64,000 nt of DNA from a virus. Under the pieces are notes generated by a model. The model saw only the letters and a program-made list of their open reading frames with translations. It was not told the origin of the DNA and made no database searches. Both the position numbers and the translations under genes were made by a program. Positions 1 through 64,000 of this stretch are shown here, piece by piece. The number at the start of each line of letters is the position of its first letter. The first letter of the stretch is position 1. Where the stretch lies: positions 1-64,000 of the IMG/VR virus record IMGVR_UViG_3300037189_021352. One strand, written 5' to 3'.

Positions 1-1
1 C

Positions 2-316
2 AATCAATTGACCAGCTTGCAATATGCTCCGAGTATTGTTGGAGGTGATTTCTATTGTGGCGGCAATCAATTGACCAGCTTGCAAGGTGCTCCGAGTACT
101 GTTGGAGGTGCTTTCACTTGTAACTACAATCAATTGACCAGCTTGCAAGGGGCACCAAGTTCTGTTGGTGGTGGTTTCTATTGCGACAACAATCACTTGA
201 CTAGCTTACAAGGGGCTCCAAGTACTGTTAGTGGTAATTTCTATTGTTACTACAATCAATTATCTAGCTTGCAATATGCTCCGAGTACTGTTGGTGGTAG
301 TTTCAATTGTTACTAC
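2..316 (+). repeat. Five tandem 63-bp coding repeats
   Basis: Units begin at 2, 65, 128, 191 and 254 and each encodes 21 residues starting Asn-Gln/His-Leu. They are similar enough at DNA level for recombination to change copy number. The array probably extends to the left of the window. Confidence 0.85.
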
Positions 317-1198
317 AATCAATTCTCATTTCCTATTATTTCACCGGATGTTGCTAATGTTTATTGGGAATATGCTTCAAACAACGCTCGCAAACATGCT
401 ACCTATCACCACTATATCTTTGGCAATTATTATATGGATGTAGCCACTGCTGTGGTAGGAACTGTATTATATACGGCTTCAGATAGTAATACAGTAGTAG
501 CTAATGCATCTTTTAATACAACAACTAATACAGTTTATACCAACGGAAATGGAGAAATTACTAGTATAGCGGAACTATGGTATAAAGATTCCTCTAATGC
601 CCATCGAGCAGTTACACTTCACGGTAACGTGACTTCAACAAATCTAGGAGGCGGGGTAAGAGTTGCAAATTTTACCGGTGATAATACTAGTTATCTGGAT
701 GTAAACATATCCGGTGTAGGTACTGGTGATTTCACGTTTGAAACATTTTTGAAATCCAATCTTACAAATCCTTCAACCACGCCTTGTATAGTAGATTCAA
801 GAAATAGCGGCACATCATTTAATCCAGTTCAAGGAAACAGCGGTCAAATCAGGGCTTCAGATGATACCATAGACCAAGATTTGGGTGTTTTAGCTTATGG
901 AGCTTGGCATCACTTGGCGATTGTGAGAACTGGTGGACATAGATATTATTATGTGGATGGAGTTCTTAAACTAACTTCAACAGACAATAACCGCAACATA
1001 TCAGACGGCCAATGGCTCATAGGAGCTTGTATTGTTCACAGTGGATATGATTGGAATGGTCAATTAGCCAGCATGCGCTTGTCTAAGACAGCCCGTTACA
1101 GTGGTTCTAGCTTAACAGTTCCGACAGCTATTCATACGCCAGACTCAAACGACGTATTTGTGTTAAACTTTGGTGCCTCTGCAGTACCAACCGTGTAA
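2..1198 (+). CDS. Adhesin / tail-fibre protein with 21-residue repeats and a LamG-like domain (5'-partial)
   Basis: The reading frame is open from the window edge, so the N-terminus is missing. The first ~105 residues are five near-identical 21-residue units of the type NQLTSLQGAPSTVGGxFxC followed by one decayed unit, a leucine-rich-repeat-like pattern with one Cys per unit. After a short linker comes a concanavalin A/LamG-like jelly-roll (residues ~215-385 of the visible part) with the typical segments GDFTFETFLKS, GAWHHLAIVR and YYYVDGVL. Such domains bind glycans, and the combination is usual for phage receptor-binding fibres or surface adhesins. The gene ends 3 bp before a glycosyltransferase and stands next to a collagen-like fibre gene, so I infer a virion fibre. 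The exact role is not shown by the sequence. Confidence 0.7.
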   Translation, partial: NQLTSLQYAPSIVGGDFYCGGNQLTSLQGAPSTVGGAFTCNYNQLTSLQGAPSSVGGGFYCDNNHLTSLQGAPSTVSGNFYCYYNQLSSLQYAPSTVGGSFNCYYNQFSFPIISPDVANVYWEYASNNARKHATYHHYIFGNYYMDVATAVVGTVLYTASDSNTVVANASFNTTTNTVYTNGNGEITSIAELWYKDSSNAHRAVTLHGNVTSTNLGGGVRVANFTGDNTSYLDVNISGVGTGDFTFETFLKSNLTNPSTTPCIVDSRNSGTSFNPVQGNSGQIRASDDTIDQDLGVLAYGAWHHLAIVRTGGHRYYYVDGVLKLTSTDNNRNISDGQWLIGACIVHSGYDWNGQLASMRLSKTARYSGSSLTVPTAIHTPDSNDVFVLNFGASAVPTV

Positions 1199-1201
1199 AG
1201 T

Positions 1202-2746
1202 ATGAAAATATCAATACCCAACAAAGAATCTATTGACATAGAAACTTTGAAAAAGGTATTGGTTACAGGATTAAAAAACACTGCAGGTCCCATCCCTGCA
1301 GTGTTTTCTTTTGAAATACCTGTAACTGATATCTTAAATTTGAAGGAATATGAAATATCTGATAATTTAATAGAGCAAATAGAAACTATACAATTTAAGT
1401 ATATTCATTCAAATGCTATAAAAATAGGTAATTGGTATAACAAAAAAAAATTGCCCAATTTAATTATTGATATGAAAATAGGGATACCTCAAACTTTACA
1501 AGTAAAAAAAATTAAAAATCTTCAATTGGAAGTGGTTAAAGATGAACAAATTATTTTAACAAATAAAATAAACCTTGAAAAAATATCAATTGGTTTTGTA
1601 AATTTAACACAAGATGTTTATAAAACCTGTAATAAATTGCAATATAGAATTGTTTATAAAAACAGTATTACAGATATTATAAAATATGACAACAAGGCAG
1701 ATGCTCTTTATAATTCCCTAGCCTCTGGTGCTCACCTTTGTGTAAGACATAAAATTTCAAATGTCTATAAAGATACACTCGAGGATAGATTGCTTTGTTT
1801 AAAAGAAATAGATAAAAAAATAGAACAAGCTTTTATACATGATAATGAACCAGAGGGTTTGAAGAATTTAATATATTACTGTGTTTATTTTGATAAAGGT
1901 TATACAAATTTGTTAAATTTATCTATAAATTCTATACTACAAAATAGTAAATCTTCTTTTGATATAATGATTATTACAGATGAAGATACTAAAAAAATTG
2001 TAGAAACTTTATCATTTACTAAAAAAATTAAGCCATTATTTTTTATAACAGAAACTCCTGGAGACGGAGTAGATGCGTCTCAAAAGAAAACTCAAATTTA
2101 TAATTGGAACAGAATAAATGATTATAAAAAAATATTATTTTTAGATTGTGATATAGTTTGTACTAAGGATATTAATAAAATATTCAGCTTAGAATACAAA
2201 CCAGGTTTTATATACGGAGCAAAACCCTTGACTTTAGATTACGGAGCACATAAGGGAGTGTGGCACGGTTTTCCTTTTTTAGGACAAGAAATGGTGGATG
2301 AAATGAGAGAAGCTAAACAAATGCCCTTTAATGCTGGACAATTCTTTTTCATTAATACTAAGAGAATGAAATATCATTTTAACAATGTTAATTGGTTGAT
2401 GGAAAATTGGTCAGGTGAATATTTTTTTGAACAAGCCTTTATGTGTTATTATTTCGGCAAGGCATATTCTATTGGAAATAATCTCTTAGACAATCATGTA
2501 ACTTTAATTAATACTACGAATGATATGAAATATATCTTTAATGACAATACACATTTGATTCATTTCATAGCTCCTCCGTTACAAGCAGATAAAAAAATAA
2601 AATTTATTGAAAATTATTTTAAGAAAAATTTAACACTAAAAGTTAAATTTTTAACATTTTTTAGAAAAACTTTTATATATGCCTTATTCAAAAAAATACA
2701 ATCTTTTTTTCATACACATTCCAAAGACCGCAGGGACTACTATTGA
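1202..2746 (+). CDS. Glycosyltransferase, GT8-like, with unknown N-terminal domain
   Basis: The C-terminal part (residues ~225-480) looks like a nucleotide-sugar glycosyltransferase: a Rossmann-like start (NLIYYCVYFDKGY), a DxD-type metal site in LFLDCDIVCTKD (residues ~313-324), then FNAGQFFFIN and a late HFIAPP segment as in GT8 enzymes. The first ~220 residues match nothing I recognise. The start is 3 bp after the preceding stop. A strong terminator-like hairpin lies inside codons ~25-36, so either the hairpin attenuates this gene or the true start is further downstream; the next in-frame ATG is near codon 92. The 3' end overlaps the sulfotransferase gene by 68 bp. Likely role, by inference: glycosylation of fibres or surface glycan. 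Confidence 0.7.
   Translation: MKISIPNKESIDIETLKKVLVTGLKNTAGPIPAVFSFEIPVTDILNLKEYEISDNLIEQIETIQFKYIHSNAIKIGNWYNKKKLPNLIIDMKIGIPQTLQVKKIKNLQLEVVKDEQIILTNKINLEKISIGFVNLTQDVYKTCNKLQYRIVYKNSITDIIKYDNKADALYNSLASGAHLCVRHKISNVYKDTLEDRLLCLKEIDKKIEQAFIHDNEPEGLKNLIYYCVYFDKGYTNLLNLSINSILQNSKSSFDIMIITDEDTKKIVETLSFTKKIKPLFFITETPGDGVDASQKKTQIYNWNRINDYKKILFLDCDIVCTKDINKIFSLEYKPGFIYGAKPLTLDYGAHKGVWHGFPFLGQEMVDEMREAKQMPFNAGQFFFINTKRMKYHFNNVNWLMENWSGEYFFEQAFMCYYFGKAYSIGNNLLDNHVTLINTTNDMKYIFNDNTHLIHFIAPPLQADKKIKFIENYFKKNLTLKVKFLTFFRKTFIYALFKKIQSFFHTHSKDRRDYY
1275..1312 (+). terminator. Strong terminator-like hairpin inside the glycosyltransferase ORF
   Basis: A perfect 13-bp inverted repeat (1275-1287 with 1295-1307, GC-rich core CACTGCAGG) encloses a 7-nt loop and runs into a T-rich tract (TTTTCTTTT). 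It would serve as the terminator of the upstream fibre gene, yet it lies 73 bp into the next ORF. Confidence 0.75.
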
Positions 2747-3299
2747 AAAGTCTTTGGACATGCTAAAAAATGATTGCCTATTTTCAGAAAGAAAATATGA
2801 AGGCAAAAATGTTACAGCTCAGCATTTTACATTGACAGAGATAGAAGAAGTGATGGGCTCTAAAATTAATAACTATGATATTTTTACAATAGTTAGAAAT
2901 CCTTTTGACAGAATTGTATCTGAATATCTTCATATTAAATACAATGATTGGGCCATCTCCTATAAAAATTTATCATTTGAAGATTTTATAGCTAAATCTT
3001 TAAATACATTAACTGAAGAAAGAATCCGTATATTTGATGCTCATCTTGAATTACAATCATCCTTCTTACAAGGCAACAATAACAATCGAGTAAAAATTTT
3101 TAAATATGAAAATTTAAATGAAGTATTTGAATGGCTTAAAATTACAACGAAAGAGTCTCTTGTATTTGGACATGAAAGAAAATCAGACCGAAAACACTAT
3201 AAGGAATATTTTACAAATTCTAACACTGTTGAGAGAGTAATTAACTTTTATGCAAAAGATTTTGAATTATTTGGATATTCTACGCAAATTAAAACTTAA
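2679..3299 (+). CDS. PAPS-dependent sulfotransferase (Sulfotransfer_2-like)
   Basis: The N-terminus carries the 5'-phosphosulfate-binding loop FFIHIPKTAGTT (residues 10-21), and residues ~69-80 carry the 3'-phosphate-binding element IVRNPFDRIVSEY. Both are hallmarks of the Golgi-type carbohydrate sulfotransferase family. At 206 residues it is a compact single domain. It would move sulfate from PAPS to a hydroxyl of a glycan. The gene starts inside the 3' end of the glycosyltransferase gene (68-bp overlap, +1 frame), suggesting translational coupling. Its neighbours are glycosyltransferases and fibre genes, so I infer that it sulfates a glycan built by them. Sulfotransferases are uncommon in phages. 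Confidence 0.8.
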   Translation: MPYSKKYNLFFIHIPKTAGTTIEKSLDMLKNDCLFSERKYEGKNVTAQHFTLTEIEEVMGSKINNYDIFTIVRNPFDRIVSEYLHIKYNDWAISYKNLSFEDFIAKSLNTLTEERIRIFDAHLELQSSFLQGNNNNRVKIFKYENLNEVFEWLKITTKESLVFGHERKSDRKHYKEYFTNSNTVERVINFYAKDFELFGYSTQIKT

Positions 3300-3334
3300 A
3301 TTAAAAATTATATCAAAAATCTCTCTCTCTAAAC

Positions 3335-3342
3335 TATAAGTA
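3335..3342 (+). promoter_or_regulatory. Possible late promoter TATAAGTA
   Basis: This T4-late-type octamer lies 27 nt before the collagen-like fibre gene. The spacing is longer than at most other copies in the window, so support is moderate. Confidence 0.4.
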
Positions 3343-3369
3343 TTAATAGTCTGTTTATTTTAAAATATT

Positions 3370-4821
3370 ATGTCTTTACAAATTGTTTCCAACCTTCAAT
3401 CATCTGGGTCCTTTAACCTTCAAAGTTTAAGTGCGGTTAATTTAACTGCATCTCAAGGTGTTAGTTCTTTAAACGTTTATGCAGCTAATTCTGTTGGTGT
3501 GGGTATTTCCTCTCCTACAGAAAAACTTCATGTAGTTGGTAATGTATTAATTACCGGCAGTTTATCTGCTTTAGGAGATGTTACTCGTTTAGAAACTACG
3601 GTTACAGAAGTCAGTGCCTTGTATATTACCAATACTGGTTCCGGTCCTGCATTGACTGTCACACAAACCGGAGATGCCGCTATTGCAGCTTTTTATGATG
3701 AAAATAATCAAATAAGTTTATATGTAGATGGTCATACAGATAGACCCGGACATGTTGGTGTTGGCACAGAAACTCCTAATGAAAAATTAACTGTTGTTGG
3801 AAATATTTCTGCTACAGGATACATATACGGGGATATAGGCCCTTCCATGGCATTGATAGTTACAGGAGCCTGGAGTTCTTCTGCTTCTTATGCTCCTGGA
3901 TATATTGTGGAATATAACGGTTCTAGTTATATAAGCAAAACCTCAAACAGCAACAAGCAACCGGATACAAATAGCTCTGATTGGAATTTATTTGTTGAAA
4001 AAGGAGATCAAGGTCCTCAAGGTACTCAAGGCAATCAAGGTGCACAAGGAGATCAAGGTTCACAAGGAGATCAAGGCGCTCAGGGAGATCAAGGTGCGCA
4101 AGGAAACCAAGGAGATCAAGGTTCTCAAGGTGATCAAGGAGCTCAAGGAGATCAAGGCGCACAAGGTGCACAAGGAGATCAAGGTTCTCAAGGTGCACAA
4201 GGCGATCAAGGTGCACAAGGCGATCAAGGTGCACAAGGTGATCAAGGTGCACAAGGTGATCAAGGTGCACAAGGTTCACAAGGTGATCAAGGTGCACAAG
4301 GTGATCAAGGTGCTCAAGGAGATCAAGGTGCTCAAGGAGATCAAGGAGCTCAAGGTTCACAAGGTGATCAAGGTGCACAAGGTGATCAAGGATCACAAGG
4401 TGATCAAGGTTCACAAGGTTCACAAGGTGATCAAGGTGCACAGGGTGATCAAGGCGCTCAGGGCTCACAAGGTGATCAAGGTGATCAAGGTGATCAAGGT
4501 TCACAAGGAGATCAAGGAGCTCAAGGAGATCAAGGAGATCAAGGTTCACAAGGTGATCAAGGCGCACAAGGCGCACAAGGAGATCAAGGAGATCAAGGTG
4601 CAGTTGGTTTGATAAAATATGTAGAGACTGTTACTTTAACAAGTGGTTCACAAAACATTACCATCAACCACAATCTTGACACAGATGTTATTCCAGCAGT
4701 TGTAAATGTAACTTCTGGAGATGTGATATTAGTTGCTGCTACTAAATTGAATTCAAATTCTATGGAATTTGCTTTTGAAAATGTTACAGCTGGTGATTAT
4801 AAATTTATTATCTTTGGGTAA
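3370..4821 (+). CDS. Collagen-like tail fibre protein
   Basis: The N-terminal ~150 residues contain two fibre-type segments, GISSPTEKLHVVGNV and GTETPNEKLTVVGNI, typical of phage fibre shafts. A segment around residues 165-205 (SASYAPGYIVEYNGSSYIS) resembles carbohydrate-binding module 5/12. Residues 212-412 are 67 uninterrupted Gly-X-Y triplets, nearly all Gly-(Asp/Ala/Ser)-Gln, followed by a ~70-residue C-terminal domain likely to start trimerisation. Such proteins form homotrimeric fibres. Proline is almost absent from the triplets, so stability must come from Asp/Gln side-chain contacts. The gene is followed directly by an intrinsic terminator and flanked on both sides by glycosyltransferases. 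Confidence 0.85.
   Translation: MSLQIVSNLQSSGSFNLQSLSAVNLTASQGVSSLNVYAANSVGVGISSPTEKLHVVGNVLITGSLSALGDVTRLETTVTEVSALYITNTGSGPALTVTQTGDAAIAAFYDENNQISLYVDGHTDRPGHVGVGTETPNEKLTVVGNISATGYIYGDIGPSMALIVTGAWSSSASYAPGYIVEYNGSSYISKTSNSNKQPDTNSSDWNLFVEKGDQGPQGTQGNQGAQGDQGSQGDQGAQGDQGAQGNQGDQGSQGDQGAQGDQGAQGAQGDQGSQGAQGDQGAQGDQGAQGDQGAQGDQGAQGSQGDQGAQGDQGAQGDQGAQGDQGAQGSQGDQGAQGDQGSQGDQGSQGSQGDQGAQGDQGAQGSQGDQGDQGDQGSQGDQGAQGDQGDQGSQGDQGAQGAQGDQGDQGAVGLIKYVETVTLTSGSQNITINHNLDTDVIPAVVNVTSGDVILVAATKLNSNSMEFAFENVTAGDYKFIIFG
4003..4605 (+). repeat. Collagen-type 9-bp tandem repeat array (67 triplets)
   Basis: This array of 67 nine-base units of the type GGT-GAT-CAA / GGT-GCA-CAA encodes Gly-X-Gln. Its low complexity keeps long frames open in the other phases and on the antisense strand. 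It is likely variable in length and hard to assemble. Confidence 0.95.
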
Positions 4822-4844
4822 TAATTAATTTAAGATTAAAACAT

Positions 4845-4877
4845 AAAAAGAGGTCTCATTATGAGACCTCTTTTTTT
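4845..4877 (+). terminator. Intrinsic terminator
   Basis: The hairpin AGAGGTCTCAT / ATGAGACCTCT is followed by seven T, 24 bp after the stop codon of the collagen-like gene. The A-rich left arm makes it potentially bidirectional. Confidence 0.92.
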
Positions 4878-4926
4878 ATGGTTTAGCTAGTTATATTTTT
4901 ATTATTGGTTATAATTATGTTCTTAA

Positions 4927-6108
4927 ATGAAGCTTTCAATTTTTACGCCGACCAATAATATTCAGTGGTTAGATTTGCCATATCAATCTATATCCAAACA
5001 AATAGATTTAGATTTAAATTTAGATGTAGAATGGATAATTGTTCCAAACAATAATGTAGAAATACCTTCAGAAATACAAAACAAAAGATGGGTTCGTGTG
5101 GTTAGATGTTCTTCTGAATTAAAAAATATAGGAGCTTTAAAACATTTTGCATGTGAACAAGCAACCGGTGATGTCTTTATAGAACTAGATCACGATGACG
5201 AATTGTTGCCTGGTTCATTAAGAAGAATACATGACGAAATGAAAGACAAACCTAATTCATTTTTGTATTCAGACAAAACTGTAAAAAGACATGACAACAA
5301 ACCACAGATATATGGACATGTTTGGGGATGGGAACATTATAATTGGAATGATCAAATAATTAATAAAGGATTTTTACCAGATGCTAGGTCTTTGTGTCAA
5401 ATTTTTTATGCTCCAGATCATGTAAGAGTCTGGTCTCGAGAATCTTATAAACTCTCAGGAGGACATGATAAGTCTTTATTTGTTGGGGATGATCACGATT
5501 TAGTCATTCGAACTTATCTAGCTGGTTCTGAATTTATCTTTATCCAAGAACCTCTTTATAATTATTTTATTCACGGAAATAATTCTTGGTTGCAAAATTG
5601 TGACAAGGTTCAAAAACAACAACATAATAATACTGAAAAACATCTGAGACCTTTGATTAAAGAATGGTGTAGACGAGAAAATTTGTCGATTATAAATTAT
5701 CCTTCTGAGAAATTTACGGAAGCACAACCAAACAGTATTGGATGTATTATAGCTAATGATGTTATAGCTTCTATATCAGCTGGAGCTTCGGTGATAGAAT
5801 TCATGAATAAGTGTTATGAACTATTGGTTCCTGGTGGTTGGTTGCAAATTGATGTACCCTCTACAGACGGAAGAGGAGCATTTTGTGATCCTATGCATGT
5901 GTCTTTTTGGAATGAATTAAGTTTTAGATATTATACTAATAAAAACTTTTCTAAATTTATTCCACAATACAAAGGAAGATTTCAACAAGTTATTTTAAAA
6001 ACTCACATGCCAAGTAAATGGCATCAAGATAATAATGTGCCATATGTTCGATCAGATATGTGTGCCATTAAAAAGAATCATCGTTTGGCTGGGTATTGTT
6101 ATATTTAA
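4927..6108 (+). CDS. GT2 glycosyltransferase fused to a partial methyltransferase
   Basis: Residues 1-~245 form a GT-A family 2 glycosyltransferase: the start LSIFTPTNN, the acidic metal site ELDHDDELLPGS (residues ~92-103) and a later GDDHD. From ~residue 262 the sequence changes to the second half of a class I SAM methyltransferase: IIANDVIASI, then CYELLVPGGWLQIDVPSTDG and a DPMH/FW element. The SAM-binding motif I (GxGxG) expected upstream is not present, so the methyltransferase half looks truncated. The family knowledge is GT2 transfer from a nucleotide sugar; fibre or surface-glycan decoration is inferred from neighbours. The next gene starts immediately after the stop codon. Confidence 0.75.
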   Translation: MKLSIFTPTNNIQWLDLPYQSISKQIDLDLNLDVEWIIVPNNNVEIPSEIQNKRWVRVVRCSSELKNIGALKHFACEQATGDVFIELDHDDELLPGSLRRIHDEMKDKPNSFLYSDKTVKRHDNKPQIYGHVWGWEHYNWNDQIINKGFLPDARSLCQIFYAPDHVRVWSRESYKLSGGHDKSLFVGDDHDLVIRTYLAGSEFIFIQEPLYNYFIHGNNSWLQNCDKVQKQQHNNTEKHLRPLIKEWCRRENLSIINYPSEKFTEAQPNSIGCIIANDVIASISAGASVIEFMNKCYELLVPGGWLQIDVPSTDGRGAFCDPMHVSFWNELSFRYYTNKNFSKFIPQYKGRFQQVILKTHMPSKWHQDNNVPYVRSDMCAIKKNHRLAGYCYI

Positions 6109-6741
6109 ATGCAACCTGTAGTAGCTATTATAACTCCAACCTATAACAGATCATTAGAGGTATTGGATCGGTGTATAAGGTCTGTTCAGTGGCAAAACTA
6201 TGGCATAAACAATATAAAACATTTCATATGTCATGATGGTCCAAATCCAGAAAAGGAAAAATATGAAAAATATTTTTTAGATAATCAATGGTCTAATACT
6301 TTTTATTCTGAATTAGAAGTTAACACAAATTCTTATGGAGCCGGTGTGCGTCAATATATTCTAGATAATCTAAAAGCTGAAGAAGTAAAATATATAGTAC
6401 ATTTGGATGACGATAATTTAATATTTCCAGAATTTGTTTTTGAACATGTTAACATTTTAGAAAACAATGAAGATGTATATTTTTCCATATGTAAAATTAT
6501 TCACATGGGCCCTCTGCCTTCTAAATTAGGAAATCCGCCACAGATAATTAACGGCACTCCTCCAGTATTTCAAAATATAGATACATTGCAAATTATGGTA
6601 AAAACTAGTGCTATGCAAACTTGTGGTTGGACTCAAAATAGGGGTAAACAAGGGTATTGTAATGACGGATACACTTATGAACGTCTAGGTTTAATGTTTA
6701 AATGGATAGAATTGCCTAGATTGTTGGCTGTACACCTATAA
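6109..6741 (+). CDS. GT2 family glycosyltransferase
   Basis: This compact GT-A enzyme has the family start VVAIITPTYNR (residues 4-14), a base-contact region with FICHDGPN and the metal-binding DDD in IVHLDDDNLIFPEF (residues ~101-114). The C-terminal third contains the acceptor-side motif NDGYTYERLG. At 210 residues it has no extra domain. Its ATG follows the TAA of the preceding glycosyltransferase without a gap, so the two are translated as one operon. The acceptor cannot be told from the sequence. Confidence 0.82.
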   Translation: MQPVVAIITPTYNRSLEVLDRCIRSVQWQNYGINNIKHFICHDGPNPEKEKYEKYFLDNQWSNTFYSELEVNTNSYGAGVRQYILDNLKAEEVKYIVHLDDDNLIFPEFVFEHVNILENNEDVYFSICKIIHMGPLPSKLGNPPQIINGTPPVFQNIDTLQIMVKTSAMQTCGWTQNRGKQGYCNDGYTYERLGLMFKWIELPRLLAVHL

Positions 6742-6750
6742 ATATAAATA
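6737..6750 (+). promoter_or_regulatory. Late promoter, doubled TATAAATA
   Basis: Two overlapping perfect TATAAATA octamers occupy 6737-6744 and 6743-6750. The second ends exactly 5 nt before the ATG at 6756. Confidence 0.75.
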
Positions 6751-6755
6751 ATAGT

Positions 6756-6992
6756 ATGAGAATTGTAATACAACCAGAAGTGGCTATTGAATTGCCGGAA
6801 GTCAGGGTATTGGCTGTTAGAGATCAAATACATGACAAAAAAATAATAGCCAAGATTAATGGATTACCAAGAGGAGTTGTATTGTGGGGACCAGCTGAAT
6901 ATGACTCTCCCGAAGCTCAACATTGGACCAATGAATCTGCTAATGACAGGGCATGGCACGTTCTTCAAAAAAATCCAGTGCCTTTTGAATAG
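6756..6992 (+). CDS. Hypothetical protein, 78 aa
   Basis: This small soluble protein has no signal peptide or membrane segment. It begins MRIVIQPEVAIEL and contains a conserved-looking core, GVVLWGPAEYDSPEAQHWT, with a Trp-rich C-terminal half. I do not recognise a family. It has its own late-type promoter with 5-nt spacing and precedes the tmRNA gene, and ends 35 bp before it. Confidence 0.6.
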   Translation: MRIVIQPEVAIELPEVRVLAVRDQIHDKKIIAKINGLPRGVVLWGPAEYDSPEAQHWTNESANDRAWHVLQKNPVPFE

Positions 6993-7027
6993 TCTTATAT
7001 TATATTCTTTATAGTTCTTTAACATTT

Positions 7028-7454
7028 GGGGGCGTATTGGTTTCGACTGAGCGCTGAAAACTTTAGTTGCAATCCGAGGAAGTCTGGTTGGCCTCGTTAA
7101 AAAGCTGGACAAACAAATAAATGCAACTGATAATACAGAAGCACTCTTAGCTGAAGCAACTCACATCATCAACAACTTCGAGGACTACCTCGCAGAAGAA
7201 GAGATGTACGAGCTCGCAGCCTAAAAAACAGAAATGGATCCTATTAAAATTTCTGGAGTAACGTAAGTAGGTTTGAGCAAGATCGTGAAACTCTTTAAAA
7301 ACAAATCGAGAGTAGCTGGTAGACTTCGCGCCAGCAGGTAAGACTAAAAAAATAGCTAACTACCTAAGGTCTAAAGAAAGTTAGCACAATTATGATTGTC
7401 GACGCTAGAGTCTAAGTTTTCAGGACAGGGGTTCAACTCCCCTCGCCTCCACCA
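7028..7454 (+). ncRNA. ssrA: tmRNA (transfer-messenger RNA), one-piece, phage-encoded
   Basis: The 5' end GGGGGCG (7028-7034) pairs with CGCCTCC (7444-7450) to form the alanine-tRNA-like acceptor stem, followed by A and an encoded CCA (7452-7454). A T-arm with loop TTCAACT (7432-7438) sits between AGGGG and CCCCT. Just inside the 5' end is the tmRNA signature TTTCGAC. Helix 2 is formed by GAAAACTTTAG (from ~7057) with CTAAGTTTTC near 7412-7421. The first pseudoknot stem CCGAGG / CCTCG lies at ~7075-7095, as in bacterial tmRNAs. A resume GCA codon at 7123 opens a 33-codon tag frame ending TAA at 7222-7224; the downstream part forms further structured elements. The 427-nt RNA would rescue stalled ribosomes and tag nascent peptides for proteolysis. 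Confidence 0.96.
7123..7224 (+). other. tmRNA tag-peptide reading frame (33 codons)
   Basis: From the GCA resume codon the tag reads ATDNTEALLAEA, then THIINNFEDYLAEEEM, then YELAA and stop. The C-terminal ELAA resembles ClpXP-recognised tag ends (LAA). The length of 33 residues is about three times that of the E. coli tag, and the codons favour C-ending forms unlike the surrounding phage genes. Confidence 0.88.
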
Positions 7455-7456
7455 TT

Positions 7457-8038
7457 TTATTTTAATTGAAGATATACTTCCCCATAAGCTTCTAACATTC
7501 CCATGAGATGTTGAAACCGTTGTTGAGTTAAATCAGACCAATCTTTTAAATCTTCCATAACTGCGTCTGCTTTATCTCTAATAAGATCTGCTGCATTGTC
7601 TTTTTCACAAACTTTTAAAGAATATTCATAGGGTTTTTCTTTAGCAGCAAAATGAACTGCTGTAAGCAAAGCAGCCCCTCCCTTAGCTTCAGCTTTCTTT
7701 TGAATATCAGCAGCTCCTTTTTTACGTTTAGTAATAAATTCTTTTGGTTCTAATGGTTGCTTGGCTTTTAGTTTGATAGCTTCTGTAAGCACCTCTAGAC
7801 TTTCTTTTAAAGCTTTTAATTGGCCTCCTCTTCTTAAGGCTCCTCTATAATTTGAAGCTTGCAATTTAGCTTGAGGAGAATTATGATGTTTTGAAACCCA
7901 TTGACTTAATTTTTGTAATTTAGAAGAAGTAGAGAGTCCTTTAAGACTTAATCTAAATTTTTGCCAGCTATCTGAAGAGACTACTTTATCTATTTGTTGA
8001 TGAGTGGCTTCAGAAAAAAGAGTTTCAAAATCTTTCAT
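7457..8038 (-). CDS. Hypothetical late protein with capsid-targeting-like N-terminus
   Basis: This 193-residue, mostly helical, Lys/Ala-rich protein has no recognised domain. The N-terminus MKDFETLFSEA resembles the leader of T4 internal proteins (MKTYQEFIAEA) and those of other proteins in this window. A basic stretch (TKRKKGAADIQKKAEAKGG) lies near the middle. Its stop codon lies 2 bp from the convergent tmRNA 3' end. A GATAAGTA late-type octamer lies 7 nt upstream of the start. I infer a virion-internal DNA-associated protein, without direct proof. Confidence 0.6.
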   Translation of the reverse strand: MKDFETLFSEATHQQIDKVVSSDSWQKFRLSLKGLSTSSKLQKLSQWVSKHHNSPQAKLQASNYRGALRRGGQLKALKESLEVLTEAIKLKAKQPLEPKEFITKRKKGAADIQKKAEAKGGAALLTAVHFAAKEKPYEYSLKVCEKDNAADLIRDKADAVMEDLKDWSDLTQQRFQHLMGMLEAYGEVYLQLK

Positions 8039-8045
8039 ATTACTT

Positions 8046-8053
8046 TACTTATC
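8046..8053 (-). promoter_or_regulatory. Late-type promoter GATAAGTA (minus strand)
   Basis: The octamer ends 7 nt before the ATG at 8038. Together with the plus-strand TATAAATA at 8063 it forms a back-to-back divergent promoter pair in a 38-bp gap. Confidence 0.55.
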
Positions 8054-8062
8054 GTTAATAAT

Positions 8063-8070
8063 TATAAATA
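8063..8070 (+). promoter_or_regulatory. Late promoter TATAAATA
   Basis: This perfect T4 late octamer ends 6 nt before the ATG at 8077. Confidence 0.75.
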
Positions 8071-8076
8071 TACTAT

Positions 8077-9711
8077 ATGCCGTTCAACGACCATTTCTGG
8101 AAACAAGTATCTAAAAAAGCTGCAGAAAAAAAACTTAATAAAGATAAACCAAAAAAACCGGTTCTTTCTTTAGAGAAATTATATTCTATAGTTCAGGAAA
8201 ATAATTATGCTTTATTTGCTCAGGACATTACACCGGACAGTCAATCTCCTTCTTCTCCTTCCAGTAATGCAACACCTATAGGAGTTGTTTCTAAAGAATT
8301 TTTAAATAAAGTAAAAAAGGGAGTTAAATTACAAAGTTCTTCTATTAATGCTGGTTACGGTGAAGAAAGTTTTGATTTATTAACCGCAATTGTTAGGGAA
8401 AAGTGTAAAATATCAGCTGCGTATACTAAACTTATGGTTACAGTTTTAACCAATGCAATAGAAAATTCAAATTATGAGCATGGTGTAGACCTATTAAAGT
8501 ATGTGTGGGACAAATATATTTCCGGACAATCTCTTATAAATGCTTTAAGACCAGGAAAATACAATGTGTTAAACGAGGTTACTTCCCAAATTCCATCAAA
8601 TCTGCAATCCACAGATCTAGAAGATTTTTTAAAAATAATATATCTTGATACCACTAAATTTGCCGCAACTAATGTTGGTATAGGAGAATTTTTTTATTCT
8701 ATATTTTCTCAAGCCGTAGTAGGAGCAGATGATAATGCAAAAGATGTTACAAAATCTGGCGATCTAAAAGTTGGAGACGTTGATATAGAGGTTAAAGGAG
8801 GAGATGCTCGTTATGATGGTTCAGATTTTATTTTTGACTCGGCAAAAACTATTACAAATTTATTACCACAATTTAAGGTTAAACAGAGTTTAAACATACA
8901 AAAAGAACGATTCAAAAAAGATTTGCTCAAGATTTTACAATCTTTAGCGTCTGTTAATTTTCAAACAAAAAAACAATTAACAGATTTTGTAAATTACACC
9001 AATGCTAAATTAGGTGAAAAATCTTTTTCCCACGGAGATACCAGCAGCAAGTTTATTACTTTGGTAAAAGATATTAACAATTTTATAGAGCTTAGTGAAA
9101 AAAATGGCAAAGAACCTACATTAGCCAGTAAATGCACATCAGACTATAAATTGCCGGTAGGTACAAGAGTTAAAACTTCTCTTTTTGAAGTAATAAAAAA
9201 GACATTAGATGTTTCCAATAATCCCGAAAAATTAGAAAAAATTCCTAAAGGCACTAATCCTCTTAATACTTTAGACAGTGCTTTTGATATTATTAGAAAT
9301 TCCGAAATGGTTATTAGCACTCAAGATTTGTTAACTATTGTATGCAGTACTAACAATTATAGTCCAGAAGTTTTAAACAAATTGGGCTATGACATAAAGG
9401 CAGATTTGGGTTCTATATTAGGAAATGATCCACAACATATACTATCATTGTCATCTTCTTTTTGGAGAAAGATGATAGGAGCTATGCATGTTGTAAGTTA
9501 TATGTATTTCCGCAGAGCAAAGAAAGAAGATCAATTATTGTTAGTGGGTAAAAATAAAGGAAACGTGTTGTTGATTCCAGTGCCACTAAATTTAGAAGCA
9601 GGAATGTCTCTTACCAACACTCCAAATGTTCAGGTTGAATTAAATTTAGATAATCCAGACACTGGAAAAATGGTCAGGTCTCGTTCTGTTCAAGTTTTTC
9701 TATATGATTAA
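8077..9711 (+). CDS. Hypothetical protein with PD-(D/E)XK-like motif, 544 aa
   Basis: After a Lys-rich N-terminus and a Ser/Pro linker (~residues 55-70) the protein is largely helical. At residues 228-242 the sequence GDLKVGDVDIEVKGG fits the D-(E)xK core of the PD-(D/E)XK nuclease fold (candidate D236, E238, K240), followed by an Arg. The C-terminal ~100 residues include YMYFRRAKKEDQLLLVGKNKG. It has a perfect late promoter, so it is probably made with structural proteins. Nuclease activity is only suggested by the motif; a structural protein keeping a nuclease-like fold is equally possible. Confidence 0.55.
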   Translation: MPFNDHFWKQVSKKAAEKKLNKDKPKKPVLSLEKLYSIVQENNYALFAQDITPDSQSPSSPSSNATPIGVVSKEFLNKVKKGVKLQSSSINAGYGEESFDLLTAIVREKCKISAAYTKLMVTVLTNAIENSNYEHGVDLLKYVWDKYISGQSLINALRPGKYNVLNEVTSQIPSNLQSTDLEDFLKIIYLDTTKFAATNVGIGEFFYSIFSQAVVGADDNAKDVTKSGDLKVGDVDIEVKGGDARYDGSDFIFDSAKTITNLLPQFKVKQSLNIQKERFKKDLLKILQSLASVNFQTKKQLTDFVNYTNAKLGEKSFSHGDTSSKFITLVKDINNFIELSEKNGKEPTLASKCTSDYKLPVGTRVKTSLFEVIKKTLDVSNNPEKLEKIPKGTNPLNTLDSAFDIIRNSEMVISTQDLLTIVCSTNNYSPEVLNKLGYDIKADLGSILGNDPQHILSLSSSFWRKMIGAMHVVSYMYFRRAKKEDQLLLVGKNKGNVLLIPVPLNLEAGMSLTNTPNVQVELNLDNPDTGKMVRSRSVQVFLYD

Positions 9712-9747
9712 GGTTGATCAAAATTTAATTTTGAATTAAAATGTGTC

Positions 9748-10269
9748 ATGGCTTATATTGCAATGACTAATTATCAGGGTCAGGTTTTTAAAGACATGAC
9801 CATCTCAGCGCCTCCAGGAGCTCTTGTATTTGATCATGAAACCCAAGCAAGCATTTTTCTTAAAGAAAAAACAATCTTCCGAACTACCGGCAATAATCGC
9901 TTGGGCATTGGGAGGTATCGTATTAACATGTTTAATATTGTTACAGGACAAAAAGTCTACTGTAACAACTACATGATGGATGATAATGAAAAGCTTGGTC
10001 ATGCAGTCTGGACCTTGGAGGAAGAACCATATACCCCGGAAATGATTTATGAAAAATATGGTTGGAAAGTGGGTCCGGATCATCGCCGAATAAAGAAATA
10101 CAAATTAACTGGCCGCAAGCGAACCCAGAAGTTTGCTAAAGAACTGCGAGATCTCGGAAGACATAAAGATGCTGTTCGTATTGTTAAAGAGATGGAAGCT
10201 GTGGTTGCTTCAGGTAAACGTTATATTATTCATCGAAAAGATCTTGATCTTCCCCCAATTTCTGAATAG
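9748..10269 (+). CDS. Hypothetical protein, 173 aa
   Basis: This soluble protein has a beta-rich first half (GALVFDHETQASIFLKEK, GIGRYRINMFN) and a basic helical second half (HRRIKKYKLTGRKRTQKF). No family was recognised. The 36-bp upstream gap shows no late octamer. The base composition is less AT-rich than that of its neighbours (codons such as CGC and CTG occur), which may indicate a different origin. Confidence 0.6.
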   Translation: MAYIAMTNYQGQVFKDMTISAPPGALVFDHETQASIFLKEKTIFRTTGNNRLGIGRYRINMFNIVTGQKVYCNNYMMDDNEKLGHAVWTLEEEPYTPEMIYEKYGWKVGPDHRRIKKYKLTGRKRTQKFAKELRDLGRHKDAVRIVKEMEAVVASGKRYIIHRKDLDLPPISE

Positions 10270-10280
10270 TATATTTCTAT

Positions 10281-10538
10281 ATGAATTGCTTATCTTGTGA
10301 ATCTGTAATTGAATGGGAACGTCTAGAAGCTCTTCCTGATACTCTGGTATGTAGTTGCTGTGCTCGTAAAGGAGTCGGGCAAAAATCTAAACCAAGAGGA
10401 GTAATGGTCTATACAGAAAAAACAAATGGATTTATAGAAATACATACAAGTGATTCTTGGGAAAGAAATAAAAAATACTATATAGCACATGGTGCTCGTA
10501 GTGCTGTTAAAAATTTTTCTAAGAATGTTTGTGCTTAA
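10281..10538 (+). CDS. DksA/TraR-type C4 zinc-finger protein, 85 aa
   Basis: The N-terminus holds CLSC at residues 3-6 and CSCC at 24-27, with the intervening RLEALPDTLVC matching the conserved DksA/TraR finger signature. The usual N-terminal coiled coil with its acidic tip is absent; instead a ~55-residue C-terminal region of unknown fold follows the finger. DksA-family proteins bind in the secondary channel of RNA polymerase; with no coiled coil that activity is doubtful here, so another zinc-dependent role is possible. The gene lies 11 bp after the preceding one. Its 3' end overlaps a small antisense ORF. Confidence 0.72.
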   Translation: MNCLSCESVIEWERLEALPDTLVCSCCARKGVGQKSKPRGVMVYTEKTNGFIEIHTSDSWERNKKYYIAHGARSAVKNFSKNVCA

Positions 10539-10662
10539 TTATATTAAATATTTTAAGCCACTTTCTCACTAAATTTTTAGTCACTTTATAGTGTTCTTGC
10601 AACCTTTTTAAACTTAAATTTTTATTTAAATATAAATTTTCCAATTCTTCTCTCGGCGGCAT
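10519..10662 (-). CDS. Small helix-turn-helix ORF, 47 aa (possible homing-endonuclease remnant)
   Basis: On the minus strand, ATG at 10662 opens a 47-codon frame ending TAG at 10519-10521. The peptide begins MPPREELENLY and contains LSLKRLQEHYKVTKNLVRKW, the classic layout of a homeodomain-like helix-turn-helix as found at the C-terminus of phage HNH/GIY-type homing endonucleases. The frame continues open upstream for 16 codons without an ATG, so it may be the tail end of a decayed endonuclease gene. It overlaps the zinc-finger gene by 20 bp. Confidence 0.45.
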   Translation of the reverse strand: MPPREELENLYLNKNLSLKRLQEHYKVTKNLVRKWLKIFNIIKHKHS

Positions 10663-10696
10663 TTGTTTTGTTTTACCAATAACTTGACCTTCTCGA

Positions 10697-10723
10697 CATT
10701 CTAACCTAAATTAAGTTAGAATG
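10697..10723. promoter_or_regulatory. 9-bp inverted repeat
   Basis: CATTCTAAC and GTTAGAATG form a perfect 9-bp stem with a 9-nt AT-rich spacer, 38 bp upstream of the lysis-cassette start. There is no T-run on either side, so an operator or mRNA structure is more likely than a terminator. Confidence 0.5.
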
Positions 10724-10748
10724 CCGGATTGGGTTAGAGTCCTTTTCG

Positions 10749-10756
10749 TATAAATA
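10749..10756 (+). promoter_or_regulatory. Late promoter TATAAATA of the lysis cassette
   Basis: The perfect octamer ends 5 nt before the ATG at 10762. Confidence 0.78.
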
Positions 10757-10761
10757 GATAT

Positions 10762-11334
10762 ATGAAGAGGATTTTTTTATTATTCTTTTTTCTTTTGTTG
10801 TCTTGTGCTCCAACAAGATATATACCAAAGGATTCTGAACCATTGTCTCAAGCTGTATATGCCACTAGCGAGTCTATCGAAAAGGGTAGAATAGATTTAG
10901 CAGATCAATATGCAAAAAATGCTAAATTATTAGTAGATCCGCCCAAAAATCCATTTACAGTTAAAGCTATAATTTCTAAAGCAAAGGATAAAGATGTTGG
11001 AAAAGCTGTAGTGGTTGTTCCTTCTTATCTCACCGGAATGGATGTTATAGTAGTCGGTTCAGAACAATATAAAAAACTTTTAGAAATAAAAGAAAATAAT
11101 GCCCAGTTACAAATTGAATATAAAAATTTACAAAAAGAAAAAGAAGAAGTTTACAAAGCCTTGAGAGATCAAAACGAAGCAAAATCTCAATTGTTAAGAG
11201 ATTATGACAAAGTGGTATTAGACCTTAAAGATAAACAACTTGCTTTGTTAAAACGTAATGTAATTATAGGTGTAATGGGCCTGACTATAGGTCTTTATGT
11301 ATTTTTAAAAGTAAAAAAAATAATACCTTTTTAA
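10762..11334 (+). CDS. Lipoprotein with C-terminal membrane anchor, candidate unimolecular spanin
   Basis: Residues 1-15 are a lipoprotein signal peptide (MKRIFLLFFFLLLSC; lipobox LLSC, Cys15). The middle ends in a charged coiled coil (~residues 105-165, KENNAQLQIEYKNLQKEKEE). Residues ~168-184 form one transmembrane helix followed by a short basic tail. An outer-membrane lipid anchor plus an inner-membrane C-terminal helix in one polypeptide is the architecture of u-spanins (as in phage T1), which fuse the two membranes in the last step of lysis of Gram-negative hosts. It starts a cassette with a holin candidate and an endolysin and has its own late promoter. At 190 residues it is longer than T1 gp11. 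Confidence 0.7.
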   Translation: MKRIFLLFFFLLLSCAPTRYIPKDSEPLSQAVYATSESIEKGRIDLADQYAKNAKLLVDPPKNPFTVKAIISKAKDKDVGKAVVVVPSYLTGMDVIVVGSEQYKKLLEIKENNAQLQIEYKNLQKEKEEVYKALRDQNEAKSQLLRDYDKVVLDLKDKQLALLKRNVIIGVMGLTIGLYVFLKVKKIIPF

Positions 11335-11336
11335 TT

Positions 11337-11459
11337 ATGAATTATATTATAGATAAAATTATAAGTATATTGGATTATATAATAACCATAGATGAGAGAC
11401 ATCCTCGTTTAATATATTTTATATTAGGATTTTTAATAGCATATTTTGCATCAAAATAA
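11337..11459 (+). CDS. Small membrane protein, 40 aa, in the lysis cassette
   Basis: The ATG is 3 nt after the preceding stop. The peptide starts MNYIIDKIISILDYII and has a hydrophobic C-terminal helix (LIYFILGFLIAYF, residues ~25-37) before a final Ala-Ser-Lys. A single-span membrane peptide between spanin and holin candidates suggests a holin accessory or antiholin, which is inference from position. The next gene starts 2 nt after its stop. Confidence 0.55.
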   Translation: MNYIIDKIISILDYIITIDERHPRLIYFILGFLIAYFASK

Positions 11460-11460
11460 A

Positions 11461-11826
11461 ATGGAAAAAAGACATATTCATTCCAAAGAAGGATTTCTAA
11501 AAGGCAACCGCCAGCGCTGGTTAGTTATATTTTTAATATGCATGTTTCTAATTTTAGGATTAGATGCAACGGGTAAAGTTGAAAAAGTGGATAGTTATTT
11601 AACATTTTTGACCTTTTTAAGCGGTTCTTTTATTTTAGGATATTCTGGAACTGAAACAATGAAATTGTTTTCTGTATCTTCATCGACTCAGAATGTTAAT
11701 AATGTTAGTTCTAGTGTCAATACTAACAATAATAATAGTGTAAGTGAAAGTAATAATACAAATACCAATATTAATATTAATGAAACATTAACACATAATG
11801 CTAAGGAAGATGATTATAAGGTATGA
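11461..11826 (+). CDS. Holin candidate with two membrane helices
   Basis: I choose ATG 11461 (MEKRHIHSKEG) because an ATG at 11446 would overlap the upstream small gene. The 121-residue protein has a basic N-terminus, two predicted transmembrane segments (WLVIFLICMFLILGL at ~20-34 and SYLTFLTFLSGSFILGY at ~45-61) and an Asn/Ser-rich hydrophilic tail with acidic end. This fits a holin-like topology. It overlaps the endolysin start by 4 bp (ATGA), the usual coupling in lysis cassettes. Confidence 0.6.
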   Translation: MEKRHIHSKEGFLKGNRQRWLVIFLICMFLILGLDATGKVEKVDSYLTFLTFLSGSFILGYSGTETMKLFSVSSSTQNVNNVSSSVNTNNNNSVSESNNTNTNININETLTHNAKEDDYKV

Positions 11827-12434
11827 AACAACCATCAGAAAATGCTTTAAAACTTTTATTTGAATATGAAGTTGGAGGGGGTCAAGCTTATTATGAAAAA
11901 AAACTTTCCAAATTTACTTGGCCGGGCGGAGCCAGTGGACCTACTATAGGGATTGGAATAGATACAGCATATTACAATGCTCAAGAGATAGCTGAAATAT
12001 TTAAATTTTTACCAGAGGATCAAATACACTTAATTCAAGGAGCTTCAGGTCGTACCGGACAAAGGGGAAAGGAATATGCAGCTAAATTAAGAGAAGCTGG
12101 AATAGTAGTTACTTGGAGTCATGCTGTTGAAATTTTTGATGAATTAACTTGGACAAAATTTTCAAAAGCAGCTGAAAGGGCTTTTCCGGGTCTTGCAGAA
12201 TTGTGTGAAGATGCTTATGGAGCTATTGTGTCATTGGTTTTTAATAGAGGAACTTCTATGTCCGGTGATTCAAGAAGAGAGATGAGAAATATAAGAGCTC
12301 TGGTAGGAGATCAAGAATATAAAAAGATAGCTAATGAATTTAGATCCATGAAAAGGATATGGGAAGGTAAAGGGTTGGATGGTTTGTTAAAAAGAAGAGA
12401 CGCAGAGGCAGATTTAGTAGAAAGTTGTGCTTAA
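11823..12434 (+). CDS. Endolysin, pesticin/T4-lysozyme-like muramidase
   Basis: The 203-residue enzyme starts with NALKLLFEYEVGG (candidate catalytic Glu15), then GPTIGIGID in place of the GIGH/TIG region of GH24 lysozymes, and ends with AIVSLVFNRG and a late RRDAEADL helix. This matches the pesticin-type lysozyme group used as endolysin by several large phages. It cleaves the glycan strands of peptidoglycan. No signal peptide is present, so export would depend on the holin encoded immediately upstream. Confidence 0.82.
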   Translation: MKQPSENALKLLFEYEVGGGQAYYEKKLSKFTWPGGASGPTIGIGIDTAYYNAQEIAEIFKFLPEDQIHLIQGASGRTGQRGKEYAAKLREAGIVVTWSHAVEIFDELTWTKFSKAAERAFPGLAELCEDAYGAIVSLVFNRGTSMSGDSRREMRNIRALVGDQEYKKIANEFRSMKRIWEGKGLDGLLKRRDAEADLVESCA

Positions 12435-12644
12435 ATGTTTGCCGGTGTGCACAGAGAAAGAGATCCCAATTTAATAAAATTGGAACAGAACGTTTTTAAT
12501 CAATTGAAAGAAATTGGATTGGAGAATGATAAGGCGGTGGGTTATATAGAAACCAAAAAAATATCCACGAGTTCTTTACCATCAGCTTTATCTTTTGAGG
12601 ACTCTATTAAAGAGTTGCTAGAAATGCAAAAGAATTTAAAATAA
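12435..12644 (+). CDS. Hypothetical protein, 69 aa
   Basis: ATG follows the endolysin stop without a gap (TAA-ATG). The protein is soluble and mainly helical (LEQNVFNQLKEIGLEND), with no recognised motif. It belongs to the lysis operon by position. Function unknown. Confidence 0.55.
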   Translation: MFAGVHRERDPNLIKLEQNVFNQLKEIGLENDKAVGYIETKKISTSSLPSALSFEDSIKELLEMQKNLK

Positions 12645-12647
12645 GAC

Positions 12648-12962
12648 ATGGATGAAGTCTTTATCATCAATGAATCTTTAAAGGATCAATTGGTTCAAAA
12701 TTTTGGTATCACTTATGCAAAAACCATTTTTCATAAAAACGGAAGTGTATATTTAAGTGATCCTTTTTATGAAACAGAAGCAAGATGGCCAGATTATCAA
12801 GCTTTTAAAAATTTAAAATGGGAAGAAGCAGAAGACTTGGGTGAAGTTTTATATAAAACCAAAAATGAAATAGAAAAAGCTGGTGGACAAATGACTCAAC
12901 CCATATTTGAAATTTTAAATAATAAACCACAACTTGTGTGGGCTGTGTTTTTAAAGAGTTGA
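12648..12962 (+). CDS. Hypothetical protein, 104 aa
   Basis: The protein is soluble, with an aromatic-rich centre (YETEARWPDYQAFKNLKWEEAED) and a C-terminal strand LVWAVFLKS. It starts 3 bp after the preceding gene and its last 12 bp overlap the end of the convergent 880-residue gene. No family was recognised. Confidence 0.55.
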   Translation: MDEVFIINESLKDQLVQNFGITYAKTIFHKNGSVYLSDPFYETEARWPDYQAFKNLKWEEAEDLGEVLYKTKNEIEKAGGQMTQPIFEILNNKPQLVWAVFLKS

Positions 12963-15593
12963 TTTGAAAAAGTCTTTAAAGTTTTCATTTAAAGGCAAGC
13001 CAAGTCCTTCTCTAGTTGCCTGATATAAAGTTTTGCCATTAACTGTTATATCATTAGAAACACCTGTGGCTTGTTGAAATCCTGTCTCGTTTTTTTCTTC
13101 TGCAAATTTACGAGCCAAGGAACCAGAAATGCCTTCAACGGCAGATACACCTGCATCTGCATTTCTAGCACCACTACTTTCAAAACTTAATGCTACAATT
13201 TCTCTACCATCAGCTTTGCGTATATCTGCTCTATTCCAATTTGTGAGAAGAGTCTTCATATTTTCTTCTTCTTTACCACTCAAGCGATCATCACCAGCAA
13301 CAAATACTATATTTCTAAATTTCTCATTATACAAATATTTTGCAGCAGCCAGTACTGATGACATAGGTTGAGGCACTATATAAGAAGCAAATTGTGGGTA
13401 TATTTTTTTAATAAACTCCCGTTTGGTGTCTATATCTAATGGATCAGTTTTTTTATTTTGAGAAGTGGAAAGAAATATGAAAGTGTTGCGGCCACCTATT
13501 TCCACTGCCTTTTGCATCAATAATCCATGACCAATAGTGGGAGGATTCATACGCCCAAAACAAAAAGCTGCTACTGGTAATGTTCTTTTATGTTTTACAG
13601 ATTCCAAATCTTGAGGAGTATCTTTTCTTTTTTCAAAGTTAGCTTTACTAAAAACCAATCGATCTATTAATTTAAGTTTATCTTTACCACTGCCAAAAAC
13701 ATACCCCTCATGAGAATCTACTTCTCCGATGAGAGCTTGAATAGGTAACCCGGTTTGTTGCAGATCAATTTGCCTTTTAATATTAAGTTTAAGTTCTGTT
13801 AAGCTAGCCCAAATTGCCCATATACCATACAAACCAGCAGCACCGTCTGTGTAAAGCCATCCATTTTTATTATCACCTAAAAGTTTTAACGTAGCTTTAG
13901 GACTTAATTTCCTTTCCAAATATTGTAAAAATCTAGGAATGATGTCTGTTGCAATATTATTTTGTTCTAACATTGCAGTGATAAATGTGGTCATATTACC
14001 CAACAAACCTTTAGCTTTAATTACTTCAAGTTCTTTTAAAAACTTTTCAACTTCTTCTTTATTGTCATTTATAGTTTTTTTGACATCTGCAACTAAACTT
14101 GTGGGTAGTGTTACTTTAGGTTCTTCTAATAATTCACCAGTTAAAAATGCTACACCTTCATTTTGTTTTAAACCTCGCAAACCTTTTAGAGGCACATCAT
14201 CTCCACCAAAACTTGAAATAAAAGTATGCACTGCGATACCACCAACACTGCGAGAAATGTCTCTACCAGTATCAGAATCTATTTTAACTTTGTATTTTAC
14301 AAGATTTGGTTCAAATACATAATAATCTTTATCTGTATCTGGTACACCAGACCACATAAGATCTCCGAAGAAAAATTGATCTGCAACGTGTGGTGTGGCT
14401 CTTTTAAGAACCGGTACTAATAACGCTTCTGCTCTCCACAAACTTTCTCTAACAGTATTTCTAGATTCGTCATAATTCTTGATAGTGGTAAAATTTAATT
14501 TACCATTAATCATTTTATCATACATGTGTTTATCTACGAATAGAAATTTTCCATTTGGATTTTGTTTAGAGGGTAGTTCTAACCAACCAAAAATTAAAGC
14601 CGGAAAACCATCCCATTTTAAAGAAATTGTTTTACCATTTTTTGCCAAAGAGGTTATTTCTTTAAAGGCTTTCATAGCACCCTCTATACCACCAGTAAAA
14701 ATACTATCTTCCAAATGTTCTATGCCTTCTTCTATTATGGCGCTTTCGTTTTGAGTGTAAAATTGTTTGATGGCGTTCCATTTTTCTGGTTGATCTATTA
14801 ATTTATTCTTAATACCACTGAGACTGGCCAAGTCTCTTCCGGTGGCTGTTGGGCCTAATAATCTTTTTGCCATCTCATCTTTATTATTAGTAATCACTTC
14901 ACCGGTGTCTCGATTTACCAATCCACGATCTGGACTATACTGTAAGTTTCCTTTTCCGGTTTTGGGGTCTACGGTATCACTTGCCAATATTGTTATTGCC
15001 GGGTAAATGTTGTTCCATAGATCCCCTCCTGTCATGCCCGGATCTTTTGAAAAGTCATGGGTGTGTAAAGGCCAAGCCTGGCGCGGCCTTATAATCAAAT
15101 CAACAGAATGATTTTTTCCGTTAGCTGAATAATTTACCGTTAAAGCACTAGAACCAAAAGTTGTATGGTAACCATTATCGGTCATATATTTTGCTAGTTC
15201 CCATCTGCTAGCCGCTAATTGTTCTTTTTGTTTTTTGATCGGATCAGCTAAAATGGTTGCCAGTGCTTTTGGCCCTGTTGGAGTTTTTACCGTTGGGTTA
15301 TGCTCATCTGTATATTCTTTAATATCTTTAGGAAACGCCTTTACTAATTCAGTCGGATCTATTAAAATGTCAATGTCCCCAGAATCTTTTCTACCACCTC
15401 CTCCATAAAGATGATCTGGGTCAAAACTACCAGCACCCCCAGCACCCCAGTATGAATCCAGTTCTGCTTTTTGAAGAATTGGTTGCAGTTTAGATTTAGC
15501 TGTTAAAAAATCTTGTTCATTGACTCGAGAAATTTCGACTCCTTGTTTTGCCAAAACTTTGGCTGCTTCTGAGAAAAACTCTTTGAAATTCAT
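12951..15593 (-). CDS. Triple nucleotidyltransferase protein: Pol-beta-type, KxDG ligase-type and HxGH-type domains
   Basis: Three unrelated nucleotidyl-transfer folds appear in series. (1) Residues ~60-170: Pol-beta-type site, GGGGRKDSGDIDILID with Asp73/Asp75 and a third acid in SVDLII (Asp165). (2) Residues ~320-645: covalent ligase/capping fold with motif I KWDG (Lys326, Asp328), FFFGDLMW, motif IV EGYVF (629-633) and motif V Lys639/Lys641. (3) Residues ~672-830: cytidylyl/adenylyltransferase fold with FCFGRMNPPTIGH (TxGH variant, His689) and ISGSLAR (822-828). The N-terminus MNFKEFFSEAA resembles T4 capsid-targeting leaders; the C-terminus repeats NFKDFF. A late-type octamer lies 13 nt upstream. 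Possible roles: RNA/tRNA repair, NAD-linked chemistry or nucleotidylation of host targets. The domain calls are firm on motifs; the function is open. Confidence 0.8.
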   Translation of the reverse strand: MNFKEFFSEAAKVLAKQGVEISRVNEQDFLTAKSKLQPILQKAELDSYWGAGGAGSFDPDHLYGGGGRKDSGDIDILIDPTELVKAFPKDIKEYTDEHNPTVKTPTGPKALATILADPIKKQKEQLAASRWELAKYMTDNGYHTTFGSSALTVNYSANGKNHSVDLIIRPRQAWPLHTHDFSKDPGMTGGDLWNNIYPAITILASDTVDPKTGKGNLQYSPDRGLVNRDTGEVITNNKDEMAKRLLGPTATGRDLASLSGIKNKLIDQPEKWNAIKQFYTQNESAIIEEGIEHLEDSIFTGGIEGAMKAFKEITSLAKNGKTISLKWDGFPALIFGWLELPSKQNPNGKFLFVDKHMYDKMINGKLNFTTIKNYDESRNTVRESLWRAEALLVPVLKRATPHVADQFFFGDLMWSGVPDTDKDYYVFEPNLVKYKVKIDSDTGRDISRSVGGIAVHTFISSFGGDDVPLKGLRGLKQNEGVAFLTGELLEEPKVTLPTSLVADVKKTINDNKEEVEKFLKELEVIKAKGLLGNMTTFITAMLEQNNIATDIIPRFLQYLERKLSPKATLKLLGDNKNGWLYTDGAAGLYGIWAIWASLTELKLNIKRQIDLQQTGLPIQALIGEVDSHEGYVFGSGKDKLKLIDRLVFSKANFEKRKDTPQDLESVKHKRTLPVAAFCFGRMNPPTIGHGLLMQKAVEIGGRNTFIFLSTSQNKKTDPLDIDTKREFIKKIYPQFASYIVPQPMSSVLAAAKYLYNEKFRNIVFVAGDDRLSGKEEENMKTLLTNWNRADIRKADGREIVALSFESSGARNADAGVSAVEGISGSLARKFAEEKNETGFQQATGVSNDITVNGKTLYQATREGLGLPLNENFKDFFKSTL

Positions 15594-15606
15594 ATTAAAT
15601 ATATTC

Positions 15607-15614
15607 TATTTAGT
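15607..15614 (-). promoter_or_regulatory. Late-type promoter ACTAAATA (minus strand)
   Basis: The octamer ends 13 nt before the ATG at 15593; the same longer spacing occurs at the tail sheath gene. It pairs divergently with the plus-strand copy at 15629. Confidence 0.5.
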
Positions 15615-15628
15615 CTGCTATAGATAAA

Positions 15629-15636
15629 GATAAATA
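15629..15636 (+). promoter_or_regulatory. Late promoter GATAAATA
   Basis: The octamer ends 5 nt before the ATG at 15642. Confidence 0.68.
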
Positions 15637-15641
15637 ACTAT

Positions 15642-15824
15642 ATGCCATATAATATTGTTAAAAAAGGAACTGGGTATAAAGTATGTAAACCATCTGGAAA
15701 ATGTTTTAGTAAAAAGAAATTATCCAAGAAAATGGCTCAAAAACAACGAGCAGCTATTGCCATTCATTCACATGAGTCAGTTAATTACTTTGAACAGCTT
15801 ATAGAATCTATTTTAAATGAATAA
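15642..15824 (+). CDS. Small basic Cys-containing protein, 60 aa
   Basis: The sequence starts MPYNIVKKGTGYKVCK and continues with SGKCFSKKKLSKKMAQKQRAA, a short basic motif seen in many phage small proteins of unknown role. The C-terminus NYFEQLIESILNE resembles the capsid-targeting-like peptides at the N-termini of other late proteins here. The late promoter at 5-nt spacing supports expression with virion genes. It overlaps the next small gene by 8 bp. Confidence 0.65.
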   Translation: MPYNIVKKGTGYKVCKPSGKCFSKKKLSKKMAQKQRAAIAIHSHESVNYFEQLIESILNE

Positions 15825-15993
15825 AAATCTACCATATAGAAATGGTATAGTAAAAACAAAAACACATCCAGAATTGAAATTTGGACAAGTGGTAATAATT
15901 GTGGAGGTTACTCCGGATTTGTACAAAGTTAAAATACACGCCAAAGGCCCTATGATGATTATAGGTATAGAAGATTTAATGGTTACACAATAA
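15817..15993 (+). CDS. Hypothetical protein, 58 aa
   Basis: ATG at 15817 overlaps the preceding stop and opens a 58-codon frame ending TAA at 15991-15993. The peptide starts MNKNLPYRNGIVKTK and looks like a small beta-barrel (FGQVVIIVEVTPDLYKVKIH, then GPMMIIGIEDLMV). The overlap and the domain-like pattern favour a real gene over the antisense frame in the same place. Confidence 0.55.
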   Translation: MNKNLPYRNGIVKTKTHPELKFGQVVIIVEVTPDLYKVKIHAKGPMMIIGIEDLMVTQ

Positions 15994-16031
15994 AATAGTT
16001 GAACACAAGTCAATAAAAATTATAATAAGAT

Positions 16032-16550
16032 ATGGATAAAAATATTTCCAGTCTTATTTCACAAACGGATATTCATAAAGTCGTCAAGGGTTTGGGTACT
16101 ACTATTTCTTATGACTATCGAAATAAAGATTTAAATATAGTTTGCCTTTTAGAGGGCAGTTTGGTTTTTACCGCTAATCTTCTTTTACAAATTAAAATTC
16201 CAGTTAATTTATATTCTATCAAAGTAACTAGTTACGAGGGCAAAACTAGTACTGGTAAATTGACTTATAATGTTAAAGATTTAGATTTTTGTAAAGATAA
16301 AGATATTTTACTAATAGATGACATTCTTGATTCTGGTTTGACTTTATCTACAGTAGTATCAGAAATAAAACAAGCAGGGGCTAATTCAGTGAGAACGTGT
16401 GTATTATTGAATAAGCAAGTAGAAAGAGCAGTGAATATTGTACCAGATTATAAAGCTTTTGATATTGATAATGAATTTGTAATTGGTTTTGGTATGGATT
16501 TTAATGGATTATATCGCAATTTGCCTTATATCGGTATCTTAAAAGGATAA
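16032..16550 (+). CDS. hpt: Hypoxanthine-guanine phosphoribosyltransferase family enzyme
   Basis: The PRPP-binding loop is clear in LLIDDILDSGLTLSTV (residues ~96-111). Upstream are the HPRT-type hood and first loop VCLLEGSLVFTANLL (~39-53) and the YEGKTSTG flexible loop; the C-terminal DNEFVIGFGMDFNGLYRNLPYIG is the usual base-binding end (F/Y-V-G-x-G-D-x). At 172 residues it has normal length. It would turn hypoxanthine or guanine into IMP or GMP, feeding the nucleotide pool together with the RNR, dCMP deaminase and ThyX of this phage. No late octamer is present upstream, in line with early or middle expression. Confidence 0.88.
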   Translation: MDKNISSLISQTDIHKVVKGLGTTISYDYRNKDLNIVCLLEGSLVFTANLLLQIKIPVNLYSIKVTSYEGKTSTGKLTYNVKDLDFCKDKDILLIDDILDSGLTLSTVVSEIKQAGANSVRTCVLLNKQVERAVNIVPDYKAFDIDNEFVIGFGMDFNGLYRNLPYIGILKG

Positions 16551-16553
16551 ATA
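16546..16553 (+). promoter_or_regulatory. Late promoter GATAAATA overlapping the hpt stop
   Basis: The octamer contains the TAA stop of hpt and ends 5 nt before the ATG at 16559. Confidence 0.65.
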
Positions 16554-16558
16554 AAATT

Positions 16559-16882
16559 ATGAACTTTGATTGTTTAGCCAAACAAATTATAGAAGAAAAT
16601 TCTAATTCTTTAATTAGCAATTTTGATTATAGCTGCCGGGTCATGGGTCCAGAAGATGCTGTTCAAGATTTTTTAGCCAGTAAAGATTCTTATAATTCTT
16701 TTATTAAAGATGAAGCAGAAACACATGTTAAAAATAAAGTTGGAGAAGAAATGTATAATAAAGCCATAGAAATAAGACAAAAACGTTTGGCTTCACCAGT
16801 TTTTAATAACAATAATACTATGCCAGAAATTCCTCGTCGCGGATCAGACGCAGCTGTACAACGACAAGGTTGGCGAAATTAG
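16559..16882 (+). CDS. Hypothetical protein, 107 aa
   Basis: The protein is soluble and helical (MNFDCLAKQIIEENSN start) with a disordered, basic C-terminus (PEIPRRGSDAAVQRQGWRN). No family was recognised. The N-terminal FDCLAKQIIEE loosely recalls the capsid-targeting-like leaders, and a late promoter precedes the gene. Confidence 0.55.
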   Translation: MNFDCLAKQIIEENSNSLISNFDYSCRVMGPEDAVQDFLASKDSYNSFIKDEAETHVKNKVGEEMYNKAIEIRQKRLASPVFNNNNTMPEIPRRGSDAAVQRQGWRN

Positions 16883-16922
16883 GTTTGATTATTTTATGTA
16901 GTCATATATTATTTAACATCAT

Positions 16923-17513
16923 ATGACTCGAAAAATTCTACAACGAGAAGTGGTGTTGGTACTTAATAAAAGCTGGCAAGCTATCAATGTTAAAACTCCT
17001 TTAGATGCTCTTTCTATGATGTTTTGTGATGCGGCCACAGGACTTTATATAGAAGGCGAAGATAGTATGACTCCTTTAAAATGGGATGAATGGGTCAAAG
17101 TGCCTTATAATGAAAATGAAGAATATGTTAATACTCCAAGAGGACGTATTTTGATACCCAAAATTATTGTATTGGCAAAATTTAATGAAGTTCCGCGCAA
17201 GAGGCCTAAGTTTACTACTAAAAATCTTTGGGACAGAGATGAAGGAAGGTGTCAATATACCGGTCGCAAATTGACTCCAAATGAAGGCAACATAGATCAT
17301 ATAGTTCCCAAATCAAGAGGAGGTAAAACAGATTGGTCTAATTGTGTGTTGGCTCACAAAGATGTTAATGCTCGTAAGGCGGATAGAACTCCTTCAGAAG
17401 CCGGATTACATTTAATTAGACCGGTTCGAGTGCCTAAATCAATGCCTACTACTTGTTATATTCGTAATTGTTACAACATAAAAGAATGGAGTCCTTTCTT
17501 AATCAACGAATAA
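16923..17513 (+). CDS. HNH endonuclease
   Basis: The HNH site is complete: LWDRDEGRCQYTGRKL, then NIDHIVPKSRGG (His-His core) and WSNCVLAHKDVNARKAD with the metal-binding His/Asn. The N-terminal ~90 residues (VVLVLNKSWQAINVKTPLDAL) are typical of the stand-alone HNH proteins common in bacteria and phages rather than of intron homing enzymes. It would nick or cut DNA; a packaging or repair role is possible. The 3' end overlaps the dCMP deaminase start by 28 bp, suggesting coupling. Confidence 0.85.
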   Translation: MTRKILQREVVLVLNKSWQAINVKTPLDALSMMFCDAATGLYIEGEDSMTPLKWDEWVKVPYNENEEYVNTPRGRILIPKIIVLAKFNEVPRKRPKFTTKNLWDRDEGRCQYTGRKLTPNEGNIDHIVPKSRGGKTDWSNCVLAHKDVNARKADRTPSEAGLHLIRPVRVPKSMPTTCYIRNCYNIKEWSPFLINE

Positions 17514-17923
17514 ATTGGGAAGAGTATGCTCTTCGCATAGCAGAAGTGGCTTCTATGCGAAGTGAAGATCCTTATAAAAAGGTAGGTGCTTGTGCCTTGG
17601 ATGCTAATAATAGAGTTATAGGAGTAGCATATAACGGATTGGCTTCCGGAGTAAATGTAGACAATTCTTTTTGGTCTTCTAGAGACGAAAGAAGAAGATA
17701 TATGATTCACGCGGAAGCTAATTTATTGTCTTTATTTGAAAGGAATAAATGTAATCTTCTAGCATGTACTTTGCTTCCTTGCCAAAGTTGTGCTACGTTA
17801 ATAGCTGCTCATGGAATTAAAAAAGTAGTTTATAAAGAACTTTATAACAGAGATCAATCTGCTTTAGATATTTTTAAATTTTACAACATTGAATGTGTAA
17901 ATATAACATATGAGCAAATTTGA
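17486..17923 (+). CDS. Deoxycytidylate (dCMP) deaminase
   Basis: I choose ATG 17486 (MESFLNQRINW) over an in-frame TTG at 17468. The zinc site is HAEAN (His and catalytic Glu, ~residue 76) with LPCQSC further on. The N-terminal LRIAEVASMRSEDPYKKVGACALD is the usual dCMP deaminase opening. The enzyme turns dCMP into dUMP, the substrate of the ThyX encoded at 58.4-59.1 kb. Normal length for the family (~145 residues). Confidence 0.9.
   Translation: MESFLNQRINWEEYALRIAEVASMRSEDPYKKVGACALDANNRVIGVAYNGLASGVNVDNSFWSSRDERRRYMIHAEANLLSLFERNKCNLLACTLLPCQSCATLIAAHGIKKVVYKELYNRDQSALDIFKFYNIECVNITYEQI
17896..17903 (+). promoter_or_regulatory. Late-type promoter TGTAAATA inside the dCMP deaminase 3' end
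   Basis: The octamer ends 6 nt before the ATG at 17910 and is embedded in coding sequence. Confidence 0.5.
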
Positions 17924-18101
17924 CACATACGTAAGTTCTATTTTAGAAGCGGCTAAACAAAAAATTCCTAAAGATAAAAAATCTAGAGACTACCTGGCTC
18001 ATAGAGATGAAATCATTGCTAAAAGTGAATTCAAAAGAGGTGATAAGAAAAAAGGTGCAGATTTCCTAGCAGCAGCTAAGAGACTAAAAGGAGAAAAGTA
18101 A
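17910..18101 (+). CDS. Small basic protein with capsid-targeting-like N-terminus, 63 aa
   Basis: The start MSKFDTYVSSILEAAKQ resembles T4 internal-protein leaders and contains ILE, a possible prohead-protease (I/L-x-E) site. The remainder is Lys-rich (FKRGDKKKGADFLAAAKRLKG). This fits a small DNA-associated virion-internal protein, by analogy with T4 IPs. A late octamer precedes it. It overlaps the deaminase gene by 14 bp. Confidence 0.6.
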   Translation: MSKFDTYVSSILEAAKQKIPKDKKSRDYLAHRDEIIAKSEFKRGDKKKGADFLAAAKRLKGEK

Positions 18102-18109
18102 AATAAGTA
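18102..18109 (+). promoter_or_regulatory. Late-type promoter AATAAGTA
   Basis: The octamer ends 5 nt before the ATG at 18115. Confidence 0.6.
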
Positions 18110-18114
18110 GTGGA

Positions 18115-18558
18115 ATGATAACTTCCACTACTTCTGAAAAATTTGGTAGATGGGCAGAGGCTTTTGCCCGTTTTTTTGGTACGCCTACCTTTATTATAGG
18201 TCAAACCATAATTGTGTTTATATGGATAGGTATTAACTGTTTTGCTTTTACCACTTTTGATCCTTATCCTTATATTCTTTTAAATTTAGCCTTCAGTACT
18301 CAAGCAGCTTATGCTGCTCCTTTAATACTATTGGCTCAAAGTAGACAATCTGACAGAGATAAATTATGGTCTGATGCAGATGCTAAGCATCGCGAAGAAG
18401 TTAGCCAATCTCTTTTAAGACGACAAAAAACAGCTGCAGAGACTAATAAAAAATTAATCTCTCATATGGAAGAACAATCTATTCAGAATGCTCTTCTTTT
18501 AGAATTAATTCAGCGAGTGGAAGATTTAGCAGCTGAAATACACTCTAAATTGCATTAG
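18115..18558 (+). CDS. DUF1003-family membrane protein
   Basis: The DUF1003 pattern is plain: GTPTFIIGQTIIVFIWIGIN (first membrane helix), FDPYPYILLNLAFSTQAAYAAPLILL (second helix with the conserved Asp-Pro-x-Pro) and QSRQSDRDK after it. The C-terminal ~75 residues form a soluble coiled coil. The family is membrane-located with unknown activity, and its presence in a phage suggests a late membrane or virion role. It overlaps the convergent nrdB by 4 bp. Confidence 0.8.
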   Translation: MITSTTSEKFGRWAEAFARFFGTPTFIIGQTIIVFIWIGINCFAFTTFDPYPYILLNLAFSTQAAYAAPLILLAQSRQSDRDKLWSDADAKHREEVSQSLLRRQKTAAETNKKLISHMEEQSIQNALLLELIQRVEDLAAEIHSKLH

Positions 18559-19616
18559 AGTTCTATTCCTTCAAATTGTGTTAAATCAACTTGTGTGTCT
18601 CTGGCTCCGATTTTATACGAGGAGATCTCTGTTTCTTGAGGAGCAACTTGGACTTTATCTGAATTCATAAACTGATCATACCAAGTACCAAGAGGATTCT
18701 TTTTGATTTCAAAAATCTTTTTATAACCAAGAGATGCCAGTCGGTTGTTAGCCAACCACTCTACATAACCTTTTAGAATATCAGCATTGAGACCGAGTAA
18801 ACTGCCTTTGGAAAACAGATAATCTGCCCATTCTTTTTCAAATTTTACGGCCATTTCATATGCACTATAAACCTTTTCCTCACTAGCTTTAACTATATGT
18901 TGAAAGCCTTCATCTTCATTGTCCCTAAGATAATCTAAAACATTTTTAGAAACCGCTACATGAAGATTTTCATCCCTTGCAATAAGTTTAATAATTTTAC
19001 CATTACCCTCCATTTTACCTCGTGCGGCAAAAAAGAAGCTGCATACAAATGAAGTATAAAAAGAAAGTCCTTCTGTAATTTGTGTAGCCAATAACGCATC
19101 AAAAATTTTTTGTTTAACGTCACCCTCTAAATTAAAAAATTTATCATATTCATTTTTTGTTTCATTGGCTCTTCGTGTTACCTCTGAATCTGATAGAATA
19201 GAATCCCAAAAAACAGATTCATTTGGATATACATTCTTGAGAATGTGTGAATAAGACCTGGAGTGAATGTTGGATTCGAAAAAGGACCATACTTGGATGC
19301 ATGCTTCTAGTTCGGGATTAGAAACATATTGTCCTAAAGTATTCAAACTGCGAGACAACATAGAGTCTGTAGCGGTTTGCCACTTAAGGTTTGTATCAAA
19401 TACAAACCTTTCTGCTTCAGAAAGATCGTGATAGTCATTTCTATCTTTCATCAAACTGACTTCCTTGGCTCTCCAAAAATATTCCTCCATCTGTTCTGCT
19501 AGATCATATAACTTCGGATATTTAAGCTGATCATAACGCTGGAGGGCTAGGGGTTGTCCTAAAAATAAAGGTTGGTTTCTTGTGTCAATATTTTGAGTTG
19601 AGAGTACGGTTTTCAT
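18555..19616 (-). CDS. nrdB: Class I ribonucleotide reductase beta subunit
   Basis: The di-iron/radical subunit is recognised by Asp84 (TATDSMLSRS), the ligand helix FFESNIHSRSY with Tyr122 in the radical position, ITEGLSFYTSF and ARDENLH. With NrdA it reduces ribonucleotides to deoxyribonucleotides. The spacing in the first ligand helix is Glu114-x3-His118, whereas the family norm is ExxH; this is noted separately. Length 353 residues is normal. The gene starts 6 bp after the nrdA stop in the same operon; the last residues (TQFEGIEL) would contact NrdA. Confidence 0.93.
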   Translation of the reverse strand: MKTVLSTQNIDTRNQPLFLGQPLALQRYDQLKYPKLYDLAEQMEEYFWRAKEVSLMKDRNDYHDLSEAERFVFDTNLKWQTATDSMLSRSLNTLGQYVSNPELEACIQVWSFFESNIHSRSYSHILKNVYPNESVFWDSILSDSEVTRRANETKNEYDKFFNLEGDVKQKIFDALLATQITEGLSFYTSFVCSFFFAARGKMEGNGKIIKLIARDENLHVAVSKNVLDYLRDNEDEGFQHIVKASEEKVYSAYEMAVKFEKEWADYLFSKGSLLGLNADILKGYVEWLANNRLASLGYKKIFEIKKNPLGTWYDQFMNSDKVQVAPQETEISSYKIGARDTQVDLTQFEGIEL

Positions 19617-19621
19617 AAAAG

Positions 19622-21883
19622 TTATATAGCACAGGCGCCACTAGCACATCCAACCTCTTCAGTTGCAGATTGTTTGTCGCCGTCATATGTGTTGCTATAG
19701 TATAATGTTTTCACACCCATGCTATAAGCATACATAATCTCTTTAATGATTTTTACATCTGGCAAAGCTTTATTTGGATAGTGGTCGTAATTATAATAAA
19801 TGTTGGCAGAAATAGACATATCTACCCATTTTTGAAGAGCGGCTACGATATTAATATATCCTATATTATCTTGCATATCAAATTGTAATGTATACTTATT
19901 TTTACAAGTGGTGTAATTGGGTACTAAAACTGGAACTGAATTTGCTTTAGAACCCTTGTAGGTTAACAAGGAACGAGGAGGTTCTATGCCGTTAGTAGTA
20001 TTCTGGATTACTGAACTTGATTCACATGGCATCAATGCTGTAAGTGTAGAATGTCTCATGCCGGAAGCGACTACTCTAGTTCTTAATGCCTCCCAATCTA
20101 GGGACGGTTTACGAGTAACCACAGAATCTACCTTCTTTTTATAGGTATCTATAGGCAAGATTCCTTGGCTGTATTTAGTAGTGTTGAATTTTTCACAAGG
20201 ACCCTTTTCAATAGATAAATCCACTGATGCAGAAATTAGATAGTATTGGACCTTTTCCATTAACTCGTCTACAAAATTGGGGGCTTCTGTATCTGTATAT
20301 TTGAGATTATTCTTTGCTAATAAAGCTGCTAGATTGGTAATCCCCACTCCAAGACTTCTACGTTTCTTGGTAAAGTTTTCTGCTGCCTTGGTGAAGTATT
20401 CCTGATAATCTATTAGTTCATCTAACATACGCACAATAACATCACACGTATCTTGCAGATCTTGATCATCTTTAACCTCCAATACATTGATAGCAGATAA
20501 TACACAAATACCAATTTCTCCATCAGGATCATCAATATGTTGAATTGGCTTTGTGGGATGTGTAACTTCAACACAAAGATTGGTCATTGCTACTCTATCC
20601 AAAAATGAACCGTGTTCATTACAATGATCGATGTTCATTACATATATTCGTCCGGTTTCTGTTCTTTCTTTTGCAAAAAGAGACATAAAATCAATAGCTT
20701 TAAGTTTTCTCTTGTATCTTATAGACTTGTCTGCTTCATACTTCAAATAAAGTTCATCAAAATGAGGAAGTCCAAATGCTTCCATCAAATCTGGTACTTC
20801 ATGAGGAGAAAATAATGTAAGTGTTTCATTTTTTTGAAGTCGTTCATAGAACAATCTAGAAAATTGAATAACGTAATCCACCTTTCGAACCCGATTATCT
20901 TCCGTACCACCATTATTCTTCAATACAATAACATCTTCAATTTCATAATGCCAGAACGGAAAATTGACTGTAGCTCCTCCGCCACGAATGCCGTTTTGTT
21001 GACAACTTTTGACAGTAGCTTCAAATACCTTAAGAAACGGGATAATGCCTGTGTGGATAACACTGCCGCCTTTAATTTCCGTGCCAATACCGCGTATGCG
21101 ACCAAAATTTAATCCAATTCCGTATCGTTGAGTAGTAGCAAAGCCAGCAGCAGTATTGGAGCTAAAAATAGACTCCTTAGTATCATCCACATCGATGAGA
21201 CAGCATGACGCATATTGTTTAAGAAGACCTCGAATGCCGGCCATTTGAGGCGTGGGTAGATTAATTTTAAATTTACTAAATCGATCATAGGCTCTTTTAA
21301 CATATTGAAGACGGGTTGATGCTGGATAGTTAATATAACTTACCATCGCGGCTAACATATATGCAAATTGAGGTGTTTCAAATATTTCTTTTGATTTTCG
21401 ATTTTGTATCAAATATTTGTCACATAGTTGTTTTAAACCAGAATATGTAAAGTCATAATCTCTGTTATGTATAATTTTGTCGTCCAATTTATCTATTTCT
21501 GCTTTAGAATAATATTTTAAAATTTCTTCATGATAGACTTTTCTATCTGTGTTTAACACTATGAAATCATAAAGTCTTGGAGGATTCTTTCCTCCCCATA
21601 CATCCTTGCGCAATTGATAATTTAATAGTCTGGAAGCAACCCATTGATAGTTTGGATTTTCTTCATTGAATAAATTTATAGAAGATTCAATCAACACTTT
21701 ATGTATTTCTTTAGTAGAAATGCCTTCTACTAAATTGAGCTTTGTGTTAATTTCTATATCAGAAACACAAACCCCAGTTATATCTTTAACAGCCCATTTG
21801 ATTACTTTATTAATATTTTCTACATTAAAAGGAACCAAGGTTCCATCCCTTTTTTTGACATTAAGGATTTTGTTTTCACTCAT
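19622..21883 (-). CDS. nrdA: Class Ia ribonucleotide reductase alpha subunit
   Basis: An ATP-cone-like N-terminus (KRDGTLVPFNVENINKVIKW) precedes the catalytic barrel. Active-site residues are visible: the Cys in YASCCLIDVDD, the NLCVE loop with catalytic Cys and Glu, the partner Cys in GEIGICVLSA, and the ALMPCESSS / GIEPPR region. The C-terminus CASGACAI supplies the two shuttle cysteines, as in E. coli NrdA. Length 753 residues matches T4 NrdA. nrdB follows directly. A TCTAAATA lies 19 nt upstream, beyond the usual late spacing. Confidence 0.95.
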   Translation of the reverse strand: MSENKILNVKKRDGTLVPFNVENINKVIKWAVKDITGVCVSDIEINTKLNLVEGISTKEIHKVLIESSINLFNEENPNYQWVASRLLNYQLRKDVWGGKNPPRLYDFIVLNTDRKVYHEEILKYYSKAEIDKLDDKIIHNRDYDFTYSGLKQLCDKYLIQNRKSKEIFETPQFAYMLAAMVSYINYPASTRLQYVKRAYDRFSKFKINLPTPQMAGIRGLLKQYASCCLIDVDDTKESIFSSNTAAGFATTQRYGIGLNFGRIRGIGTEIKGGSVIHTGIIPFLKVFEATVKSCQQNGIRGGGATVNFPFWHYEIEDVIVLKNNGGTEDNRVRKVDYVIQFSRLFYERLQKNETLTLFSPHEVPDLMEAFGLPHFDELYLKYEADKSIRYKRKLKAIDFMSLFAKERTETGRIYVMNIDHCNEHGSFLDRVAMTNLCVEVTHPTKPIQHIDDPDGEIGICVLSAINVLEVKDDQDLQDTCDVIVRMLDELIDYQEYFTKAAENFTKKRRSLGVGITNLAALLAKNNLKYTDTEAPNFVDELMEKVQYYLISASVDLSIEKGPCEKFNTTKYSQGILPIDTYKKKVDSVVTRKPSLDWEALRTRVVASGMRHSTLTALMPCESSSVIQNTTNGIEPPRSLLTYKGSKANSVPVLVPNYTTCKNKYTLQFDMQDNIGYINIVAALQKWVDMSISANIYYNYDHYPNKALPDVKIIKEIMYAYSMGVKTLYYSNTYDGDKQSATEEVGCASGACAI

Positions 21884-21925
21884 AAAAATTTAGTTTGTGC
21901 TTTATTTAGACCAATATTTGTCCAA

Positions 21926-22294
21926 TTACTTCTTCTTTCTTTTTTTTGATTTAGAAGAGTTTTGAAGTATAAGTTTTTGTATTTCATTTTTATATATTTT
22001 GTTAGCTAAGTGTTTTAAAAAAATAGCTATTTCTGCCGGTGTACAAACATTTATGACCCGGGATTCTGCATATCTTACTTCTGATTCTGTCCATTTTGGG
22101 TACATAAAATGAAATATTTCATGAAAAGCAGTTGGAATTATGTCTCTTCTATAATCTAATTCTATATCCGTATAATAACAAAGCCCCACAGTTCCGTGCA
22201 TTTTTCTTAAATTAAAAAATTCTGGAGGCTTTTTTTTAACCAATTTTAGAGTTTGTTCGTACAACTCTTTGACCTGTATTACAGACAATTTCAT
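21926..22294 (-). CDS. Putative zinc metalloprotease-like protein (HExxH), 122 aa
   Basis: The core AFHEIFHFMYPKWTESEVRYAESR contains an HExxH zinc motif followed by a possible third ligand Glu/His region, similar to short SprT/WSS1-like or M-type metallopeptidase domains. The C-terminus is very basic (SSKSKKRKKK). Substrate unknown. The upstream AATAAGTA octamer 6 nt before the ATG suggests late expression. Confidence 0.55.
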   Translation of the reverse strand: MKLSVIQVKELYEQTLKLVKKKPPEFFNLRKMHGTVGLCYYTDIELDYRRDIIPTAFHEIFHFMYPKWTESEVRYAESRVINVCTPAEIAIFLKHLANKIYKNEIQKLILQNSSKSKKRKKK

Positions 22295-22300
22295 CTGTAA

Positions 22301-22308
22301 TACTTATT
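22301..22308 (-). promoter_or_regulatory. Late-type promoter AATAAGTA (minus strand)
   Basis: The octamer ends 6 nt before the ATG at 22294 and lies within the 3' end of the upstream gene. Confidence 0.5.
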
Positions 22309-22636
22309 TCTTTTTCTTTTTAGAATTTGCTTCTTTTGTTTTTTTTGTTTGAGCTGCTTGTTTAATGGCTTGTTTGAATTTTTGTTCTGCTTGTTCTAAA
22401 GAATTACAAGTCCATCCCATGTTCCCCCACTGAGAGGTGCTTGGATACAATTCTCCCGGCTCTATATAATTTCCGTCTATAGTAATACCGTTATGTGTGG
22501 TAATGATAACTACTTCATAATGAAAATGTTTAGAGGTTTCAACAAATTGTCTTTTATAGATAGCTACATTGTCTTCTCTTTTAAGAAGATGATGTTTAAA
22601 ACCTTTTTTAATAAATTTTTCAGGCAGTTGTTTCAT
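22304..22636 (-). CDS. Hypothetical protein, 110 aa, Lys-rich tail
   Basis: The N-terminal ~90 residues look like a small alpha/beta domain (VAIYKRQFVETSKHFHYEVV, then MGWTCNSLEQAEQKF). The C-terminus is a run of Lys, Thr and Ala. This pattern occurs in phage proteins of unknown function. It lies 9 bp upstream of the metalloprotease-like gene in the same direction. Confidence 0.55.
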   Translation of the reverse strand: MKQLPEKFIKKGFKHHLLKREDNVAIYKRQFVETSKHFHYEVVIITTHNGITIDGNYIEPGELYPSTSQWGNMGWTCNSLEQAEQKFKQAIKQAAQTKKTKEANSKKKKK

Positions 22637-22695
22637 TATTATATTATCTATGGTTTAATGTTTGAAATCAAGAAAAATTAGTATATATTAAAATC

Positions 22696-23499
22696 ATGAA
22701 GTTTCAAGATTTGGTTTTTTTGGAAAGAGGTTTTGAAGGTGTTATCTTCTCTGAGAAAGACCATTCTTACAAAATAAACGGTGAAGATGCTAAAACATCG
22801 GTAACACAGCTTATTAAAAAATATGAAACACCGTTTGACGGCAAAAAAATGGCAAAAATAGTTGCAGCCAAACAAGGTGTTTTGGAATCTGATATTTTGC
22901 ATTTGTGGGATTTTAAAAGAGATTATGCTTGCCTTAAAGGCACTCTCTTTCATGTATATGTTGAAAATTTTTTACAAAAAAAGAGAGCACCACTTAATAA
23001 AGTAGAGATAGAAAATTTTGTAAAGAATCATTATGAGTATATTACCCAAGATGAACTATATGCAGATGTGGCTCAGTATGTTTCTAATTTTCAAGATTTT
23101 TATGAATGGTGGAAAGAAGATCACATTCTAATCAGACCAGAATTGGTAATAGGAGATCCATCTACTAGGGTTTGTGGCTGTGTGGATAATTTATCATTGA
23201 ATCATAAAAACGGAGAACTGGTTATATTTGATTACAAAAGTAATAAAGAAATTAAACAAAAAGCTAGAGAAAATTTGAAGGGAATATTGTCTCATTTAGA
23301 AGCCAGTACAATTGTAAAATATTCTTTGCAGATGGCTTTGTATTCAGAAATTATAGAAAGAAACACAGACTTTAAAATTTCTTCTAACAAAATTGTTTGG
23401 GTTGGTGGAAATTCTTTTGAACTGATTGATTGCATAGAACTAAGGAAAGAAGCAAGGGCTATACTAAGTGCCTTTGAAATAGAAAAACAAGTTGATTAA
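22696..23499 (+). CDS. PD-(D/E)XK exonuclease, RecB/Cas4-like
   Basis: The order of motifs fits the RecB-type nuclease fold: KGTLFHVYVENFL (conserved His and Glu), RVCGCVDNLSL (Asp), then LVIFDYKSNKE (Asp-x-Lys catalytic core). The N-terminal SVTQLIKKYETPFDG also matches that family. There are no Cys clusters for an iron-sulfur site. It probably degrades or trims DNA in recombination or host-DNA breakdown. Length 267 residues is normal for a stand-alone enzyme. The gene begins a short plus-strand group. Confidence 0.8.
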   Translation: MKFQDLVFLERGFEGVIFSEKDHSYKINGEDAKTSVTQLIKKYETPFDGKKMAKIVAAKQGVLESDILHLWDFKRDYACLKGTLFHVYVENFLQKKRAPLNKVEIENFVKNHYEYITQDELYADVAQYVSNFQDFYEWWKEDHILIRPELVIGDPSTRVCGCVDNLSLNHKNGELVIFDYKSNKEIKQKARENLKGILSHLEASTIVKYSLQMALYSEIIERNTDFKISSNKIVWVGGNSFELIDCIELRKEARAILSAFEIEKQVD

Positions 23500-23526
23500 A
23501 AGTGATAATTTGTTTAAAATTAATTT

Positions 23527-23919
23527 ATGAAATTTAAATACACCAATTCCAACCAAGAAGAAGCTTATTTTGAAGCCATTCCTTTGACATCAGAACTTTA
23601 TACAGAACTATTAGAAATAGATACAGAATTTCTTCAAAATATAGTAGATGGTAAGGAAGTATTTTTTTCTGATGAAAGTTATAAAGAAGCTGCTAAAAAT
23701 ATGCTCATTTCATTTGGAAAGGGAAAAGAAAGTGTTGTTTCAACATCTAAAGATAATGAAATTTTATTTGTTAAAGAAAAGACTATTATAAAAGAAGGGA
23801 CTAAAATTAAAACAACAAATCCAACTCCTAAAAAAAATATTAGATCAAAAATGATTACCAATAATATTAGAGCTTTTAAAAAAGAAAAAATGCAATTAAA
23901 CTTTGAATTGGCCCAGTAA
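23527..23919 (+). CDS. Hypothetical protein, 130 aa
   Basis: The protein is soluble, with an acidic first half and a basic C-terminus (KNIRSKMITNNIRAFKKEKMQ). The opening MKFKYTNSNQEEAYFEAIPL looks like a small beta-hairpin domain. No family was recognised. It sits 27 bp after the RecB-like nuclease gene and before the acidic internal-protein candidate. Confidence 0.55.
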   Translation: MKFKYTNSNQEEAYFEAIPLTSELYTELLEIDTEFLQNIVDGKEVFFSDESYKEAAKNMLISFGKGKESVVSTSKDNEILFVKEKTIIKEGTKIKTTNPTPKKNIRSKMITNNIRAFKKEKMQLNFELAQ

Positions 23920-23922
23920 AAA

Positions 23923-23930
23923 GGTAAATA
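23923..23930 (+). promoter_or_regulatory. Late-type promoter GGTAAATA
   Basis: The octamer ends 12 nt before the ATG at 23943. Confidence 0.45.
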
Positions 23931-23942
23931 TTGTTACAACAT

Positions 23943-24842
23943 ATGTCATTGCTCAACGCTTACAACCAAATTTTAAATGAAGGTAAAGATAGTCAAGAAG
24001 TTAAATCCAACTTAAAACCTGGACAAGATCTTGCTGCTGGATTCAAAGCCACTAAACAAGAAGGTGCTAAAGTAGATTCTCCTAAGGAAGATAAAGAACA
24101 TTCTGTTGACGGAAAAAATAACGGAGAAGCTAAAAAAATGGGTCTTAAAAAAGAATCTATTAATCCCTTCGATGCTCTTTATAATAAAATTTTAGCACAA
24201 GAAAATTGGGAAGCAGAAGAGGAAGCAAATGAACAACCAAATTTTGGTTCACCGACAGGACACGATTCTTTTGAATTCAGTGGAGACCATTCTACAGGAG
24301 AAGGAGAAGTTGACTTAGGAGAAGGTGAAGAACACCCGATGCATGAAGTTCTTTCTGCTTTAAGAGCTGCTGTTGAGGCTTTGGAAAAAGTTGTTGGTCA
24401 TGAAGATGAGGAAAGTGAAGAAGAGGAAGAGGAAGAGCATGAAGAAGGAGAAGAAGATGAAGATGAAGAAGAAGGAGAAGAAGAAGGTGAAGAACATGAA
24501 ATGCCAGAAAACTTTAAAGAATCTACAGAAGATGAAGATTCAAACGAAGATGAAGATGAAGACAACAAAAAAATGTCAAAAAAGGAAGTTGATGAAGAAG
24601 TTGATGCAGAAGTGTATGGACATGCTTTAGTTGATTTAGAAAAATTGGCAGCTGGTCTCACAAGTCCTAAGAATCAAGTAGTTAAAGGAGCGGTGCCGGT
24701 TAAGAAAGGATCTGCTCAAGTTCCTAAAGGTGGTAAAACAAATGCCAAGCCCACAGAATTAAAAGGCAAGGGTGAAAGTTTACAAGCCAAGAAAAATGAT
24801 ACCGGTTATGTCAAAAAAGACAAAAACTGGTATGATCAGTAA
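23943..24842 (+). CDS. Highly acidic protein with capsid-targeting-like N-terminus
   Basis: I prefer ATG 23943 (MSLLNAYNQILNEG) over the in-frame TTG at 23931. The leader contains LNE, a possible I/L-x-E prohead-protease site, and resembles other leaders in this window. Residues ~125-215 are an almost pure Glu/Asp region, followed by a basic tail (VKKGSAQVPKGGKTNAK). The composition is like that of T4 head-core or scaffold components (gp22, gp67), so a head-core or internal role is inferred; no sequence family is recognised. An intrinsic terminator follows. Confidence 0.6.
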   Translation: MSLLNAYNQILNEGKDSQEVKSNLKPGQDLAAGFKATKQEGAKVDSPKEDKEHSVDGKNNGEAKKMGLKKESINPFDALYNKILAQENWEAEEEANEQPNFGSPTGHDSFEFSGDHSTGEGEVDLGEGEEHPMHEVLSALRAAVEALEKVVGHEDEESEEEEEEEHEEGEEDEDEEEGEEEGEEHEMPENFKESTEDEDSNEDEDEDNKKMSKKEVDEEVDAEVYGHALVDLEKLAAGLTSPKNQVVKGAVPVKKGSAQVPKGGKTNAKPTELKGKGESLQAKKNDTGYVKKDKNWYDQ

Positions 24843-24861
24843 AAATTGTTAAGACTAAATT

Positions 24862-24891
24862 AAAAACTCCGCTTATGCGGAGTTTTTTTTT
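24862..24891 (+). terminator. Intrinsic terminator
   Basis: The hairpin AACTCCGC-TTAT-GCGGAGTT is followed by a run of nine T. Its last T is also the first base of the next late promoter octamer. Confidence 0.93.
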
Positions 24892-24898
24892 CTAAATA
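24891..24898 (+). promoter_or_regulatory. Late promoter TCTAAATA abutting the terminator
   Basis: The octamer ends 5 nt before the ATG at 24904 and starts within the terminator T-run. Confidence 0.65.
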
Positions 24899-24903
24899 TA
24901 TAC

Positions 24904-25314
24904 ATGGACGATAATTTTTATTCTTTCTATAAAAAAAGTTTAAGTTTACCATCTTCTTTTAAAAGGAGTCATGGCATAACTAAAAATACCAGAACCCATC
25001 ATCAAAGCATAGATCGAATTACCAAAATAGGTCATCGTAAAAGTGGTAAACTTAATTTGGTAGCTGCTAGTGAAAATCAATCTTTAAAAAATCCAGTAGT
25101 TAATACTTTTGCTAATTCTAATAAAACTTTTATCAAAGGATTAAAATGGCCAGTAGTAAAACCTATTTTAGATACCTATAAAATCCAACACGACCATGAA
25201 TCTGATGAGGGTTATGATAAAGCATTAAATCGCACAAAATGTAAATTGACTGGTGCTAAAATAATGATTAGATATATTCCACAAAATAAAACCTGGGTTT
25301 TATTTAAAAAATAA
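24904..25314 (+). CDS. Hypothetical basic protein, 136 aa
   Basis: The protein starts MDDNFYSFYKKSLSLPSS and is rich in Lys, His and Asn, without membrane segments. It lies 1 bp before the gp14-like neck gene under a late promoter, so a head-tail joining or virion role is likely by position. Not recognised by sequence. Confidence 0.55.
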   Translation: MDDNFYSFYKKSLSLPSSFKRSHGITKNTRTHHQSIDRITKIGHRKSGKLNLVAASENQSLKNPVVNTFANSNKTFIKGLKWPVVKPILDTYKIQHDHESDEGYDKALNRTKCKLTGAKIMIRYIPQNKTWVLFKK

Positions 25315-25315
25315 T

Positions 25316-25945
25316 ATGGAAACTTTAAGATATCTTAATAAAACATTTAACCAAAATGAAAGACAAAATTTTTCAAATTGGTGGAAAGAGCAAATATCAA
25401 TATACGGACAAGAAATTGTTTATTATAGTAATCAAACCTCTTTATCCGGAAGCAATCCATTATATGGTGAGCAACCTGATGCTGGTTTTAGTGAAGGTCA
25501 AACCATGATAGTTTTAGGTTCCTTAAACGGAGATTCTGTATTACTCTCAAAATTTGGATTGGTTGCTGATGGAGAATGGACCGGCGTTATGCATAAGGAT
25601 CTGTATACAAATGTATACGGATTGTCTTCAGAACCTAAAAGAGGAGATCTTATGGCTCTAACTGAATATGGTGTAGATAGAATTAACTATCCCAAAAGAG
25701 GAACTACCATTTATGAATTAACAGATGTAGTAGATGAATTTAAAGGTAATCCTTTAATGGGTCATTATGTTTGGTTCTTTACAGGTAAACGTTATGACTT
25801 TAGTCAAGAACCCACTAGTCCGGGTTCTGGTATGGGTAATACTCCCTTAGATGATAATGATACTATTCAGGTTGCAGCTGAGGAAAACTTTAACTATATA
25901 GAAGATAACCCCAACAGCAACACTGATGTATATGGTGATTATTAA
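25316..25945 (+). CDS. Neck protein, T4 gp14-like (tentative)
   Basis: The 209-residue protein shows the layout of T4-type neck proteins: an early IVYYSNQTS segment, then VLLSKFGLVADGE, then PKRGDLMALTEYG and TIYELTDVVDEF, ending with a conserved WFFTGKRYDFSQE. In T4, gp14 closes the DNA-filled head and accepts the tail. The assignment rests on pattern and late context, not on a clear motif. The C-terminus is acidic and probably disordered. Confidence 0.5.
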   Translation: METLRYLNKTFNQNERQNFSNWWKEQISIYGQEIVYYSNQTSLSGSNPLYGEQPDAGFSEGQTMIVLGSLNGDSVLLSKFGLVADGEWTGVMHKDLYTNVYGLSSEPKRGDLMALTEYGVDRINYPKRGTTIYELTDVVDEFKGNPLMGHYVWFFTGKRYDFSQEPTSPGSGMGNTPLDDNDTIQVAAEENFNYIEDNPNSNTDVYGDY

Positions 25946-26280
25946 TATTCTAAAAGATCTATATCAATTTCTGGAAATAATTTTTTAATTTCAACAGAAG
26001 CATCTTCATTATAGCAAATATTAATTTTATAATCTTCTTCTAAAATTTTGCGAAGATAAATGTCTTGTGTAGAATTCATATAGTCTCTTATCTCTAATGG
26101 TTTAAATTCTACTTCATTCATTGAAATATTCTTTTCTTCTGCTTTATCTGCAATAAGATTAACTGCCTCGTAAAGAGCCATCCACTTGGCTAGAGTCAAA
26201 GATTTTTCTTGAGTTTCTCCCCACCAAGCTAAAGGATTTTGATAAATTTCTGGTTCAGGTTTTGGTGTTTTTGTTTTCAT
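25942..26280 (-). CDS. Hypothetical protein, 112 aa
   Basis: This is an acidic, soluble protein (start MKTKTPKPEPEIYQNPLAWW) that overlaps the convergent neck gene by 4 bp. It is the last gene of a minus-strand run from PhoH downwards. No family was recognised. Confidence 0.5.
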   Translation of the reverse strand: MKTKTPKPEPEIYQNPLAWWGETQEKSLTLAKWMALYEAVNLIADKAEEKNISMNEVEFKPLEIRDYMNSTQDIYLRKILEEDYKINICYNEDASVEIKKLFPEIDIDLLEY

Positions 26281-26283
26281 ATA

Positions 26284-26718
26284 TTACTTAATAGTTGGAC
26301 CTGAAATAGTTGGTGTAGGGATAATTGGATCTGTAAATTCTGTAACTTTGGCTACTACAAAATTAATATTAACCACATTTTTAGATTCGCAATTTAGACA
26401 AACAAATTCAAATCGTTCATTTTGATCTGGAATAAATGTACTGATATTAGAGGCTTTACAGGCTGCACATTCCAAAATGGTAGAAAGTGGTACCAATTTG
26501 TCTAGCTCTTTTTGGCGCGTTTGATAAGCAAAGTAGCTATTAACTGTACCTGCAATTAAAGAAAATAAAATATACTGAATGGCTGTGGCTAAAATAAAAG
26601 CTGGCCAAAATGGTTTATTTGCTAAAAGAAATCCCAGACCAATAAGTCCGGAAAGTAAGCATACTGTACTAGTTGATTTTAAAAATTCAAAAGAATTTTT
26701 GTTTAAGTTTAATTTCAT
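26284..26718 (-). CDS. Membrane protein with zinc-ribbon-like Cys pairs, 144 aa
   Basis: Two hydrophobic helices (VCLLSGLIGLGFLLA and FILATAIQYILFSLIAG, residues ~19-60) are followed by a soluble domain with CAACKAS (~88-91) and FVCLNCESK (~115-118), a four-Cys zinc ribbon. The role is unknown. A perfect 16-bp palindrome sits directly before the ATG. Confidence 0.55.
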   Translation of the reverse strand: MKLNLNKNSFEFLKSTSTVCLLSGLIGLGFLLANKPFWPAFILATAIQYILFSLIAGTVNSYFAYQTRQKELDKLVPLSTILECAACKASNISTFIPDQNERFEFVCLNCESKNVVNINFVVAKVTEFTDPIIPTPTISGPTIK

Positions 26719-26719
26719 T

Positions 26720-26735
26720 GAGTAGAATTCTACTC
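26720..26735. promoter_or_regulatory. 16-bp palindrome next to a start codon
   Basis: GAGTAGAATTCTACTC is a perfect palindrome 1 nt before the ATG at 26718 on the minus strand, and it includes the stop codon of the upstream gene. Related TAGAAT...ATTCTA repeats precede the genes at 31786 and 34354. Confidence 0.55.
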
Positions 26736-27215
26736 TTTTTTACCGGGAACGACAACCATTAATTTATTGACATCCCTTTCTTGAGCAGGGTTTATCCCTT
26801 CAAAACTAGAAGCTAAATCCATGTGAAAGGCCAATTTAGCATCTAAGTCTTTTACAGCTCCTAAAATTTTAGTAGCATATGCTATTAAAGAATCTAATTT
26901 CTTTTTTTGTTTATTATCTATGGCTGTATTAAGTTGCAAACAATTTTCCATTTTATTAGTCGCTGTAAGTAGACTCATAAAGCCTTCTACTAGATCATCA
27001 GAAACTGTTTGGAGAGGCCATGGCATATCCGGGGTTTGTTCTTTTGGGGGTCCTACTGGCGGAAACAACGGATTTCCTTTTTGATAAGGAAAGTTATAAC
27101 CATATTGATTACTTTGAGGGCCCCAGTCTTTTCGAGGAGCATCACTATAACCTCCATAACTGGGGTTATTATAAAGACCATCTAAGGCTTCATTTAATGC
27201 TTTCTGTAGATCCAT
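26730..27215 (-). CDS. Hypothetical protein, 161 aa
   Basis: The short helical leader (MDLQKALNEALDGLYNN) contains LNE, a possible prohead-protease-type site. It is followed by a Pro/Gly/Tyr-rich disordered part and then a helical domain (LLTATNKMENCLQLNTAID) of the four-helix type. Function unknown. Confidence 0.5.
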   Translation of the reverse strand: MDLQKALNEALDGLYNNPSYGGYSDAPRKDWGPQSNQYGYNFPYQKGNPLFPPVGPPKEQTPDMPWPLQTVSDDLVEGFMSLLTATNKMENCLQLNTAIDNKQKKKLDSLIAYATKILGAVKDLDAKLAFHMDLASSFEGINPAQERDVNKLMVVVPGKKE

Positions 27216-27216
27216 A

Positions 27217-27405
27217 TTAACTTAATTTTCCAATTCTGACCCTGTTGCCACAACGTCCACAATTCCATTTAATTAATTTTTCAGATTGTTTGGTTCTAGG
27301 ATCAACATTTTCAAAAACTTGTCCTTGGACATGTGCACCACAAAAAGTGCAAGCAATAGGTTTATTGGCTAAAGTTTGATATTCTGGTTTTTTCTGATTG
27401 CTCAT
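27217..27405 (-). CDS. Zinc-ribbon protein, 62 aa
   Basis: I choose ATG 27405 (MSNQKKPEYQ) because a late-type octamer precedes it and the longer frame would run back into phoH. The protein has CTFCGAHVQG and CGRCGNRVR, two CxxC pairs forming a C4 zinc ribbon. It may bind nucleic acid or a polymerase; function unknown. Confidence 0.6.
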   Translation of the reverse strand: MSNQKKPEYQTLANKPIACTFCGAHVQGQVFENVDPRTKQSEKLIKWNCGRCGNRVRIGKLS

Positions 27406-27412
27406 ATTTGAA

Positions 27413-27420
27413 TATTTAGA
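27413..27420 (-). promoter_or_regulatory. Late-type promoter TCTAAATA (minus strand)
   Basis: The octamer ends 7 nt before the ATG at 27405 and supports that start. Confidence 0.5.
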
Positions 27421-27430
27421 GGTAAAAGGG

Positions 27431-28231
27431 TTAATTGCTCGGAAACATTTCTCGATGAGAATCATAAGCTTCTAATTTTTCAACTACAAACTTAACAAAT
27501 TCTGACCTTACAATATCATCTTTAGTAAAAGCAAAATGATGAACTCCGTGCTCTTTACTAACTTCATCATTAAACATCTTACACATTTTACTAAATCCAC
27601 CACATTTACCTTGCGGTAAATCTGATTGATAAGGATCTCCTAAAAAGATAATTTTAGAAAATTCACCTAAACGTGTAATAGTGGTTACCAATTCTTTATA
27701 TGTAATATTTTGACATTCATCTACTATGATTACTTTAGCTGGCCAATGTAAACCTCTAATATAATTTACCGGCATTGCATTAACTCTTTTATCAGCGTGT
27801 AATCTTTTAATGGTACCTGCATCTAAAAATTCTTCCATTTTTTCTGAAAATGGTGCCATATAAGCTTCAAATTTTTCATCTATAGTGCCAGGTAAATAGC
27901 CAATTTTACTGTCAGCACTTTCAACAGCACTTCTAACAAATATAATATCAGATGCTTTTTTTAATTTTAATAATTGTAAACCGGCATAAACTGCTGTGCT
28001 GGTTTTAGAACATCCAGCAGGGCCTTCTATAAAGACACATTTAGTGGTTTTATTTAATAAAAGAGCTATGAGTTCTTTTTGTTTATCTGTCCACGGTAAA
28101 GATCTACAATTAAAATCAAAATTAATTTTGTCTCTTTGAAACACTCTTGGTGATGTATCCTTTGTATGTTCAGTGTTATCCAACACTTCTTCATTCATTG
28201 GCCGACTTTTAGAACGGGGTTTTTTTCCCAT
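27431..28231 (-). CDS. phoH: PhoH-like ATPase
   Basis: The Walker A motif GPAGCSKTS (residues ~62-70), RSAVESADSKIGYLPG, the Walker B motif VIIVDECQNIT and LGDPYQSDLP define the PhoH/RNA-helicase-like P-loop family common in large phages. The biochemical role is not settled; RNA helicase or phosphate-stress functions have been proposed. Length 266 residues is normal. GATAAGTA lies 8 nt before the start. Confidence 0.9.
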   Translation of the reverse strand: MGKKPRSKSRPMNEEVLDNTEHTKDTSPRVFQRDKINFDFNCRSLPWTDKQKELIALLLNKTTKCVFIEGPAGCSKTSTAVYAGLQLLKLKKASDIIFVRSAVESADSKIGYLPGTIDEKFEAYMAPFSEKMEEFLDAGTIKRLHADKRVNAMPVNYIRGLHWPAKVIIVDECQNITYKELVTTITRLGEFSKIIFLGDPYQSDLPQGKCGGFSKMCKMFNDEVSKEHGVHHFAFTKDDIVRSEFVKFVVEKLEAYDSHREMFPSN

Positions 28232-28239
28232 GTTACAAA

Positions 28240-28247
28240 TACTTATC
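28240..28247 (-). promoter_or_regulatory. Late-type promoter GATAAGTA (minus strand)
   Basis: The octamer ends 8 nt before the phoH ATG; this is the loosest spacing in the short-spacer group. Confidence 0.35.
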
Positions 28248-28256
28248 CAATTTCCT

Positions 28257-28649
28257 CTACGGAATCATTGGTACATTACTACTAGGAGTATTATTTTTAG
28301 AAATTCCGGGTTCAGATCCAGAAGCATCAGCTGTTTGTGCTTGTGCTTGTGTTGGAGTAGTTATGGTGGAGGAACTTTGACCTCCATTAGAACTAGAACC
28401 AGCTTGATATGCATCAAAAGCAGCTTTAGTGGCTGGATCCATGGATCCAGCTGACTGGGGCATGATACCAGATTGTGTAGCTGAATTTTTTGCATATGTA
28501 CTATAAGCATCAGCTATTCTTTTTTGATCATCGGGGCTCAATTTTAAAAAATTTTGTATAGGTGCGTGAAGAGAATCTGACGATGTGTTTGAGCTATAAT
28601 CTTCCAGTTGAAGAAGGGTTTTTTTAATAATGTCATCAAATAATTTCAT
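28257..28649 (-). CDS. Hypothetical late protein, 130 aa
   Basis: The start MKLFDDIIKKTLLQLEDY is an amphipathic helix comparable to the other leaders in this window. The middle contains a helical segment, and the C-terminal half is Ser/Gly/Gln-rich and disordered. The CCTAAATA octamer at exactly 5-nt spacing indicates late expression. Virion-internal role inferred only. Confidence 0.5.
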   Translation of the reverse strand: MKLFDDIIKKTLLQLEDYSSNTSSDSLHAPIQNFLKLSPDDQKRIADAYSTYAKNSATQSGIMPQSAGSMDPATKAAFDAYQAGSSSNGGQSSSTITTPTQAQAQTADASGSEPGISKNNTPSSNVPMIP

Positions 28650-28654
28650 AAGAT

Positions 28655-28662
28655 TATTTAGG
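28655..28662 (-). promoter_or_regulatory. Late promoter CCTAAATA (minus strand)
   Basis: The octamer ends 5 nt before the ATG at 28649. Confidence 0.62.
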
Positions 28663-28700
28663 GTAAAGGAAGTGTATTCACGATAGAGGCCCTGAAACTG

Positions 28701-28708
28701 GATAAATA
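28701..28708 (+). promoter_or_regulatory. Late promoter GATAAATA of the tail sheath gene
   Basis: The octamer ends 13 nt before the ATG at 28722, leaving room for a leader of about 8 nt. Confidence 0.55.
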
Positions 28709-28721
28709 TTTCATAATTTTT

Positions 28722-31199
28722 ATGTCAACAAGAACTATAGCTTCACCCGGTGTTCAGATTACAGAAATAGATAAATCTCAAATTTTACGCAATCCTGCAG
28801 GAACAAATGTGTTCATGACAGGTTTTGCCTCTCAAGGACCTACTGATGAAGTAGTTGTTATTGGCAGTGTTTCAGAATTTGAATCTACTTTTGGTACACC
28901 TACTAATGAAGCTGAAAGATACCTATATCATTCTGCTAGACAGGTTTTAACACAATCTCCAGCTAATTTAAAGGTTACCAGAATGGCTTATGGTTCTGGC
29001 TCTGGGATTGGTTTTGGTAATTCTTATAGCGCTTTGGTGTTTCCGGTTAAGGGATATACAGAAACTTTAAATGTTCCAGTTTTGAGTGGTTATCAATTAA
29101 ATTTTACAGTTTCTTCGTCTTTGACCTCTGAACATACACCGGTTTTAGCCTTTTCAGATTATACATCTTCAGTCAATAAATATGGATTTACACATTACAT
29201 TCATGTAGATACGACCGTAAATGGTGTAACTGGTATTTATGACTTCACCCTTTATCAAGATACCAGTTCTTATTCCTTAACCTATAATACCAGTGCAAAG
29301 ATTGGAACTCAATCAACTTACACCTCAGCTTCTTATACAGAAGCAAATTATTATGAAATTCAATCTCCTTATTCTATTTTATTAACAGAAGAAGAGTATC
29401 AATCTGTAATTTCAAATGATGTAGAGTGGTCTGACGCTTATATTCCGAGTCGAATTACAAATGTTGCAAATCTTAAATATGGTGGCATAGTAGTATTAAA
29501 TCCTACAAAAGTCACTGTAGATGATATACATCAAGGTTATTATATAGCATTAGCAGATAATGTAGAAAATAATCCTGGTTCAAATTTTACAAGTGTCACC
29601 GGAGTTCGAGCAGTTTTACAGACATCTGATAATTTACATCAAGAATTTACACAAATACCTTCTAGTCGTCTTAATTTTGCATTGAGTGGTTCTTATTTAA
29701 ATTCATCTGTTAATATTTCTAAGATTATAGAACAATACCCGACTGGGTATGATTTTGGTTCTTCTTTTTATAATGATAGTTTGTCCTTATTATCTTTTAA
29801 ACTAAGAACTTCTATATATGCCCAGGATACTGTAACCTTAGATTATGTATTGCAAGAAGGCTATACCGGTTCTTTGTATATTAATAAAACTCAAAATAAT
29901 CCTAGAGGTGGAAGTCCGGTAACTTTTGCTTTAGAAAAATTAGCAAATGGAAATTCTAGAGCATCAGACGTTAAAGTGTTGGTTAACCCGGTCATTTCTA
30001 GTACAGGTTCTTGGGTGGCTGATAACGGCTCTCCTCAAAAGAAAGTCCGTGTAGCAAACGCTGCTAAAAATTTATATTCTTTAGGGGTTTATTCTTCTAA
30101 TACAGATATTACTAGTAAAGATCTTGGCAATGTTCCTTTAAAATTACAAAGAATTTTAAACAGATTGGATGATCAAGATGAAGAAATAGATCTTCTACCA
30201 GAAGCTGGTTTGGGTACTATTTGGACTGGAGCAGTTGTTAAAAAAGCAGATATGTATCCAGCAGACAAATCTGATGGAAATTATTATTTTGATGAAAAAT
30301 ATCCAATTAGCTCAATTCTTTTATCTGAATTAAAAAATCAGACAACGGGCAATGAAAGTGTTTTAAAACAAAATTATGATTCAATTGTTCAGCAATTTTA
30401 CACATTTGCCGAAAAAACCCGCATGGATCATTTGTTTATACCCGATCCTTTAAGATATGTTTTTGTTAATGGTCCAGATTTCAAAACAACTAAAGTTGCT
30501 GGTTATAATTTTTCTTTAGATGTATTTTGGCCATTAAAAAATTTATTCAGTGATATTTCTTCTAGCTACGGAGCAACATACGGCAATTGGATCAAATATA
30601 ATGATGTTTATTCTAATCAATTAGTTTGGTTGCCAAATTCTGGATATGTAGCCGCAGATATTGCTTTCTCTACAGCACTGAACTTCCCGTGGTCTGCTCC
30701 GGCTGGTTTCAATAGGGGTGTAATGACAAACATTACAGATTTGGCTATTAATCCGACTCAAAAACAAAGAGACTTGTTATATCGTATAAACATTAATCCT
30801 ATAGCATTTTTTCCAGGAGATGGTTATGTGATATATGGACAAAAAACATTAATGAATAAGCCATCAGCTTTTGATAGAATTAATGTGCGTAGATTGTTCT
30901 TGTATTTAGAAAAGTCTGCAAAATCATTCTTGAAACAATATGTTTTTGAACCTAACACATTTGCTACTAGATCTCGTTTAATTAATGCTTTGTCTCCTAT
31001 ATTTAACCAAGCTAAAGTAAATGATGGTTTGTATGATTATAAAATTATTTGCGACGAAAGAAATAATACACCAGATGTAATAGACAACAATGAATTAAAA
31101 ATTTCAATTTATATTCAACCAGTTAGAACCGCAGAATTTATTCTAGCGGATTTTGTTGCTACTCGTACTGGGGTAAATTTCAACGAAATCACATCTTAA
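28722..31199 (+). CDS. 18: Contractile tail sheath protein (T4 gp18-like)
   Basis: The N-terminus ASPGVQITEIDKSQ and the following GTNVFMTGFASQGPTDEVVVI are the hallmark of myovirus sheath proteins. The C-terminal ~250 residues hold the conserved core (RGVMTNITDLAINPTQKQRDLLY, NVRRLFLYLEKSAK, LYDYKIICDERNNTPDVID), which forms the inner polymerising domain. At 825 residues it is longer than T4 gp18 (659); the excess lies in the middle, surface-exposed part. It contracts around the tube during infection. First gene of the tail operon. Confidence 0.96.
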   Translation: MSTRTIASPGVQITEIDKSQILRNPAGTNVFMTGFASQGPTDEVVVIGSVSEFESTFGTPTNEAERYLYHSARQVLTQSPANLKVTRMAYGSGSGIGFGNSYSALVFPVKGYTETLNVPVLSGYQLNFTVSSSLTSEHTPVLAFSDYTSSVNKYGFTHYIHVDTTVNGVTGIYDFTLYQDTSSYSLTYNTSAKIGTQSTYTSASYTEANYYEIQSPYSILLTEEEYQSVISNDVEWSDAYIPSRITNVANLKYGGIVVLNPTKVTVDDIHQGYYIALADNVENNPGSNFTSVTGVRAVLQTSDNLHQEFTQIPSSRLNFALSGSYLNSSVNISKIIEQYPTGYDFGSSFYNDSLSLLSFKLRTSIYAQDTVTLDYVLQEGYTGSLYINKTQNNPRGGSPVTFALEKLANGNSRASDVKVLVNPVISSTGSWVADNGSPQKKVRVANAAKNLYSLGVYSSNTDITSKDLGNVPLKLQRILNRLDDQDEEIDLLPEAGLGTIWTGAVVKKADMYPADKSDGNYYFDEKYPISSILLSELKNQTTGNESVLKQNYDSIVQQFYTFAEKTRMDHLFIPDPLRYVFVNGPDFKTTKVAGYNFSLDVFWPLKNLFSDISSSYGATYGNWIKYNDVYSNQLVWLPNSGYVAADIAFSTALNFPWSAPAGFNRGVMTNITDLAINPTQKQRDLLYRININPIAFFPGDGYVIYGQKTLMNKPSAFDRINVRRLFLYLEKSAKSFLKQYVFEPNTFATRSRLINALSPIFNQAKVNDGLYDYKIICDERNNTPDVIDNNELKISIYIQPVRTAEFILADFVATRTGVNFNEITS

Positions 31200-31201
31200 T
31201 T

Positions 31202-31209
31202 GATAAGTA
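31202..31209 (+). promoter_or_regulatory. Late-type promoter GATAAGTA
   Basis: The octamer ends 7 nt before the tail tube ATG at 31217. Confidence 0.52.
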
Positions 31210-31216
31210 ATATTAT

Positions 31217-31759
31217 ATGGCTGATATATTTTCCAATCAAAACATACAAAATTTTTACCAGACAGCTTATAAGAAAGATTTTGCTCGTAAAAATCTTTTT
31301 AGAGTAATAGGTATAGACACTGGAATATCTGGATTGACTTTTGATGAAACAGATTTGGTTTATGTAACATCCACATCTTTGCCACAGAGAGCCATTAATA
31401 ACGTTAAAGTCCCTTTTATGGGAATGTCTTTTAATGTGCCCGGGACTGCTAATTATCCAGCCAATGATGCTTGGCATTTAAAATTTAGAATGCCTCAGGA
31501 CTTGTCCATCAGAGCAAAATTGGAAGCTTGGTCTCGTATTATTTTTAATGATGCCACTACAACTGGTGCCTATAATTTAAATAATTTAGGAACTGTTTGG
31601 TTATCTTTAATGAGTAAAGGAGGTCAACCTATTCGTAATTACAAATTGATCGGAGCTTATTGTGTGTCTTTAGGTGATTATGCTTTAGATGTTACAGACA
31701 GTGGTTCTATTATAGAACAAGACGTAACCTTTGCTTATCAGTATTGGGAAAATTTTTAA
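31217..31759 (+). CDS. 19: Tail tube protein (T4 gp19-like)
   Basis: The 180-residue protein has the tube-fold signature: RKNLFRVIGIDTGI, LVYVTSTSLPQRAINNVKVP, FNVPGTANYP and W-x-LKFRMP, then a C-terminal LIGAYCVSLGDYALDV with a final ITFxY-type strand (DVTFAYQYWENF). Size (T4 gp19 has 163 residues) and position after the sheath gene agree. It forms the hexameric inner tube through which DNA passes. Confidence 0.92.
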   Translation: MADIFSNQNIQNFYQTAYKKDFARKNLFRVIGIDTGISGLTFDETDLVYVTSTSLPQRAINNVKVPFMGMSFNVPGTANYPANDAWHLKFRMPQDLSIRAKLEAWSRIIFNDATTTGAYNLNNLGTVWLSLMSKGGQPIRNYKLIGAYCVSLGDYALDVTDSGSIIEQDVTFAYQYWENF

Positions 31760-31767
31760 TTGAGAGT

Positions 31768-31785
31768 GTAGAATAAGTATTCTAC
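31768..31785. promoter_or_regulatory. Inverted repeat with late octamer, abutting ATG
   Basis: GTAGAATA and TATTCTAC form perfect 8-bp arms with a 2-nt centre, ending at the base before ATG 31786. The late-type octamer AATAAGTA (31772-31779) lies inside it, 6 nt from the start. Confidence 0.58.
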
Positions 31786-32520
31786 ATGGCATCAAATAAT
31801 TTTAAATTTGTTTTAGGAGCTACTAAATCTCCGAGTCCTTATTCTTCTTATTTAAATATTTTAAGCCAATGGCCAACTGCACCGGCATTGGCTACAATGT
31901 GGTTTGTGACTTTTAATATAGGCAGTATACCTGCTTTATTAAACAATCCAGCTTTGTTAGTAAGTGATATGGATTCTGGAGATTTTTTAGATTGGAACAT
32001 AAGCCAAACTACAGTTGATGCTTTATTAACTCCGGAGTTTCAACACCAAGCTCAAAATTTACTAGGTTGTGTTTTTGCTCAACAAATAACTATTCCCGGA
32101 GAATCCGTGGCAGTGAGTCAAACTGGGCTAAATTATGCAGGCTTCTTGACTCCTAATACTGCCAATCAAAGAACATTGAGTAATAAGATAAATGTTACCT
32201 TTATGGAAACCAATGCTTCTTTTTGTGATTTAATTATTCGTCCGTGGTTGGTTTTAGTAAGTCATTATGGCTTAATAGCTAGAGCTCCTAATTCTATTAA
32301 AAATGTTAAATGTAACTACATGGATGTAGTTCAATTTGCTAAAACAGATCCCTCAGTTACTGCTACTATAAGAAAAATTATAAGATATTGGAATGTGGTA
32401 CCTACAAATTTAGCAAGTACTACACTTTCCCAGTCAGTAGAAGGTTTAAAAAGAAGAGATGCCACATTTGCTTTTGATGGCTATACGGTTTTTGAGGCCG
32501 GTACATCTAACATGATGTAA
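31786..32520 (+). CDS. Tail-tube-like structural protein, 244 aa
   Basis: This is a beta-rich protein with pattern elements of the tube fold (QQITIPGESVAVSQTG, then KINVTFMETNASFCDLIIRPW). It follows the tube gene and precedes gp26/gp51-like genes. It could be a tube-fold paralogue, such as a tube initiator related to T4 gp54 or gp48, or a baseplate component. The family is uncertain; the virion role is well supported by position and promoter. Confidence 0.6.
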   Translation: MASNNFKFVLGATKSPSPYSSYLNILSQWPTAPALATMWFVTFNIGSIPALLNNPALLVSDMDSGDFLDWNISQTTVDALLTPEFQHQAQNLLGCVFAQQITIPGESVAVSQTGLNYAGFLTPNTANQRTLSNKINVTFMETNASFCDLIIRPWLVLVSHYGLIARAPNSIKNVKCNYMDVVQFAKTDPSVTATIRKIIRYWNVVPTNLASTTLSQSVEGLKRRDATFAFDGYTVFEAGTSNMM

Positions 32521-32527
32521 ATAAATA
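32520..32527 (+). promoter_or_regulatory. Late promoter AATAAATA
   Basis: The octamer begins within the preceding stop codon and ends 4 nt before the ATG at 32532. Confidence 0.55.
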
Positions 32528-32531
32528 GACA

Positions 32532-33488
32532 ATGAATCTGTATTTGTATAGTGTTTTAATGCCATTTTCCGGTATTAAAATTTTTTACAGAGAATTAAAT
32601 TCTAAAGAGCAAATAATTCTTTCCAAGGCTAATGTAATGTTGCCTTTAGAAGATGAATTCTTAGAAGATTACGGAAGAGTGTTGATGGATGTTGTCTTGG
32701 GTTGCATTAAAAATAAAGAAGATTTTTTAAAATTAAACCTAATAGAATATGTTTTATTCTTGTGCAAACTAAGAATAGTTTCTATAAATGAAGATATAGA
32801 ATTACAAGTTAAAAATCAAGATGAAGATTATTTAGAAGAAGATGAAATTAACAATGAACAAAAACAAATTGTTAAATTTACATTAAATTTATCTCATTTT
32901 ATGCTTCAATTATATGAAGCTAGTAAAAAAGAATTTGAGAATAGTGAAATTAAAGAAGGGGAAGTATCTATATTTTTAAATTGGCCCTCCATTAAAGATG
33001 AAAAATATTTTTTAAAAAACAAAGGAATGAAATTTGCTTTAGAATCTATTCCTTTGTTTATAGAAAGAATGGAAATATCAAATAAAAATATTAATTTTTT
33101 AGATTTTGATCTAGAACAAAAAACAAATATTTGTGATAGATTGCCGGCTAAATTGCAAAACAAAATACAAGAAAAAATAATAAATTGTATTAAAAAATTT
33201 TTAGAAGCTAAATTGTTTAAAGGAAAGATATCTGAATATTTAAATTTTAATTTTTATGATTTATCTTACCAAAATGTTTTAAGGTTATTATTTTCTGATA
33301 ATTTAAAAAATATATACCAGGAATATTACGTGTTGGCTTCTAGAAACATATCTCCAGCTTATATAGATAATATTACCATAGCAGAAAGAAAGGTATATTT
33401 TTCTTTTATAGAAAAAGAAATGTCCTCTCAAGATAATAATATATCCGGAAATGAAGCTTGGTCTTTTAAAAATGAAGACATGGCTTAA
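32532..33488 (+). CDS. Baseplate hub/assembly protein, T4 gp26/gp51-like
   Basis: The N-terminal ~100 residues match the T4 gp26/gp51 pattern: IKIFYRELNSKEQIILSKAN and LIEYVLFLCKLRIVS. The remainder is helical, with an acidic stretch (DEDYLEEDEINNEQK). In T4 these small proteins are needed for hub assembly and behave like tail assembly chaperones. At 318 residues this one is larger than T4 gp26 (208). A second related gene follows. Confidence 0.6.
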   Translation: MNLYLYSVLMPFSGIKIFYRELNSKEQIILSKANVMLPLEDEFLEDYGRVLMDVVLGCIKNKEDFLKLNLIEYVLFLCKLRIVSINEDIELQVKNQDEDYLEEDEINNEQKQIVKFTLNLSHFMLQLYEASKKEFENSEIKEGEVSIFLNWPSIKDEKYFLKNKGMKFALESIPLFIERMEISNKNINFLDFDLEQKTNICDRLPAKLQNKIQEKIINCIKKFLEAKLFKGKISEYLNFNFYDLSYQNVLRLLFSDNLKNIYQEYYVLASRNISPAYIDNITIAERKVYFSFIEKEMSSQDNNISGNEAWSFKNEDMA

Positions 33489-33514
33489 TAGTAACTAATT
33501 GCTAATTATTTTAT

Positions 33515-34327
33515 ATGGCAGAAGAAAATATAAGTTTTAATGATGTTTTAAGTACTCTTGATACATTTACTCAAGATTTATGTGTATTTGAGGCCTGGGT
33601 TCCTTCTTTACAAAAAAATGTTACTATAAAAGAATTAACAGCCAAACAGCAAAAACAATTATTAAATTTTGTGGTAGATTCGGCAACTAGCTATAAATCT
33701 TTTTTTGCCAAACCTTTTTATAATATTTTAACAGAAAACTGTAATCTATCTAAACAAGACATAGATAATTTATCATTTATAGACTATACTTCTTTGGCTA
33801 TTGCTATACGCAAACAGATATCTGAAACATTAAAAGTAGAATTTACTAATGACTCAGAAACTTATAGTGAAGACATAGCTCTTAATGTTATTTTAGAAAA
33901 TTTTCAAAATTTAAAGTATCCAGAACCACAAGACTTAACAACTACTAAGGAAACCTTGCAAGTTGATTTAAAAATTAAAATTCCTACAATTTTAGATGAT
34001 GTATTATACTTTGATCATCTACCAACTATCAAACGAGGAGATTCTCAAGAAGATGCTCTAAAATTAATAGTAGCAGAGGCTTACATATATGAAACCTCTA
34101 AATGTCTATCCGATGTTAGTATAAACGGCAAATCTATAAATTATTCTTCTTTGTCTGTAAAGCAGAGATATCAGCTTTTGGAAAGATTACCAGCTACTAT
34201 ATTACAGAAAATTTTATCACAATACGCCTCTTGGAGAAAATCTATTGACCAATGTCTAACTGTTGTTAGTTCTCGAAACGATTCTAAGACTCTGGAAATA
34301 GATACTTTATTATTTTTAACCTCTTAA
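33515..34327 (+). CDS. Baseplate hub/assembly protein, second gp26/gp51-like
   Basis: This shares the family layout with the preceding gene: VTIKELTAKQQKQLLNF near residue 40, then ILTENCNLSKQDIDNLSFIDYTSLAIAIRKQIS. The middle contains KIPTILDDVLYFD. The pair stands just before the tape-measure candidate, the place where many myoviruses encode their two tail assembly chaperones. It may act with the preceding protein in coating the tape measure; this is inference. Confidence 0.6.
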   Translation: MAEENISFNDVLSTLDTFTQDLCVFEAWVPSLQKNVTIKELTAKQQKQLLNFVVDSATSYKSFFAKPFYNILTENCNLSKQDIDNLSFIDYTSLAIAIRKQISETLKVEFTNDSETYSEDIALNVILENFQNLKYPEPQDLTTTKETLQVDLKIKIPTILDDVLYFDHLPTIKRGDSQEDALKLIVAEAYIYETSKCLSDVSINGKSINYSSLSVKQRYQLLERLPATILQKILSQYASWRKSIDQCLTVVSSRNDSKTLEIDTLLFLTS

Positions 34328-34333
34328 ACAAAT

Positions 34334-34353
34334 ATAGAATCTAAGTATTCTAT
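34334..34353. promoter_or_regulatory. Inverted repeat with late octamer TCTAAGTA, abutting ATG
   Basis: ATAGAAT and ATTCTAT form 7-bp arms around CTAAGT, ending at the base before ATG 34354. The octamer TCTAAGTA (34340-34347) ends 6 nt from the start. Confidence 0.55.
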
Positions 34354-36084
34354 ATGGGATTGTTTGAAAATAAAGAAGATCATGTCTCTTTAAGTGATGA
34401 ATATGTGCAATTCTTAAAATCATTTTCTGTTTCTAAAGAAGAAATAAATGAGCTTAAGAAAGGCATTTATGACTATACAAGATCTATGCATGAAGATTTT
34501 GTATCTGTAACTAAGCAATTAACCTCCAAAGAACCCACAGAATCACAACGCATACGAGCTGATTCTGATAAATCTTCAGATCAAAAAATGATAGATTTAA
34601 TGTTTCTTGTTGAAAAAAATACAAAAGACATGGTAAATGGTTTATTTTTATTGAATCACAATCTCGGAATAGTGGGTGGAGAGCAAAAAGGTTTTTCTGA
34701 TCATCCAGATGAAAGAAAAAAAAATAGATACTATGAACCAGATATAGTAGAATCCCTTAAAGCGGCTGCTTATAACATGTCTAGGATTGCAGCTAGACCG
34801 GTACAATCTACTATACAAAACACCGGATCTATTTTAGGGGAATTAATGGGTTTATTATCTTTAGGTAGTTTGGCTGCTGTATTGGGTCCGTTATTTGTAG
34901 GACCCTTTTTAAAGTGGTTTGATGAAAATTTTGGAACAAATTTAAAACAAACTTTAGACAAAGTAATGGCTCCTTTTAAAGGGCTAGAGTCCACTGTTGA
35001 ACATATAGGAAAGTGGGCGTTTTTAATGATAACTCATCCAATGGAGGCTATTAAAACTTTGATGGAAGCTGTTACAGCTCTGGGTAAAGTAATGTGGGGT
35101 GCGGTTGAAATGGCTGGTAAAGTGGCTGGTGCGGGAGTTAAGGCAGTGGGTGCTGGAGTTAAGGCTATAGGTTCTATAGGAGCAAAAAAAACTGCAGAAA
35201 TAGAAGCCAAGGCCGCAGCTGAAGCTAGTACTAGAATAGCAGCAGATGTTGCAGCAGCAGAAGCCAAAGTTGGTTCCAAGGTAATTGGAGAGGTTACTGC
35301 TAAAGTAGGTGGTGGTATGTTTTCAAAATTAGTAGGTGGTGCTTTTAAAAAACTTCCAATTGTGGGTTTTTTAATAAGTGCTGGTATAGGTATTAAAAAA
35401 TTGTATGACGGAGATATTACCAGTGGAGTATTAAATTTTTTATCAGCAGGGGCGGGTTTATTGGATTTTGTGGTACCTGGTTTGGGCTTGGGTTTATCTT
35501 TGCTTATAGACGTATTTGATGCAAAGCTGGATATAGAATCTAACGGTGATGCTAGTAAAAAAAGTGGTTTAATTTCAAAAGTGTTTACAGATTTAAAAAA
35601 TACAATATGGGATTCTATATTATCTTTTTTTAATTATGTAAGTGATACAGTCAAGGGATGGTTGGGTATTAAAGTTTCTAAGTCTCCAGAAAAACCAAAA
35701 ATACTAGAAGAAAATGCTAAAAATTTATCTTCTAGTCCAGAAGTATCTAAGTCTTCATCTCCTGTATTAGAAAAATCACCCAGCACTTTAGCAGTTCCGT
35801 TGGATTACACTAATCCAGTATTGGATAAAAAAATGCAATATGATAAACAAGAACAAAAAACTTTTGAATATCAAAATCAACAAACTACATCTATATTAAA
35901 AGAATATATGGATGAAATGATGAAGGTCTTTAAAGAGTTTTCAGTTCCACCAACTGTTATTAGTAATGTAAGCAATTCTAAACCAGCACCGGCTGGTCCT
36001 ATTCCAACTCAACGAGATGGAGTAAAGGATAGTAGAAATGATTACTATTCTAGACAAAGTTATCTCTATAGATCTGGATTTTAA
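34354..36084 (+). CDS. Tail tape measure / hub protein, T4 gp29-like candidate
   Basis: The 576-residue helical protein has an N-terminal coiled coil (KEEINELKKGIYDYTRSM), hydrophobic segments (LMGLLSLGSLAAVLGPLFVGP and KLPIVGFLISAGIGIKKLYDGDI), an Ala-rich helix between, and a disordered Ser/Pro-rich tail. This is the common tape-measure composition, and T4 gp29 has 590 residues. Position after the two chaperone-like genes fits. If it sets tail length, the tail should be about as long as that of T4. Confidence 0.65.
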   Translation: MGLFENKEDHVSLSDEYVQFLKSFSVSKEEINELKKGIYDYTRSMHEDFVSVTKQLTSKEPTESQRIRADSDKSSDQKMIDLMFLVEKNTKDMVNGLFLLNHNLGIVGGEQKGFSDHPDERKKNRYYEPDIVESLKAAAYNMSRIAARPVQSTIQNTGSILGELMGLLSLGSLAAVLGPLFVGPFLKWFDENFGTNLKQTLDKVMAPFKGLESTVEHIGKWAFLMITHPMEAIKTLMEAVTALGKVMWGAVEMAGKVAGAGVKAVGAGVKAIGSIGAKKTAEIEAKAAAEASTRIAADVAAAEAKVGSKVIGEVTAKVGGGMFSKLVGGAFKKLPIVGFLISAGIGIKKLYDGDITSGVLNFLSAGAGLLDFVVPGLGLGLSLLIDVFDAKLDIESNGDASKKSGLISKVFTDLKNTIWDSILSFFNYVSDTVKGWLGIKVSKSPEKPKILEENAKNLSSSPEVSKSSSPVLEKSPSTLAVPLDYTNPVLDKKMQYDKQEQKTFEYQNQQTTSILKEYMDEMMKVFKEFSVPPTVISNVSNSKPAPAGPIPTQRDGVKDSRNDYYSRQSYLYRSGF

Positions 36085-36086
36085 TT

Positions 36087-37556
36087 ATGGCTTTTAATTT
36101 TTTCTACATAAAAACAAATAATACCAGTAAATTTTTAGGCAATGAGTCTATAAATTATCCAACCGCCGTAAAAACTGGCGACGGTATACTAGATGTACAC
36201 GGAAGTTTTCGTTGGAAAAATACTGGCAATGTAGATGAAGTACCAAAAATTTGCCTCACAGAATATAAATTAAATTACGGAACATGGGTAGCAAATTTAA
36301 CTCGATTGTGGACTAATATAACTTCTAATAATAGTAGTTCTATTAAAGGATTTTTATCCAAAGCTTCTTTTGGTGATCCATATCAAAATTTATACATAGG
36401 AGAACAAACTGGATTTTATTATAATTTACCTTATTTAAAAAACAGTGGTTCTATAAGAGGTGACGGCTTTTCTAATTCTTGGGGTGAAAAGAAAGGTTTA
36501 ATGGAAACCATAGGTGACACATTTGCTCCTAACCTTAAGAAGTTAATAGATAATATAGGTGAAAATGTAATAGGTGGATTAACCGGTCAGGGTTGGGGAG
36601 CTGAGAAACTTTGGAAATATATAGAGTCTACAGCCAGAACAGTTACTATATCTTTTCCTCTTTACAATACATATTCTTTAAAAGAAGCTAATGATAATTT
36701 TAGTTTTGTAAGCTTATTGGCTTTTCAAAACATGAAAACAAGAACTTCTTATATGACCTTTTTGCCTCCAAAAGTTTATGTAGTAGATACCATGGATGAT
36801 GGCGGCATATATATGCCCATTGCTTATATTGCAGATTTAAAAATAGAAAGTATAGGTACTTTAAGAAAAATGTCTGACTTCGGAACTGCGGCTGGTGGAC
36901 TTAATACTACTGGATATCGAATGATACCAGAAGCTTATAAGGTTACCATAGTAATGAAGGAGTTGATACCAGAAAGTACTAATATTATGCAAGGGGTGCT
37001 GGGTCAAAATAAAGTTCAGGTTATAGGCTCTCCTCAAAGCATTACAGCAGCTACGCCAACCAGTAATCCGACTTATAATTTAGATAGTTTTGGATCAAAT
37101 GGAACAGTTGGTGCTGGAATTAATGTAGGCTCTCCTACAGATACAGGTATTGTGTCGGTTACTAACAACAATGAAAATAATACAACAAAACCACAAACCT
37201 TTTTTAACCCTTTACAAGAAACCCCCAATTCATTTACTCCAGTAGGTAATATACCAGCAAATTATCAAACTGGCAGTTTTTCAATTCCAGGGGTGCCATC
37301 TCGAGAAGTCTTAGACATATTTAATAAAGCTGGTGACTCAGCGGCGATAGATGGTGGAATACCTTTTAAGCTTGACGTTACACAAACTAAACCAGATCAG
37401 GGTGAAGGTTCAACAACTTTTCAATATAGTGGATCCAAGGAGCAGATAGAATCTGTTAATAAACAACTTCAATCTCTACAATCATCTTCTTCTAAGTCTT
37501 CTAAGAAACCTCAAGATTCTAGTCCAGCAAATTTTAGTTTATTTCCCGGAATGTAA
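36087..37556 (+). CDS. Baseplate / tail-tube junction protein, T4 gp48-like candidate
   Basis: The protein is beta-rich, with DPYQNLYIGEQTGFYYNLPYL (~residues 92-112), TVTISFPLYNTYSLKEAND and PPKVYVVDTMDDGGIYMPIAYIADL, a layout seen in large-phage proteins at the tube-baseplate junction. The C-terminal ~150 residues are Ser/Thr/Pro-rich. It starts 2 bp after the tape-measure gene and precedes a LysM baseplate protein. The gp48 identity rests on position and pattern. Confidence 0.5.
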   Translation: MAFNFFYIKTNNTSKFLGNESINYPTAVKTGDGILDVHGSFRWKNTGNVDEVPKICLTEYKLNYGTWVANLTRLWTNITSNNSSSIKGFLSKASFGDPYQNLYIGEQTGFYYNLPYLKNSGSIRGDGFSNSWGEKKGLMETIGDTFAPNLKKLIDNIGENVIGGLTGQGWGAEKLWKYIESTARTVTISFPLYNTYSLKEANDNFSFVSLLAFQNMKTRTSYMTFLPPKVYVVDTMDDGGIYMPIAYIADLKIESIGTLRKMSDFGTAAGGLNTTGYRMIPEAYKVTIVMKELIPESTNIMQGVLGQNKVQVIGSPQSITAATPTSNPTYNLDSFGSNGTVGAGINVGSPTDTGIVSVTNNNENNTTKPQTFFNPLQETPNSFTPVGNIPANYQTGSFSIPGVPSREVLDIFNKAGDSAAIDGGIPFKLDVTQTKPDQGEGSTTFQYSGSKEQIESVNKQLQSLQSSSSKSSKKPQDSSPANFSLFPGM

Positions 37557-37559
37557 ATA
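37552..37559 (+). promoter_or_regulatory. Late-type promoter TGTAAATA
   Basis: The octamer overlaps the stop codon of the preceding gene and ends 4 nt before the ATG at 37564. Confidence 0.45.
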
Positions 37560-37563
37560 AAAT

Positions 37564-37923
37564 ATGAAACAAACAGATTTTTCAGATTTGCCTCAATTAT
37601 CTCATTATAGATATGAAAATTTTTTTAATGTCTATATAGATCCAATTAATAATGAAAAATTTTATAATGTAATGAGATCTATTAATGTGTTTCCAGCAAA
37701 TAACCAAAACATAGAGGATGAATATATTATTAAACCACACGACACTTGGTATAATATATCTTACAATTATTACAATACAGCTGATCTTTGGTGGTTAATT
37801 TGCACTTATAATCAAGTATTAGATGCCTCTAAATTGCCAGAATCTGGGACTAAAATTAAATTATTAAAATCCCAGTATGTTGGTTATATTTTGCAAGAAT
37901 TAAATCAACAAGTAAATAGATAA
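37564..37923 (+). CDS. 53: Baseplate wedge protein with LysM domain (T4 gp53-like)
   Basis: Residues ~58-102 are a LysM domain: IIKPHDTWYNISYNYYNTADLWWLICTYN with the closing PESGTKIKLL. The N-terminal FPQL-type region (FSDLPQLSHYRYENFFNVY) is like that of T4-type gp53 proteins. T4 gp53 joins wedges around the hub. The length of 119 residues is short compared with T4 gp53 (196). Confidence 0.75.
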   Translation: MKQTDFSDLPQLSHYRYENFFNVYIDPINNEKFYNVMRSINVFPANNQNIEDEYIIKPHDTWYNISYNYYNTADLWWLICTYNQVLDASKLPESGTKIKLLKSQYVGYILQELNQQVNR

Positions 37924-37924
37924 T

Positions 37925-39787
37925 ATGGCTTCCAGAAACAAGGATGAAGATGAAGTAGAAGATCTTGATCTCGAAGATATTTTAGTTGAGGGTAAATTTT
38001 ATCAAGGCAATGAAAACATCCTAAGAAAGGATGGTACTTTTAAATGGACAGATGAAATGATTGCAGACTTTAAACTCTGCAATAAAAGCATTTTACATTT
38101 TGCCGAAAATCACTTTTATATAGTTTCTCTAGACAGAGGTAAAGAAAAAATTGAATTATATAAATATCAAAAACGATTATTAAAAGCCTTCAAAGCAAAT
38201 CGTTTTAATATAGTATTAAGTAGCAGACAATCTGGAAAAAGTACAACCATAACCATTTACGCTCTTTGGATAGTATGTTTTCAAAAAGATAAAAGAATTA
38301 CTATAGTGGCCAATAAAGAAGCAATGGCTAAAGAAATATTTGCTAGAATTAAATTGGCATATGAACAATTACCCATTTATTTAAAACCCGCTATTAAATC
38401 CTGGAGAAAGGATGGTTTACAACTATCTAATGATTCTGAAATAAAAATTAGTACAACATCAGCTTCCTCTGCTCGTGGAAGTAGTAGTAATCTTCTTATT
38501 ATTGACGAGATGGCTCACTGTCCTCAGGAGATCATGAAAGAACTCTGGAAGTCTGCTATCCCAATTATTACAGCCTCGGAGAAATCTCAAATTGTAGTTA
38601 TCAGTACTCCAAATGGTACGGATAATAAATTCTACGAACTCTATCAAGAATCTCAGAAAAAAGATAGTGCTTGGAATTTAGAAAAAGTAGATTGGACAGA
38701 TGTGCCGGGTAGAGACGAAACCTGGAAAAAAATGACCATGGATCTATTGGGTGGTAATGAGGATGACTTTAACCAAGAATATAATAATGTTTTTCATCCT
38801 CCTGGCAAATCTTTAATAGATGAAAAATTCCTAGCAGAATTAAAGGCACAATGTCCTCAACCCTTATTAGTAACAGATGAAGGTTGTTATAAAATATACG
38901 AATTGCCTAATCCAAATTCTTTTTATGTAGTTGGAGTAGATGTGGGAGAAGGTATAGGTAGATCTAATACAGTGGCTCAGGTATTTGATGTTTCTGATTT
39001 GCAAAATATTAAACAAGTAGCGACCTATGCTTCTAGTACTATCAATCCTTTTCATTTTGGTTCTAGACTATTAAACATTCTTATAGACTGGGGCAGACCT
39101 CCGGTGTTGGTGGAAAGTAATAATTATGGACAACAGGTATTAGACGTTTTACATCAAACTCATAACTATGAAAGTATAGTTTCTTATAACCCGGAAGGAA
39201 GCAGTAAACATTATAAAACAGATAATCGCAAAGGTATTTTTAATCACACCAATACTCGTTATAATGGTATTACTAGTTTTAGATATTGGTGTAATAGCTT
39301 AAAGGCCGTTAAATTTAATGATCCGGAAACTTTATTTGAACTTAATAACTTTGTTAGATTACCAAATTATACATTTAGTAAACGCACTGATAAAGATTTA
39401 GATGATAGAGTTTTTGGAAGTATTTGGGCTTTATTTATTTTAAATCCAAGTATAGTTACTTCTTATTTTTATGTACACGAGTATAATGATCAGGGATTGC
39501 CAAATAAAATAGTTTCCTTAGTAGATAACAAAGACCTGATAATAAAGAGCCCTTTACTACAAGGAACTGTGAGTAATATCATAAATAGTAGAAATAGACC
39601 TTCTAATGTTTCTCCGTTTTTAATATCTCCAAAAAATACAGGTTCTAAATCTTTACAAGATCAAGAATCTAGGGATTTATGGATGTGGCTCCACGGAACT
39701 GCATTTGGAGATTCTAATTTTGAAAAAAGAAAAATTCAATCAGAATCAGAAGTGGTTGAAGAATATCGACCTATAATTTTATTTTAA
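37925..39787 (+). CDS. 17: Terminase large subunit (T4 gp17-like)
   Basis: The ATPase has Walker A SSRQSGKST (residues ~99-107) and Walker B LLIIDEMAHCP (~191-201). The C-terminal RNase H-like nuclease shows VVGVDVGEGIGRSN, then PVLVESNNYGQ and DLDDRVFGSIWAL. It cuts concatemers and drives DNA into the prohead. Length 620 residues is close to T4 gp17 (610). Its place between baseplate genes differs from T4, where gene 17 precedes the sheath gene. No small terminase is visible nearby. Confidence 0.96.
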   Translation: MASRNKDEDEVEDLDLEDILVEGKFYQGNENILRKDGTFKWTDEMIADFKLCNKSILHFAENHFYIVSLDRGKEKIELYKYQKRLLKAFKANRFNIVLSSRQSGKSTTITIYALWIVCFQKDKRITIVANKEAMAKEIFARIKLAYEQLPIYLKPAIKSWRKDGLQLSNDSEIKISTTSASSARGSSSNLLIIDEMAHCPQEIMKELWKSAIPIITASEKSQIVVISTPNGTDNKFYELYQESQKKDSAWNLEKVDWTDVPGRDETWKKMTMDLLGGNEDDFNQEYNNVFHPPGKSLIDEKFLAELKAQCPQPLLVTDEGCYKIYELPNPNSFYVVGVDVGEGIGRSNTVAQVFDVSDLQNIKQVATYASSTINPFHFGSRLLNILIDWGRPPVLVESNNYGQQVLDVLHQTHNYESIVSYNPEGSSKHYKTDNRKGIFNHTNTRYNGITSFRYWCNSLKAVKFNDPETLFELNNFVRLPNYTFSKRTDKDLDDRVFGSIWALFILNPSIVTSYFYVHEYNDQGLPNKIVSLVDNKDLIIKSPLLQGTVSNIINSRNRPSNVSPFLISPKNTGSKSLQDQESRDLWMWLHGTAFGDSNFEKRKIQSESEVVEEYRPIILF

Positions 39788-39788
39788 A

Positions 39789-40388
39789 ATGAATCAAACT
39801 TTATTAAATCGTTCTCGCTTAGATAAATTTACTCTTTTGATGGATTTGCCTTTTGTTATGAAAGGTCAAGTGGATAATACTCTGCAATTAATGTATAAAC
39901 CGGATGTTATTCAATTCACAGTTTTCGGTTCACCAGTTCCTAAAATAGAAATTCCATCTATTAAATTACCTTTTGGCGGACAACATATGCATGTTACCAG
40001 CGGCGGTAGATCTGATTACGGTCCATTAACTTTAAGATTTTTATTAGATAATAGTTATCAAGGATATTGGATTTTGTGGAAATGGTTGAATTTGTTTAAT
40101 GATTATCAAAATAGTGATTCAGATATTAATCATGTAACTAGTTTACCACAAGATCCAAAAATTGTTATGAATAATCCTTTTTCTAATTATGTAACAACTT
40201 TTGAATTAAATGCCTTGGATGAATATAATAATAAAATAATAAATTTTAAATACAATGGATGCTTCATAACTTCTTTGAGTGAAATTTCTTTTTCACATCA
40301 AGATGAATCTTTAATCACATGTTCGGCTTCATTTGCTTATAATCAATTACATGTAAACCTAATAACAGATCAAAATAAAATTATTTAA
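39789..40388 (+). CDS. Tail-tube-fold structural protein, gp54-like candidate
   Basis: The 199-residue beta-rich protein contains LPFVMKGQVDNTLQLMYK, VFGSPVPKIEIPSIKLPFGGQ and LTLRFLLDNSYQGYWILWKWLN, a pattern typical of tube-fold proteins (tube, tube initiator). Together with the gene at 31786 this gives three tube-like proteins, comparable to T4 gp19, gp48 and gp54. Which is which cannot be told here. It begins 2 bp after the terminase stop. Confidence 0.55.
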   Translation: MNQTLLNRSRLDKFTLLMDLPFVMKGQVDNTLQLMYKPDVIQFTVFGSPVPKIEIPSIKLPFGGQHMHVTSGGRSDYGPLTLRFLLDNSYQGYWILWKWLNLFNDYQNSDSDINHVTSLPQDPKIVMNNPFSNYVTTFELNALDEYNNKIINFKYNGCFITSLSEISFSHQDESLITCSASFAYNQLHVNLITDQNKII

Positions 40389-40393
40389 TTAAT

Positions 40394-41992
40394 ATGGCAT
40401 CCTCTAAAAACATTTCTATCCCCTCTCGATTTGTTTATCAAATCGGGCAGGACATGTTTTGGGTTGAAGTGTGGATGTATAATTTTTTATCCAATTATCC
40501 TCCTATACAAATTCCTTTCTTTTTTATTAATCAATTAGTTATACAAGAAACTTTAATAGATTGGAATGTTAGGGGATATTTAATATTAGAAAATGATTAT
40601 GAAACTTTTGAAAGAGGAGCAGGTTCTTATGTTTCTTCTTCAAACGGAACTAATAATTCAACTCAGATTAAAGCTCCTTTTCTTTTTCGGACAGATGGAA
40701 GAAATAAAATTAGTGTAAAAATATATCCATACACTGAAACAGAAAATAATATAGGTGATAATTTAGATCCTGCTTGGTGGCAAATGTGCTTTGATTTTGT
40801 TATATATGATATACAGGATACTCCGGGCCAAGACCCAACCAAAAAACTAAAAACTTTATATTTTAAGGATGAAAGACATCAAGTTTTTTCAGAACGAAAT
40901 ATAGAATGGTCTACTTCTATAAATGCCAAAATAGGAGCCAAGGATTCAGAGAGGACTATGTACGGCAATGATGCTTTGCAAAGTTTAATCAATCAGGCCT
41001 GTATAATTGGTGGAGATTCTAAAAAAACTCTGAATATAGGTTATGACAAAGATGCTAGTATAGATAAACCTAACATACCTCTTAATGTTTTTGACACCAA
41101 ACAATGGGCTGCAGCTCCAGGTGATCCGTCTTCAAAAATATTTTACACTTCTCCGGCCCATCACAATGTTTTAAATGATATAGAATATCTTTTAACCAAC
41201 TCCAAAGCTTCAGACGGGAGTCCGGTGATTTTAGAATTTGGTAGATGGGAGGGTGATAAAAGTTGGAAATTAATTCCATTGTCTTTTTATTTTAAAAATT
41301 CTCAACAAAATCAAATAGAAAGACTTTTAATAGATGATGGAATGGATTTTACCAATTCGCCTCCAGCTATTCCTCGAGCAGAATTTACTACAAGTTCTGC
41401 TATACACAATTTTACTTCCGGCATAGCTTCTACCATTTCAAATTATCATTATGTACCAATGGTGCCTATGGATGATCAGCTTATATGCAATTCACCTTTG
41501 TTCAATTATGATTTTTCTAAATCTTTATATAACATTTATTTTAACAAAAATAAAATTTCAGAAGTTTTAAACTCCACAGCTAAAATGGCTCAAAATGGAT
41601 TATTTAATTTTAAACAAAATCAAAGTAATCAAATTTTATTAAATGTTAATAAAACAAAATCTTCTGGTTTAATGACTCGAAATTTTTACACTCCTCAAAG
41701 TTTTTTTCTACAAGATTATCCACAATTGAAGATGATTAAAGATTTAGTGTTTTTAGGAGGTGGCATTTATTTTCAAGTTCCAGGATTAACCTTTAGAACT
41801 CCTGGAAAATTTATCTTTATAGATAGAATGGCGGCTGGAGATAAAAATGCTTTTGATGATAAGTTTTTGGGACAATGGATGCTTACTAAAGTAACACATT
41901 CATTTACTAAAAATGGTTATATTAATGATGTCATGGCTACTAAAATAGATGCTTTTTCAAAAATATATCCAGACCAAGACACTTCTTATTAA
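40394..41992 (+). CDS. Baseplate hub protein, T4 gp27-like
   Basis: The 532-residue protein starts with a domain defining a ring protein (FWVEVWMYNFLSNYPPIQIP, LIDWNVRGYLILEND) and ends with TFRTPGKFIFIDRM and LGQWMLTKVTHSFTKNGYINDVMATK, the typical close of gp27/gpD-type hub proteins (G-x-W-x-V-x-x-V-x-H). Hub trimers connect the spike to the tube. It is longer than T4 gp27 (391) because of a central insertion. The gp5-like spike genes follow. Confidence 0.7.
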   Translation: MASSKNISIPSRFVYQIGQDMFWVEVWMYNFLSNYPPIQIPFFFINQLVIQETLIDWNVRGYLILENDYETFERGAGSYVSSSNGTNNSTQIKAPFLFRTDGRNKISVKIYPYTETENNIGDNLDPAWWQMCFDFVIYDIQDTPGQDPTKKLKTLYFKDERHQVFSERNIEWSTSINAKIGAKDSERTMYGNDALQSLINQACIIGGDSKKTLNIGYDKDASIDKPNIPLNVFDTKQWAAAPGDPSSKIFYTSPAHHNVLNDIEYLLTNSKASDGSPVILEFGRWEGDKSWKLIPLSFYFKNSQQNQIERLLIDDGMDFTNSPPAIPRAEFTTSSAIHNFTSGIASTISNYHYVPMVPMDDQLICNSPLFNYDFSKSLYNIYFNKNKISEVLNSTAKMAQNGLFNFKQNQSNQILLNVNKTKSSGLMTRNFYTPQSFFLQDYPQLKMIKDLVFLGGGIYFQVPGLTFRTPGKFIFIDRMAAGDKNAFDDKFLGQWMLTKVTHSFTKNGYINDVMATKIDAFSKIYPDQDTSY

Positions 41993-41995
41993 ATA
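41988..41995 (+). promoter_or_regulatory. Late promoter ATTAAATA
   Basis: The octamer overlaps the hub gene stop and ends 5 nt before the ATG at 42001. Confidence 0.5.
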
Positions 41996-42000
41996 TTTTC

Positions 42001-42300
42001 ATGGACAAAGACTCTCTACTTAAAAGAATAGAAGAAATAAAAAAATCAGTCCCTCACAATTCTTATCCTTCTACTACAGAAATGATAAAAAATGTGGCTC
42101 AAAGTATAGTCAAAAATACAGAAAGTGTATTAGGAGGTAACAGTTTAACCATTACAGAAAGAGAAGCTCAATCTCGTTTAAATATATGCAAAACTTGTTC
42201 TTTTTTTGATTCTGTTCAAGAAAGATGTACTAAATGTGGATGTAAGATGGCTGTTAAAACTTATTTAAAAGCCGAGAAATGTCCTGTAGGAAAGTGGTAA
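42001..42300 (+). CDS. Cys-rich zinc-binding protein, 99 aa
   Basis: The C-terminal 45 residues hold CKTCSFFDS, RCTKCGCKM and a final CPVGKW, six Cys likely binding zinc, as in small phage proteins of the DUF6171 type. The N-terminus is a helix. It lies inside the hub operon, so it may aid hub or spike assembly; function unknown. Confidence 0.62.
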   Translation: MDKDSLLKRIEEIKKSVPHNSYPSTTEMIKNVAQSIVKNTESVLGGNSLTITEREAQSRLNICKTCSFFDSVQERCTKCGCKMAVKTYLKAEKCPVGKW

Positions 42301-42306
42301 AAATAT

Positions 42307-43722
42307 ATGGCTACTCAAATTACTAATTGTTCCGGGACAGCCAGCAATCCCTTGTCAGAATTAGGATCTAATGTTGGAGATAATTCTATTCCTAATATGC
42401 AAACTCAAACTGGTTTGCCACAAATAGCTCTTTCTGTGTTGTATAACAATGGAGCCGGAAAAAATTTAAATCAATATGCGGGTTATTTGTATATATTAAT
42501 TCACGGTTGGGGAGCTTTGGATAAATCTTTTAGTTATCATACAGTATTTGCTCCTTATGTGGTAACCAAAGAAACCTATAACGATTTTATAGATAAAAGT
42601 GCCGGAATATTATACAATTGTGGTCTTTTAGATTTGTGCAAAAGAACCTGTCCAGCTGGCAAAAACGGACAATTAAATGATTTGGGGCGATTGGGTTTGT
42701 TTAGCAGACTAACTGGTTTTCAGGTTACCAACCCAATTACTGGACCGGCTATTCAGTTACCCCCCAGTTCTAAGGATACCTTAGATGTTCAGCATAGTGG
42801 TTTTGTAGATGGTTTACAGTCTTTTTGTGAAAGTATTAACACCCATGCTTACTTAAAATGTTTTGCCGTTGGTTCCTATGGAGGGTTTCAAGAAGCAATT
42901 CATAGTATTACAAATACTGTTCATGATTTTTATGATGCTATGTTTGATCTGTATCAAGATATGCAACTTTTAATGATACAGGCTCAGATGATGATACAAC
43001 AATATATAGCAGATTTACAATTTTTTTTGACTAATAGATTTTTACAAGGTAAAATTGGTTTGTTTTTGTCTTTAATTTGTTTAGTTTTAAGCACTGTACA
43101 AACTGTAATAGATGATGTGGCTTTCTTTGGTTCTTTGTTTGATGGTTCAGACAATTTATTTGCCGTATTGAACTCAGTTCAAACAGTAGTTAACTTTGGA
43201 GCCCAAGCTATAGAATACATTTATAACCCCATAACAGCGGGTTTACCAGCTTTGTTTCCTAAAGAGGCCAAACAACTAGTTGATTTTGTAAACAAATTAG
43301 GAGATGTGCCTTCCAATTATCTCGGTATTCTTTTAAAACATTTTTCCTTTGGTAAGGCTATGCATAATAAAGGCATAGCCATTGCTAATACTATCATACA
43401 ACATTATGGTTTGGGTTCTCAATTAGGTGATTTAAACCCAATGTTACAGTCTTTTGGTTGTGTAGTTCCGAGTGGAAATTGGCACCGTACTAATCCACCA
43501 GTTATTAAAGGTCCTATCACCTTTAAACCACCTAAAGTGCCTTACAATTTAAGAACCAGGGTTCAAGTGGATCCTTATAGCCTATCCAGTATATGGCAAA
43601 TGGTTAAAAAAGATTTTTCAAATCTTACAACTGACGGTGGAGTTTTGGAGAAAGATTTATCATTAATTAGAAATCAGTTAACAAAACAATTTGACGGCAC
43701 TGCTAATAATATAACTGGATAA
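42307..43722 (+). CDS. Baseplate hub-region structural protein, 471 aa
   Basis: I recognise no family. The N-terminal half is soluble (IHGWGALDKSFSYHTVF); a central hydrophobic region (FLQGKIGLFLSLICLVLSTVQ, broken by charged residues) could insert in a membrane or pack in a helical bundle. There are several Cys residues (LLDLCKRTCPAGK). The C-terminus is basic and Pro-rich. Position between hub and spike genes implies a virion part, possibly one that contacts the host membrane. Confidence 0.5.
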   Translation: MATQITNCSGTASNPLSELGSNVGDNSIPNMQTQTGLPQIALSVLYNNGAGKNLNQYAGYLYILIHGWGALDKSFSYHTVFAPYVVTKETYNDFIDKSAGILYNCGLLDLCKRTCPAGKNGQLNDLGRLGLFSRLTGFQVTNPITGPAIQLPPSSKDTLDVQHSGFVDGLQSFCESINTHAYLKCFAVGSYGGFQEAIHSITNTVHDFYDAMFDLYQDMQLLMIQAQMMIQQYIADLQFFLTNRFLQGKIGLFLSLICLVLSTVQTVIDDVAFFGSLFDGSDNLFAVLNSVQTVVNFGAQAIEYIYNPITAGLPALFPKEAKQLVDFVNKLGDVPSNYLGILLKHFSFGKAMHNKGIAIANTIIQHYGLGSQLGDLNPMLQSFGCVVPSGNWHRTNPPVIKGPITFKPPKVPYNLRTRVQVDPYSLSSIWQMVKKDFSNLTTDGGVLEKDLSLIRNQLTKQFDGTANNITG

Positions 43723-43726
43723 TTTT

Positions 43727-45025
43727 ATGATAGAACCTGTTTATGGTAATCACATAGGAATAGTTATTAATTCAAATCCAGATCCGGAAGGTCGTGGAAG
43801 AGTACAGATTTTTGTTCCACATCTTTCTACCACTCTTTATCAAGGATGGAATCAAGATGCTAAAGATGTAACTTTGACTCAAGGAAGCTTGGCTGGTATT
43901 AGCACCAATATTTTACAAAGGCTACAACAAAATCTTCCATGGGCTGAATGTGCCTTTCCGTTATTTGGAACCGGAGGAACTACTTATGGTGATGTTTCTA
44001 CCAAGGAAACTAGGCCTTCTAATAGTTCTGTAATAGCTGTTGAGGAAAGGACTTCACCTGGACACACTTCTGATTTGAATCAAAAATCTGGACCAACTAT
44101 TCCTGGAGTTTCAGATTCATCTGTTTTGAGTAGTGGTTCATCTTCTACGTCTCAATCTTTGCAATCACCAATAAATAACGTATCCATAGATGATTTAACA
44201 CCCAACGAGGTATTATATGCCATGAGAATATCTGCTACAGAAACTGGAGCTGGAATTGGTTCTGGCTCTGATATAGCAAATAAAAACTATGCAGAAACTC
44301 AAGCCAGTGATTTTAAAACAAATTTATTAAATTCTTTCTTAAATAACAAAGCAACACCAGGTGCAATAAATGCTGATGGTTCTTTAAACTTGGAGGTAAT
44401 ACAAAGCAAATATTTAAAGGTAATAGATATTAGTTATTCTCAATCAAATTTGACAAATGTTGAAGAATACAATTTACCATATTTAAATAATGGTTCTTAT
44501 CAAGATCAAATATTTTCTGTAGCGTATTTAATTAGAAAAAGATATCCGTCTGCAGTATCTCTCATAAATTCTAAAGATTTTAATACAGCAGATTCTATTA
44601 TAAGTCCTTTTTATCATGGTTTAAAAAACCAACCAAAAAGTGCTAAACTGTTAGAAACTAATATTAAAAATCAATTTAATGGTGATGTGTTAGCTGCTTT
44701 ACAAAATATAAATTCTTCTTTAGCTCCCACCAAGCCATTTGCTCAATGGTGGACAGATAATGGAGGCACTTACCAAACTGCTGGGGTGGACACAAACAAA
44801 CAAACTAATCCGAGCTACAATCCTAAACAAAATACATTAGACTCCACAACTCCTTTGCCCGGAATAGATATGAGACATCCAAATGGAATGAATTCTACTC
44901 CCCTAGCTGGTACTTTTGTTTGGTGTTTCTTTTTAGGAGGAGATATACAAAAACCAGTTTATTTTGCTGGTGTCAAAGAAAAATTTGCCAATGCAAGAAC
45001 CTCTACAATACCTTCACCTGTATAG
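43727..45025 (+). CDS. Spike protein with gp5-type OB fold split by an insertion
   Basis: The N-terminal strands of the gp5/VgrG OB fold are clear: GNHIGIVINSNPDPEGRGRVQIFVP (residues 8-31 region) and LPWAECAFPL (~70-79). The last strands appear only at ~395-415: GTFVWCFFLGGDIQKPVYFAG. About 300 residues are inserted between, with a Ser-rich linker and a helical domain beginning TPNEVLYAMRISATETG. In T4, gp5 has a lysozyme domain after its OB fold; the insert may be an analogous peptidoglycan-active domain, but no catalytic signature is certain. Confidence 0.68.
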   Translation: MIEPVYGNHIGIVINSNPDPEGRGRVQIFVPHLSTTLYQGWNQDAKDVTLTQGSLAGISTNILQRLQQNLPWAECAFPLFGTGGTTYGDVSTKETRPSNSSVIAVEERTSPGHTSDLNQKSGPTIPGVSDSSVLSSGSSSTSQSLQSPINNVSIDDLTPNEVLYAMRISATETGAGIGSGSDIANKNYAETQASDFKTNLLNSFLNNKATPGAINADGSLNLEVIQSKYLKVIDISYSQSNLTNVEEYNLPYLNNGSYQDQIFSVAYLIRKRYPSAVSLINSKDFNTADSIISPFYHGLKNQPKSAKLLETNIKNQFNGDVLAALQNINSSLAPTKPFAQWWTDNGGTYQTAGVDTNKQTNPSYNPKQNTLDSTTPLPGIDMRHPNGMNSTPLAGTFVWCFFLGGDIQKPVYFAGVKEKFANARTSTIPSPV

Positions 45026-45055
45026 CTCTTTAACTAATTTACCTAATTATAAAAT

Positions 45056-47101
45056 ATGTCAGACGTAGCAGACGGCAATAATATTCAAAAGACAGATCAA
45101 ATTAAAGGATCTTCCGGTCATTTATTTTTTAATGCCACAAAAATAGAAACTGGATACGGTCCTGATATTGTAGAAGACCATTCTTTTGTTCAATTGGCTC
45201 ATAACGATCATGCTCAGATTAGTTTACAAGCTGGTGGCAAAATCAGAACAGATGCCATGTCTGATATGTCTATAAATGTTCATCGTAACATGTTTGAGAA
45301 CATATTAGGTGATAGTAAGGTTTCTATAGGCAGAGATCAAACTGTAACAGTGGAAGGTGCCCTTAATATAACTGTCGGAAGATATGGCTCAGACGAAAAG
45401 GATGCAGAAAAAAAATTACAGAAGCTGGCAAAAGAAATACAAACTCAATCCATAGCCACAGCCAAAGCTACCACCAATAATCGTATACCCTGCAAAATAT
45501 GTAATAGTAAAGTTTTGGTTCAACCATCTGCTTTAAAGGCAGAAATTTCAGCATCTCAAGCTATTAGAGTAATGGAAGATACTGGTCTTGGTTCTAGATT
45601 TAAATCAATAGCAGATAAATTGCTAAGGATTCTTCAGGCTGTTCCTAAAATGTTTAATATAAAAACTACAGCCAGTTTTTACACCAAAACCAAATCATGT
45701 GGTTCACCGGGTTGTATTAATCACACTGTAGAAGACTTGAATGCTTCATTAAATGTTTACAACAAAACTGCTACGTCTTTATTAGAAGAAAATAAAACTT
45801 TAATAGAAGAATTACATCAAAAACTAGGCAAAGGAACTGGTGGTTTAACTTTGGTTACCAAAGGAGCTTGTCTTATTAGTACCGGATTGGTTAAGAATGA
45901 AGCTAATACTCATTTTAATAAAGGCAACCATACTTTAGGGCTTGGATTGCAACAGGATCCGTCCGGAATGGGTCTGGGTGGGGTTTTGAGTTCTAAAGGT
46001 TCTCCTTCTAGAATGATTCAAGTAAAAACTCCTAAATTTACGGAATCTGACATGTTTTTAAATGCTTCTGGAAAATTTACAGTCAATGCTGGAGCAGACG
46101 GAATATTGCTAGAAACAAACGGTCCTTTACAAGCTCTTGGATCTAGTGTAGAAATACATTCCACAGACGGTGAGGCTCATTTTTCTTCTGGTAATTTAAC
46201 TGTAATAAGTGGAGCAACGGTTAAAGTTCAGGCAGATATGAAGACCGGTGAGACTGGTATTATTTTAGAATCAAAAAGTGTACATGCCACTGGAAGACTT
46301 TCAGCTCAGGGTGATCTTATAGTTCGGGGTGGGGCTCATTTCGACGGAGCAGTATCTGTACCTTTCCTACAAGTTCCTTCTTGTGAACAAAATGTTAGAG
46401 AATCTAAACCTCCACAAATGGTTACTGGTCCGGCCTCTTGGATGCCTAAAAATACTATTTTAAATACTATACAAGAAGTTAATGACAACCTCACAACTTT
46501 GGCTGCAGATCCTTTTTATTTATGCACTCCTACAAACTTACAAGAATATATTAAAAAATGGTATGGACTTTTTATAGGGTCTATACCCCTGGAAATGACC
46601 GTAACTGGTTGGGCTATAGCTTTATCCTACGGGGTGAATGGTGGGGGACCAATGGTTAGCAAAGGACTTTGGAAAACTGGTCTTATTCCTGTATTAAACT
46701 ATCCTCACAATCATGAAAAATATAATGAATATCACGGTGGCTCCGTAACCATGCCTTTATTTGGGTCCCATGATTTATCAGAAGGGCGTTCTGCAGCTGG
46801 TGTACATGGTAGTCATATACCATTACCACCACCTATCAATTCACCTATAGGCATGAGACCAGGTAAAATTAGTCAGCCAGGTCCTTGTGGAGGAGGTGGG
46901 ATTTTTGTTAAAAATAGAAATTTAGATTATGGTACAGATGCTTTAGATCCATTTAATGGATTAAATTATGTAGATAGAGGAACCAATAACGGACTAAACA
47001 TGTATAACAATACACCAGAATTTTCTAATTACAAATATGGAATACTCCCGTCTTTATCTGGTTCTAATGTAGGTAATAACAACTCTACAGACTGTACATA
47101 G
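45056..47101 (+). CDS. Central spike / gp5-like beta-helix protein with Cys-pair insertion
   Basis: Residues ~30-112 and ~310-430 have the repeat texture of VgrG/gp5 beta-helices (ISLQAGGKIRTDAMSDMSINV, GDSKVSIGRDQTVTVEGALNI; later VTVNAGADGILLETNG-like and FSSGNLTVISGATVKVQ strands). Between them is a ~190-residue helical insertion with two Cys pairs (Cys146/149 and Cys215/220) that may bind a metal. The C-terminal part is Gly/Pro/His-rich (NYPHNHEKYNEYHGG). The protein probably completes the spike started by the OB-fold gene upstream. Its end overlaps the convergent gene by 17 bp. Confidence 0.65.
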   Translation: MSDVADGNNIQKTDQIKGSSGHLFFNATKIETGYGPDIVEDHSFVQLAHNDHAQISLQAGGKIRTDAMSDMSINVHRNMFENILGDSKVSIGRDQTVTVEGALNITVGRYGSDEKDAEKKLQKLAKEIQTQSIATAKATTNNRIPCKICNSKVLVQPSALKAEISASQAIRVMEDTGLGSRFKSIADKLLRILQAVPKMFNIKTTASFYTKTKSCGSPGCINHTVEDLNASLNVYNKTATSLLEENKTLIEELHQKLGKGTGGLTLVTKGACLISTGLVKNEANTHFNKGNHTLGLGLQQDPSGMGLGGVLSSKGSPSRMIQVKTPKFTESDMFLNASGKFTVNAGADGILLETNGPLQALGSSVEIHSTDGEAHFSSGNLTVISGATVKVQADMKTGETGIILESKSVHATGRLSAQGDLIVRGGAHFDGAVSVPFLQVPSCEQNVRESKPPQMVTGPASWMPKNTILNTIQEVNDNLTTLAADPFYLCTPTNLQEYIKKWYGLFIGSIPLEMTVTGWAIALSYGVNGGGPMVSKGLWKTGLIPVLNYPHNHEKYNEYHGGSVTMPLFGSHDLSEGRSAAGVHGSHIPLPPPINSPIGMRPGKISQPGPCGGGGIFVKNRNLDYGTDALDPFNGLNYVDRGTNNGLNMYNNTPEFSNYKYGILPSLSGSNVGNNNSTDCT

Positions 47102-48512
47102 TATAATCTGGTATTGGGTCTGTTATGGACATAATAGCCATGGTTTGTTTAGAATCACCTGAGATAAATGAATCTTTGGTTTCTATATCAATTCCCAAAG
47201 CAGTTGACAAATATTCTTTTTGATCTGGATAATATCTTATTACTTTATAATTCATATCAACAGTTTCTATTCTGCCAGGTAATCCAGGAGGAAAGGGAGG
47301 ACTAATCATTACACCATCTTCATAAACCGCATCTTTGGCTGGTGGAGCCGGTGCATCTGGATCGTCTCTTTCTGCTATATTATAGGGATTATATATATTT
47401 TTTGTTTCGTCCTCTTCTTTATATCCTCTCAAATAACGATACACGTAATAATATTTAATATTATCATTTTCTTGATTGGAATCTTGATGAGGAGCTTCAG
47501 ATATTACTTTACCTTTGTACTGAGAAAGTTGAGTTTGTGGAACAATTATTACTTCTTGTGCTGGGTCTTTTTCAACAATTTCTTGATATAAAAACAAATA
47601 AAACATTCCAGCAAATTCTAAGTAACAAGCCCTGGCTTTCCATGGTAGAGCTACTCTGCTAGGAGTTGTGCTTAAAACCACTTCCGGAATTTCCAGATAA
47701 TTTGTTTTTAAATATTTGATAAATGCATCTGCATGATTTTTTAACGCTGCATCTTTTTGTTTGTCAAAAATACTTTTTATTTCTGCTGCGGTTGGAGGTT
47801 TAAAATTTTGTCCCTGTGGAATACTATCATAGTTTATCATTCCATTTTGATCAAAAGTTATACCTTGTAATACAGAAGAAGATGGAATAGGATCTCCATT
47901 AGAATCACATATTTGTCCAGAATTGTTAATATAAGAAGCTATCGGGGATACGTTTTTTAAAAAAGAACTAATCAATGGTAGTACTTCTTGAAACATACCT
48001 TGTATGGCTGCGCCCAAAGACCATCTCGGATCACCTAACATAGCATAAGGTGCTAAATCAGGTAAAAAACTTTTAGGATCTATATCATGATTTAATTGAG
48101 CTATTTTAGTACTATCAAAGTTAGGATCTTTTTTATAAGATTCTCCTAATTTAGCTAAAAAAGAACGTTGATCTTTAGGTAAAACAGAACCATCAGCACC
48201 TTGAGCATTTGCCAAACTTTCCGGAAAATTGGAATCTGGGTAGATTACATTTATTTCTGATACATGCGGCACACCCATAGCATGTTTGGATTGAATATCT
48301 GCTTGTAAATAATCTTTTACAGTAGAAGAAGGAGAGAGAATGGATGTACCATCTAATCTTTTATTAAGAGTGCCTGGATAATACTCTTGTGAAGGACCAT
48401 TATCAAAATTGGTATATGTATCTGTATTGCCTTCTGTTGCTACATAATTAGTAGTAGCTATTGGATTGCCTTTTTCATCATAGGTTATTGTAGTAGAAAT
48501 TAATTTATTCAT
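47085..48512 (-). CDS. Hypothetical protein, 475 aa
   Basis: This soluble protein has Pro/Asp/Asn-rich linkers and a helical centre (ALPWKARACYLEFAGMFYLFLYQE). The N-terminus ISTTITYDEKGNPIATTNY is fibre-like in style. It is convergent with the spike gene. No late octamer was found at its start. Not recognised; possibly a virion protein transcribed with the minus-strand block. Confidence 0.5.
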   Translation of the reverse strand: MNKLISTTITYDEKGNPIATTNYVATEGNTDTYTNFDNGPSQEYYPGTLNKRLDGTSILSPSSTVKDYLQADIQSKHAMGVPHVSEINVIYPDSNFPESLANAQGADGSVLPKDQRSFLAKLGESYKKDPNFDSTKIAQLNHDIDPKSFLPDLAPYAMLGDPRWSLGAAIQGMFQEVLPLISSFLKNVSPIASYINNSGQICDSNGDPIPSSSVLQGITFDQNGMINYDSIPQGQNFKPPTAAEIKSIFDKQKDAALKNHADAFIKYLKTNYLEIPEVVLSTTPSRVALPWKARACYLEFAGMFYLFLYQEIVEKDPAQEVIIVPQTQLSQYKGKVISEAPHQDSNQENDNIKYYYVYRYLRGYKEEDETKNIYNPYNIAERDDPDAPAPPAKDAVYEDGVMISPPFPPGLPGRIETVDMNYKVIRYYPDQKEYLSTALGIDIETKDSFISGDSKQTMAIMSITDPIPDYTMYSL

Positions 48513-48517
48513 TGTAA

Positions 48518-48988
48518 TTAATCTGATTCTTCTTCATCTTCGCTATTATCTTCTAGATCTAAAAAATTAGTTTGTTGTTGTTGGAGAAATATGGTTTTTA
48601 AAAATTCCATTATAGCATCTCTGTCTCTGGAATTGTTAGCGTGCTGAACAATTATTCGTTCACCTTTTGTATCATATCCAAATAAAATATAACTATCTAG
48701 ATATTCTGTAATGACCGATTTCAACAATAAATAATCTCTTTCTTGAATATTGTTTTGGGTTTGATTTTCTTTTACCCAAACATCCAAAGATTTTTGAAGC
48801 TCTGCGTCGTTAATGGAATTGAATATATTATTACGCACTTCTTCCAAAACTGCAGCTGTCGCGGTTGGATCCATGCCAGACAAAGAAGGGACGGCCACAG
48901 AAATATGTAGCCGACCCTTTTTATTATTTTCTGGTTGAGGATTTTTGTCAGTATTATCTTTAGGCGAGGGTTTCTTGCGTGAAGCCAT
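48518..48988 (-). CDS. Hypothetical protein, 156 aa
   Basis: I choose ATG 48988 (MASRKKPSPKDNTD) since it gives the shorter overlap with the upstream gene. A basic disordered N-terminus is followed by an alpha/beta domain (GRLHISVAVPSLSG, then ITEYLDSYILFGYDTKGERI) and an acidic C-terminal tail (LEDNSEDEEESD). Function unknown. Confidence 0.5.
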   Translation of the reverse strand: MASRKKPSPKDNTDKNPQPENNKKGRLHISVAVPSLSGMDPTATAAVLEEVRNNIFNSINDAELQKSLDVWVKENQTQNNIQERDYLLLKSVITEYLDSYILFGYDTKGERIIVQHANNSRDRDAIMEFLKTIFLQQQQTNFLDLEDNSEDEEESD

Positions 48989-49298
48989 ATGTAGAAGACT
49001 TATTGTTGATACCAAATTTAACAAGGTATTCAATAATTACCTCAATGGAACTGGTTTTAATTTTAAACCGTTCTGGTACATACTGACCTCCGTCATAAAT
49101 CTCAAAATATTCTTCACCCAATTCTCTATGATTATTGTAACAAGTTACCAATACAGATGCAACTCCCGGGTCTACAATAGCTGTCCAAGATCTCGGATCA
49201 CCTTGTGAATATTCTGCAAAGAGCTTATCTGCAATGTATCCACTATCTCGTAGACGCTTGATGAAGTAACTGATTGTTGTTATTTTATTTTTTGCCAT
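48960..49298 (-). CDS. Conserved phage-type hypothetical protein, 112 aa
   Basis: The sequence TISYFIKRLRDSGYIADKLF, then DPRSWTAIVDPGVASVLVTCY and YEIYDGGQ-like end, looks like a compact alpha/beta domain. It lies 12 bp downstream of the sliding clamp gene. I do not know its role; the operon suggests a link to replication or late transcription. Confidence 0.5.
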   Translation of the reverse strand: MAKNKITTISYFIKRLRDSGYIADKLFAEYSQGDPRSWTAIVDPGVASVLVTCYNNHRELGEEYFEIYDGGQYVPERFKIKTSSIEVIIEYLVKFGINNKSSTYGFTQETLA

Positions 49299-49310
49299 AT
49301 GTTTTGTTTG

Positions 49311-50063
49311 TTATTTTACTAATGCTGAAATGATATATTTTAATTCTACGTCTTCTTCTTCTTTGTTTTGAAATACAAAGACTTTATATTGTGTATTAAG
49401 TCTTACTTTAATTTCTGATCTACAATGAGCTAGATTCTTAAAGACTTCCATACTCAAAGGAACGGGTTCGTCTATAGAATCACCGGTAAAAGAAGGAGCG
49501 ACTACCATATTAATGTGATCTACATTTTGTAATGTTTTGTCATTAATTTCTGCCATTACTCTGTCTTCTTTTGTAGAAAAATAAATCTTAGTAAGATCTG
49601 AAGCAAAGGCATAACCAGACATTAACTGTTTAATTTTGCTTGTGTTAATAAAAAATTCTGTATCAAATTTAAGAGATGCAATTTTATTAATATTAACTGG
49701 TGCTTCCTTGACCACACTATCATCCACTAAATGATATTTAAAAAAGGTTTTTTCTCGAGTATCATGATCTATGTTTTGGCATTTGATGAAATTATCTTCA
49801 TTTTCTATAGAAAATTCCCCATTGTCACCTAAACATTCTAAACCTGATAGTAATTTTTTAATACTAATCAAATTTAACCGAACACTAGACGAGATAGAAT
49901 TTGGTAATTTGGCTTTAGCATATAAAATAACTGTACTATCTATTGAAGAACACACTGTGTACAAAGAATCTTCATTAGCATTCAAAACACAGCTTTCCGT
50001 CAAACGATTTACTGGTTTGAGTAACTTCTCTAAATAACTTTTAGGAAGAGGAATAAAAGCCAT
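49311..50063 (-). CDS. 45: Sliding clamp, T4 gp45-like
   Basis: The 250-residue protein has the two-domain beta/alpha rhythm of gp45-type clamps: an N-terminal LPKSYLEKLLKPVNRL, VLNANEDSLYTVCSSIDSTVILYAK, a central repeat around FINTSKIKQLMSGYAFASDLTKIYFS, and a last strand ending IISALVK. T4 gp45 has 228 residues. The ring would tether the polymerase and, in T4, also activate late promoters with gp33 and gp55, relevant to the late octamers seen here. There is no catalytic motif to confirm it. Confidence 0.72.
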   Translation of the reverse strand: MAFIPLPKSYLEKLLKPVNRLTESCVLNANEDSLYTVCSSIDSTVILYAKAKLPNSISSSVRLNLISIKKLLSGLECLGDNGEFSIENEDNFIKCQNIDHDTREKTFFKYHLVDDSVVKEAPVNINKIASLKFDTEFFINTSKIKQLMSGYAFASDLTKIYFSTKEDRVMAEINDKTLQNVDHINMVVAPSFTGDSIDEPVPLSMEVFKNLAHCRSEIKVRLNTQYKVFVFQNKEEEDVELKYIISALVK

Positions 50064-50065
50064 TG

Positions 50066-50551
50066 TTATTTTGAAGAGTTAATTTTTTCTTTCTCGGTAA
50101 TGTGATTGAAAACTTTGCCTAACATTCCAGATATTTTACTAAATGTAGCATCTATCTTTAAAAGTGTTGATTTAATGGTTTTAATATCTTCACTCAATTC
50201 TGATAAAGTACTATTACTCACAATTGCTGGTGCTTGATGAGGCAAAGATGCTGAAGAAGCATATGATGAAGACTGTGGAATTGGTTGGGTATTTTTATCA
50301 ACTAAACTCACACTAACATCCGGAGCCATGTTTTGAACTATCTGTTCTGGGATGTATCCTTTATTAACTGGATCAAAGGTATTGGCTCGTGGTGGTGGCC
50401 CACCTTTCAACGGTGCTATAAAACTATTGATATCTATCCTGTTAGCTGGTTGGGATCTATCACTAGTAATACTGTCTACGTGCTTAAGATGTCCGCCAAC
50501 CATGCTAGCTAGCATGGCGGCGTCTCTATCAAATTCTTTTTCTGAAATCAT
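50066..50551 (-). CDS. Hypothetical protein, 161 aa
   Basis: A helical N-terminus (MISEKEFDRDAAMLASMVGG) is followed by a long Pro/Ser-rich disordered centre and a C-terminal coiled coil (LSELSEDIKTIKSTLLKIDATF). It sits between clamp and folE2, each 2 bp or less away. Function unknown. Confidence 0.5.
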   Translation of the reverse strand: MISEKEFDRDAAMLASMVGGHLKHVDSITSDRSQPANRIDINSFIAPLKGGPPPRANTFDPVNKGYIPEQIVQNMAPDVSVSLVDKNTQPIPQSSSYASSASLPHQAPAIVSNSTLSELSEDIKTIKSTLLKIDATFSKISGMLGKVFNHITEKEKINSSK

Positions 50552-50552
50552 A

Positions 50553-51395
50553 TTACTTTAAATCTCTACCAGCATTAATAACGGACACTGCTATAGAAGA
50601 ATGAATACTCTCATAGTGATTAACAATGACCAGATAATCTTTGATGCGATTATCTAAATCTTTGTCTAATTCAACTGCAACTTTACGAACCATGTCTTCA
50701 ACAAAAACTGGATTTTCATACATCAATTCTGTTTGATAAGCTTCATCAACTCTCTTCAAAGCATTGACAATTGGTGCTGACGAACTTTTCTCCACTGCTG
50801 TAATCAGTTCTTCGAGCCAGTACACTTCTCCGTCTGTGCCTACATTAGCTAATTCAACGGTAACATCTGCATAAGACTGCTGATTATGTGCTCCATAATC
50901 TGAGATTTCTTTAGAACATGGACAAAGAGAAGCATAAAGAACGTTACCATGAAGATAAAATTTCTTTTCTCCATTTACTAAACGTCCTTCTAAAGAACCT
51001 TGATAATCCATGTGAGAGACTACTTTTGAAACCGGAGCTTCCTTCTTGAGAAAGTAATCAAATTTAATCTTAATATAAGCATTTTGACTCTTAAGACGAT
51101 TCTTGCACTCATCCAAAAGAATGTTCATCACTTCATCAATACGATGGGTTTTATTAGCAAGAACTTCCTCTACTAGAATACGATAACGACTCATATTAGT
51201 ACCCTTAACCTCTGGGGTGAGATCTGTATACATACTAATAATGGCTTTGGTTGGATTAATGGTTCCGTCTTTGCGAACAATTTCCATAGGAACAACAATA
51301 TTACGAGATCCTACCTTGGGAATATACTTCTTAGGAAAGCCGTCTAATGTGTTTTGGATGTCGGGAATATCAGCGTTAGTTTTAATGCGTGGCAT
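50553..51395 (-). CDS. folE2: GTP cyclohydrolase IB (FolE2)
   Basis: I choose ATG 51395 (MPRIKTNADIPD), because the longer frame runs back through the gp32 gene. FolE2 signatures are the zinc Cys region SLCPCSKEISDYGAHNQQS and the C-terminal YENPVFVEDMVRKVA; the opening IPDIQNTLDG also matches. FolE2 turns GTP into 7,8-dihydroneopterin triphosphate, the first step to folate and to 7-deazaguanines. With the QueD-like and DpdA-like genes of this block, DNA modification is the more likely purpose. Length 280 residues fits the family. Confidence 0.9.
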   Translation of the reverse strand: MPRIKTNADIPDIQNTLDGFPKKYIPKVGSRNIVVPMEIVRKDGTINPTKAIISMYTDLTPEVKGTNMSRYRILVEEVLANKTHRIDEVMNILLDECKNRLKSQNAYIKIKFDYFLKKEAPVSKVVSHMDYQGSLEGRLVNGEKKFYLHGNVLYASLCPCSKEISDYGAHNQQSYADVTVELANVGTDGEVYWLEELITAVEKSSSAPIVNALKRVDEAYQTELMYENPVFVEDMVRKVAVELDKDLDNRIKDYLVIVNHYESIHSSIAVSVINAGRDLK

Positions 51396-51450
51396 ATTTT
51401 TATTTGGTTTTTTGTTATTATATTTTAAAGTAAACTTTTGTCTCCAAGAA

Positions 51451-52326
51451 TTAAAGATCCTTGAGAATGTCTTTGATGCGGCTGTCAACTGGAATTTCAT
51501 CTTCATCTTCTGAAACGACTGTTGCTTTTTGTGGAGTTGTTTTGGCTACAGATGCTGGTACAAATGAATCTTCTTCATCTTCTTCCACTGCTACAGATTT
51601 TGTAGGTGCACTAGCTGATTCAGTTTGTCCGAGGAAGTGAATATTAAGAGCCTTGGCTACCTCTTCATAAGATTTATGTTCAAAAATAGTATCTAATGAT
51701 TTGACCGAATCATAAACTGTGTCTAAATCTGGGTCTCCTTCTAATGAGGAGGGTGAGGTAAATTTAGAAGCCACATATGTAGGATATCCTCCTTCATTGG
51801 TTTCTACCTTGATACGAAGATTGCATCCTCTTTCAGAAAGGTCAAAAATTTTCATGCCCAAATCATCTGCGTCATCTCCTGAAATAGCTGATGTGATAAT
51901 CTTATCCAATTGTTTTCCAAAACGAAGAATCTTAACCTGGCCTTGATTCTCTGGATTGGTGGGGTCTTTAATGACGTAAACATTGGCAAGCCAATTTTCA
52001 TTACGTTTGATGGGTTTAATACGTTCAATTTCTGCTTTGTCTTGATTGCGGTAAATCTTAGAACGATACTCATCAATAGGACAACGTTCTCCATATGTGG
52101 CTGGACACAAGCAAGAAACCAGTTCATTGGTTACTACACTATTCCAAAGGTGATGATAATAGTGAAACAAGGTTCTTTCTGGATTTGCTAGATTCGGAAT
52201 AAGACGAACAAGGTATGTCTTACCAATTTCTAGCTTCATAAAATCTTTAAAGCTACCTCCTTCACCGGAGGTCTTTTTTGTGAGGGCTTCTTTAATGGAT
52301 TCGAATAGGTTGGCGGTGTATTTCAT
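51451..52326 (-). CDS. 32: Single-stranded DNA-binding protein, T4 gp32-like
   Basis: The core FMKLEIGKTYLVRLIPN and the zinc-binding stretch SCLCPATYGERCPIDEY, preceded by LFHYYHHLW, match gp32-type OB proteins with a zinc-ribbon insertion. The C-terminal tail is acidic (VSEDEDEIPVDSRIKDILKDL), as needed for contacts with replication partners. 291 residues versus 301 in T4. The upstream genes at 52336 and 53001 repeat the T4 order 33-59-32. Confidence 0.92.
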   Translation of the reverse strand: MKYTANLFESIKEALTKKTSGEGGSFKDFMKLEIGKTYLVRLIPNLANPERTLFHYYHHLWNSVVTNELVSCLCPATYGERCPIDEYRSKIYRNQDKAEIERIKPIKRNENWLANVYVIKDPTNPENQGQVKILRFGKQLDKIITSAISGDDADDLGMKIFDLSERGCNLRIKVETNEGGYPTYVASKFTSPSSLEGDPDLDTVYDSVKSLDTIFEHKSYEEVAKALNIHFLGQTESASAPTKSVAVEEDEEDSFVPASVAKTTPQKATVVSEDEDEIPVDSRIKDILKDL

Positions 52327-52335
52327 GGTTTTGTT

Positions 52336-53004
52336 TTAGTTTGGTTTAATATTAACTGATTGTTTGGTTTGATTCAACGTATGTTTTATAAATTGTTCAA
52401 TTGTTCGTGTTCCTTCTTTAACTAATGTTTTAGTTTTAGAAGAAAGATGGTATCTATTACGAAAAGCAAAAAAATTGTCTGCAATGTTAGTATCCCATAC
52501 TGCATTGATAGTCTGTTCATGTAATGTAGAAAAGTTTAATAATTCCATTAAACAATACGGGTTAATAGATTTGGTTCTATAATGCTCCAACCATGCCGGG
52601 CCGTTACCTATTTTGAAATTAATATAATGTTCCAATAAAATTTGATTGTTTAAACAAAACTTAGTTATGAATCCTAAACCCTCTTTGATGGAGTCTAATT
52701 GTTTTTCTGGAGACTGATCTAATTTTTGTTTTTGTGCTAAAGAATAATTTTTAATAGCTGCTCTTCCTATAAAAAATTTTAAAGGAGGTGTAGGTTCTTC
52801 GGGGTGTAAAATTTTAGAAGCACTGAAAAAATCATCCATGTTTATATGTTTAAACTTGGAAAAAAATAAGGACAATTTCTGCAAATACAAAAGAGTAGAA
52901 GAAGGAATATCTGAAAAATCTTTGCGTGGTTTCCAGGCTTCACCGTTGCGAAAATGCTTAAGGTGACAATTGTAAATTTGTTGTTCTAATGAAGAAATGC
53001 TCAA
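52336..53004 (-). CDS. Helicase loader, T4 gp59-like
   Basis: The 222-residue helical protein (T4 gp59 has 217) contains LYLQKLSLFFSKF, INMDDFFSASKIL and LKFFIGRAAIKNYSLAQ, the gp59 N-domain rhythm. It lies directly upstream of gp32, as in T4. gp59 loads the gp41 helicase on gp32-covered forks; gp41 is encoded 2 kb upstream. Similarity is at pattern level. Confidence 0.62.
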   Translation of the reverse strand: MSISSLEQQIYNCHLKHFRNGEAWKPRKDFSDIPSSTLLYLQKLSLFFSKFKHINMDDFFSASKILHPEEPTPPLKFFIGRAAIKNYSLAQKQKLDQSPEKQLDSIKEGLGFITKFCLNNQILLEHYINFKIGNGPAWLEHYRTKSINPYCLMELLNFSTLHEQTINAVWDTNIADNFFAFRNRYHLSSKTKTLVKEGTRTIEQFIKHTLNQTKQSVNIKPN

Positions 53005-53309
53005 GATTCTAACTTGGTTTGTTGTTTTTGTTTAAATCTAAAAATTTTCTTATAGATATTAGGAGTAAGGCTCAAATATGTTTTAATAATGGTTTGAAGA
53101 TTGTGGTCACCTAACAATCCGAAATATATTTTTTGCGTCTTTTTATCTTCAATTAAAATTTTTAAAAAGTTAAGAAAGTTTAACTTCTTTCCTCGGGAAA
53201 TGCAAACAAAAGAACCGAATTTTAAAGTAATATTTTCAAATTCTGTTAGATCCGACATTTCTGAAGGATTCATTAAATCTTCTATTTGTTGGGAGGAAGT
53301 AATAATCAT
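53001..53309 (-). CDS. Hypothetical protein, 102 aa, at the T4 gene 33 position
   Basis: This small protein overlaps the gp59-like gene by 4 bp. The sequence (LTEFENITLKFGSFVCISRG, then basic KKLNFLNFLKILIEDKK) does not resemble T4 gp33, the late co-activator, and lacks the acidic/hydrophobic clamp-binding C-terminus. Only synteny (33-59-32) suggests the role; treat as unknown. Confidence 0.5.
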   Translation of the reverse strand: MIITSSQQIEDLMNPSEMSDLTEFENITLKFGSFVCISRGKKLNFLNFLKILIEDKKTQKIYFGLLGDHNLQTIIKTYLSLTPNIYKKIFRFKQKQQTKLES

Positions 53310-53312
53310 GAA

Positions 53313-54206
53313 CTATCTATTTACCGGGACTAGGTTTTTTGTAACCTCCATAAACAAAGGAGTGATAATTCCTCCACCAGCATGGACGTGTCCACCACCA
53401 TCACAAATTTTTTCTGCAAAGTTTCCTACATTAATAGGATCTTCTTTTGTGTATTGTCTAATGCTTACCTTTTCTGATTTGCTGTTAATGAAAAAGAAAA
53501 CATCCGGACGATGCCGTTGCATCAAAATGTCATTTGTAATATTAGAAAAATTTTCAGACATAATGGCCAATGTTTTCTTTTTCTTATTACCAAAATTAAT
53601 ATAACCTTCAAAGGTGGGTGTTTTGTCAGCTTCGTTGGTTGCTTCTTTTTTGATAAAATTAATAGCTTTTTTTTGTTCTACAGAAAATCCTTTGAATCCT
53701 GAAAAATAATCTTTGATAAATTTTGAAAAATTGTTTTTGTATTCTGACCAAAAAAGAATATTTAAGTCATAAGATTCTGGAATTTCTAAGCGATAACAAT
53801 CATAATCATCCGCCAAGGCTATAAGTGTTTTTTGTGAATCTGAGCGTGCTTGAAAATTTTCTCCTTTAAAGATTTGAGCCATCAATAAAGCATTAGATGA
53901 AATAACTTTATGAATAATTTTTGCTTTATTAAATCTTGGTATGAAATCTACCGATGAATCGTGATGGTCTATAAAAGTAATATTAGACCTGTCCAAATCT
54001 GGTAAGAATTCTTCTCTCAAAGATAAATCTAAAATAAAAGTTTGACAAGGTTTATTGATTTTTTCTAAAGACTTTTTAATGTTATCAATCTGTAGGTTGT
54101 TGACACTGTCATAAGTGATGGTGTCCTCTGGCAAAGCCCATAATAATGTTAATAAGCTAACTGCTCCGTCTAAATCTTTATGAGTATATGCGTGATAACA
54201 AGCCAT
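53313..54206 (-). CDS. DHH-family phosphoesterase
   Basis: The motif series is complete: YTHKDLDGAVS (D-x-D, residues ~7-17), FILDLS, FIDHHDSS (DHH, ~79-86), ALADDYDCYR and the C-terminal DHHA1 element GGGHVHAGGG. The family includes RecJ-like exonucleases, nanoRNases (NrnA) and cyclic-di-AMP phosphodiesterases; at 297 residues this is of the short NrnA/GdpP type. In a phage it may clear nanoRNA or destroy signalling nucleotides of host defence; the latter is speculation. Confidence 0.85.
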   Translation of the reverse strand: MACYHAYTHKDLDGAVSLLTLLWALPEDTITYDSVNNLQIDNIKKSLEKINKPCQTFILDLSLREEFLPDLDRSNITFIDHHDSSVDFIPRFNKAKIIHKVISSNALLMAQIFKGENFQARSDSQKTLIALADDYDCYRLEIPESYDLNILFWSEYKNNFSKFIKDYFSGFKGFSVEQKKAINFIKKEATNEADKTPTFEGYINFGNKKKKTLAIMSENFSNITNDILMQRHRPDVFFFINSKSEKVSIRQYTKEDPINVGNFAEKICDGGGHVHAGGGIITPLFMEVTKNLVPVNR

Positions 54207-54215
54207 TTGTTTAAA

Positions 54216-54818
54216 TTAATAACTAATTATACCAATCATTGCTATATTATGCGGACGAGTTTCTGAAGCTGATCGAGCATTATTATTCGTAGCATTGTCT
54301 GATAATTTAGAAGAATACGCATTGACTGCTCCGATAGAAGTATGGCCTTGCGGACATTCTCCGCCGTATCCCCATCCAGAAGAACCATAAGCTGTACTCC
54401 AACCTGCATACCACATCATACCATCTGCATGACTATGATCTTGGACTGCATCAGATTGAATTGATCCCATCGTTCTACCAGAGTCTATGCCTCTACCGTG
54501 ATCCCATCCTCTAATAAATTCTCCTCGTAGATCTGGTATACAAAAATTAGAACCACCGCCGCCGTACGTATACCCTATGGCTGCAAATAAATCTGTATAT
54601 AAAGGATCAGAAATACTTAAACTTCTGCCATTACATTCTAAAAATCCAGTTGGTGTATTTAAAGCTGCTGTGAAAAATATAGCACCAACTGGAAATATTA
54701 ATTTTTTAATACTTTGAAGTGTGGTTGTATAAGTCGAATTGCTGTGATTTATAAGCAATAAATCTGTCACAAGTGGAGTTGTGGTGGAAGGAAATTCTGA
54801 AATTTTTTTATTAGCCAT
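54216..54818 (-). CDS. Tail collar-domain fibre protein
   Basis: The Phage Tail Collar domain spans residues ~42-125: FPVGAIFFTAALNTPTGFLECNGRSLS-like opening, YTDLFAAIGYTYGGGG and FCIPDLRGEFIRGWDHGRG. The N-terminus KKISEFPSTTTPLVTDLLLI is a common fibre attachment segment. It is a structural gene in the middle of the replication block and carries its own late-type promoter. Confidence 0.85.
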   Translation of the reverse strand: MANKKISEFPSTTTPLVTDLLLINHSNSTYTTTLQSIKKLIFPVGAIFFTAALNTPTGFLECNGRSLSISDPLYTDLFAAIGYTYGGGGSNFCIPDLRGEFIRGWDHGRGIDSGRTMGSIQSDAVQDHSHADGMMWYAGWSTAYGSSGWGYGGECPQGHTSIGAVNAYSSKLSDNATNNNARSASETRPHNIAMIGIISY

Positions 54819-54822
54819 AACT

Positions 54823-54830
54823 TATTTATT
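54823..54830 (-). promoter_or_regulatory. Late promoter AATAAATA (minus strand)
   Basis: The octamer ends 4 nt before the tail-collar ATG at 54818. It lies at the 3' end of the helicase gene. Confidence 0.58.
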
Positions 54831-56208
54831 CTTCGTCTAAAGATTCTATTATTCTAATAGTATCAGACACACTATTTACATTTCCGTTAGAACCTGGCAA
54901 CTGTTTTTTAGGGACAGTAAAAGACTTAGAAACGTCATCTGGATCTTTCAACGATAAAGTAGGATAATCAATTTCTAAAATAGTATGACATTCTCTAGGT
55001 CCAAATCGATTCTTGGTAATACCTAAATGAATAATACCTAATTCAAAATCTTCTTCTTCTGTCCAAATAGGAAATTGACAATCTGCGGTATGAGAAAGAC
55101 CCATGGATTCACTGGTAGTCTCTAGACCCGGATTAGATTCATTGTATGCTGACCGATTAGTTTGAGTGGCTGTAATTAAAGGACAACTGAAATAATAAGT
55201 TAATGCTCTAATCTGTTCTGTAATTTGTTTAATAGATTCATAAGAATTCATTCCCTTTTCCGGAGGTGCTAATAGGTTAAGATAATCTAAAACAATGATA
55301 TCTGGCTTAATTCCCTTACGTACTAAACGGTCTAGGAATGATTTAATCTGTAAAGGTGTTACAGACTTAGGAGGAAATTCTTTAATGATTAATTTAGACA
55401 TTTTGTGCTGAATCTTATATTTTTCTATGCTTTGTTTAAGTGGTTCAATTTGCATAGACAATTCATTCATGGCTATTTTAGAAAGCTGTGAACTTATGCG
55501 TTTGGCATATACTTGTTCAGACATTTCCAAAGAAATTAACACTACAGTTTTATTTTGATTTAAAATGTTAGTAGCGATATTGCCGAGGAAGATAGACTTA
55601 CCTACATTAGTTACTCCGTAAAATACATACAAAGCTCTGCCTGCTGCCATAAACCCCCCTCCAATTCTTTCATCTAACCACTTCCACCCTGAAGGAATAA
55701 CATCAAACACTTTTTGTAAATCTTCACAATGTTCATCTATGCCTTCTAAATAATCAAATCCATAATTTTCTACTAGATTAATGCTGCAAGCTTCCTCAAA
55801 ATCTTGCAATATTTTGGCTGTATTAATTTCACCAGATTGTACATCTATATTGGTTTTTAATACAGTGCTATACACTGCTTTTTCTCTAAAGAATCTTTCT
55901 GAATTTTTTAATAAAACTTCTTTATCATAAGATTTGTCTATGCTATCAAAACCTAAAGCTACTTGCTTCAAAGCATTACGCTTTTCTGCATCTACCATAT
56001 GTACTTTAAGTTCTGTAATATTTGGTATCTTATGATAATTGGCATAATATTCCGACAATGATTCAAATACTGAGCGAATGTTTTTGTCTTCAAAGAAACT
56101 TGGCTTGGCGTGTTCTATAATACTTTCCAAATATATTGGATCTATTAAAGCATTATAAATGATAAGCTTTTCAAAGAGAGCTAGGTCTATCGGAAGAGAA
56201 GACTTCAT
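54826..56208 (-). CDS. 41: Replicative DNA helicase, DnaB/T4 gp41-like
   Basis: The P-loop is FYGVTNVGKSIFLGN (residues ~189-203), followed by VVLISLEMSEQVYAKRISSQ (H1a), the Walker B region PDIIVLDYLNLL and CPLITATQTNRSA (H3), all in the DnaB/gp41 order. The N-terminal ~150 residues resemble the primase-interacting domain. 460 residues versus 475 in T4. It unwinds DNA at the fork. A hairpin terminator separates it from the upstream queD-like gene. Confidence 0.93.
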   Translation of the reverse strand: MKSSLPIDLALFEKLIIYNALIDPIYLESIIEHAKPSFFEDKNIRSVFESLSEYYANYHKIPNITELKVHMVDAEKRNALKQVALGFDSIDKSYDKEVLLKNSERFFREKAVYSTVLKTNIDVQSGEINTAKILQDFEEACSINLVENYGFDYLEGIDEHCEDLQKVFDVIPSGWKWLDERIGGGFMAAGRALYVFYGVTNVGKSIFLGNIATNILNQNKTVVLISLEMSEQVYAKRISSQLSKIAMNELSMQIEPLKQSIEKYKIQHKMSKLIIKEFPPKSVTPLQIKSFLDRLVRKGIKPDIIVLDYLNLLAPPEKGMNSYESIKQITEQIRALTYYFSCPLITATQTNRSAYNESNPGLETTSESMGLSHTADCQFPIWTEEEDFELGIIHLGITKNRFGPRECHTILEIDYPTLSLKDPDDVSKSFTVPKKQLPGSNGNVNSVSDTIRIIESLDEE

Positions 56209-56219
56209 TATAAAATTAT

Positions 56220-56251
56220 AAAGGCTATTGACGTTAAAATCAATAGCCTTT
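56220..56251 (-). terminator. Hairpin terminator between queD-like gene and helicase
   Basis: AAAGGCTATTGA and TCAATAGCCTTT form a perfect 12-bp stem with an 8-nt loop; on the minus strand it is followed by an AT-rich but not pure T tract. It may be a weak or bidirectional terminator or a processing site. Confidence 0.7.
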
Positions 56252-56273
56252 AATTAAGTGTTACACTTTAAAT

Positions 56274-56750
56274 TTATTTTGATAAATCAATATAAATTGC
56301 TGAATTTTCAGCATGTTCCCACACTTCAACTTTTTCCACCCAACACCTATAACCATACTTGTCTGAAAGATATTGCCTAGCTGCATTGTAACACCACTCT
56401 GCTGTTTTTTCAATTCCTACACCTGACATGACTCGAAGGTCACACCCTCCATTATCATGCAATTGAATAAAAGATGGTAACAAAGGATCATCTTCTGCAA
56501 TACATAACGTATGATCAAATTGTTTTTGCAAAATAGCCTTAAGATCTTTAAGACCACCGAAGTCTACTGCCCAATTTTTATCATCTAATTTAGAACAACC
56601 AAACCAAAATTTTGCTTTAAGTTCGTAGCCATGAACATATGAACACCTTTTAGAATTTGGTCCTGCATCTAATCTTTCGTTGTCTAAACCTGCCCGCCAT
56701 TGTCGAAAGGCACAGCTGCCTAATTTAATAATCTTTGTCGATTCAAACAT
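56274..56750 (-). CDS. queD: QueD-like 6-carboxy-tetrahydropterin synthase family protein
   Basis: The PTPS/QueD fold is shown by RCSYVHGYELKAKFWF (catalytic Cys and one zinc His), NWAVDFGGLKDLKAIL, QFDHTLCIAEDDPLLP and the GVGIEKTAEW Glu motif. In the classical family the first zinc His lies in a FEAAH-type motif and the HGH pair gives two more; here the corresponding places read FRQWRA and HGY, so two ligands seem changed. The family makes 6-carboxy-tetrahydropterin from the FolE product on the way to 7-deazaguanine. AGAGG 7 nt before the start is one of few Shine-Dalgarno-like sites here. Confidence 0.82.
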   Translation of the reverse strand: MFESTKIIKLGSCAFRQWRAGLDNERLDAGPNSKRCSYVHGYELKAKFWFGCSKLDDKNWAVDFGGLKDLKAILQKQFDHTLCIAEDDPLLPSFIQLHDNGGCDLRVMSGVGIEKTAEWCYNAARQYLSDKYGYRCWVEKVEVWEHAENSAIYIDLSK

Positions 56751-56751
56751 A

Positions 56752-56853
56752 TTATTTCCTCTTAATGGTTTTAGTAATGGTGGTTGTTTTACGAATAGTC
56801 ACATTACCTTTCTTTATAGACTTGACTCGTCGTTGTGTAATTTTTTTAGTCAT
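56752..56853 (-). CDS. Small very basic protein, 33 aa
   Basis: ATG at 56853 overlaps the uvsX stop by 8 bp, and the TAA (56752-56754) is 1 bp before the queD-like ATG. The peptide starts MTKKITQRRVKSIKKG and is almost entirely Lys, Arg, Thr and Ile. It fills the only gap between two genes of the operon, which favours a real gene; a nucleic-acid-binding role is a guess. Confidence 0.45.
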   Translation of the reverse strand: MTKKITQRRVKSIKKGNVTIRKTTTITKTIKRK

Positions 56854-57976
56854 GTTCTTCTTCAGAAGTATCTTCTTCTAAGTCTGTAACTTCAACACTC
56901 TCTTTGCGGTATTTAAGCTGTTCTTGCAAACATTTTTCAATCTCCGGAAGAATTTTATTCCAAGTTTCTTCGTCTTTTCGCCAGGTCTTGTAATAACCTA
57001 GTTTAGTACCGTCTTTAAGAGAATAAGTTGCTCCGTTTTGAACCACTACCCCATATCCCAAGGCCATTTCTAATAACCCAGAATATTTTGCTAGACCGTC
57101 TCTAAAATTGAGATACATTTCTGTTTCAAGAAATGGTGGAACAATGCGATTTTTAATAGTTAGTGCTCTAAGAGTTACTCCATTAACATCTTTAGCCATA
57201 GGAATAATTTCATCAGATGCTTCTTTGCTTTGATTGGTGCCAGTGGTTCTTTCATTCTTAACTGCCATTTGAACCAAAACAGAAGACATATACAACGGAC
57301 CAGAACCTCCAGATTGTTGCTTTACAACACCTGGAAACATTTCTGTAGGATTTGTATAAATATGATTACTAAACACAATAGGAACATCTGCTTTTGCTGC
57401 TTTATGAGTTAATACACGAAGCATGCTCTTTAATCCTTTGGCTCGAGCACCCATATCCATAGCTTCTTTGCCGGCTGTAACATCTGCCATTTCTTTTGTT
57501 GAAACCAAATTGCCTAAAGAATCAATAGAAATAATAAATTGACTTTTAAGCTTCTTTTCAATGACTGTATCTAAAAATTGACTTACTTGATTGCGACATT
57601 GTTCTACGGTTTCTACGGGACAATATTTTACTTTAGACGGATCCATACCCATATTAGTAGCAGATTGTGCATCTACAGCATTTTCCGTATCAAAGACAAC
57701 AACATATCGACCTTGCTTTTGTGCATTAGCTAAGATCTTGTTAATGATGTAAGTCTTACCACAACTAGTAGGACCACTAAAGCCAATGATGCGACCACTA
57801 GGAATTCCTTTATACAAAGAACCACCAATGATAGCATTTAAAGCCATTGAACCAGTGTCTATAAAACTACTAACATTAGACAATGTATTATTATCTAAAA
57901 AAGAAGCTTCTGGATTCAGAGAATCTAAAACTTTAAAAGCAGACATTACATCTGCTGGATAATCTTTTTTGGACAT
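56846..57976 (-). CDS. uvsX: Recombinase UvsX (RecA family)
   Basis: The RecA core has GIPSGRIIGFSGPTSCGKTYI (Walker A GPTSCGKT, residues ~69-76), VVVFDTENAVDA, FIISIDSLGNL (Walker B) and VPIVFSNHIYTNP with loop L2 around KQQSGGSGPLYMSS. The C-terminus is acidic (EVTDLEEDTSEEEHD), as in T4 UvsX. 376 residues versus 391 in T4. It drives strand exchange for recombination-dependent replication with gp32 and gp59. Confidence 0.93.
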   Translation of the reverse strand: MSKKDYPADVMSAFKVLDSLNPEASFLDNNTLSNVSSFIDTGSMALNAIIGGSLYKGIPSGRIIGFSGPTSCGKTYIINKILANAQKQGRYVVVFDTENAVDAQSATNMGMDPSKVKYCPVETVEQCRNQVSQFLDTVIEKKLKSQFIISIDSLGNLVSTKEMADVTAGKEAMDMGARAKGLKSMLRVLTHKAAKADVPIVFSNHIYTNPTEMFPGVVKQQSGGSGPLYMSSVLVQMAVKNERTTGTNQSKEASDEIIPMAKDVNGVTLRALTIKNRIVPPFLETEMYLNFRDGLAKYSGLLEMALGYGVVVQNGATYSLKDGTKLGYYKTWRKDEETWNKILPEIEKCLQEQLKYRKESVEVTDLEEDTSEEEHD

Positions 57977-57982
57977 ATATTT

Positions 57983-58378
57983 TTATTCGTCAAACAAATT
58001 AACTACAGTGTTATTGGTTTGTTGATTAGGTGCCGGTTGCTGTTGGGGAATTTCACCAGGTGAAACAAAGGCATTGTTTTTATTAAACAATTGAGCATAT
58101 TGAGCCAATAACCTGAAATCAACTGCCGAAATATTTGTTTTAACAATACTACTATTTTGATAGGTAAAGGAAACATCTTCAGCTTTGTCTGCCAAGAATT
58201 CTCTGAAAAAAAGAGGATATAGTTGAACTGTCATTCGGCCTCCTTCTACCGGAACTACATTTAAAATAACTGGATTTACTACAGTTGTGGTTTGTTCATT
58301 CTCATTTAAAAGTTCTCCGAGAATAGTTCTGCCTACTGTGTCTAAAAAGACAATGGTTTTTTTGTTTTCTTCACTCAT
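57983..58378 (-). CDS. Conserved phage-type hypothetical protein, 131 aa
   Basis: A beta-rich domain (KTIVFLDTVGRTILGELL, then VILNVVPVEGGRMTVQLYPLFFREFL) with a short barrel pattern recalls Sm-like folds. It is followed by a Gln/Pro-rich linker and an acidic end (VVNLFDE) that could bind a clamp or polymerase. It lies 6 bp upstream of uvsX. Function unknown. Confidence 0.55.
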   Translation of the reverse strand: MSEENKKTIVFLDTVGRTILGELLNENEQTTTVVNPVILNVVPVEGGRMTVQLYPLFFREFLADKAEDVSFTYQNSSIVKTNISAVDFRLLAQYAQLFNKNNAFVSPGEIPQQQPAPNQQTNNTVVNLFDE

Positions 58379-58415
58379 ATGATTTATTATATTGTTAAAT
58401 TTTTATATTGCTAGT

Positions 58416-59090
58416 TTATTCGATGTTTTGTTTGTTGATAAAATTTAAAGCCTCAGAACATGCCGGAAACAATTCACAAAAACTTTTCTTAATGTTGTCC
58501 GCTATGTCCCTGTGTTCCAGTTGAGTATCCTTTTTACATCTTAATTGTAGATAATGTATCCAGGATCTTATGTTTCCTGTCATATATAAAGTTGTCTGCA
58601 CACAAAGAGGAAGAACCTTGCGAGCACTTTCTCGGGCTCCTCCTTTGGAGATAATATATTCATACAATTCTATTCCACCTGTGACATGGTCTACAATTTT
58701 TTTAATGTCTTCTGGCTCCAAAGGCAAAATCTCTTCACTGGACTGCCTATTTTTTTCTGCTTGTTTTCTTACATCAAAGGATTCTAATCCAGTCACCACA
58801 CTATATCGTTGACTAAATTCTTGAAAAGAAAAAGATTTATGTCGCAAAATTTGTGCAGATATGTCTCTGCTGGTTTGAATTTCTACAGTCATAGAAGCTT
58901 GTTCGAAAATAGACCAATGTTCGTGTTCTATACAGTATTTTATTAATTTAGAAGATGTATCTAAATTTAATTGATTAGATGGATTAGACACCCTAGCACA
59001 ATAAACTATAAATTCTTCTGCTGATAAAAATCTGGTATTATCTTCAGATCTTATATAAGGTTGTGTAATGGCTACTACTTTTGTTTGCAT
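58416..59090 (-). CDS. thyX: Flavin-dependent thymidylate synthase ThyX
   Basis: The ThyX motif (RHRx7S in the family) appears as RHKSFSFQEFSQRYS, with Lys for the third position. Other family marks are ARVSNP near residue 33, EHEHWSIFEQASMTVEI and the C-terminal RSWIHYLQLRCKKDTQLEHR. It makes dTMP from dUMP with FAD and methylene-THF, downstream of the dCMP deaminase. 224 residues is normal. It overlaps the DpdA-like gene by 16 bp. Confidence 0.93.
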   Translation of the reverse strand: MQTKVVAITQPYIRSEDNTRFLSAEEFIVYCARVSNPSNQLNLDTSSKLIKYCIEHEHWSIFEQASMTVEIQTSRDISAQILRHKSFSFQEFSQRYSVVTGLESFDVRKQAEKNRQSSEEILPLEPEDIKKIVDHVTGGIELYEYIISKGGARESARKVLPLCVQTTLYMTGNIRSWIHYLQLRCKKDTQLEHRDIADNIKKSFCELFPACSEALNFINKQNIE

Positions 59091-59890
59091 AAGTCTTTAA
59101 AAATTTTAATATTGTCTTTTATAATTTCTATTTGATCATCTGTGACTGGTTCATCAAAAATATCTATCATCTTTTGAGGAATTTTATCTTGTAAATTTTT
59201 ATCAAATTGATAGGATTTTTTATAAAAACCTGACAAGACTGGATGAGAAGTATCTATACTTTCTATAAAAGAAAGTTGATTGTCTCTGTACCAACTAAAT
59301 TCTAAAGGAATTCCACAACCTAATAAATGATGAGGTTTATTCTGATTAATAATTCCTTTATCCAACAAATATCTAACCAAAGATATTCGCCCGTCACTAA
59401 AAGATTTTGCTTTAGATTGAATATCTTCTCTCCAATTTCTCAAATAAAAATCATAACCAAAGCTTATTGCTATTTTATCTGCTCTTTCATTCATGAAGTG
59501 GTAAGCCTTTTCAAAATCTTCATGACATTTGCCTTGTAAAACACCAATTTTCTTACCAGTTAACACTGATAAATCAAAATCTTTGTTAAATTTTTCATAA
59601 GAAGCCAGATTTTCTTCACAATTTTGCCAAACATCTGGCACAATATACTCATCTGGTTGGATTCTTAAGAGCCATTTGTAGTATTTTTCAAAATTAAATG
59701 CCTCTCCCAGCTCAAATAAGCTGCAGTCCATGATAATTTTGCGATCATTGTGCTCAAAAAAATCCAAATAACTCTTTGATTCTTCTAATAAATGTACCAA
59801 ACAGTAGTCATAATCTGTCACGGACTGCACCAAATCCATAATTTCCATAGGGGCTTCGTGGGCTATTTGCATATTTTTATATAATAACAT
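59075..59890 (-). CDS. TGT-fold DNA transglycosylase candidate (DpdA-like)
   Basis: The protein resembles tRNA-guanine transglycosylase-type barrels: IIMDCSLFELGEAF (Asp55 at the substrate-recognition position), EYIVPDV (Asp86), KKIGVLQGK, HHLLGCGIPLEF (as the GVG-x-P loop of TGT) and SIDTSHPVLSG (Asp213 at the nucleophile position). At 271 residues it is shorter than bacterial TGT and close to phage DpdA forms that put 7-deazaguanine bases into DNA. FolE2 and QueD-like genes in the same block support this. No zinc Cys cluster is seen. It starts at the base where the polymerase gene ends. Confidence 0.65.
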   Translation of the reverse strand: MLLYKNMQIAHEAPMEIMDLVQSVTDYDYCLVHLLEESKSYLDFFEHNDRKIIMDCSLFELGEAFNFEKYYKWLLRIQPDEYIVPDVWQNCEENLASYEKFNKDFDLSVLTGKKIGVLQGKCHEDFEKAYHFMNERADKIAISFGYDFYLRNWREDIQSKAKSFSDGRISLVRYLLDKGIINQNKPHHLLGCGIPLEFSWYRDNQLSFIESIDTSHPVLSGFYKKSYQFDKNLQDKIPQKMIDIFDEPVTDDQIEIIKDNIKIFKDLCKQK

Positions 59891-62232
59891 TATACTCCAA
59901 ACAAATCAAACAAATCTGTCTGCACTTCTTTGCCAGTTTGAGGCAATCTCCACCCGATACAATCATAAAAACGTTCTAACGGCGGTGAAACAATCTTGTC
60001 AAACATGGTTTGATAGTCTGGTTTGACGTGTTCTAAGAGTTCTGGTGGGTACTTTTCCATAAAAGCCATACTTTTAAAATTAAAAGCATTCTTACCTGTA
60101 TAGAAATACTTTAATTTCATAGCACTGCCAATGGATTCATATATGTGATCTAATTTAAAATGCTTAAGAAGCTTGTTAAAATGAATAGCACTGCGTGCCT
60201 GGAGAGTGGTTCCTTTGCCTATTTGACCAAATTGATCTATCTTGGCTTCATATTTTTCATAATCTGAAATTTTGGTTCTAATTGAAATCTCTTCTACTGG
60301 CATATTGCAAAAATCTTCATGAGCTTTCTTAAAAATAGCATCTGCTTTCTTTTTATCTTGTGCTAACATAGCAAATTCAATAACACTTTTGATTAATTCC
60401 TTCACCTCCTTTGAAATAGTGGAGCGAGCTATCTCAACACCTACATATTTAAAAGGTTTCTTAGGAGTCTTACCTTCTTGATCTATAACATGCAGTATAT
60501 ATCTCTTCTTTTGATCAAACAAAGCCACATCACAAATAGTTTCTTGTTTGAAAACAAACCGAGCATCTGTAGATTTGAGTTCTTTTTTAGCCCAAACAAT
60601 AATTTGTTCATTTAAATACTTGTCAATTTCCTGGATAACTTGACGCGCTTCTGGTGTAATCTTGTTATCTTTGAGTAATTGAAGATTTAAGACCTTTAAA
60701 ATAGGCTCCACTGAGAAATATGCCGAGTCGGTATCTCCATATCTATACAATTCTTCCTTCTTGCCTACAAAACCTCGCTGACGAGCATAATCTAATACAA
60801 TTTCTGGTGCCTGTTTAGCCACTGTCTGGCCGGTTAAAGTAATACTGGCTGAGTGGTCAATGTCAAATAATGGTGAATACTTCTGAGCAAATACACCATA
60901 AATGGAATTTAAGATTAATTTGAATACATTTTGTTGAGTATCCAGGTTAAGGATGTCACCTTCTATCTTAATTTTCTCTTCTGGGTCTGTGATTGTTTCT
61001 GCTTTATCTATCAATTTAGACATTTCTTTTTTAGTTTGTACACGTTCTGCATACAATCTATCAATCAGCGCCGGCACAACACCTCGAAACTTCTGTGTAT
61101 ATAAAACATTATACTTTGAAATAGATAATTCCTCTTTTTGTATTAGTCTATTAAACTTTTCTCCTGATAAAGTTACTAATTTTTCATTGGCTAATTTAAT
61201 AGTGTATTCATTGTTTTGAATTTCTAAAATTTTTCCTATTTTGGTCTCCGGGGAAATGTTTAAAGTGATGATTGTATTTGGATATAGGCTGTTTGCATCA
61301 TAGCTCACTACAGATTTACACAAACCTCTCTCCGGGTCATGCACATAACCGCCTACATATTCGTCTCGAATACCATCATTCTTGAAAGTAGGTATACGAT
61401 ATCCTTGTAAAAGAGCTTGATGTGCTACTGCTCCGGTAATCATAGACACTTTTCCGAGAGATTGTTCAAATGGAATGAAGCCTTTATAGGACAAAGCTCT
61501 GATCAATTTAAGATATTTGAGCTTGTTTTCCATTTTAGCAAGCAATCTAACGTCTTGAATGTTATATTCTACGAATAAATCCCAGTCTGATTCTGATAAT
61601 GACGCTAGATTGGTGCCACCGGTGTCTGTTTTGCCTTCTTGTAGCTCATATTCAGCGATATAATTCAAAGAATAAGACTCTCTATCTCCTCGTGCAAAGG
61701 TTTTATACACCTCCATGTAATCAATATTACTAACTCCACGTATATACCAGCGATCAATCATCTTGCCCATCTTATTCATAGCTACATTTTCTCTGTAGTA
61801 GATAGCTCTTACTGGTGAAAGCCTGGATGCTTCATCTTCTCCAAGGAGTTTGTACATACGATTCATTACATAGGGTACATCAAAGCCTTCTGTATTCCAA
61901 CCCACCATGATATCTGGAGGGTCTTTCTCCCAGAAACTCAAAACTGATTGCAACAATTCTGTTTCTTTCTTGCAATGTGTATAAACAATATTATCTTGTC
62001 GAGGCTTGAAAGGTTTTAAACCCCAAGAATAAAATTTTTGAGAGATAGAATCAAAGATTGTTATCAAATTGATAGGATCTTTGGCTTGTTTGGGTTCTGG
62101 AAATTCACCTTGCTGACTATAACAAGAGTTAAAATAGGATGTCCAACATTGTTTGTCTTCATCCCACACCTCATAGTCTTCAAACATGTTACTATTGCGA
62201 AATTCTCCTAGTGTTATTGTTGATTCATCCAT
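59890..62232 (-). CDS. 43: Family B DNA polymerase, main part (T4 gp43-like)
   Basis: After an N-terminal stretch without motifs, the exonuclease region continues with EFPEPKQAKDPINLITIFDS, then MVGWNTEGFDVPYV (Exo II) and the Exo III region NIQDVRLLAK. Polymerase motifs are SYDANSLYPNT (A), LILNSIYGVF (B) and YRYGDTDSAYF (C). The first exonuclease motif (DIET) is on the separate 132-residue ORF upstream. The two ORFs differ by a frame shift at a seven-A run; removing one A would give a 917-residue polymerase (T4 gp43: 898). Confidence 0.93.
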   Translation of the reverse strand: MDESTITLGEFRNSNMFEDYEVWDEDKQCWTSYFNSCYSQQGEFPEPKQAKDPINLITIFDSISQKFYSWGLKPFKPRQDNIVYTHCKKETELLQSVLSFWEKDPPDIMVGWNTEGFDVPYVMNRMYKLLGEDEASRLSPVRAIYYRENVAMNKMGKMIDRWYIRGVSNIDYMEVYKTFARGDRESYSLNYIAEYELQEGKTDTGGTNLASLSESDWDLFVEYNIQDVRLLAKMENKLKYLKLIRALSYKGFIPFEQSLGKVSMITGAVAHQALLQGYRIPTFKNDGIRDEYVGGYVHDPERGLCKSVVSYDANSLYPNTIITLNISPETKIGKILEIQNNEYTIKLANEKLVTLSGEKFNRLIQKEELSISKYNVLYTQKFRGVVPALIDRLYAERVQTKKEMSKLIDKAETITDPEEKIKIEGDILNLDTQQNVFKLILNSIYGVFAQKYSPLFDIDHSASITLTGQTVAKQAPEIVLDYARQRGFVGKKEELYRYGDTDSAYFSVEPILKVLNLQLLKDNKITPEARQVIQEIDKYLNEQIIVWAKKELKSTDARFVFKQETICDVALFDQKKRYILHVIDQEGKTPKKPFKYVGVEIARSTISKEVKELIKSVIEFAMLAQDKKKADAIFKKAHEDFCNMPVEEISIRTKISDYEKYEAKIDQFGQIGKGTTLQARSAIHFNKLLKHFKLDHIYESIGSAMKLKYFYTGKNAFNFKSMAFMEKYPPELLEHVKPDYQTMFDKIVSPPLERFYDCIGWRLPQTGKEVQTDLFDLFGV

Positions 62233-62245
62233 ATATTGCGCAAGT

Positions 62246-62644
62246 TTAAGATTTTTTTCTTATTTTAATTTTATGATCATCCTTATATCGCATGCCGTAT
62301 GTTTCAATGTCCCAAAAGAATATCTTTAGAGGATTCTCTAATGCCTCAGGTTTATGTATTTCATCTCTAAAAGAAGAGAGAAGAAACTCCTGCTCGCAAC
62401 TTAAATTGTGAAACAATCTCTTGATAGGAGTTTCGTTAACAAATTTGTTTCGTTCAAATTGATTTTTAAACTTAACTTTCTTTAAAGGTGTATTAAAGAT
62501 AGATAATGCGTCTGCACCATAAGCGGATTCTACAAATAAATGCGGTTCGTAGCTAGATTCTAATTTGATTCTCTTTCCGTTTTTGTCCCATGTCCAGAGA
62601 TGAATACATTGTTTAGCAGAATCATAAAAGACATTTCGATACAT
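62246..62644 (-). CDS. 43: DNA polymerase N-terminal part with Exo I motif (split or frameshifted)
   Basis: The 132-residue ORF holds the N-terminal domain of a gp43-type polymerase and ends shortly after LKIFFWDIETYG, the first 3'-5' exonuclease motif. It stops in KIRKKS. The other frame is open from just upstream of the seven-A run (through KNLKLAQY) into the main ORF. It may be a real split gene, a programmed frameshift or a sequence error. Confidence 0.82.
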   Translation of the reverse strand: MYRNVFYDSAKQCIHLWTWDKNGKRIKLESSYEPHLFVESAYGADALSIFNTPLKKVKFKNQFERNKFVNETPIKRLFHNLSCEQEFLLSSFRDEIHKPEALENPLKIFFWDIETYGMRYKDDHKIKIRKKS

Positions 62645-62646
62645 GC

Positions 62647-63963
62647 TTATATTTTCTGATCTAAATTGAGGGAAATCAAGTTTGAACTTTTTAAATTTCG
62701 TTCTTTAGATCCCCAATTTGTAAAATACATGGCCTCATATTCGTCTAAATGATCTTCTAACCACAATTTGTCCGTAAAATGATGAATATTTTTAGACAAT
62801 TTCATGTAGCTATCAAAATCTGAAGTAATGTATTCTAATTGATTTATTAAATCTTTGCCGGATTTAAATTTTAACTCAGCTTCTTTATAGGTACACATGT
62901 CTTGGAATACACCCGGCATACCAAATGCTCCAGATTCTACAATTTTAATGTTGCTCTTAGATCTGTTAAATACATTGTCCTGCAGTGGAGCAAAGGATGC
63001 TACACAATTTGCATCATATATAGCCTTGGGTAGGTCATATAAAGGAGACCATGGTAAAAATTCCATTTCACCATTATCTATAAAAGGTTTAACGGAAAGT
63101 GGAAAGGTACCTTTCCATACAAATTTAAATTTTTTACGAGCTTTAATGATTTCATCTACTACATGTGCAAAATCATCATTTAAACCGGTTCGATTTGCTA
63201 CATCTATATGTGTTCCAGAACCTGCATAGAGAATTCTTGGTCTCTTTTTATATTGATCATATAATTTTGCTATTCTATCTGGGTGATAGTAATGACCAAG
63301 CCATTGTTTAGGAGCATAATTAGGAATTACTGTCACTTTTTTGTTTCCAGTTTTATCAATATAATAATCTTTCATATATTGACAGGTGACAGTCATTTCA
63401 TCCATTAGTTCCATGATTTCTAAAATGGTATTTTCTACCTCTGAAGAAGCAAAGGCATCTTTACATCTATTATAATCTGGAATATCATTTCTAAAAACAA
63501 TATCATCTATTTCATAAACTAATTTATAACCTATTTGATTTTTATGTTTATGTAATTCTTGTATAAATGTTTTTTGAACCGGAGTGGCTTGTCTTTGCAT
63601 TCTTACACATTTAATATTTTGATAAAAACGCAAATCCAAAACCATGCTAGTTAATCCAGATATACATGCTTTTTGATAAGCATTTAAAGTAATTTCTGGC
63701 CAAATCATTCTCCAAAATCCACATCCACCATAATCTGCATAATAATTTAAAGCTCTTGGTAAAAGAGCTTCTTGCATCACAACTGGAGGAGCAGCTGGTA
63801 CGTGAACTGGTTTATAAGAAACATAAACTTTTTTTGGTAAAAATTCTTGATACGAACCTGGTGGTAAATGTGGGATAGATAATTCAGTAGGAGAATATTC
63901 ATAAACCACTTTATTACTCAAGTCTATCGAAGAATTGTCTGAGTTTTTTAATTTTAAAGCCAT
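62647..63963 (-). CDS. GT4-type glycosyltransferase
   Basis: The C-terminal Rossmann domain shows RPRILYAGSGTHIDVAN, VVDEIIKARKKFKFVWKG, then NIKIVESGAFGMPGVFQD, the sugar-nucleotide binding end of GT-B family 4 enzymes. The N-terminal ~90 residues contain GGCGFWRMIWP after a Pro-rich segment; KLVYEIDDIVF is the usual GT4 acidic patch. It lies 2 bp upstream of the polymerase N-terminal ORF. It could modify phage DNA, fibres or host surface; no direct clue. Confidence 0.78.
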   Translation of the reverse strand: MALKLKNSDNSSIDLSNKVVYEYSPTELSIPHLPPGSYQEFLPKKVYVSYKPVHVPAAPPVVMQEALLPRALNYYADYGGCGFWRMIWPEITLNAYQKACISGLTSMVLDLRFYQNIKCVRMQRQATPVQKTFIQELHKHKNQIGYKLVYEIDDIVFRNDIPDYNRCKDAFASSEVENTILEIMELMDEMTVTCQYMKDYYIDKTGNKKVTVIPNYAPKQWLGHYYHPDRIAKLYDQYKKRPRILYAGSGTHIDVANRTGLNDDFAHVVDEIIKARKKFKFVWKGTFPLSVKPFIDNGEMEFLPWSPLYDLPKAIYDANCVASFAPLQDNVFNRSKSNIKIVESGAFGMPGVFQDMCTYKEAELKFKSGKDLINQLEYITSDFDSYMKLSKNIHHFTDKLWLEDHLDEYEAMYFTNWGSKERNLKSSNLISLNLDQKI

Positions 63964-64000
63964 TGAAATAAATAGAAAATAAATTTAAAAAGCACTATAC

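Follow-up and report, generated by a model that had tools for sequence, protein, structure and literature searches.

A one-piece phage tmRNA with a 33-residue tag, and related long-tag tmRNAs in unrelated large phages

The stretch of DNA analysed here, referred to as the window, comprises the first 64,000 nucleotides of a virus record of 128,659 bases (IMGVR_UViG_3300037189_021352), and it carries on its plus strand a tmRNA gene encoding a 33-residue tag. ARAGORN and the Rfam model RF00023 gave identical ends for this gene, which is complete and in one piece, and RF00023 was matched over the full model (1-374) at 134 bits (E 3e-52; gathering score 47). A first-pass annotation had recognised the parts of a complete tmRNA (acceptor stem with encoded CCA, T-arm, TTTCGAC signature, helix 2 and first pseudoknot) and an unusually long, acidic tag of 33 residues opening at a resume GCA, and it had named the covariance search as the check that could overturn this reading. 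These parts are all present, the long acidic tag was borne out by ARAGORN, by Rfam and by a family of related loci, and the search neither moved the resume codon nor shortened the tag. The features are as follows.

7028-7454, plus strand: complete one-piece tmRNA gene (ARAGORN; RF00023)
7028-7034, plus strand: 5' strand of the acceptor stem, GGGGGCG, including G3:U70, paired with 7444-7450 (Rfam alignment, acceptor check)
7041-7047, plus strand: TTTCGAC signature of the tRNA-like domain (sequence; Rfam alignment)
7118-7122, plus strand: TAAAT ahead of the resume codon, its T at -5 and A at -4 corresponding to E. coli U85/A86 (family comparison; PMC2481249)
7123-7221, plus strand: tag reading frame of 33 codons, ATDNTEALLAEATHIINNFEDYLAEEEMYELAA (ARAGORN, Rfam; E 9e-13 to a family profile built from rows that include the window)
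7135-7188, plus strand: tag residues 5-22, conserved module, predicted helical (AlphaFold2; alignments)
7150-7220, plus strand: long hairpin within the reading frame, an extended helix 5 with coding sequence in each arm; inner stem 7179-7183/7188-7192 (fold, shuffle z -2.3, Rfam)
7213-7221, plus strand: C-terminal LAA, an ordinary ClpXP-type degron end (sequence; common in the family)
7222-7224, plus strand: stop codon TAA, adjoining the 3' arm of the hairpin (sequence; fold)
7427-7443, plus strand: T-arm, AGGGG-TTCAACT-CCCCT (sequence; Rfam)
7444-7454, plus strand: 3' acceptor strand CGCCTCC, discriminator A and encoded CCA (sequence; Rfam)

The acceptor stem is of 7 bp and is followed by A73. 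The alanine identity element G3:U70 was found in the window and in 27/27 family members, and A73 in 26 of the 27. The tag closes in ELAA, an end of the hydrophobic/Ala-Ala degron type, and most of the 46 family tags likewise end in AA.

A 78-aa ORF of no known family lies just upstream of the tmRNA (6756-6992), and a similar 78-aa ORF precedes the tmRNA of the phage record G001 (40128-39892). Further ahead of the tmRNA (1202-6741), a cluster of genes resembling glycosyltransferases of families 8 and 2, together with one resembling a sulfotransferase, stands beside a tail fibre gene, and at 12951-15593 the window encodes an 880-aa protein that has DUF6267 and whose C-terminal part weakly resembles a cytidylyltransferase.

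The tag frame opens at GCA (7123) and is closed by TAA at 7222. Ahead of the resume codon the window has T(U) at -5 followed by A at -4, and TA occurs there in 48 of 53 family members; the equivalent positions of E. coli, U85/A86, control the choice of frame in tmRNA (PMC2481249). Across 53 distinct tag DNAs the tag frame was always 31-35 codons long, while the +1 frame ranged from 5 to 51 codons and the -1 frame had a median of 3. A frame open by chance was ruled out by the family and by its dN/dS.

The one-piece tmRNA of bacteria (SsrA, RF00023) shares with the phage tmRNA the tRNA-like domain, G3:U70, the resume alanine codon, pseudoknots and the Ala-Ala tag end. The phage tags of 31-35 residues, however, differ from those of 9-22 aa given for 18 bacteria (PMC12493166), from the commonest length of 10 aa in a recent tmRNA database (PMC11915505), and from the 9-21 residues in the eight bacterial genomes that we read. 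Most viral tmRNA tags in a pattern-based sample were of 8-15 residues. The tag of the window is thus about three times the usual length, although we claim no record of length for it.

This length lies exactly at a ceiling of the standard tool, since ARAGORN reported no tag of more than 33 aa. None of the complete tags of 34-35 residues in the tested set was reported whole, these being either shortened (to ADEEMLLAA) or missed, and the same ceiling was met when the window tag was lengthened in silico; some tags of 32-33 residues were likewise missed. A shorter tag with a later resume codon was rejected as a reading, as the 9-aa ADEEMLLAA returned by ARAGORN for 35-aa members reflects the length limit of the tool, which was reproduced in silico. 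The huge-phage survey of Al-Shayeb et al. used ARAGORN (PMC7162821), as did the main search of the database mentioned above (PMC11915505), and annotations and surveys of this kind probably under-report the long-tag class.

In a first scan, a contig of 227 kb (L080) was found to carry a tag identical to that of the window, and one of 119 kb (L043) a tag that is also of 33 residues but diverged. DNA pattern searches, in which the tmRNA signature was combined with part of the tag motif, yielded about 38 phage tmRNAs, and a GGATTCGAC version yielded about 29 more; as the pattern fixes five codons (EA, I/F/L and NN), the frequency of the family and the conservation at these positions are biased. 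In all, 66 phage loci with a complete tag were obtained, the window included, and these encode 46 distinct peptides of 31-35 aa, all with a net charge of -7 to -12 and with the consensus AEDNT-LLAEAEYIFNNADEFL--EEE-LLAA. The terminal LAA is present in 33 of the 46; the other ends include AAV, in three tags, and LEA, LTA, VVA or LVA, in a few. The window carries the module of the class, LL-A-E-A-x-x-I-x-N-N, within a tag of the class length. All 16 members tested against Rfam were tmRNAs, and L149, L156, L080, L043 and L088 were also confirmed. No full-length DNA match to the window tmRNA or to a tmRNA of the second phage lineage described below was found in 50,697 phage records, nor any tag match by tblastn with the low-complexity filter on. 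In the open literature, subscription papers and preprints aside, we found no paper describing the class, and the long-tag tmRNA appears to be a genuine phage form of a familiar system that has escaped notice.

Some further loci deserve mention. At L088:5230-5662 a tmRNA has another 33-aa tag, AKAIANAVKSVKSFMTNVAEFFSFENELCLAAA, which is neutral rather than acidic and weakly resembles the family profile (18/1000 shuffles were as good). In L173 a group I intron (2569-2803; RF00028, 83 bits) splits the T-loop region of a phage tmRNA, and the tail of the L172 tmRNA has an insert that begins like this intron. Group I introns are known in bacterial tmRNA (PMC11915505); the case of L173 is a phage record.

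The five codons fixed by the search pattern were excluded from the analysis of selection for that reason. Over the 21-codon module without them, pS was 0.68 and pN 0.24 (dN/dS ~0.17), so that the tag peptide has been kept while synonymous sites are near saturation, and the leucine at -2 was invariant in 51/51 distinct sequences through five different codons. From these comparisons the tag peptide is very probably under selection.

The first-pass annotation had also remarked that the tag is rich in C-ending codons, unlike the phage genes, and this held on counting. C-ending codons make up 13 of the 18 NNY codons of the window tag against 20% genome-wide, a bias equalled by only 2 of 6947 33-codon gene windows, and CTC, which is 4% of the leucine codons of the genome, recurs in the tag. 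RNA structure had been proposed as one source of these codons, and both a synonymous-shuffle test and covariation support it. On folding the reading frame, the hairpin of the window was found to begin near residue 10 and to reach the last codons, and it was only moderately better than in peptide-preserving codon shuffles (z -2.3). The 53 tags gave a mean z of -2.04 in the same comparison; 26 of them lay below -2, and +2 was exceeded by none. The largest gap-free group (n=19) had a consensus energy of -15.0 kcal against -9.5 +/- 1.1 for shuffles, of which 0/100 were as low; its fold has 22 pairs with 94% of cells paired, and six pairs show compensatory changes, partly at synonymous third positions (for example T:A to A:T between two alanine codons). 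Two other gap-free groups (n=12 and n=10) gave smaller hairpins, with 0/100 and 1/100 shuffles as low. The shuffle null breaks the relatedness of the sequences, and the significance of these values may be overstated. The long hairpin was demonstrated as a consensus in the one gap-free subgroup of 19, RNAalifold giving a hairpin of four pairs on the whole gapped alignment, and the window lacks a small L-L-A-E-A hairpin that is present in most members.

The Rfam alignment places helix 5 across the central part of the window tag, and the stop codon comes after it. In the bacterial one-piece tmRNA the stop usually lies in or near the helix 5 loop, whereas the phage frame crosses the helix; a stop in the terminal loop was seen in 22 of 61 ordinary tmRNAs as against 3 of 53 in the long-tag family. 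The window tmRNA has no stop in or by this loop, a placement that is usual but variable and does not define membership of the tmRNA class. We are thus highly confident that the tag frame passes through an enlarged helix 5 and returns on its other strand. Such a path would explain both the length of the tag and its C-ending codons, which appear to follow from RNA pairing (CTC opposite GAG, for example), and it makes the second half of the tag partly the complement of the first. An origin of the codons in a less AT-rich host, also suggested at first pass, is not needed to explain them, although one member phage (G040) does have a GC content of 52%.

These observations bear on a reading in which selection acts on the RNA hairpin, because it stabilises the tmRNA or helps it to fold, and the added residues are simply whatever both strands encode. 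The significant hairpin, its synonymous covariation and a codon bias accounted for by pairing speak for it. It does not sit well with a dN/dS of 0.17 at near-saturated synonymous sites, with the use of five codons for the invariant leucine, with the first residues, DNT, which are largely conserved as well and lie outside the main hairpin, or with the retention of a C-terminal AA in most tags, and we consider it rather unlikely. Since one peptide is encoded by the two strands of a single RNA helix, selection on RNA and on protein can be separated here.

The long tag was found in at least three unrelated lineages of large phages, which were delimited by a TerL profile, the TerL of the second lineage, proteome comparison, and the capsid and portal genes of G040. 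The first lineage (G000, which is the record of the window, G001, G011 and G055) is a single T4-like phage family by terminase, sheath and polymerase, to which G002 is distantly related, sharing 26 proteins at 30%, and the second (G050, G043, G052, G061, G046 and G065) has a different terminase. G040, of 211 kb, has almost no proteins in common with the others and has portal and capsid families of its own. The tmRNA of the second-lineage phage G061 (L183) nests among those of the first lineage and shares 85% identity with the one in G055 (L176), which indicates that the tmRNA gene moves between phage lineages. In L160 and L043 the tag module is kept even though the tmRNA bodies have an identity of only about 50% to that of the window. 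These results support a family that is maintained at both the peptide and the RNA level and is exchanged between unrelated large phages. G000, at 128.7 kb, is probably partial, its relatives having genomes of more than 200 kb, and genes that seem absent may lie outside the record; it has no tRNA genes, and its relatives carry 14 to 20.

Alternatively, the long tag could belong to the tmRNA of an unsampled bacterial group, from which unrelated phages infecting it took up the gene. Bacterial-type phage tmRNAs are known (PMC9004378), the same tag is carried by three unrelated lineages, and the first two have some genes in common, as phages of the same host would. A host tmRNA with the same tag, which the first-pass annotation had named as a refutation, was however not found: a GGTTTCGAC pattern gave 11 matches in 84,980 bacterial genomes, none of them a tmRNA tag, in a search that covers GGTTTCGAC bodies only. 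While the family tag profile recovered 12/12 phage records tried, it found none in 395, 398 and 386 genomes from the phyla of Bacteroidota (Belliella), gammaproteobacterial (Arenicellaceae) and cyanobacterial genomes, the three samples to which the bacterial scan for GGATTCGAC bodies was confined. The GC content of the member phages, at 31 to 52%, also speaks against a common host source, which we regard as unlikely. As a clue to the host, the nearest phage genes were too distant (mostly ~25-35% identity).

AlphaFold2, run on the family alignment, predicted helices at residues 5-17 and 19-22, with a pLDDT of ~94 for residues 1-20, the tail being floppy; as this is a 33-residue peptide with a pTM of 0.43, the model supports helix propensity only. 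No credible relative was found among solved structures. Mimicry of a phage protein was discarded, as the only match of the tag profile in eight sets of phage ORFs was the frame that overlies a tmRNA itself. One could envisage the extension as no more than a lengthened, unstructured handle by which AAA+ unfoldases take hold of compact truncated proteins more easily, whatever its sequence, and the tail past residue 22, predicted to be flexible and acidic, would suit this. The strong conservation and predicted helicity of residues 5-22 make such a handle quite improbable.

We instead consider it probable, on the features of the gene and its tag, that the phage tmRNA is functional and belongs to a long-tag class specific to phages, in which an LAA degron would be joined to a possible helical docking element. 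The host alanyl-tRNA synthetase would charge the phage tmRNA, in which G3:U70 and A73 are kept, and during infection host SmpB and EF-Tu would then deliver it to ribosomes that have stalled on broken mRNAs. The use of host SmpB is suggested by conserved determinants and by the search of the phage record (G000), in which no SmpB was found, nor in G001, G002 or the 7.9-kb G003, G000 being probably partial. The ribosome would resume at GCA 7123 as in the known pathway and read up and down the long hairpin, which has no stop in its loop, to give a tag of 31-35 residues in which a putative helix-forming conserved segment (~residues 5-22) is followed by a flexible, acidic stretch that terminates in LAA. 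This terminus suggests Clp proteases, and it is likely that the tagged products are still routed to host Clp and degraded. More tentatively, the conserved helical segment may serve for docking to, or delivery to, a host protease or adaptor, which would improve the clearance of abortive proteins during infection.

The first-pass suggestion that the tag escapes ClpX found no support, as the terminal LAA is kept in 33/46 tags. The wider proposal that tagged products are sent to another protease, or protected, does have a precedent in the longer tag of Mesoplasma florum, which changed its protease partner and is read by Lon (PMC9382460), and some family tags have other ends (AAV in three; LEA, LTA, VVA or LVA in a few). 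The Mesoplasma tag, however, ends in NYAFA and is without a Clp-type LAA end, while the end of most phage tags is the one recognised by ClpX and ClpA (PMC12493166), and a changed fate thus seems improbable to us.

Separately, proteins of the CLP_protease family occur in G065, G046 and G002 (L339, L340 and L341, one with a weaker score), and these could be head maturation proteases or ClpP.

Phage-encoded tmRNAs are also known from Bacillus phage G, mycobacteriophages such as Bxz1 and Wildcat, Streptomyces phage Wofford and Methylophilales phage Melnitz (PMC4131195, PMC9004378), although that of Melnitz is in two pieces. The 22-aa tag of Chlamydia trachomatis, AEPKAECEIISFADLEDLRVAA, is also long and acidic and ends in VAA (PMC12493166); it was rejected as a relative, its similarity to the phage profile being no better than that of shuffles (703/1000). 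The upkeep of the translation machinery and the recycling of host proteins have been proposed as general reasons for a phage to carry tmRNA (PMC9004378). A conserved, transferable tag unlike the bacterial tags seen here permits a direct comparison of phage and host tags, and with it a way into the question of why phages carry tmRNA. A more speculative and somewhat doubtful extension of the favoured reading is that of a phage-evolved two-part tag, with a helical targeting domain and a degron encoded by both strands of helix 5, which may be spreading among unrelated large phages and may place trans-translation in infected cells under phage control through a recruited protease, adaptor or phage partner. 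A search for a tag reader common to all three lineages found none, a few proteins being shared by the first two but none by all three. A 386-aa protein of unknown function in G050 (133705-134865) has homologues in G001, G011 and G055, and these are 44-53% identical across two otherwise unrelated lineages.

Follow-up and report, generated by a model that had tools for sequence, protein, structure and literature searches.

We propose that a gene in the 64,000-nucleotide stretch of viral DNA analyzed here (the window; positions 1 to 64,000 of IMG/VR record IMGVR_UViG_3300037189_021352) encodes an enzyme that repairs nucleic-acid ends and is delivered in the virion of a T4-like phage. Its predicted substrate is RNA more probably than DNA, and we give this reading a probability of about one half. 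The preliminary description of the window had placed three unrelated nucleotidyltransferase modules in one 880-residue chain. The open reading frame is real and lies on the minus strand (Table 1), and all of the residues that had been pointed out are present: NFKEFF at residues 2-7, SGDIDILID at 71-79, VDLI at 164-167, KWDG at 326-329, HEGYVF at 628-633, KLKL at 639-642, TIGH at 686-689 (with H689), ISGSLAR at 822-828, and NFKDFF at 871-876. In alignments of homologues covering all three regions, these motifs are conserved far above chance, and conserved residues, predicted folds, and fold searches all back the assignment of three unrelated modules. PADLOC placed the three-module protein in no defense family.

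Table 1. Position of the three-module gene and its parts in the window
Feature	Coordinates	Strand	Basis
Gene for the three-module protein, 880 aa	12951..15593	-	Open reading frame; fused homologues L001, L008, L010, L013
Capsid-targeting-like leader MNFKEFFSE, residues 1-9	15567..15593	-	Spacing as in the T4 IPIII leader; motif enrichment in relatives
Module 1, predicted Pol-beta-like nucleotidyltransferase, residues 20-283	14745..15536	-	Invariant triad; DNA Pol beta/mu fold matches
Module 2, DUF6267, predicted RNA-ligase-like covalent nucleotidyltransferase, residues 291-657	13623..14723	-	PF19782, invariant motifs, fold matches, homology bridge
Module 3, predicted HIGH-type cytidylyl/adenylyltransferase, residues 670-843	13065..13586	-	PHROG 3041; PPAT/NMNAT/cytidylyltransferase fold matches
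NFKDFF, C-terminal leader-like copy, residues 871-876	12966..12983	-	Sequence; related motif kept in fused clade
CTAAATAG, possible late-promoter-like element, 20 nt upstream of the gene	15606..15613	-	TAAATA enrichment (weak)

In the mechanism that we envisage, the enzyme would be loaded into the head and would enter the cell along with the phage DNA. The Pol-beta-like site would add nucleotides onto a broken 3' end, K326 would be adenylylated and the ligase-like module would then seal the break, and the HIGH-type module would make or recycle a nucleotide cofactor or else adenylylate an end or a small molecule. Being in the particle, the enzyme could repair strands cut by host defense nucleases before phage gene expression.

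Module 1 is a predicted nucleotidyltransferase of the Pol-beta superfamily. Residues S71, G72, D73, D75, and D165 are identical in all 59 homologue rows of this region, which supplies the conserved DxD and third aspartate of the superfamily, and the AlphaFold model (pLDDT 91) has the palm fold. DNA Pol beta was among the top PDB matches of the model (probability 1.00, E 2e-3, the position of the match along the query not being given), and the closest folds in the fold search were DNA polymerases beta and mu and AsfvPolX. Sequence searches of Pfam, PHROG, and PDB with module 1 returned no family. A tblastn search of GenBank phages with the nucleotidyltransferase (NT) module of the window gave zero matches, and a divergent homologue (L092) was needed as the query to reach the NT genes of phages PA5oct, Atu_ph07, and Phosso.

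Module 2 matches Pfam family PF19782 (DUF6267) with an E value of 3e-29. We predict, from its sequence and modeled fold, that it is an RNA-ligase-like covalent nucleotidyltransferase with its catalytic motifs in place. Motif I of such enzymes (KxDG) and motifs III, IV, and V occur in order, as KWDG, GD at 410-411, EG, and K...R. Among 81 homologues of this region, K326-W-D-G329, G336, D411, Y434, and H456 are 100% conserved and K641 and R645 are 98% conserved, and an 88-row DUF6267 alignment has the glutamate and glycine of EGYV (residues 629-630) in every row, as E344 and G345. The best named fold matches outside the family, in both the PDB and viral libraries, were RNA ligases, each of them individually weak; in PDB, the superposition on an archaeal RNA ligase is poor (TM 0.19, probability 0.47). 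A bridge of homologies leads the same way: DUF6267 is linked to PA5oct EST35_0228 (HMM 3.4e-5, fold 1.6e-5), EST35_0228 to Phosso 446 and Atu_ph07 AUZ94878 (blastp 5e-12 and 6e-10), and AUZ94878 to Pfam RNA_ligase (E 0.002, at 18.7 bits under the 27-bit cut-off). Because hhalign comparisons of the DUF6267 profile with those of T4 Rnl1, Rnl2, and gp30 were not significant, we do not claim that DUF6267 is a member of any of these families. Sequence searches of PDB with modules 2 and 3 returned nothing meaningful.

Could these two modules instead serve DNA replication or gap repair? A Pol-X-like module would then fill short gaps and DUF6267 would be a DNA ligase of the phage itself, namely the ligase that T4-like cyanophages have long been reported to lack, acting inside the infected cell with packaging, if any, incidental. 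The nearest folds of module 1 are consistent with this, as is the distribution of ligases: all six cyanophage genomes searched and the Methylophilales phage Melnitz carry DUF6267 and have no detectable ATP- or NAD-dependent DNA ligase, T4 is the converse case with a DNA ligase and no DUF6267, and four further genomes (G000, which is that of the window phage, G001, G003, and G004) also lack a detectable DNA ligase. A 2010 review likewise reported that gp30 homologues were not found in cyanomyoviruses (PMC2984593), and the genes near DUF6267 in several cyanophages include uvsX, gp41, and mazG. However, the matches on the ligase side are to RNA ligases and not to DNA ligases, no NT module was found in cyanophages, and four jumbo genomes (G002, G005, G006, and G007) have a DNA ligase and DUF6267 together, which weakens the case for DUF6267 as a simple replacement of gp30. 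We therefore regard a DNA enzyme as the less probable choice, although one to be taken seriously, and favor RNA as the substrate because the links of fold and family go to RNA ligases. Repair of tRNA as the specific role is not favored over other substrates, since no tRNA gene was found in this record, which has one tmRNA only. A search for an AAA_33 kinase as a Pnkp partner gave a weak match in G000 (E 5.8e-4), which is below the cut-off and not informative.

Module 3, which matches PHROG 3041 (E 2.6e-26), is predicted to be a HIGH-type cytidylyl/adenylyltransferase. It has the TxGH and (I/Y)SG(S/T)xxR motifs and a Rossmann-like fold; GRMNPPTxGH is found in every ungapped row of the alignment, and G767, D769, R770, S823, and R828 are 100% conserved in its 29 rows. 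Fold matches were to PPAT, NMNAT, and cytidylyltransferase, with several adenylyl- and cytidylyltransferases matching equally well and neither NMNAT nor glycerol-3-phosphate cytidylyltransferase singled out. The PPAT and NMNAT matches would suit a protein of cofactor metabolism, in which module 3 is an NMNAT or similar enzyme that raises the level of NAD or another cofactor and the fusion ties it to partners that use NAD or ATP, and an NAD role has been proposed for virion NMNAT-like proteins, cyanophage homologues included (PMC9602691, PMC10665884). But the motifs of module 3 do not tell its substrate, modules 1 and 2 would be left unexplained, and many relatives have NT and DUF6267 with no detectable module 3, so that we judge this explanation improbable. 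More improbable still is a dead structural or scaffold protein that has merely kept nucleotidyltransferase folds: some homologues are annotated simply as structural proteins, from mass spectrometry, but the catalytic residues of all three modules are invariant across very divergent homologues.

The three parts constitute a conserved gene module, and how far they are fused differs between phage lineages. All three are fused in the clade of the window; freshwater-type jumbo phages have a separate NT gene and a DUF6267-cytidylyltransferase fusion; many other contigs have NT and DUF6267 as separate genes; and cyanophages have DUF6267 and the cytidylyltransferase as separate genes that are usually neighbors. 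An NT homologue also lies close to a gene for a KxDG ligase-like protein in PA5oct (EST35_0228/0231), Atu_ph07 (AUZ94878/AUZ94877), and Phosso (446/447), the two genes being adjacent in the latter two phages. The preliminary description knew of no described system with this architecture. For function this holds, in that a literature search found no mention of DUF6267; for the parts it does not, given the conserved module and a DUF6267-cytidylyltransferase fusion that is already recorded, unstudied, for S-PM2 and in UniProt.

The three-module protein is probably packaged in the virion by way of a T4-type capsid-targeting leader, as judged from sequence and from analogy with its relatives. The resemblance to T4 leaders noted earlier is borne out: residues 1-9 have the Y/F-x-x-F-I/F-x-E spacing with an acidic cleavage residue and are in register with the T4 IPIII leader (F3-F6-F7-E9 versus Y4-F7-I8-E10). 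In this genome alone the motif occurs in 6 of 132 genes against a background of 2.2%, a count too small to convince, and we therefore tested it in relatives and in T4. With shuffled-motif controls and T4 as the positive control, the motif was specifically enriched at N-termini near DUF6267 in the relatives. The phage also encodes a gp21-type prohead protease (PF03420, E 2.5e-30, G000 96061-96600), which is predicted to cleave the leader after E9. As to the repetition of NFKEFF as NFKDFF at the C-terminus, a related motif is kept in the fused clade but the copy is poorly ordered in the model. The late octamer that had been placed before the gene is present only in part, as the element CTAAATAG and not TATAAATA. 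Of 136 genes of this phage, 35 have TAAATA upstream versus 16.4 expected, about a 2-fold enrichment, and chance alone would place it before about 12% of them. Among relatives, module 3 homologues have been detected in the virions of cyanophages S-SM1, S-SZBM1, and S-CREM2 (PMC3037559, PMC9146016, PMC10665884), and the PA5oct NT, which has no leader, is reported in the virion by mass spectrometry. The virion protein lists of S-SZBM1 and S-CREM2 do not include DUF6267.

A packaged protein might also act on the host. The preliminary description had suggested an enzyme that, once injected, attaches nucleotides to host molecules in the manner of T4 Alt; host proteins or RNA polymerase would be the targets. 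The leader is in keeping with this proposal, and Pol-beta nucleotidyltransferases are listed among the protein-modifying domains of packaged polyvalent proteins and are predicted to act on proteins (PMC5512222). But module 1 is nearer to DNA polymerases than to the small protein-modifying nucleotidyltransferases, and the constant pairing of a Pol-beta-like with a ligase-like gene suits the repair of nucleic-acid ends better. Because of that pairing we favor nucleic-acid repair and find the Alt-like role unsupported and quite unlikely.

Relatives of modules 1 and 3 occur in virions, which suggests that the protein is a set of repair tools brought in alongside the phage DNA. We tentatively extend this idea, with a good deal less assurance than we attach to the end-repair reading itself, to a widespread virion-delivered system of T4-like cyanophages and jumbo phages, in which a Pol-X-like polymerase, an unrecognized RNA-ligase family (DUF6267), and a HIGH-type nucleotidylyltransferase, encoded by three separate genes, by two, or by a single fused one, would mend strands cut by host defenses at entry. 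The RNA-ligase-like reading, together with the Pol-beta-like partner, gives DUF6267 a directly testable role; the gene is conserved in highly abundant marine viruses, and the reading is relevant to the long-standing puzzle of the cyanophage ligase that has not been found. The leader in turn offers a rule by which enzymes of T4-like phages that travel in the particle can be predicted from sequence. Should the fused protein prove to be injected, T4 Alt, an injected host-modifying enzyme, would have a counterpart that acts in repair.

Among known genes the nearest are those of cyanophages, in which T4-GC 71 (DUF6267) and T4-GC 190 ('cytitidyltransferase') are homologues of modules 2 and 3, but with no NT module found and with no leader on DUF6267. 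PA5oct, Atu_ph07, and Phosso differ in having separate genes, a ligase-like protein nearer to classical RNA_ligase than DUF6267 is, and no cytidylyltransferase seen near the NT and ligase-like genes. The RNA repair enzymes of T4 (PseT/Pnkp with the RNA ligases Rnl1 and Rnl2) share the covalent lysine ligase motifs and the setting of a T4-like phage mending broken RNA; their partner, however, is a kinase-phosphatase and not a polymerase-type nucleotidyltransferase, they are not packaged, and neither Rnl1 nor Rnl2 is significantly similar to DUF6267. Bacterial LigD combines polymerase and ligase activities in one chain, made up of a primase-type polymerase, a phosphoesterase, and an ATP-dependent DNA ligase. 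The window protein likewise joins a predicted polymerase-type and a predicted ligase-type part, although a Pfam scan matched none of the LigD domain families in it. With T4 Alt and the internal proteins it has in common the spacing of the leader, and a prohead protease is encoded in the genome of its phage, but the enzymatic content is wholly different. Finally, the polyvalent proteins (PMC5512222) also carry several catalytic domains per chain, Pol-beta superfamily domains included, and are often predicted to be delivered to the host; the ligase and cytidylyltransferase partners are not among the domains described in the sections of that source that we consulted. With three linked modules for nucleotidyl transfer, the window protein suggests a single pathway rather than a mixed effector of the polyvalent kind.

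In checking the sequence we located, each at its assigned residue, all of the motifs on which a preliminary description had based three nucleotidyltransferase domains in one chain. A Pfam scan of the full protein returned a single family above cut-off, DUF6267 (residues 291-657, E 3.1e-29), which we call module 2. CTP_transf_like fell one bit under the cut-off, and a PHROG search matched PHROG 3041, "cytidyltransferase" (E 2.6e-26). Residues 1-285 had no match in sequence searches of Pfam, PHROGs or the PDB.

Coordinates of the three-module gene and of other features discussed in the text
Feature	Sequence	Coordinates	Strand
Three-module protein gene, 880 aa	window	15593 to 12951	minus
tmRNA gene	window	7028-7454	
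Gene for protein with leader MKDFETLFSEA	window	7457-8038	
Family-B-like DNA polymerase, seemingly split	window	59890-62644	
gp21-type protease	G000, whole record of the window phage	96061-96600	
Gene for protein with leader MNFKSFYTEA	G000	100594-101079	
Second Pol-beta-like gene	L026, relative	4988-6001	
Second Pol-beta-like gene	L038, relative	6891-7919	
Second Pol-beta-like gene	L013, relative	634-1653	
Small nucleotidyltransferase	L003, relative	2410-3138	
Run of genes with near-identical leaders	L026	10937-12798	
Gene 30, DNA ligase	L202, T4	25745-27208	
DUF6267 gene	S-CREM2	58914-59762	

In module 1, S71, G72, D73, D75 and D165 were unchanged in the alignment of homologues (59/59). A PDB fold search with a model of the full-length protein, built on a 136-sequence alignment (mean pLDDT 91), placed DNA polymerases beta and mu and African swine fever virus PolX near the top, with probabilities up to 1.00. 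From this model we read module 1 as a Pol-X-like nucleotidyltransferase; residues 20-283 were assigned to the fold from the motif positions because the fold-match output gives no aligned query region. Many relatives carry, beside module 1 and DUF6267-module 3, a second, distinct Pol-beta-like gene (about 340 aa) that has GDIDLQM and QVDFMW-type motifs, its own leader and no match in a Pfam search. A further small nucleotidyltransferase (NTP_transf_2, E 1.9e-5) is encoded by L003, a contig close to the window phage.

In module 3, GRMNPPTxGH, G767, D769-R770 and S823...R828 are kept from the window to cyanophages or throughout the aligned rows. Its substrate cannot be named because the PDB fold matches span phosphopantetheine, nicotinate mononucleotide, glycerol-3-phosphate and choline-phosphate nucleotidylyltransferases.

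Alignments of DUF6267 revealed a conserved set (H-x-E-D, K326-W-D-G, G336, D411, Y434, H456, the EG of EGYV, K641 and R645) that corresponds to covalent nucleotidyltransferase motifs I, III, IV and V in the correct order. In a separate model (pLDDT 94.6) a helical insertion separates the H456-bearing strand from motif IV. The best PDB match was an archaeal RNA ligase, a weak one (E 0.01, probability 0.47, TM 0.19). With family members excluded, the leading named matches in a viral fold library, each individually weak, included RNA ligases of Catovirus, African swine fever virus, phage DSS3_VP1 and a marseillevirus. When profiles were compared directly, DUF6267 showed no significant similarity to T4 Rnl1, Rnl2 or gp30 (the T4 DNA ligase). 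EST35_0228 of PA5oct, which contains KIDG and SREGKGG, gave an HMM match to DUF6267 (3.4e-5), and the model matched a 446-aa PA5oct protein (1.6e-5) that we take, from its equal length, to be EST35_0228. Phosso 446 and Atu_ph07 AUZ94878 are homologues of EST35_0228, and AUZ94878 matches Pfam RNA_ligase nearly end to end, under the cut-off (E 0.002). By these sequence and model comparisons a predicted homology bridge exists from DUF6267 to RNA_ligase, its last match being the one under the cut-off. In Phosso and Atu_ph07 the ligase-like gene immediately adjoins that for module 1, the position held elsewhere by DUF6267.

The three modules occur in various states of fission and fusion. T4-like cyanophages encode DUF6267 and the cytidylyltransferase, often in adjacent genes and, in S-PM2, in a single protein; module 1 was not found in them. 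In IMG/VR, 47 contigs matched the whole chain or some part. All three modules are joined in the window clade (L001, L002, L008-L010, and truncated L003 and L015) and in L013, most freshwater-type relatives have a standalone module 1 gene followed by a DUF6267-module 3 fusion, and a large group of other contigs has module 1 and DUF6267, in a few cases as one protein, with module 3 not detected. Module 1 was fused to DUF6267 or lay within 1.5 kb upstream in 42 of the 70 DUF6267-centered contigs with enough upstream sequence. It is because of this series that we link the three parts functionally. DUF6267 also appears at 31 loci (L276-L306) in contigs grouped into bacterial and archaeal bins, probably phage sequence inside metagenome bins; one, L279, lies in an isolate record, Nonlabens xiamenensis.

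We suggest that the Pol-beta-like module would rebuild ends and that the ligase-like module would then seal them, and we favor RNA as the substrate because of the links to RNA ligases. The main rival is an enzyme of DNA repair or replication, since the module 1 fold is nearest to DNA polymerases and DUF6267 occurs without a detectable DNA ligase in seven cultured Kyanoviridae-type genomes, in G000 and in G001, G003 and G004, records that may be fragments, so that absence is not proof. A 2010 remark that gp30 homologues were not found in cyanomyoviruses (PMC2984593) agrees with this. Four jumbo genomes, however, have both DNA ligase and DUF6267, which weakens simple replacement of one by the other. 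Nucleotidylation of host proteins is possible and less parsimonious than end rebuilding and sealing.

Packaging had also been proposed. In the T4 IPIII leader (MKTYQEFIAE), targeting requires residues 4 and 7, and processing requires residues 8 and 10 (PMC9026906); MNFKEFFSE|A of the 880-aa protein has identical spacing, shifted one residue earlier. A regular expression for this spacing matched 9 of 158 T4 genes tested, among them IPII, IPIII, Alt, gp2 and gp24, an enrichment in proteins that are internal or processed by the prohead protease gp21 (p ~1e-3), with four false-looking matches too. T4 gene 30 also fits (MILKILNEIAS), and so is a false positive or an unexpected hit. Near DUF6267 in relatives, 95 of 757 N-termini matched; the reversed motif gave 10 matches, a version with K replacing E gave 21, and a scan of residues 17-31 gave 12. 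The record encodes a gp21-type protease (E 2.5e-30). The virion evidence comes entirely from homologues: module 3 homologues are in the virion proteomes of S-SM1 (PMC3037559), S-SZBM1 (N-terminus MRFRQFIIEA; PMC9146016) and S-CREM2 (N-terminus MKNFSSFLTEA; PMC10665884), and NMNAT-like proteins reported as related are in S-SCSM1 and S-CBWM1 virions (PMC9602691). DUF6267 is missing from the virion lists of S-SZBM1, where its N-terminus bears no leader, and S-CREM2 (PMC9146016, PMC10665884). The absence of leaderless DUF6267 fits the leader rule and shows that module 2 is not packaged in every phage. Mass spectrometry underlies the annotation of PA5oct module 1 as a virion protein, though this protein lacks a leader.

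Two other proteins of the window phage have this type of leader and may, to judge from it, be packaged too. Downstream of the module in L026, consecutive genes begin with MRITELLE, MKINELLIE, MKIKDLLLE and MRIQDLLIE, and may be a cluster for packaged proteins. The window also has a tmRNA gene whose predicted tag (ATDNTEALLAEATHIINNFEDYLAEEEMYELAA) is unusually long, and a family-B-like DNA polymerase that appears to be divided between two reading frames (132 and 780 aa).

Finally, literature searches covering few subscription papers found no mention of DUF6267 and, with combined terms, no described system of this kind. Each of the three folds falls in a superfamily already known, and phage proteins that combine several domains and are packaged form an established theme (PMC5512222).
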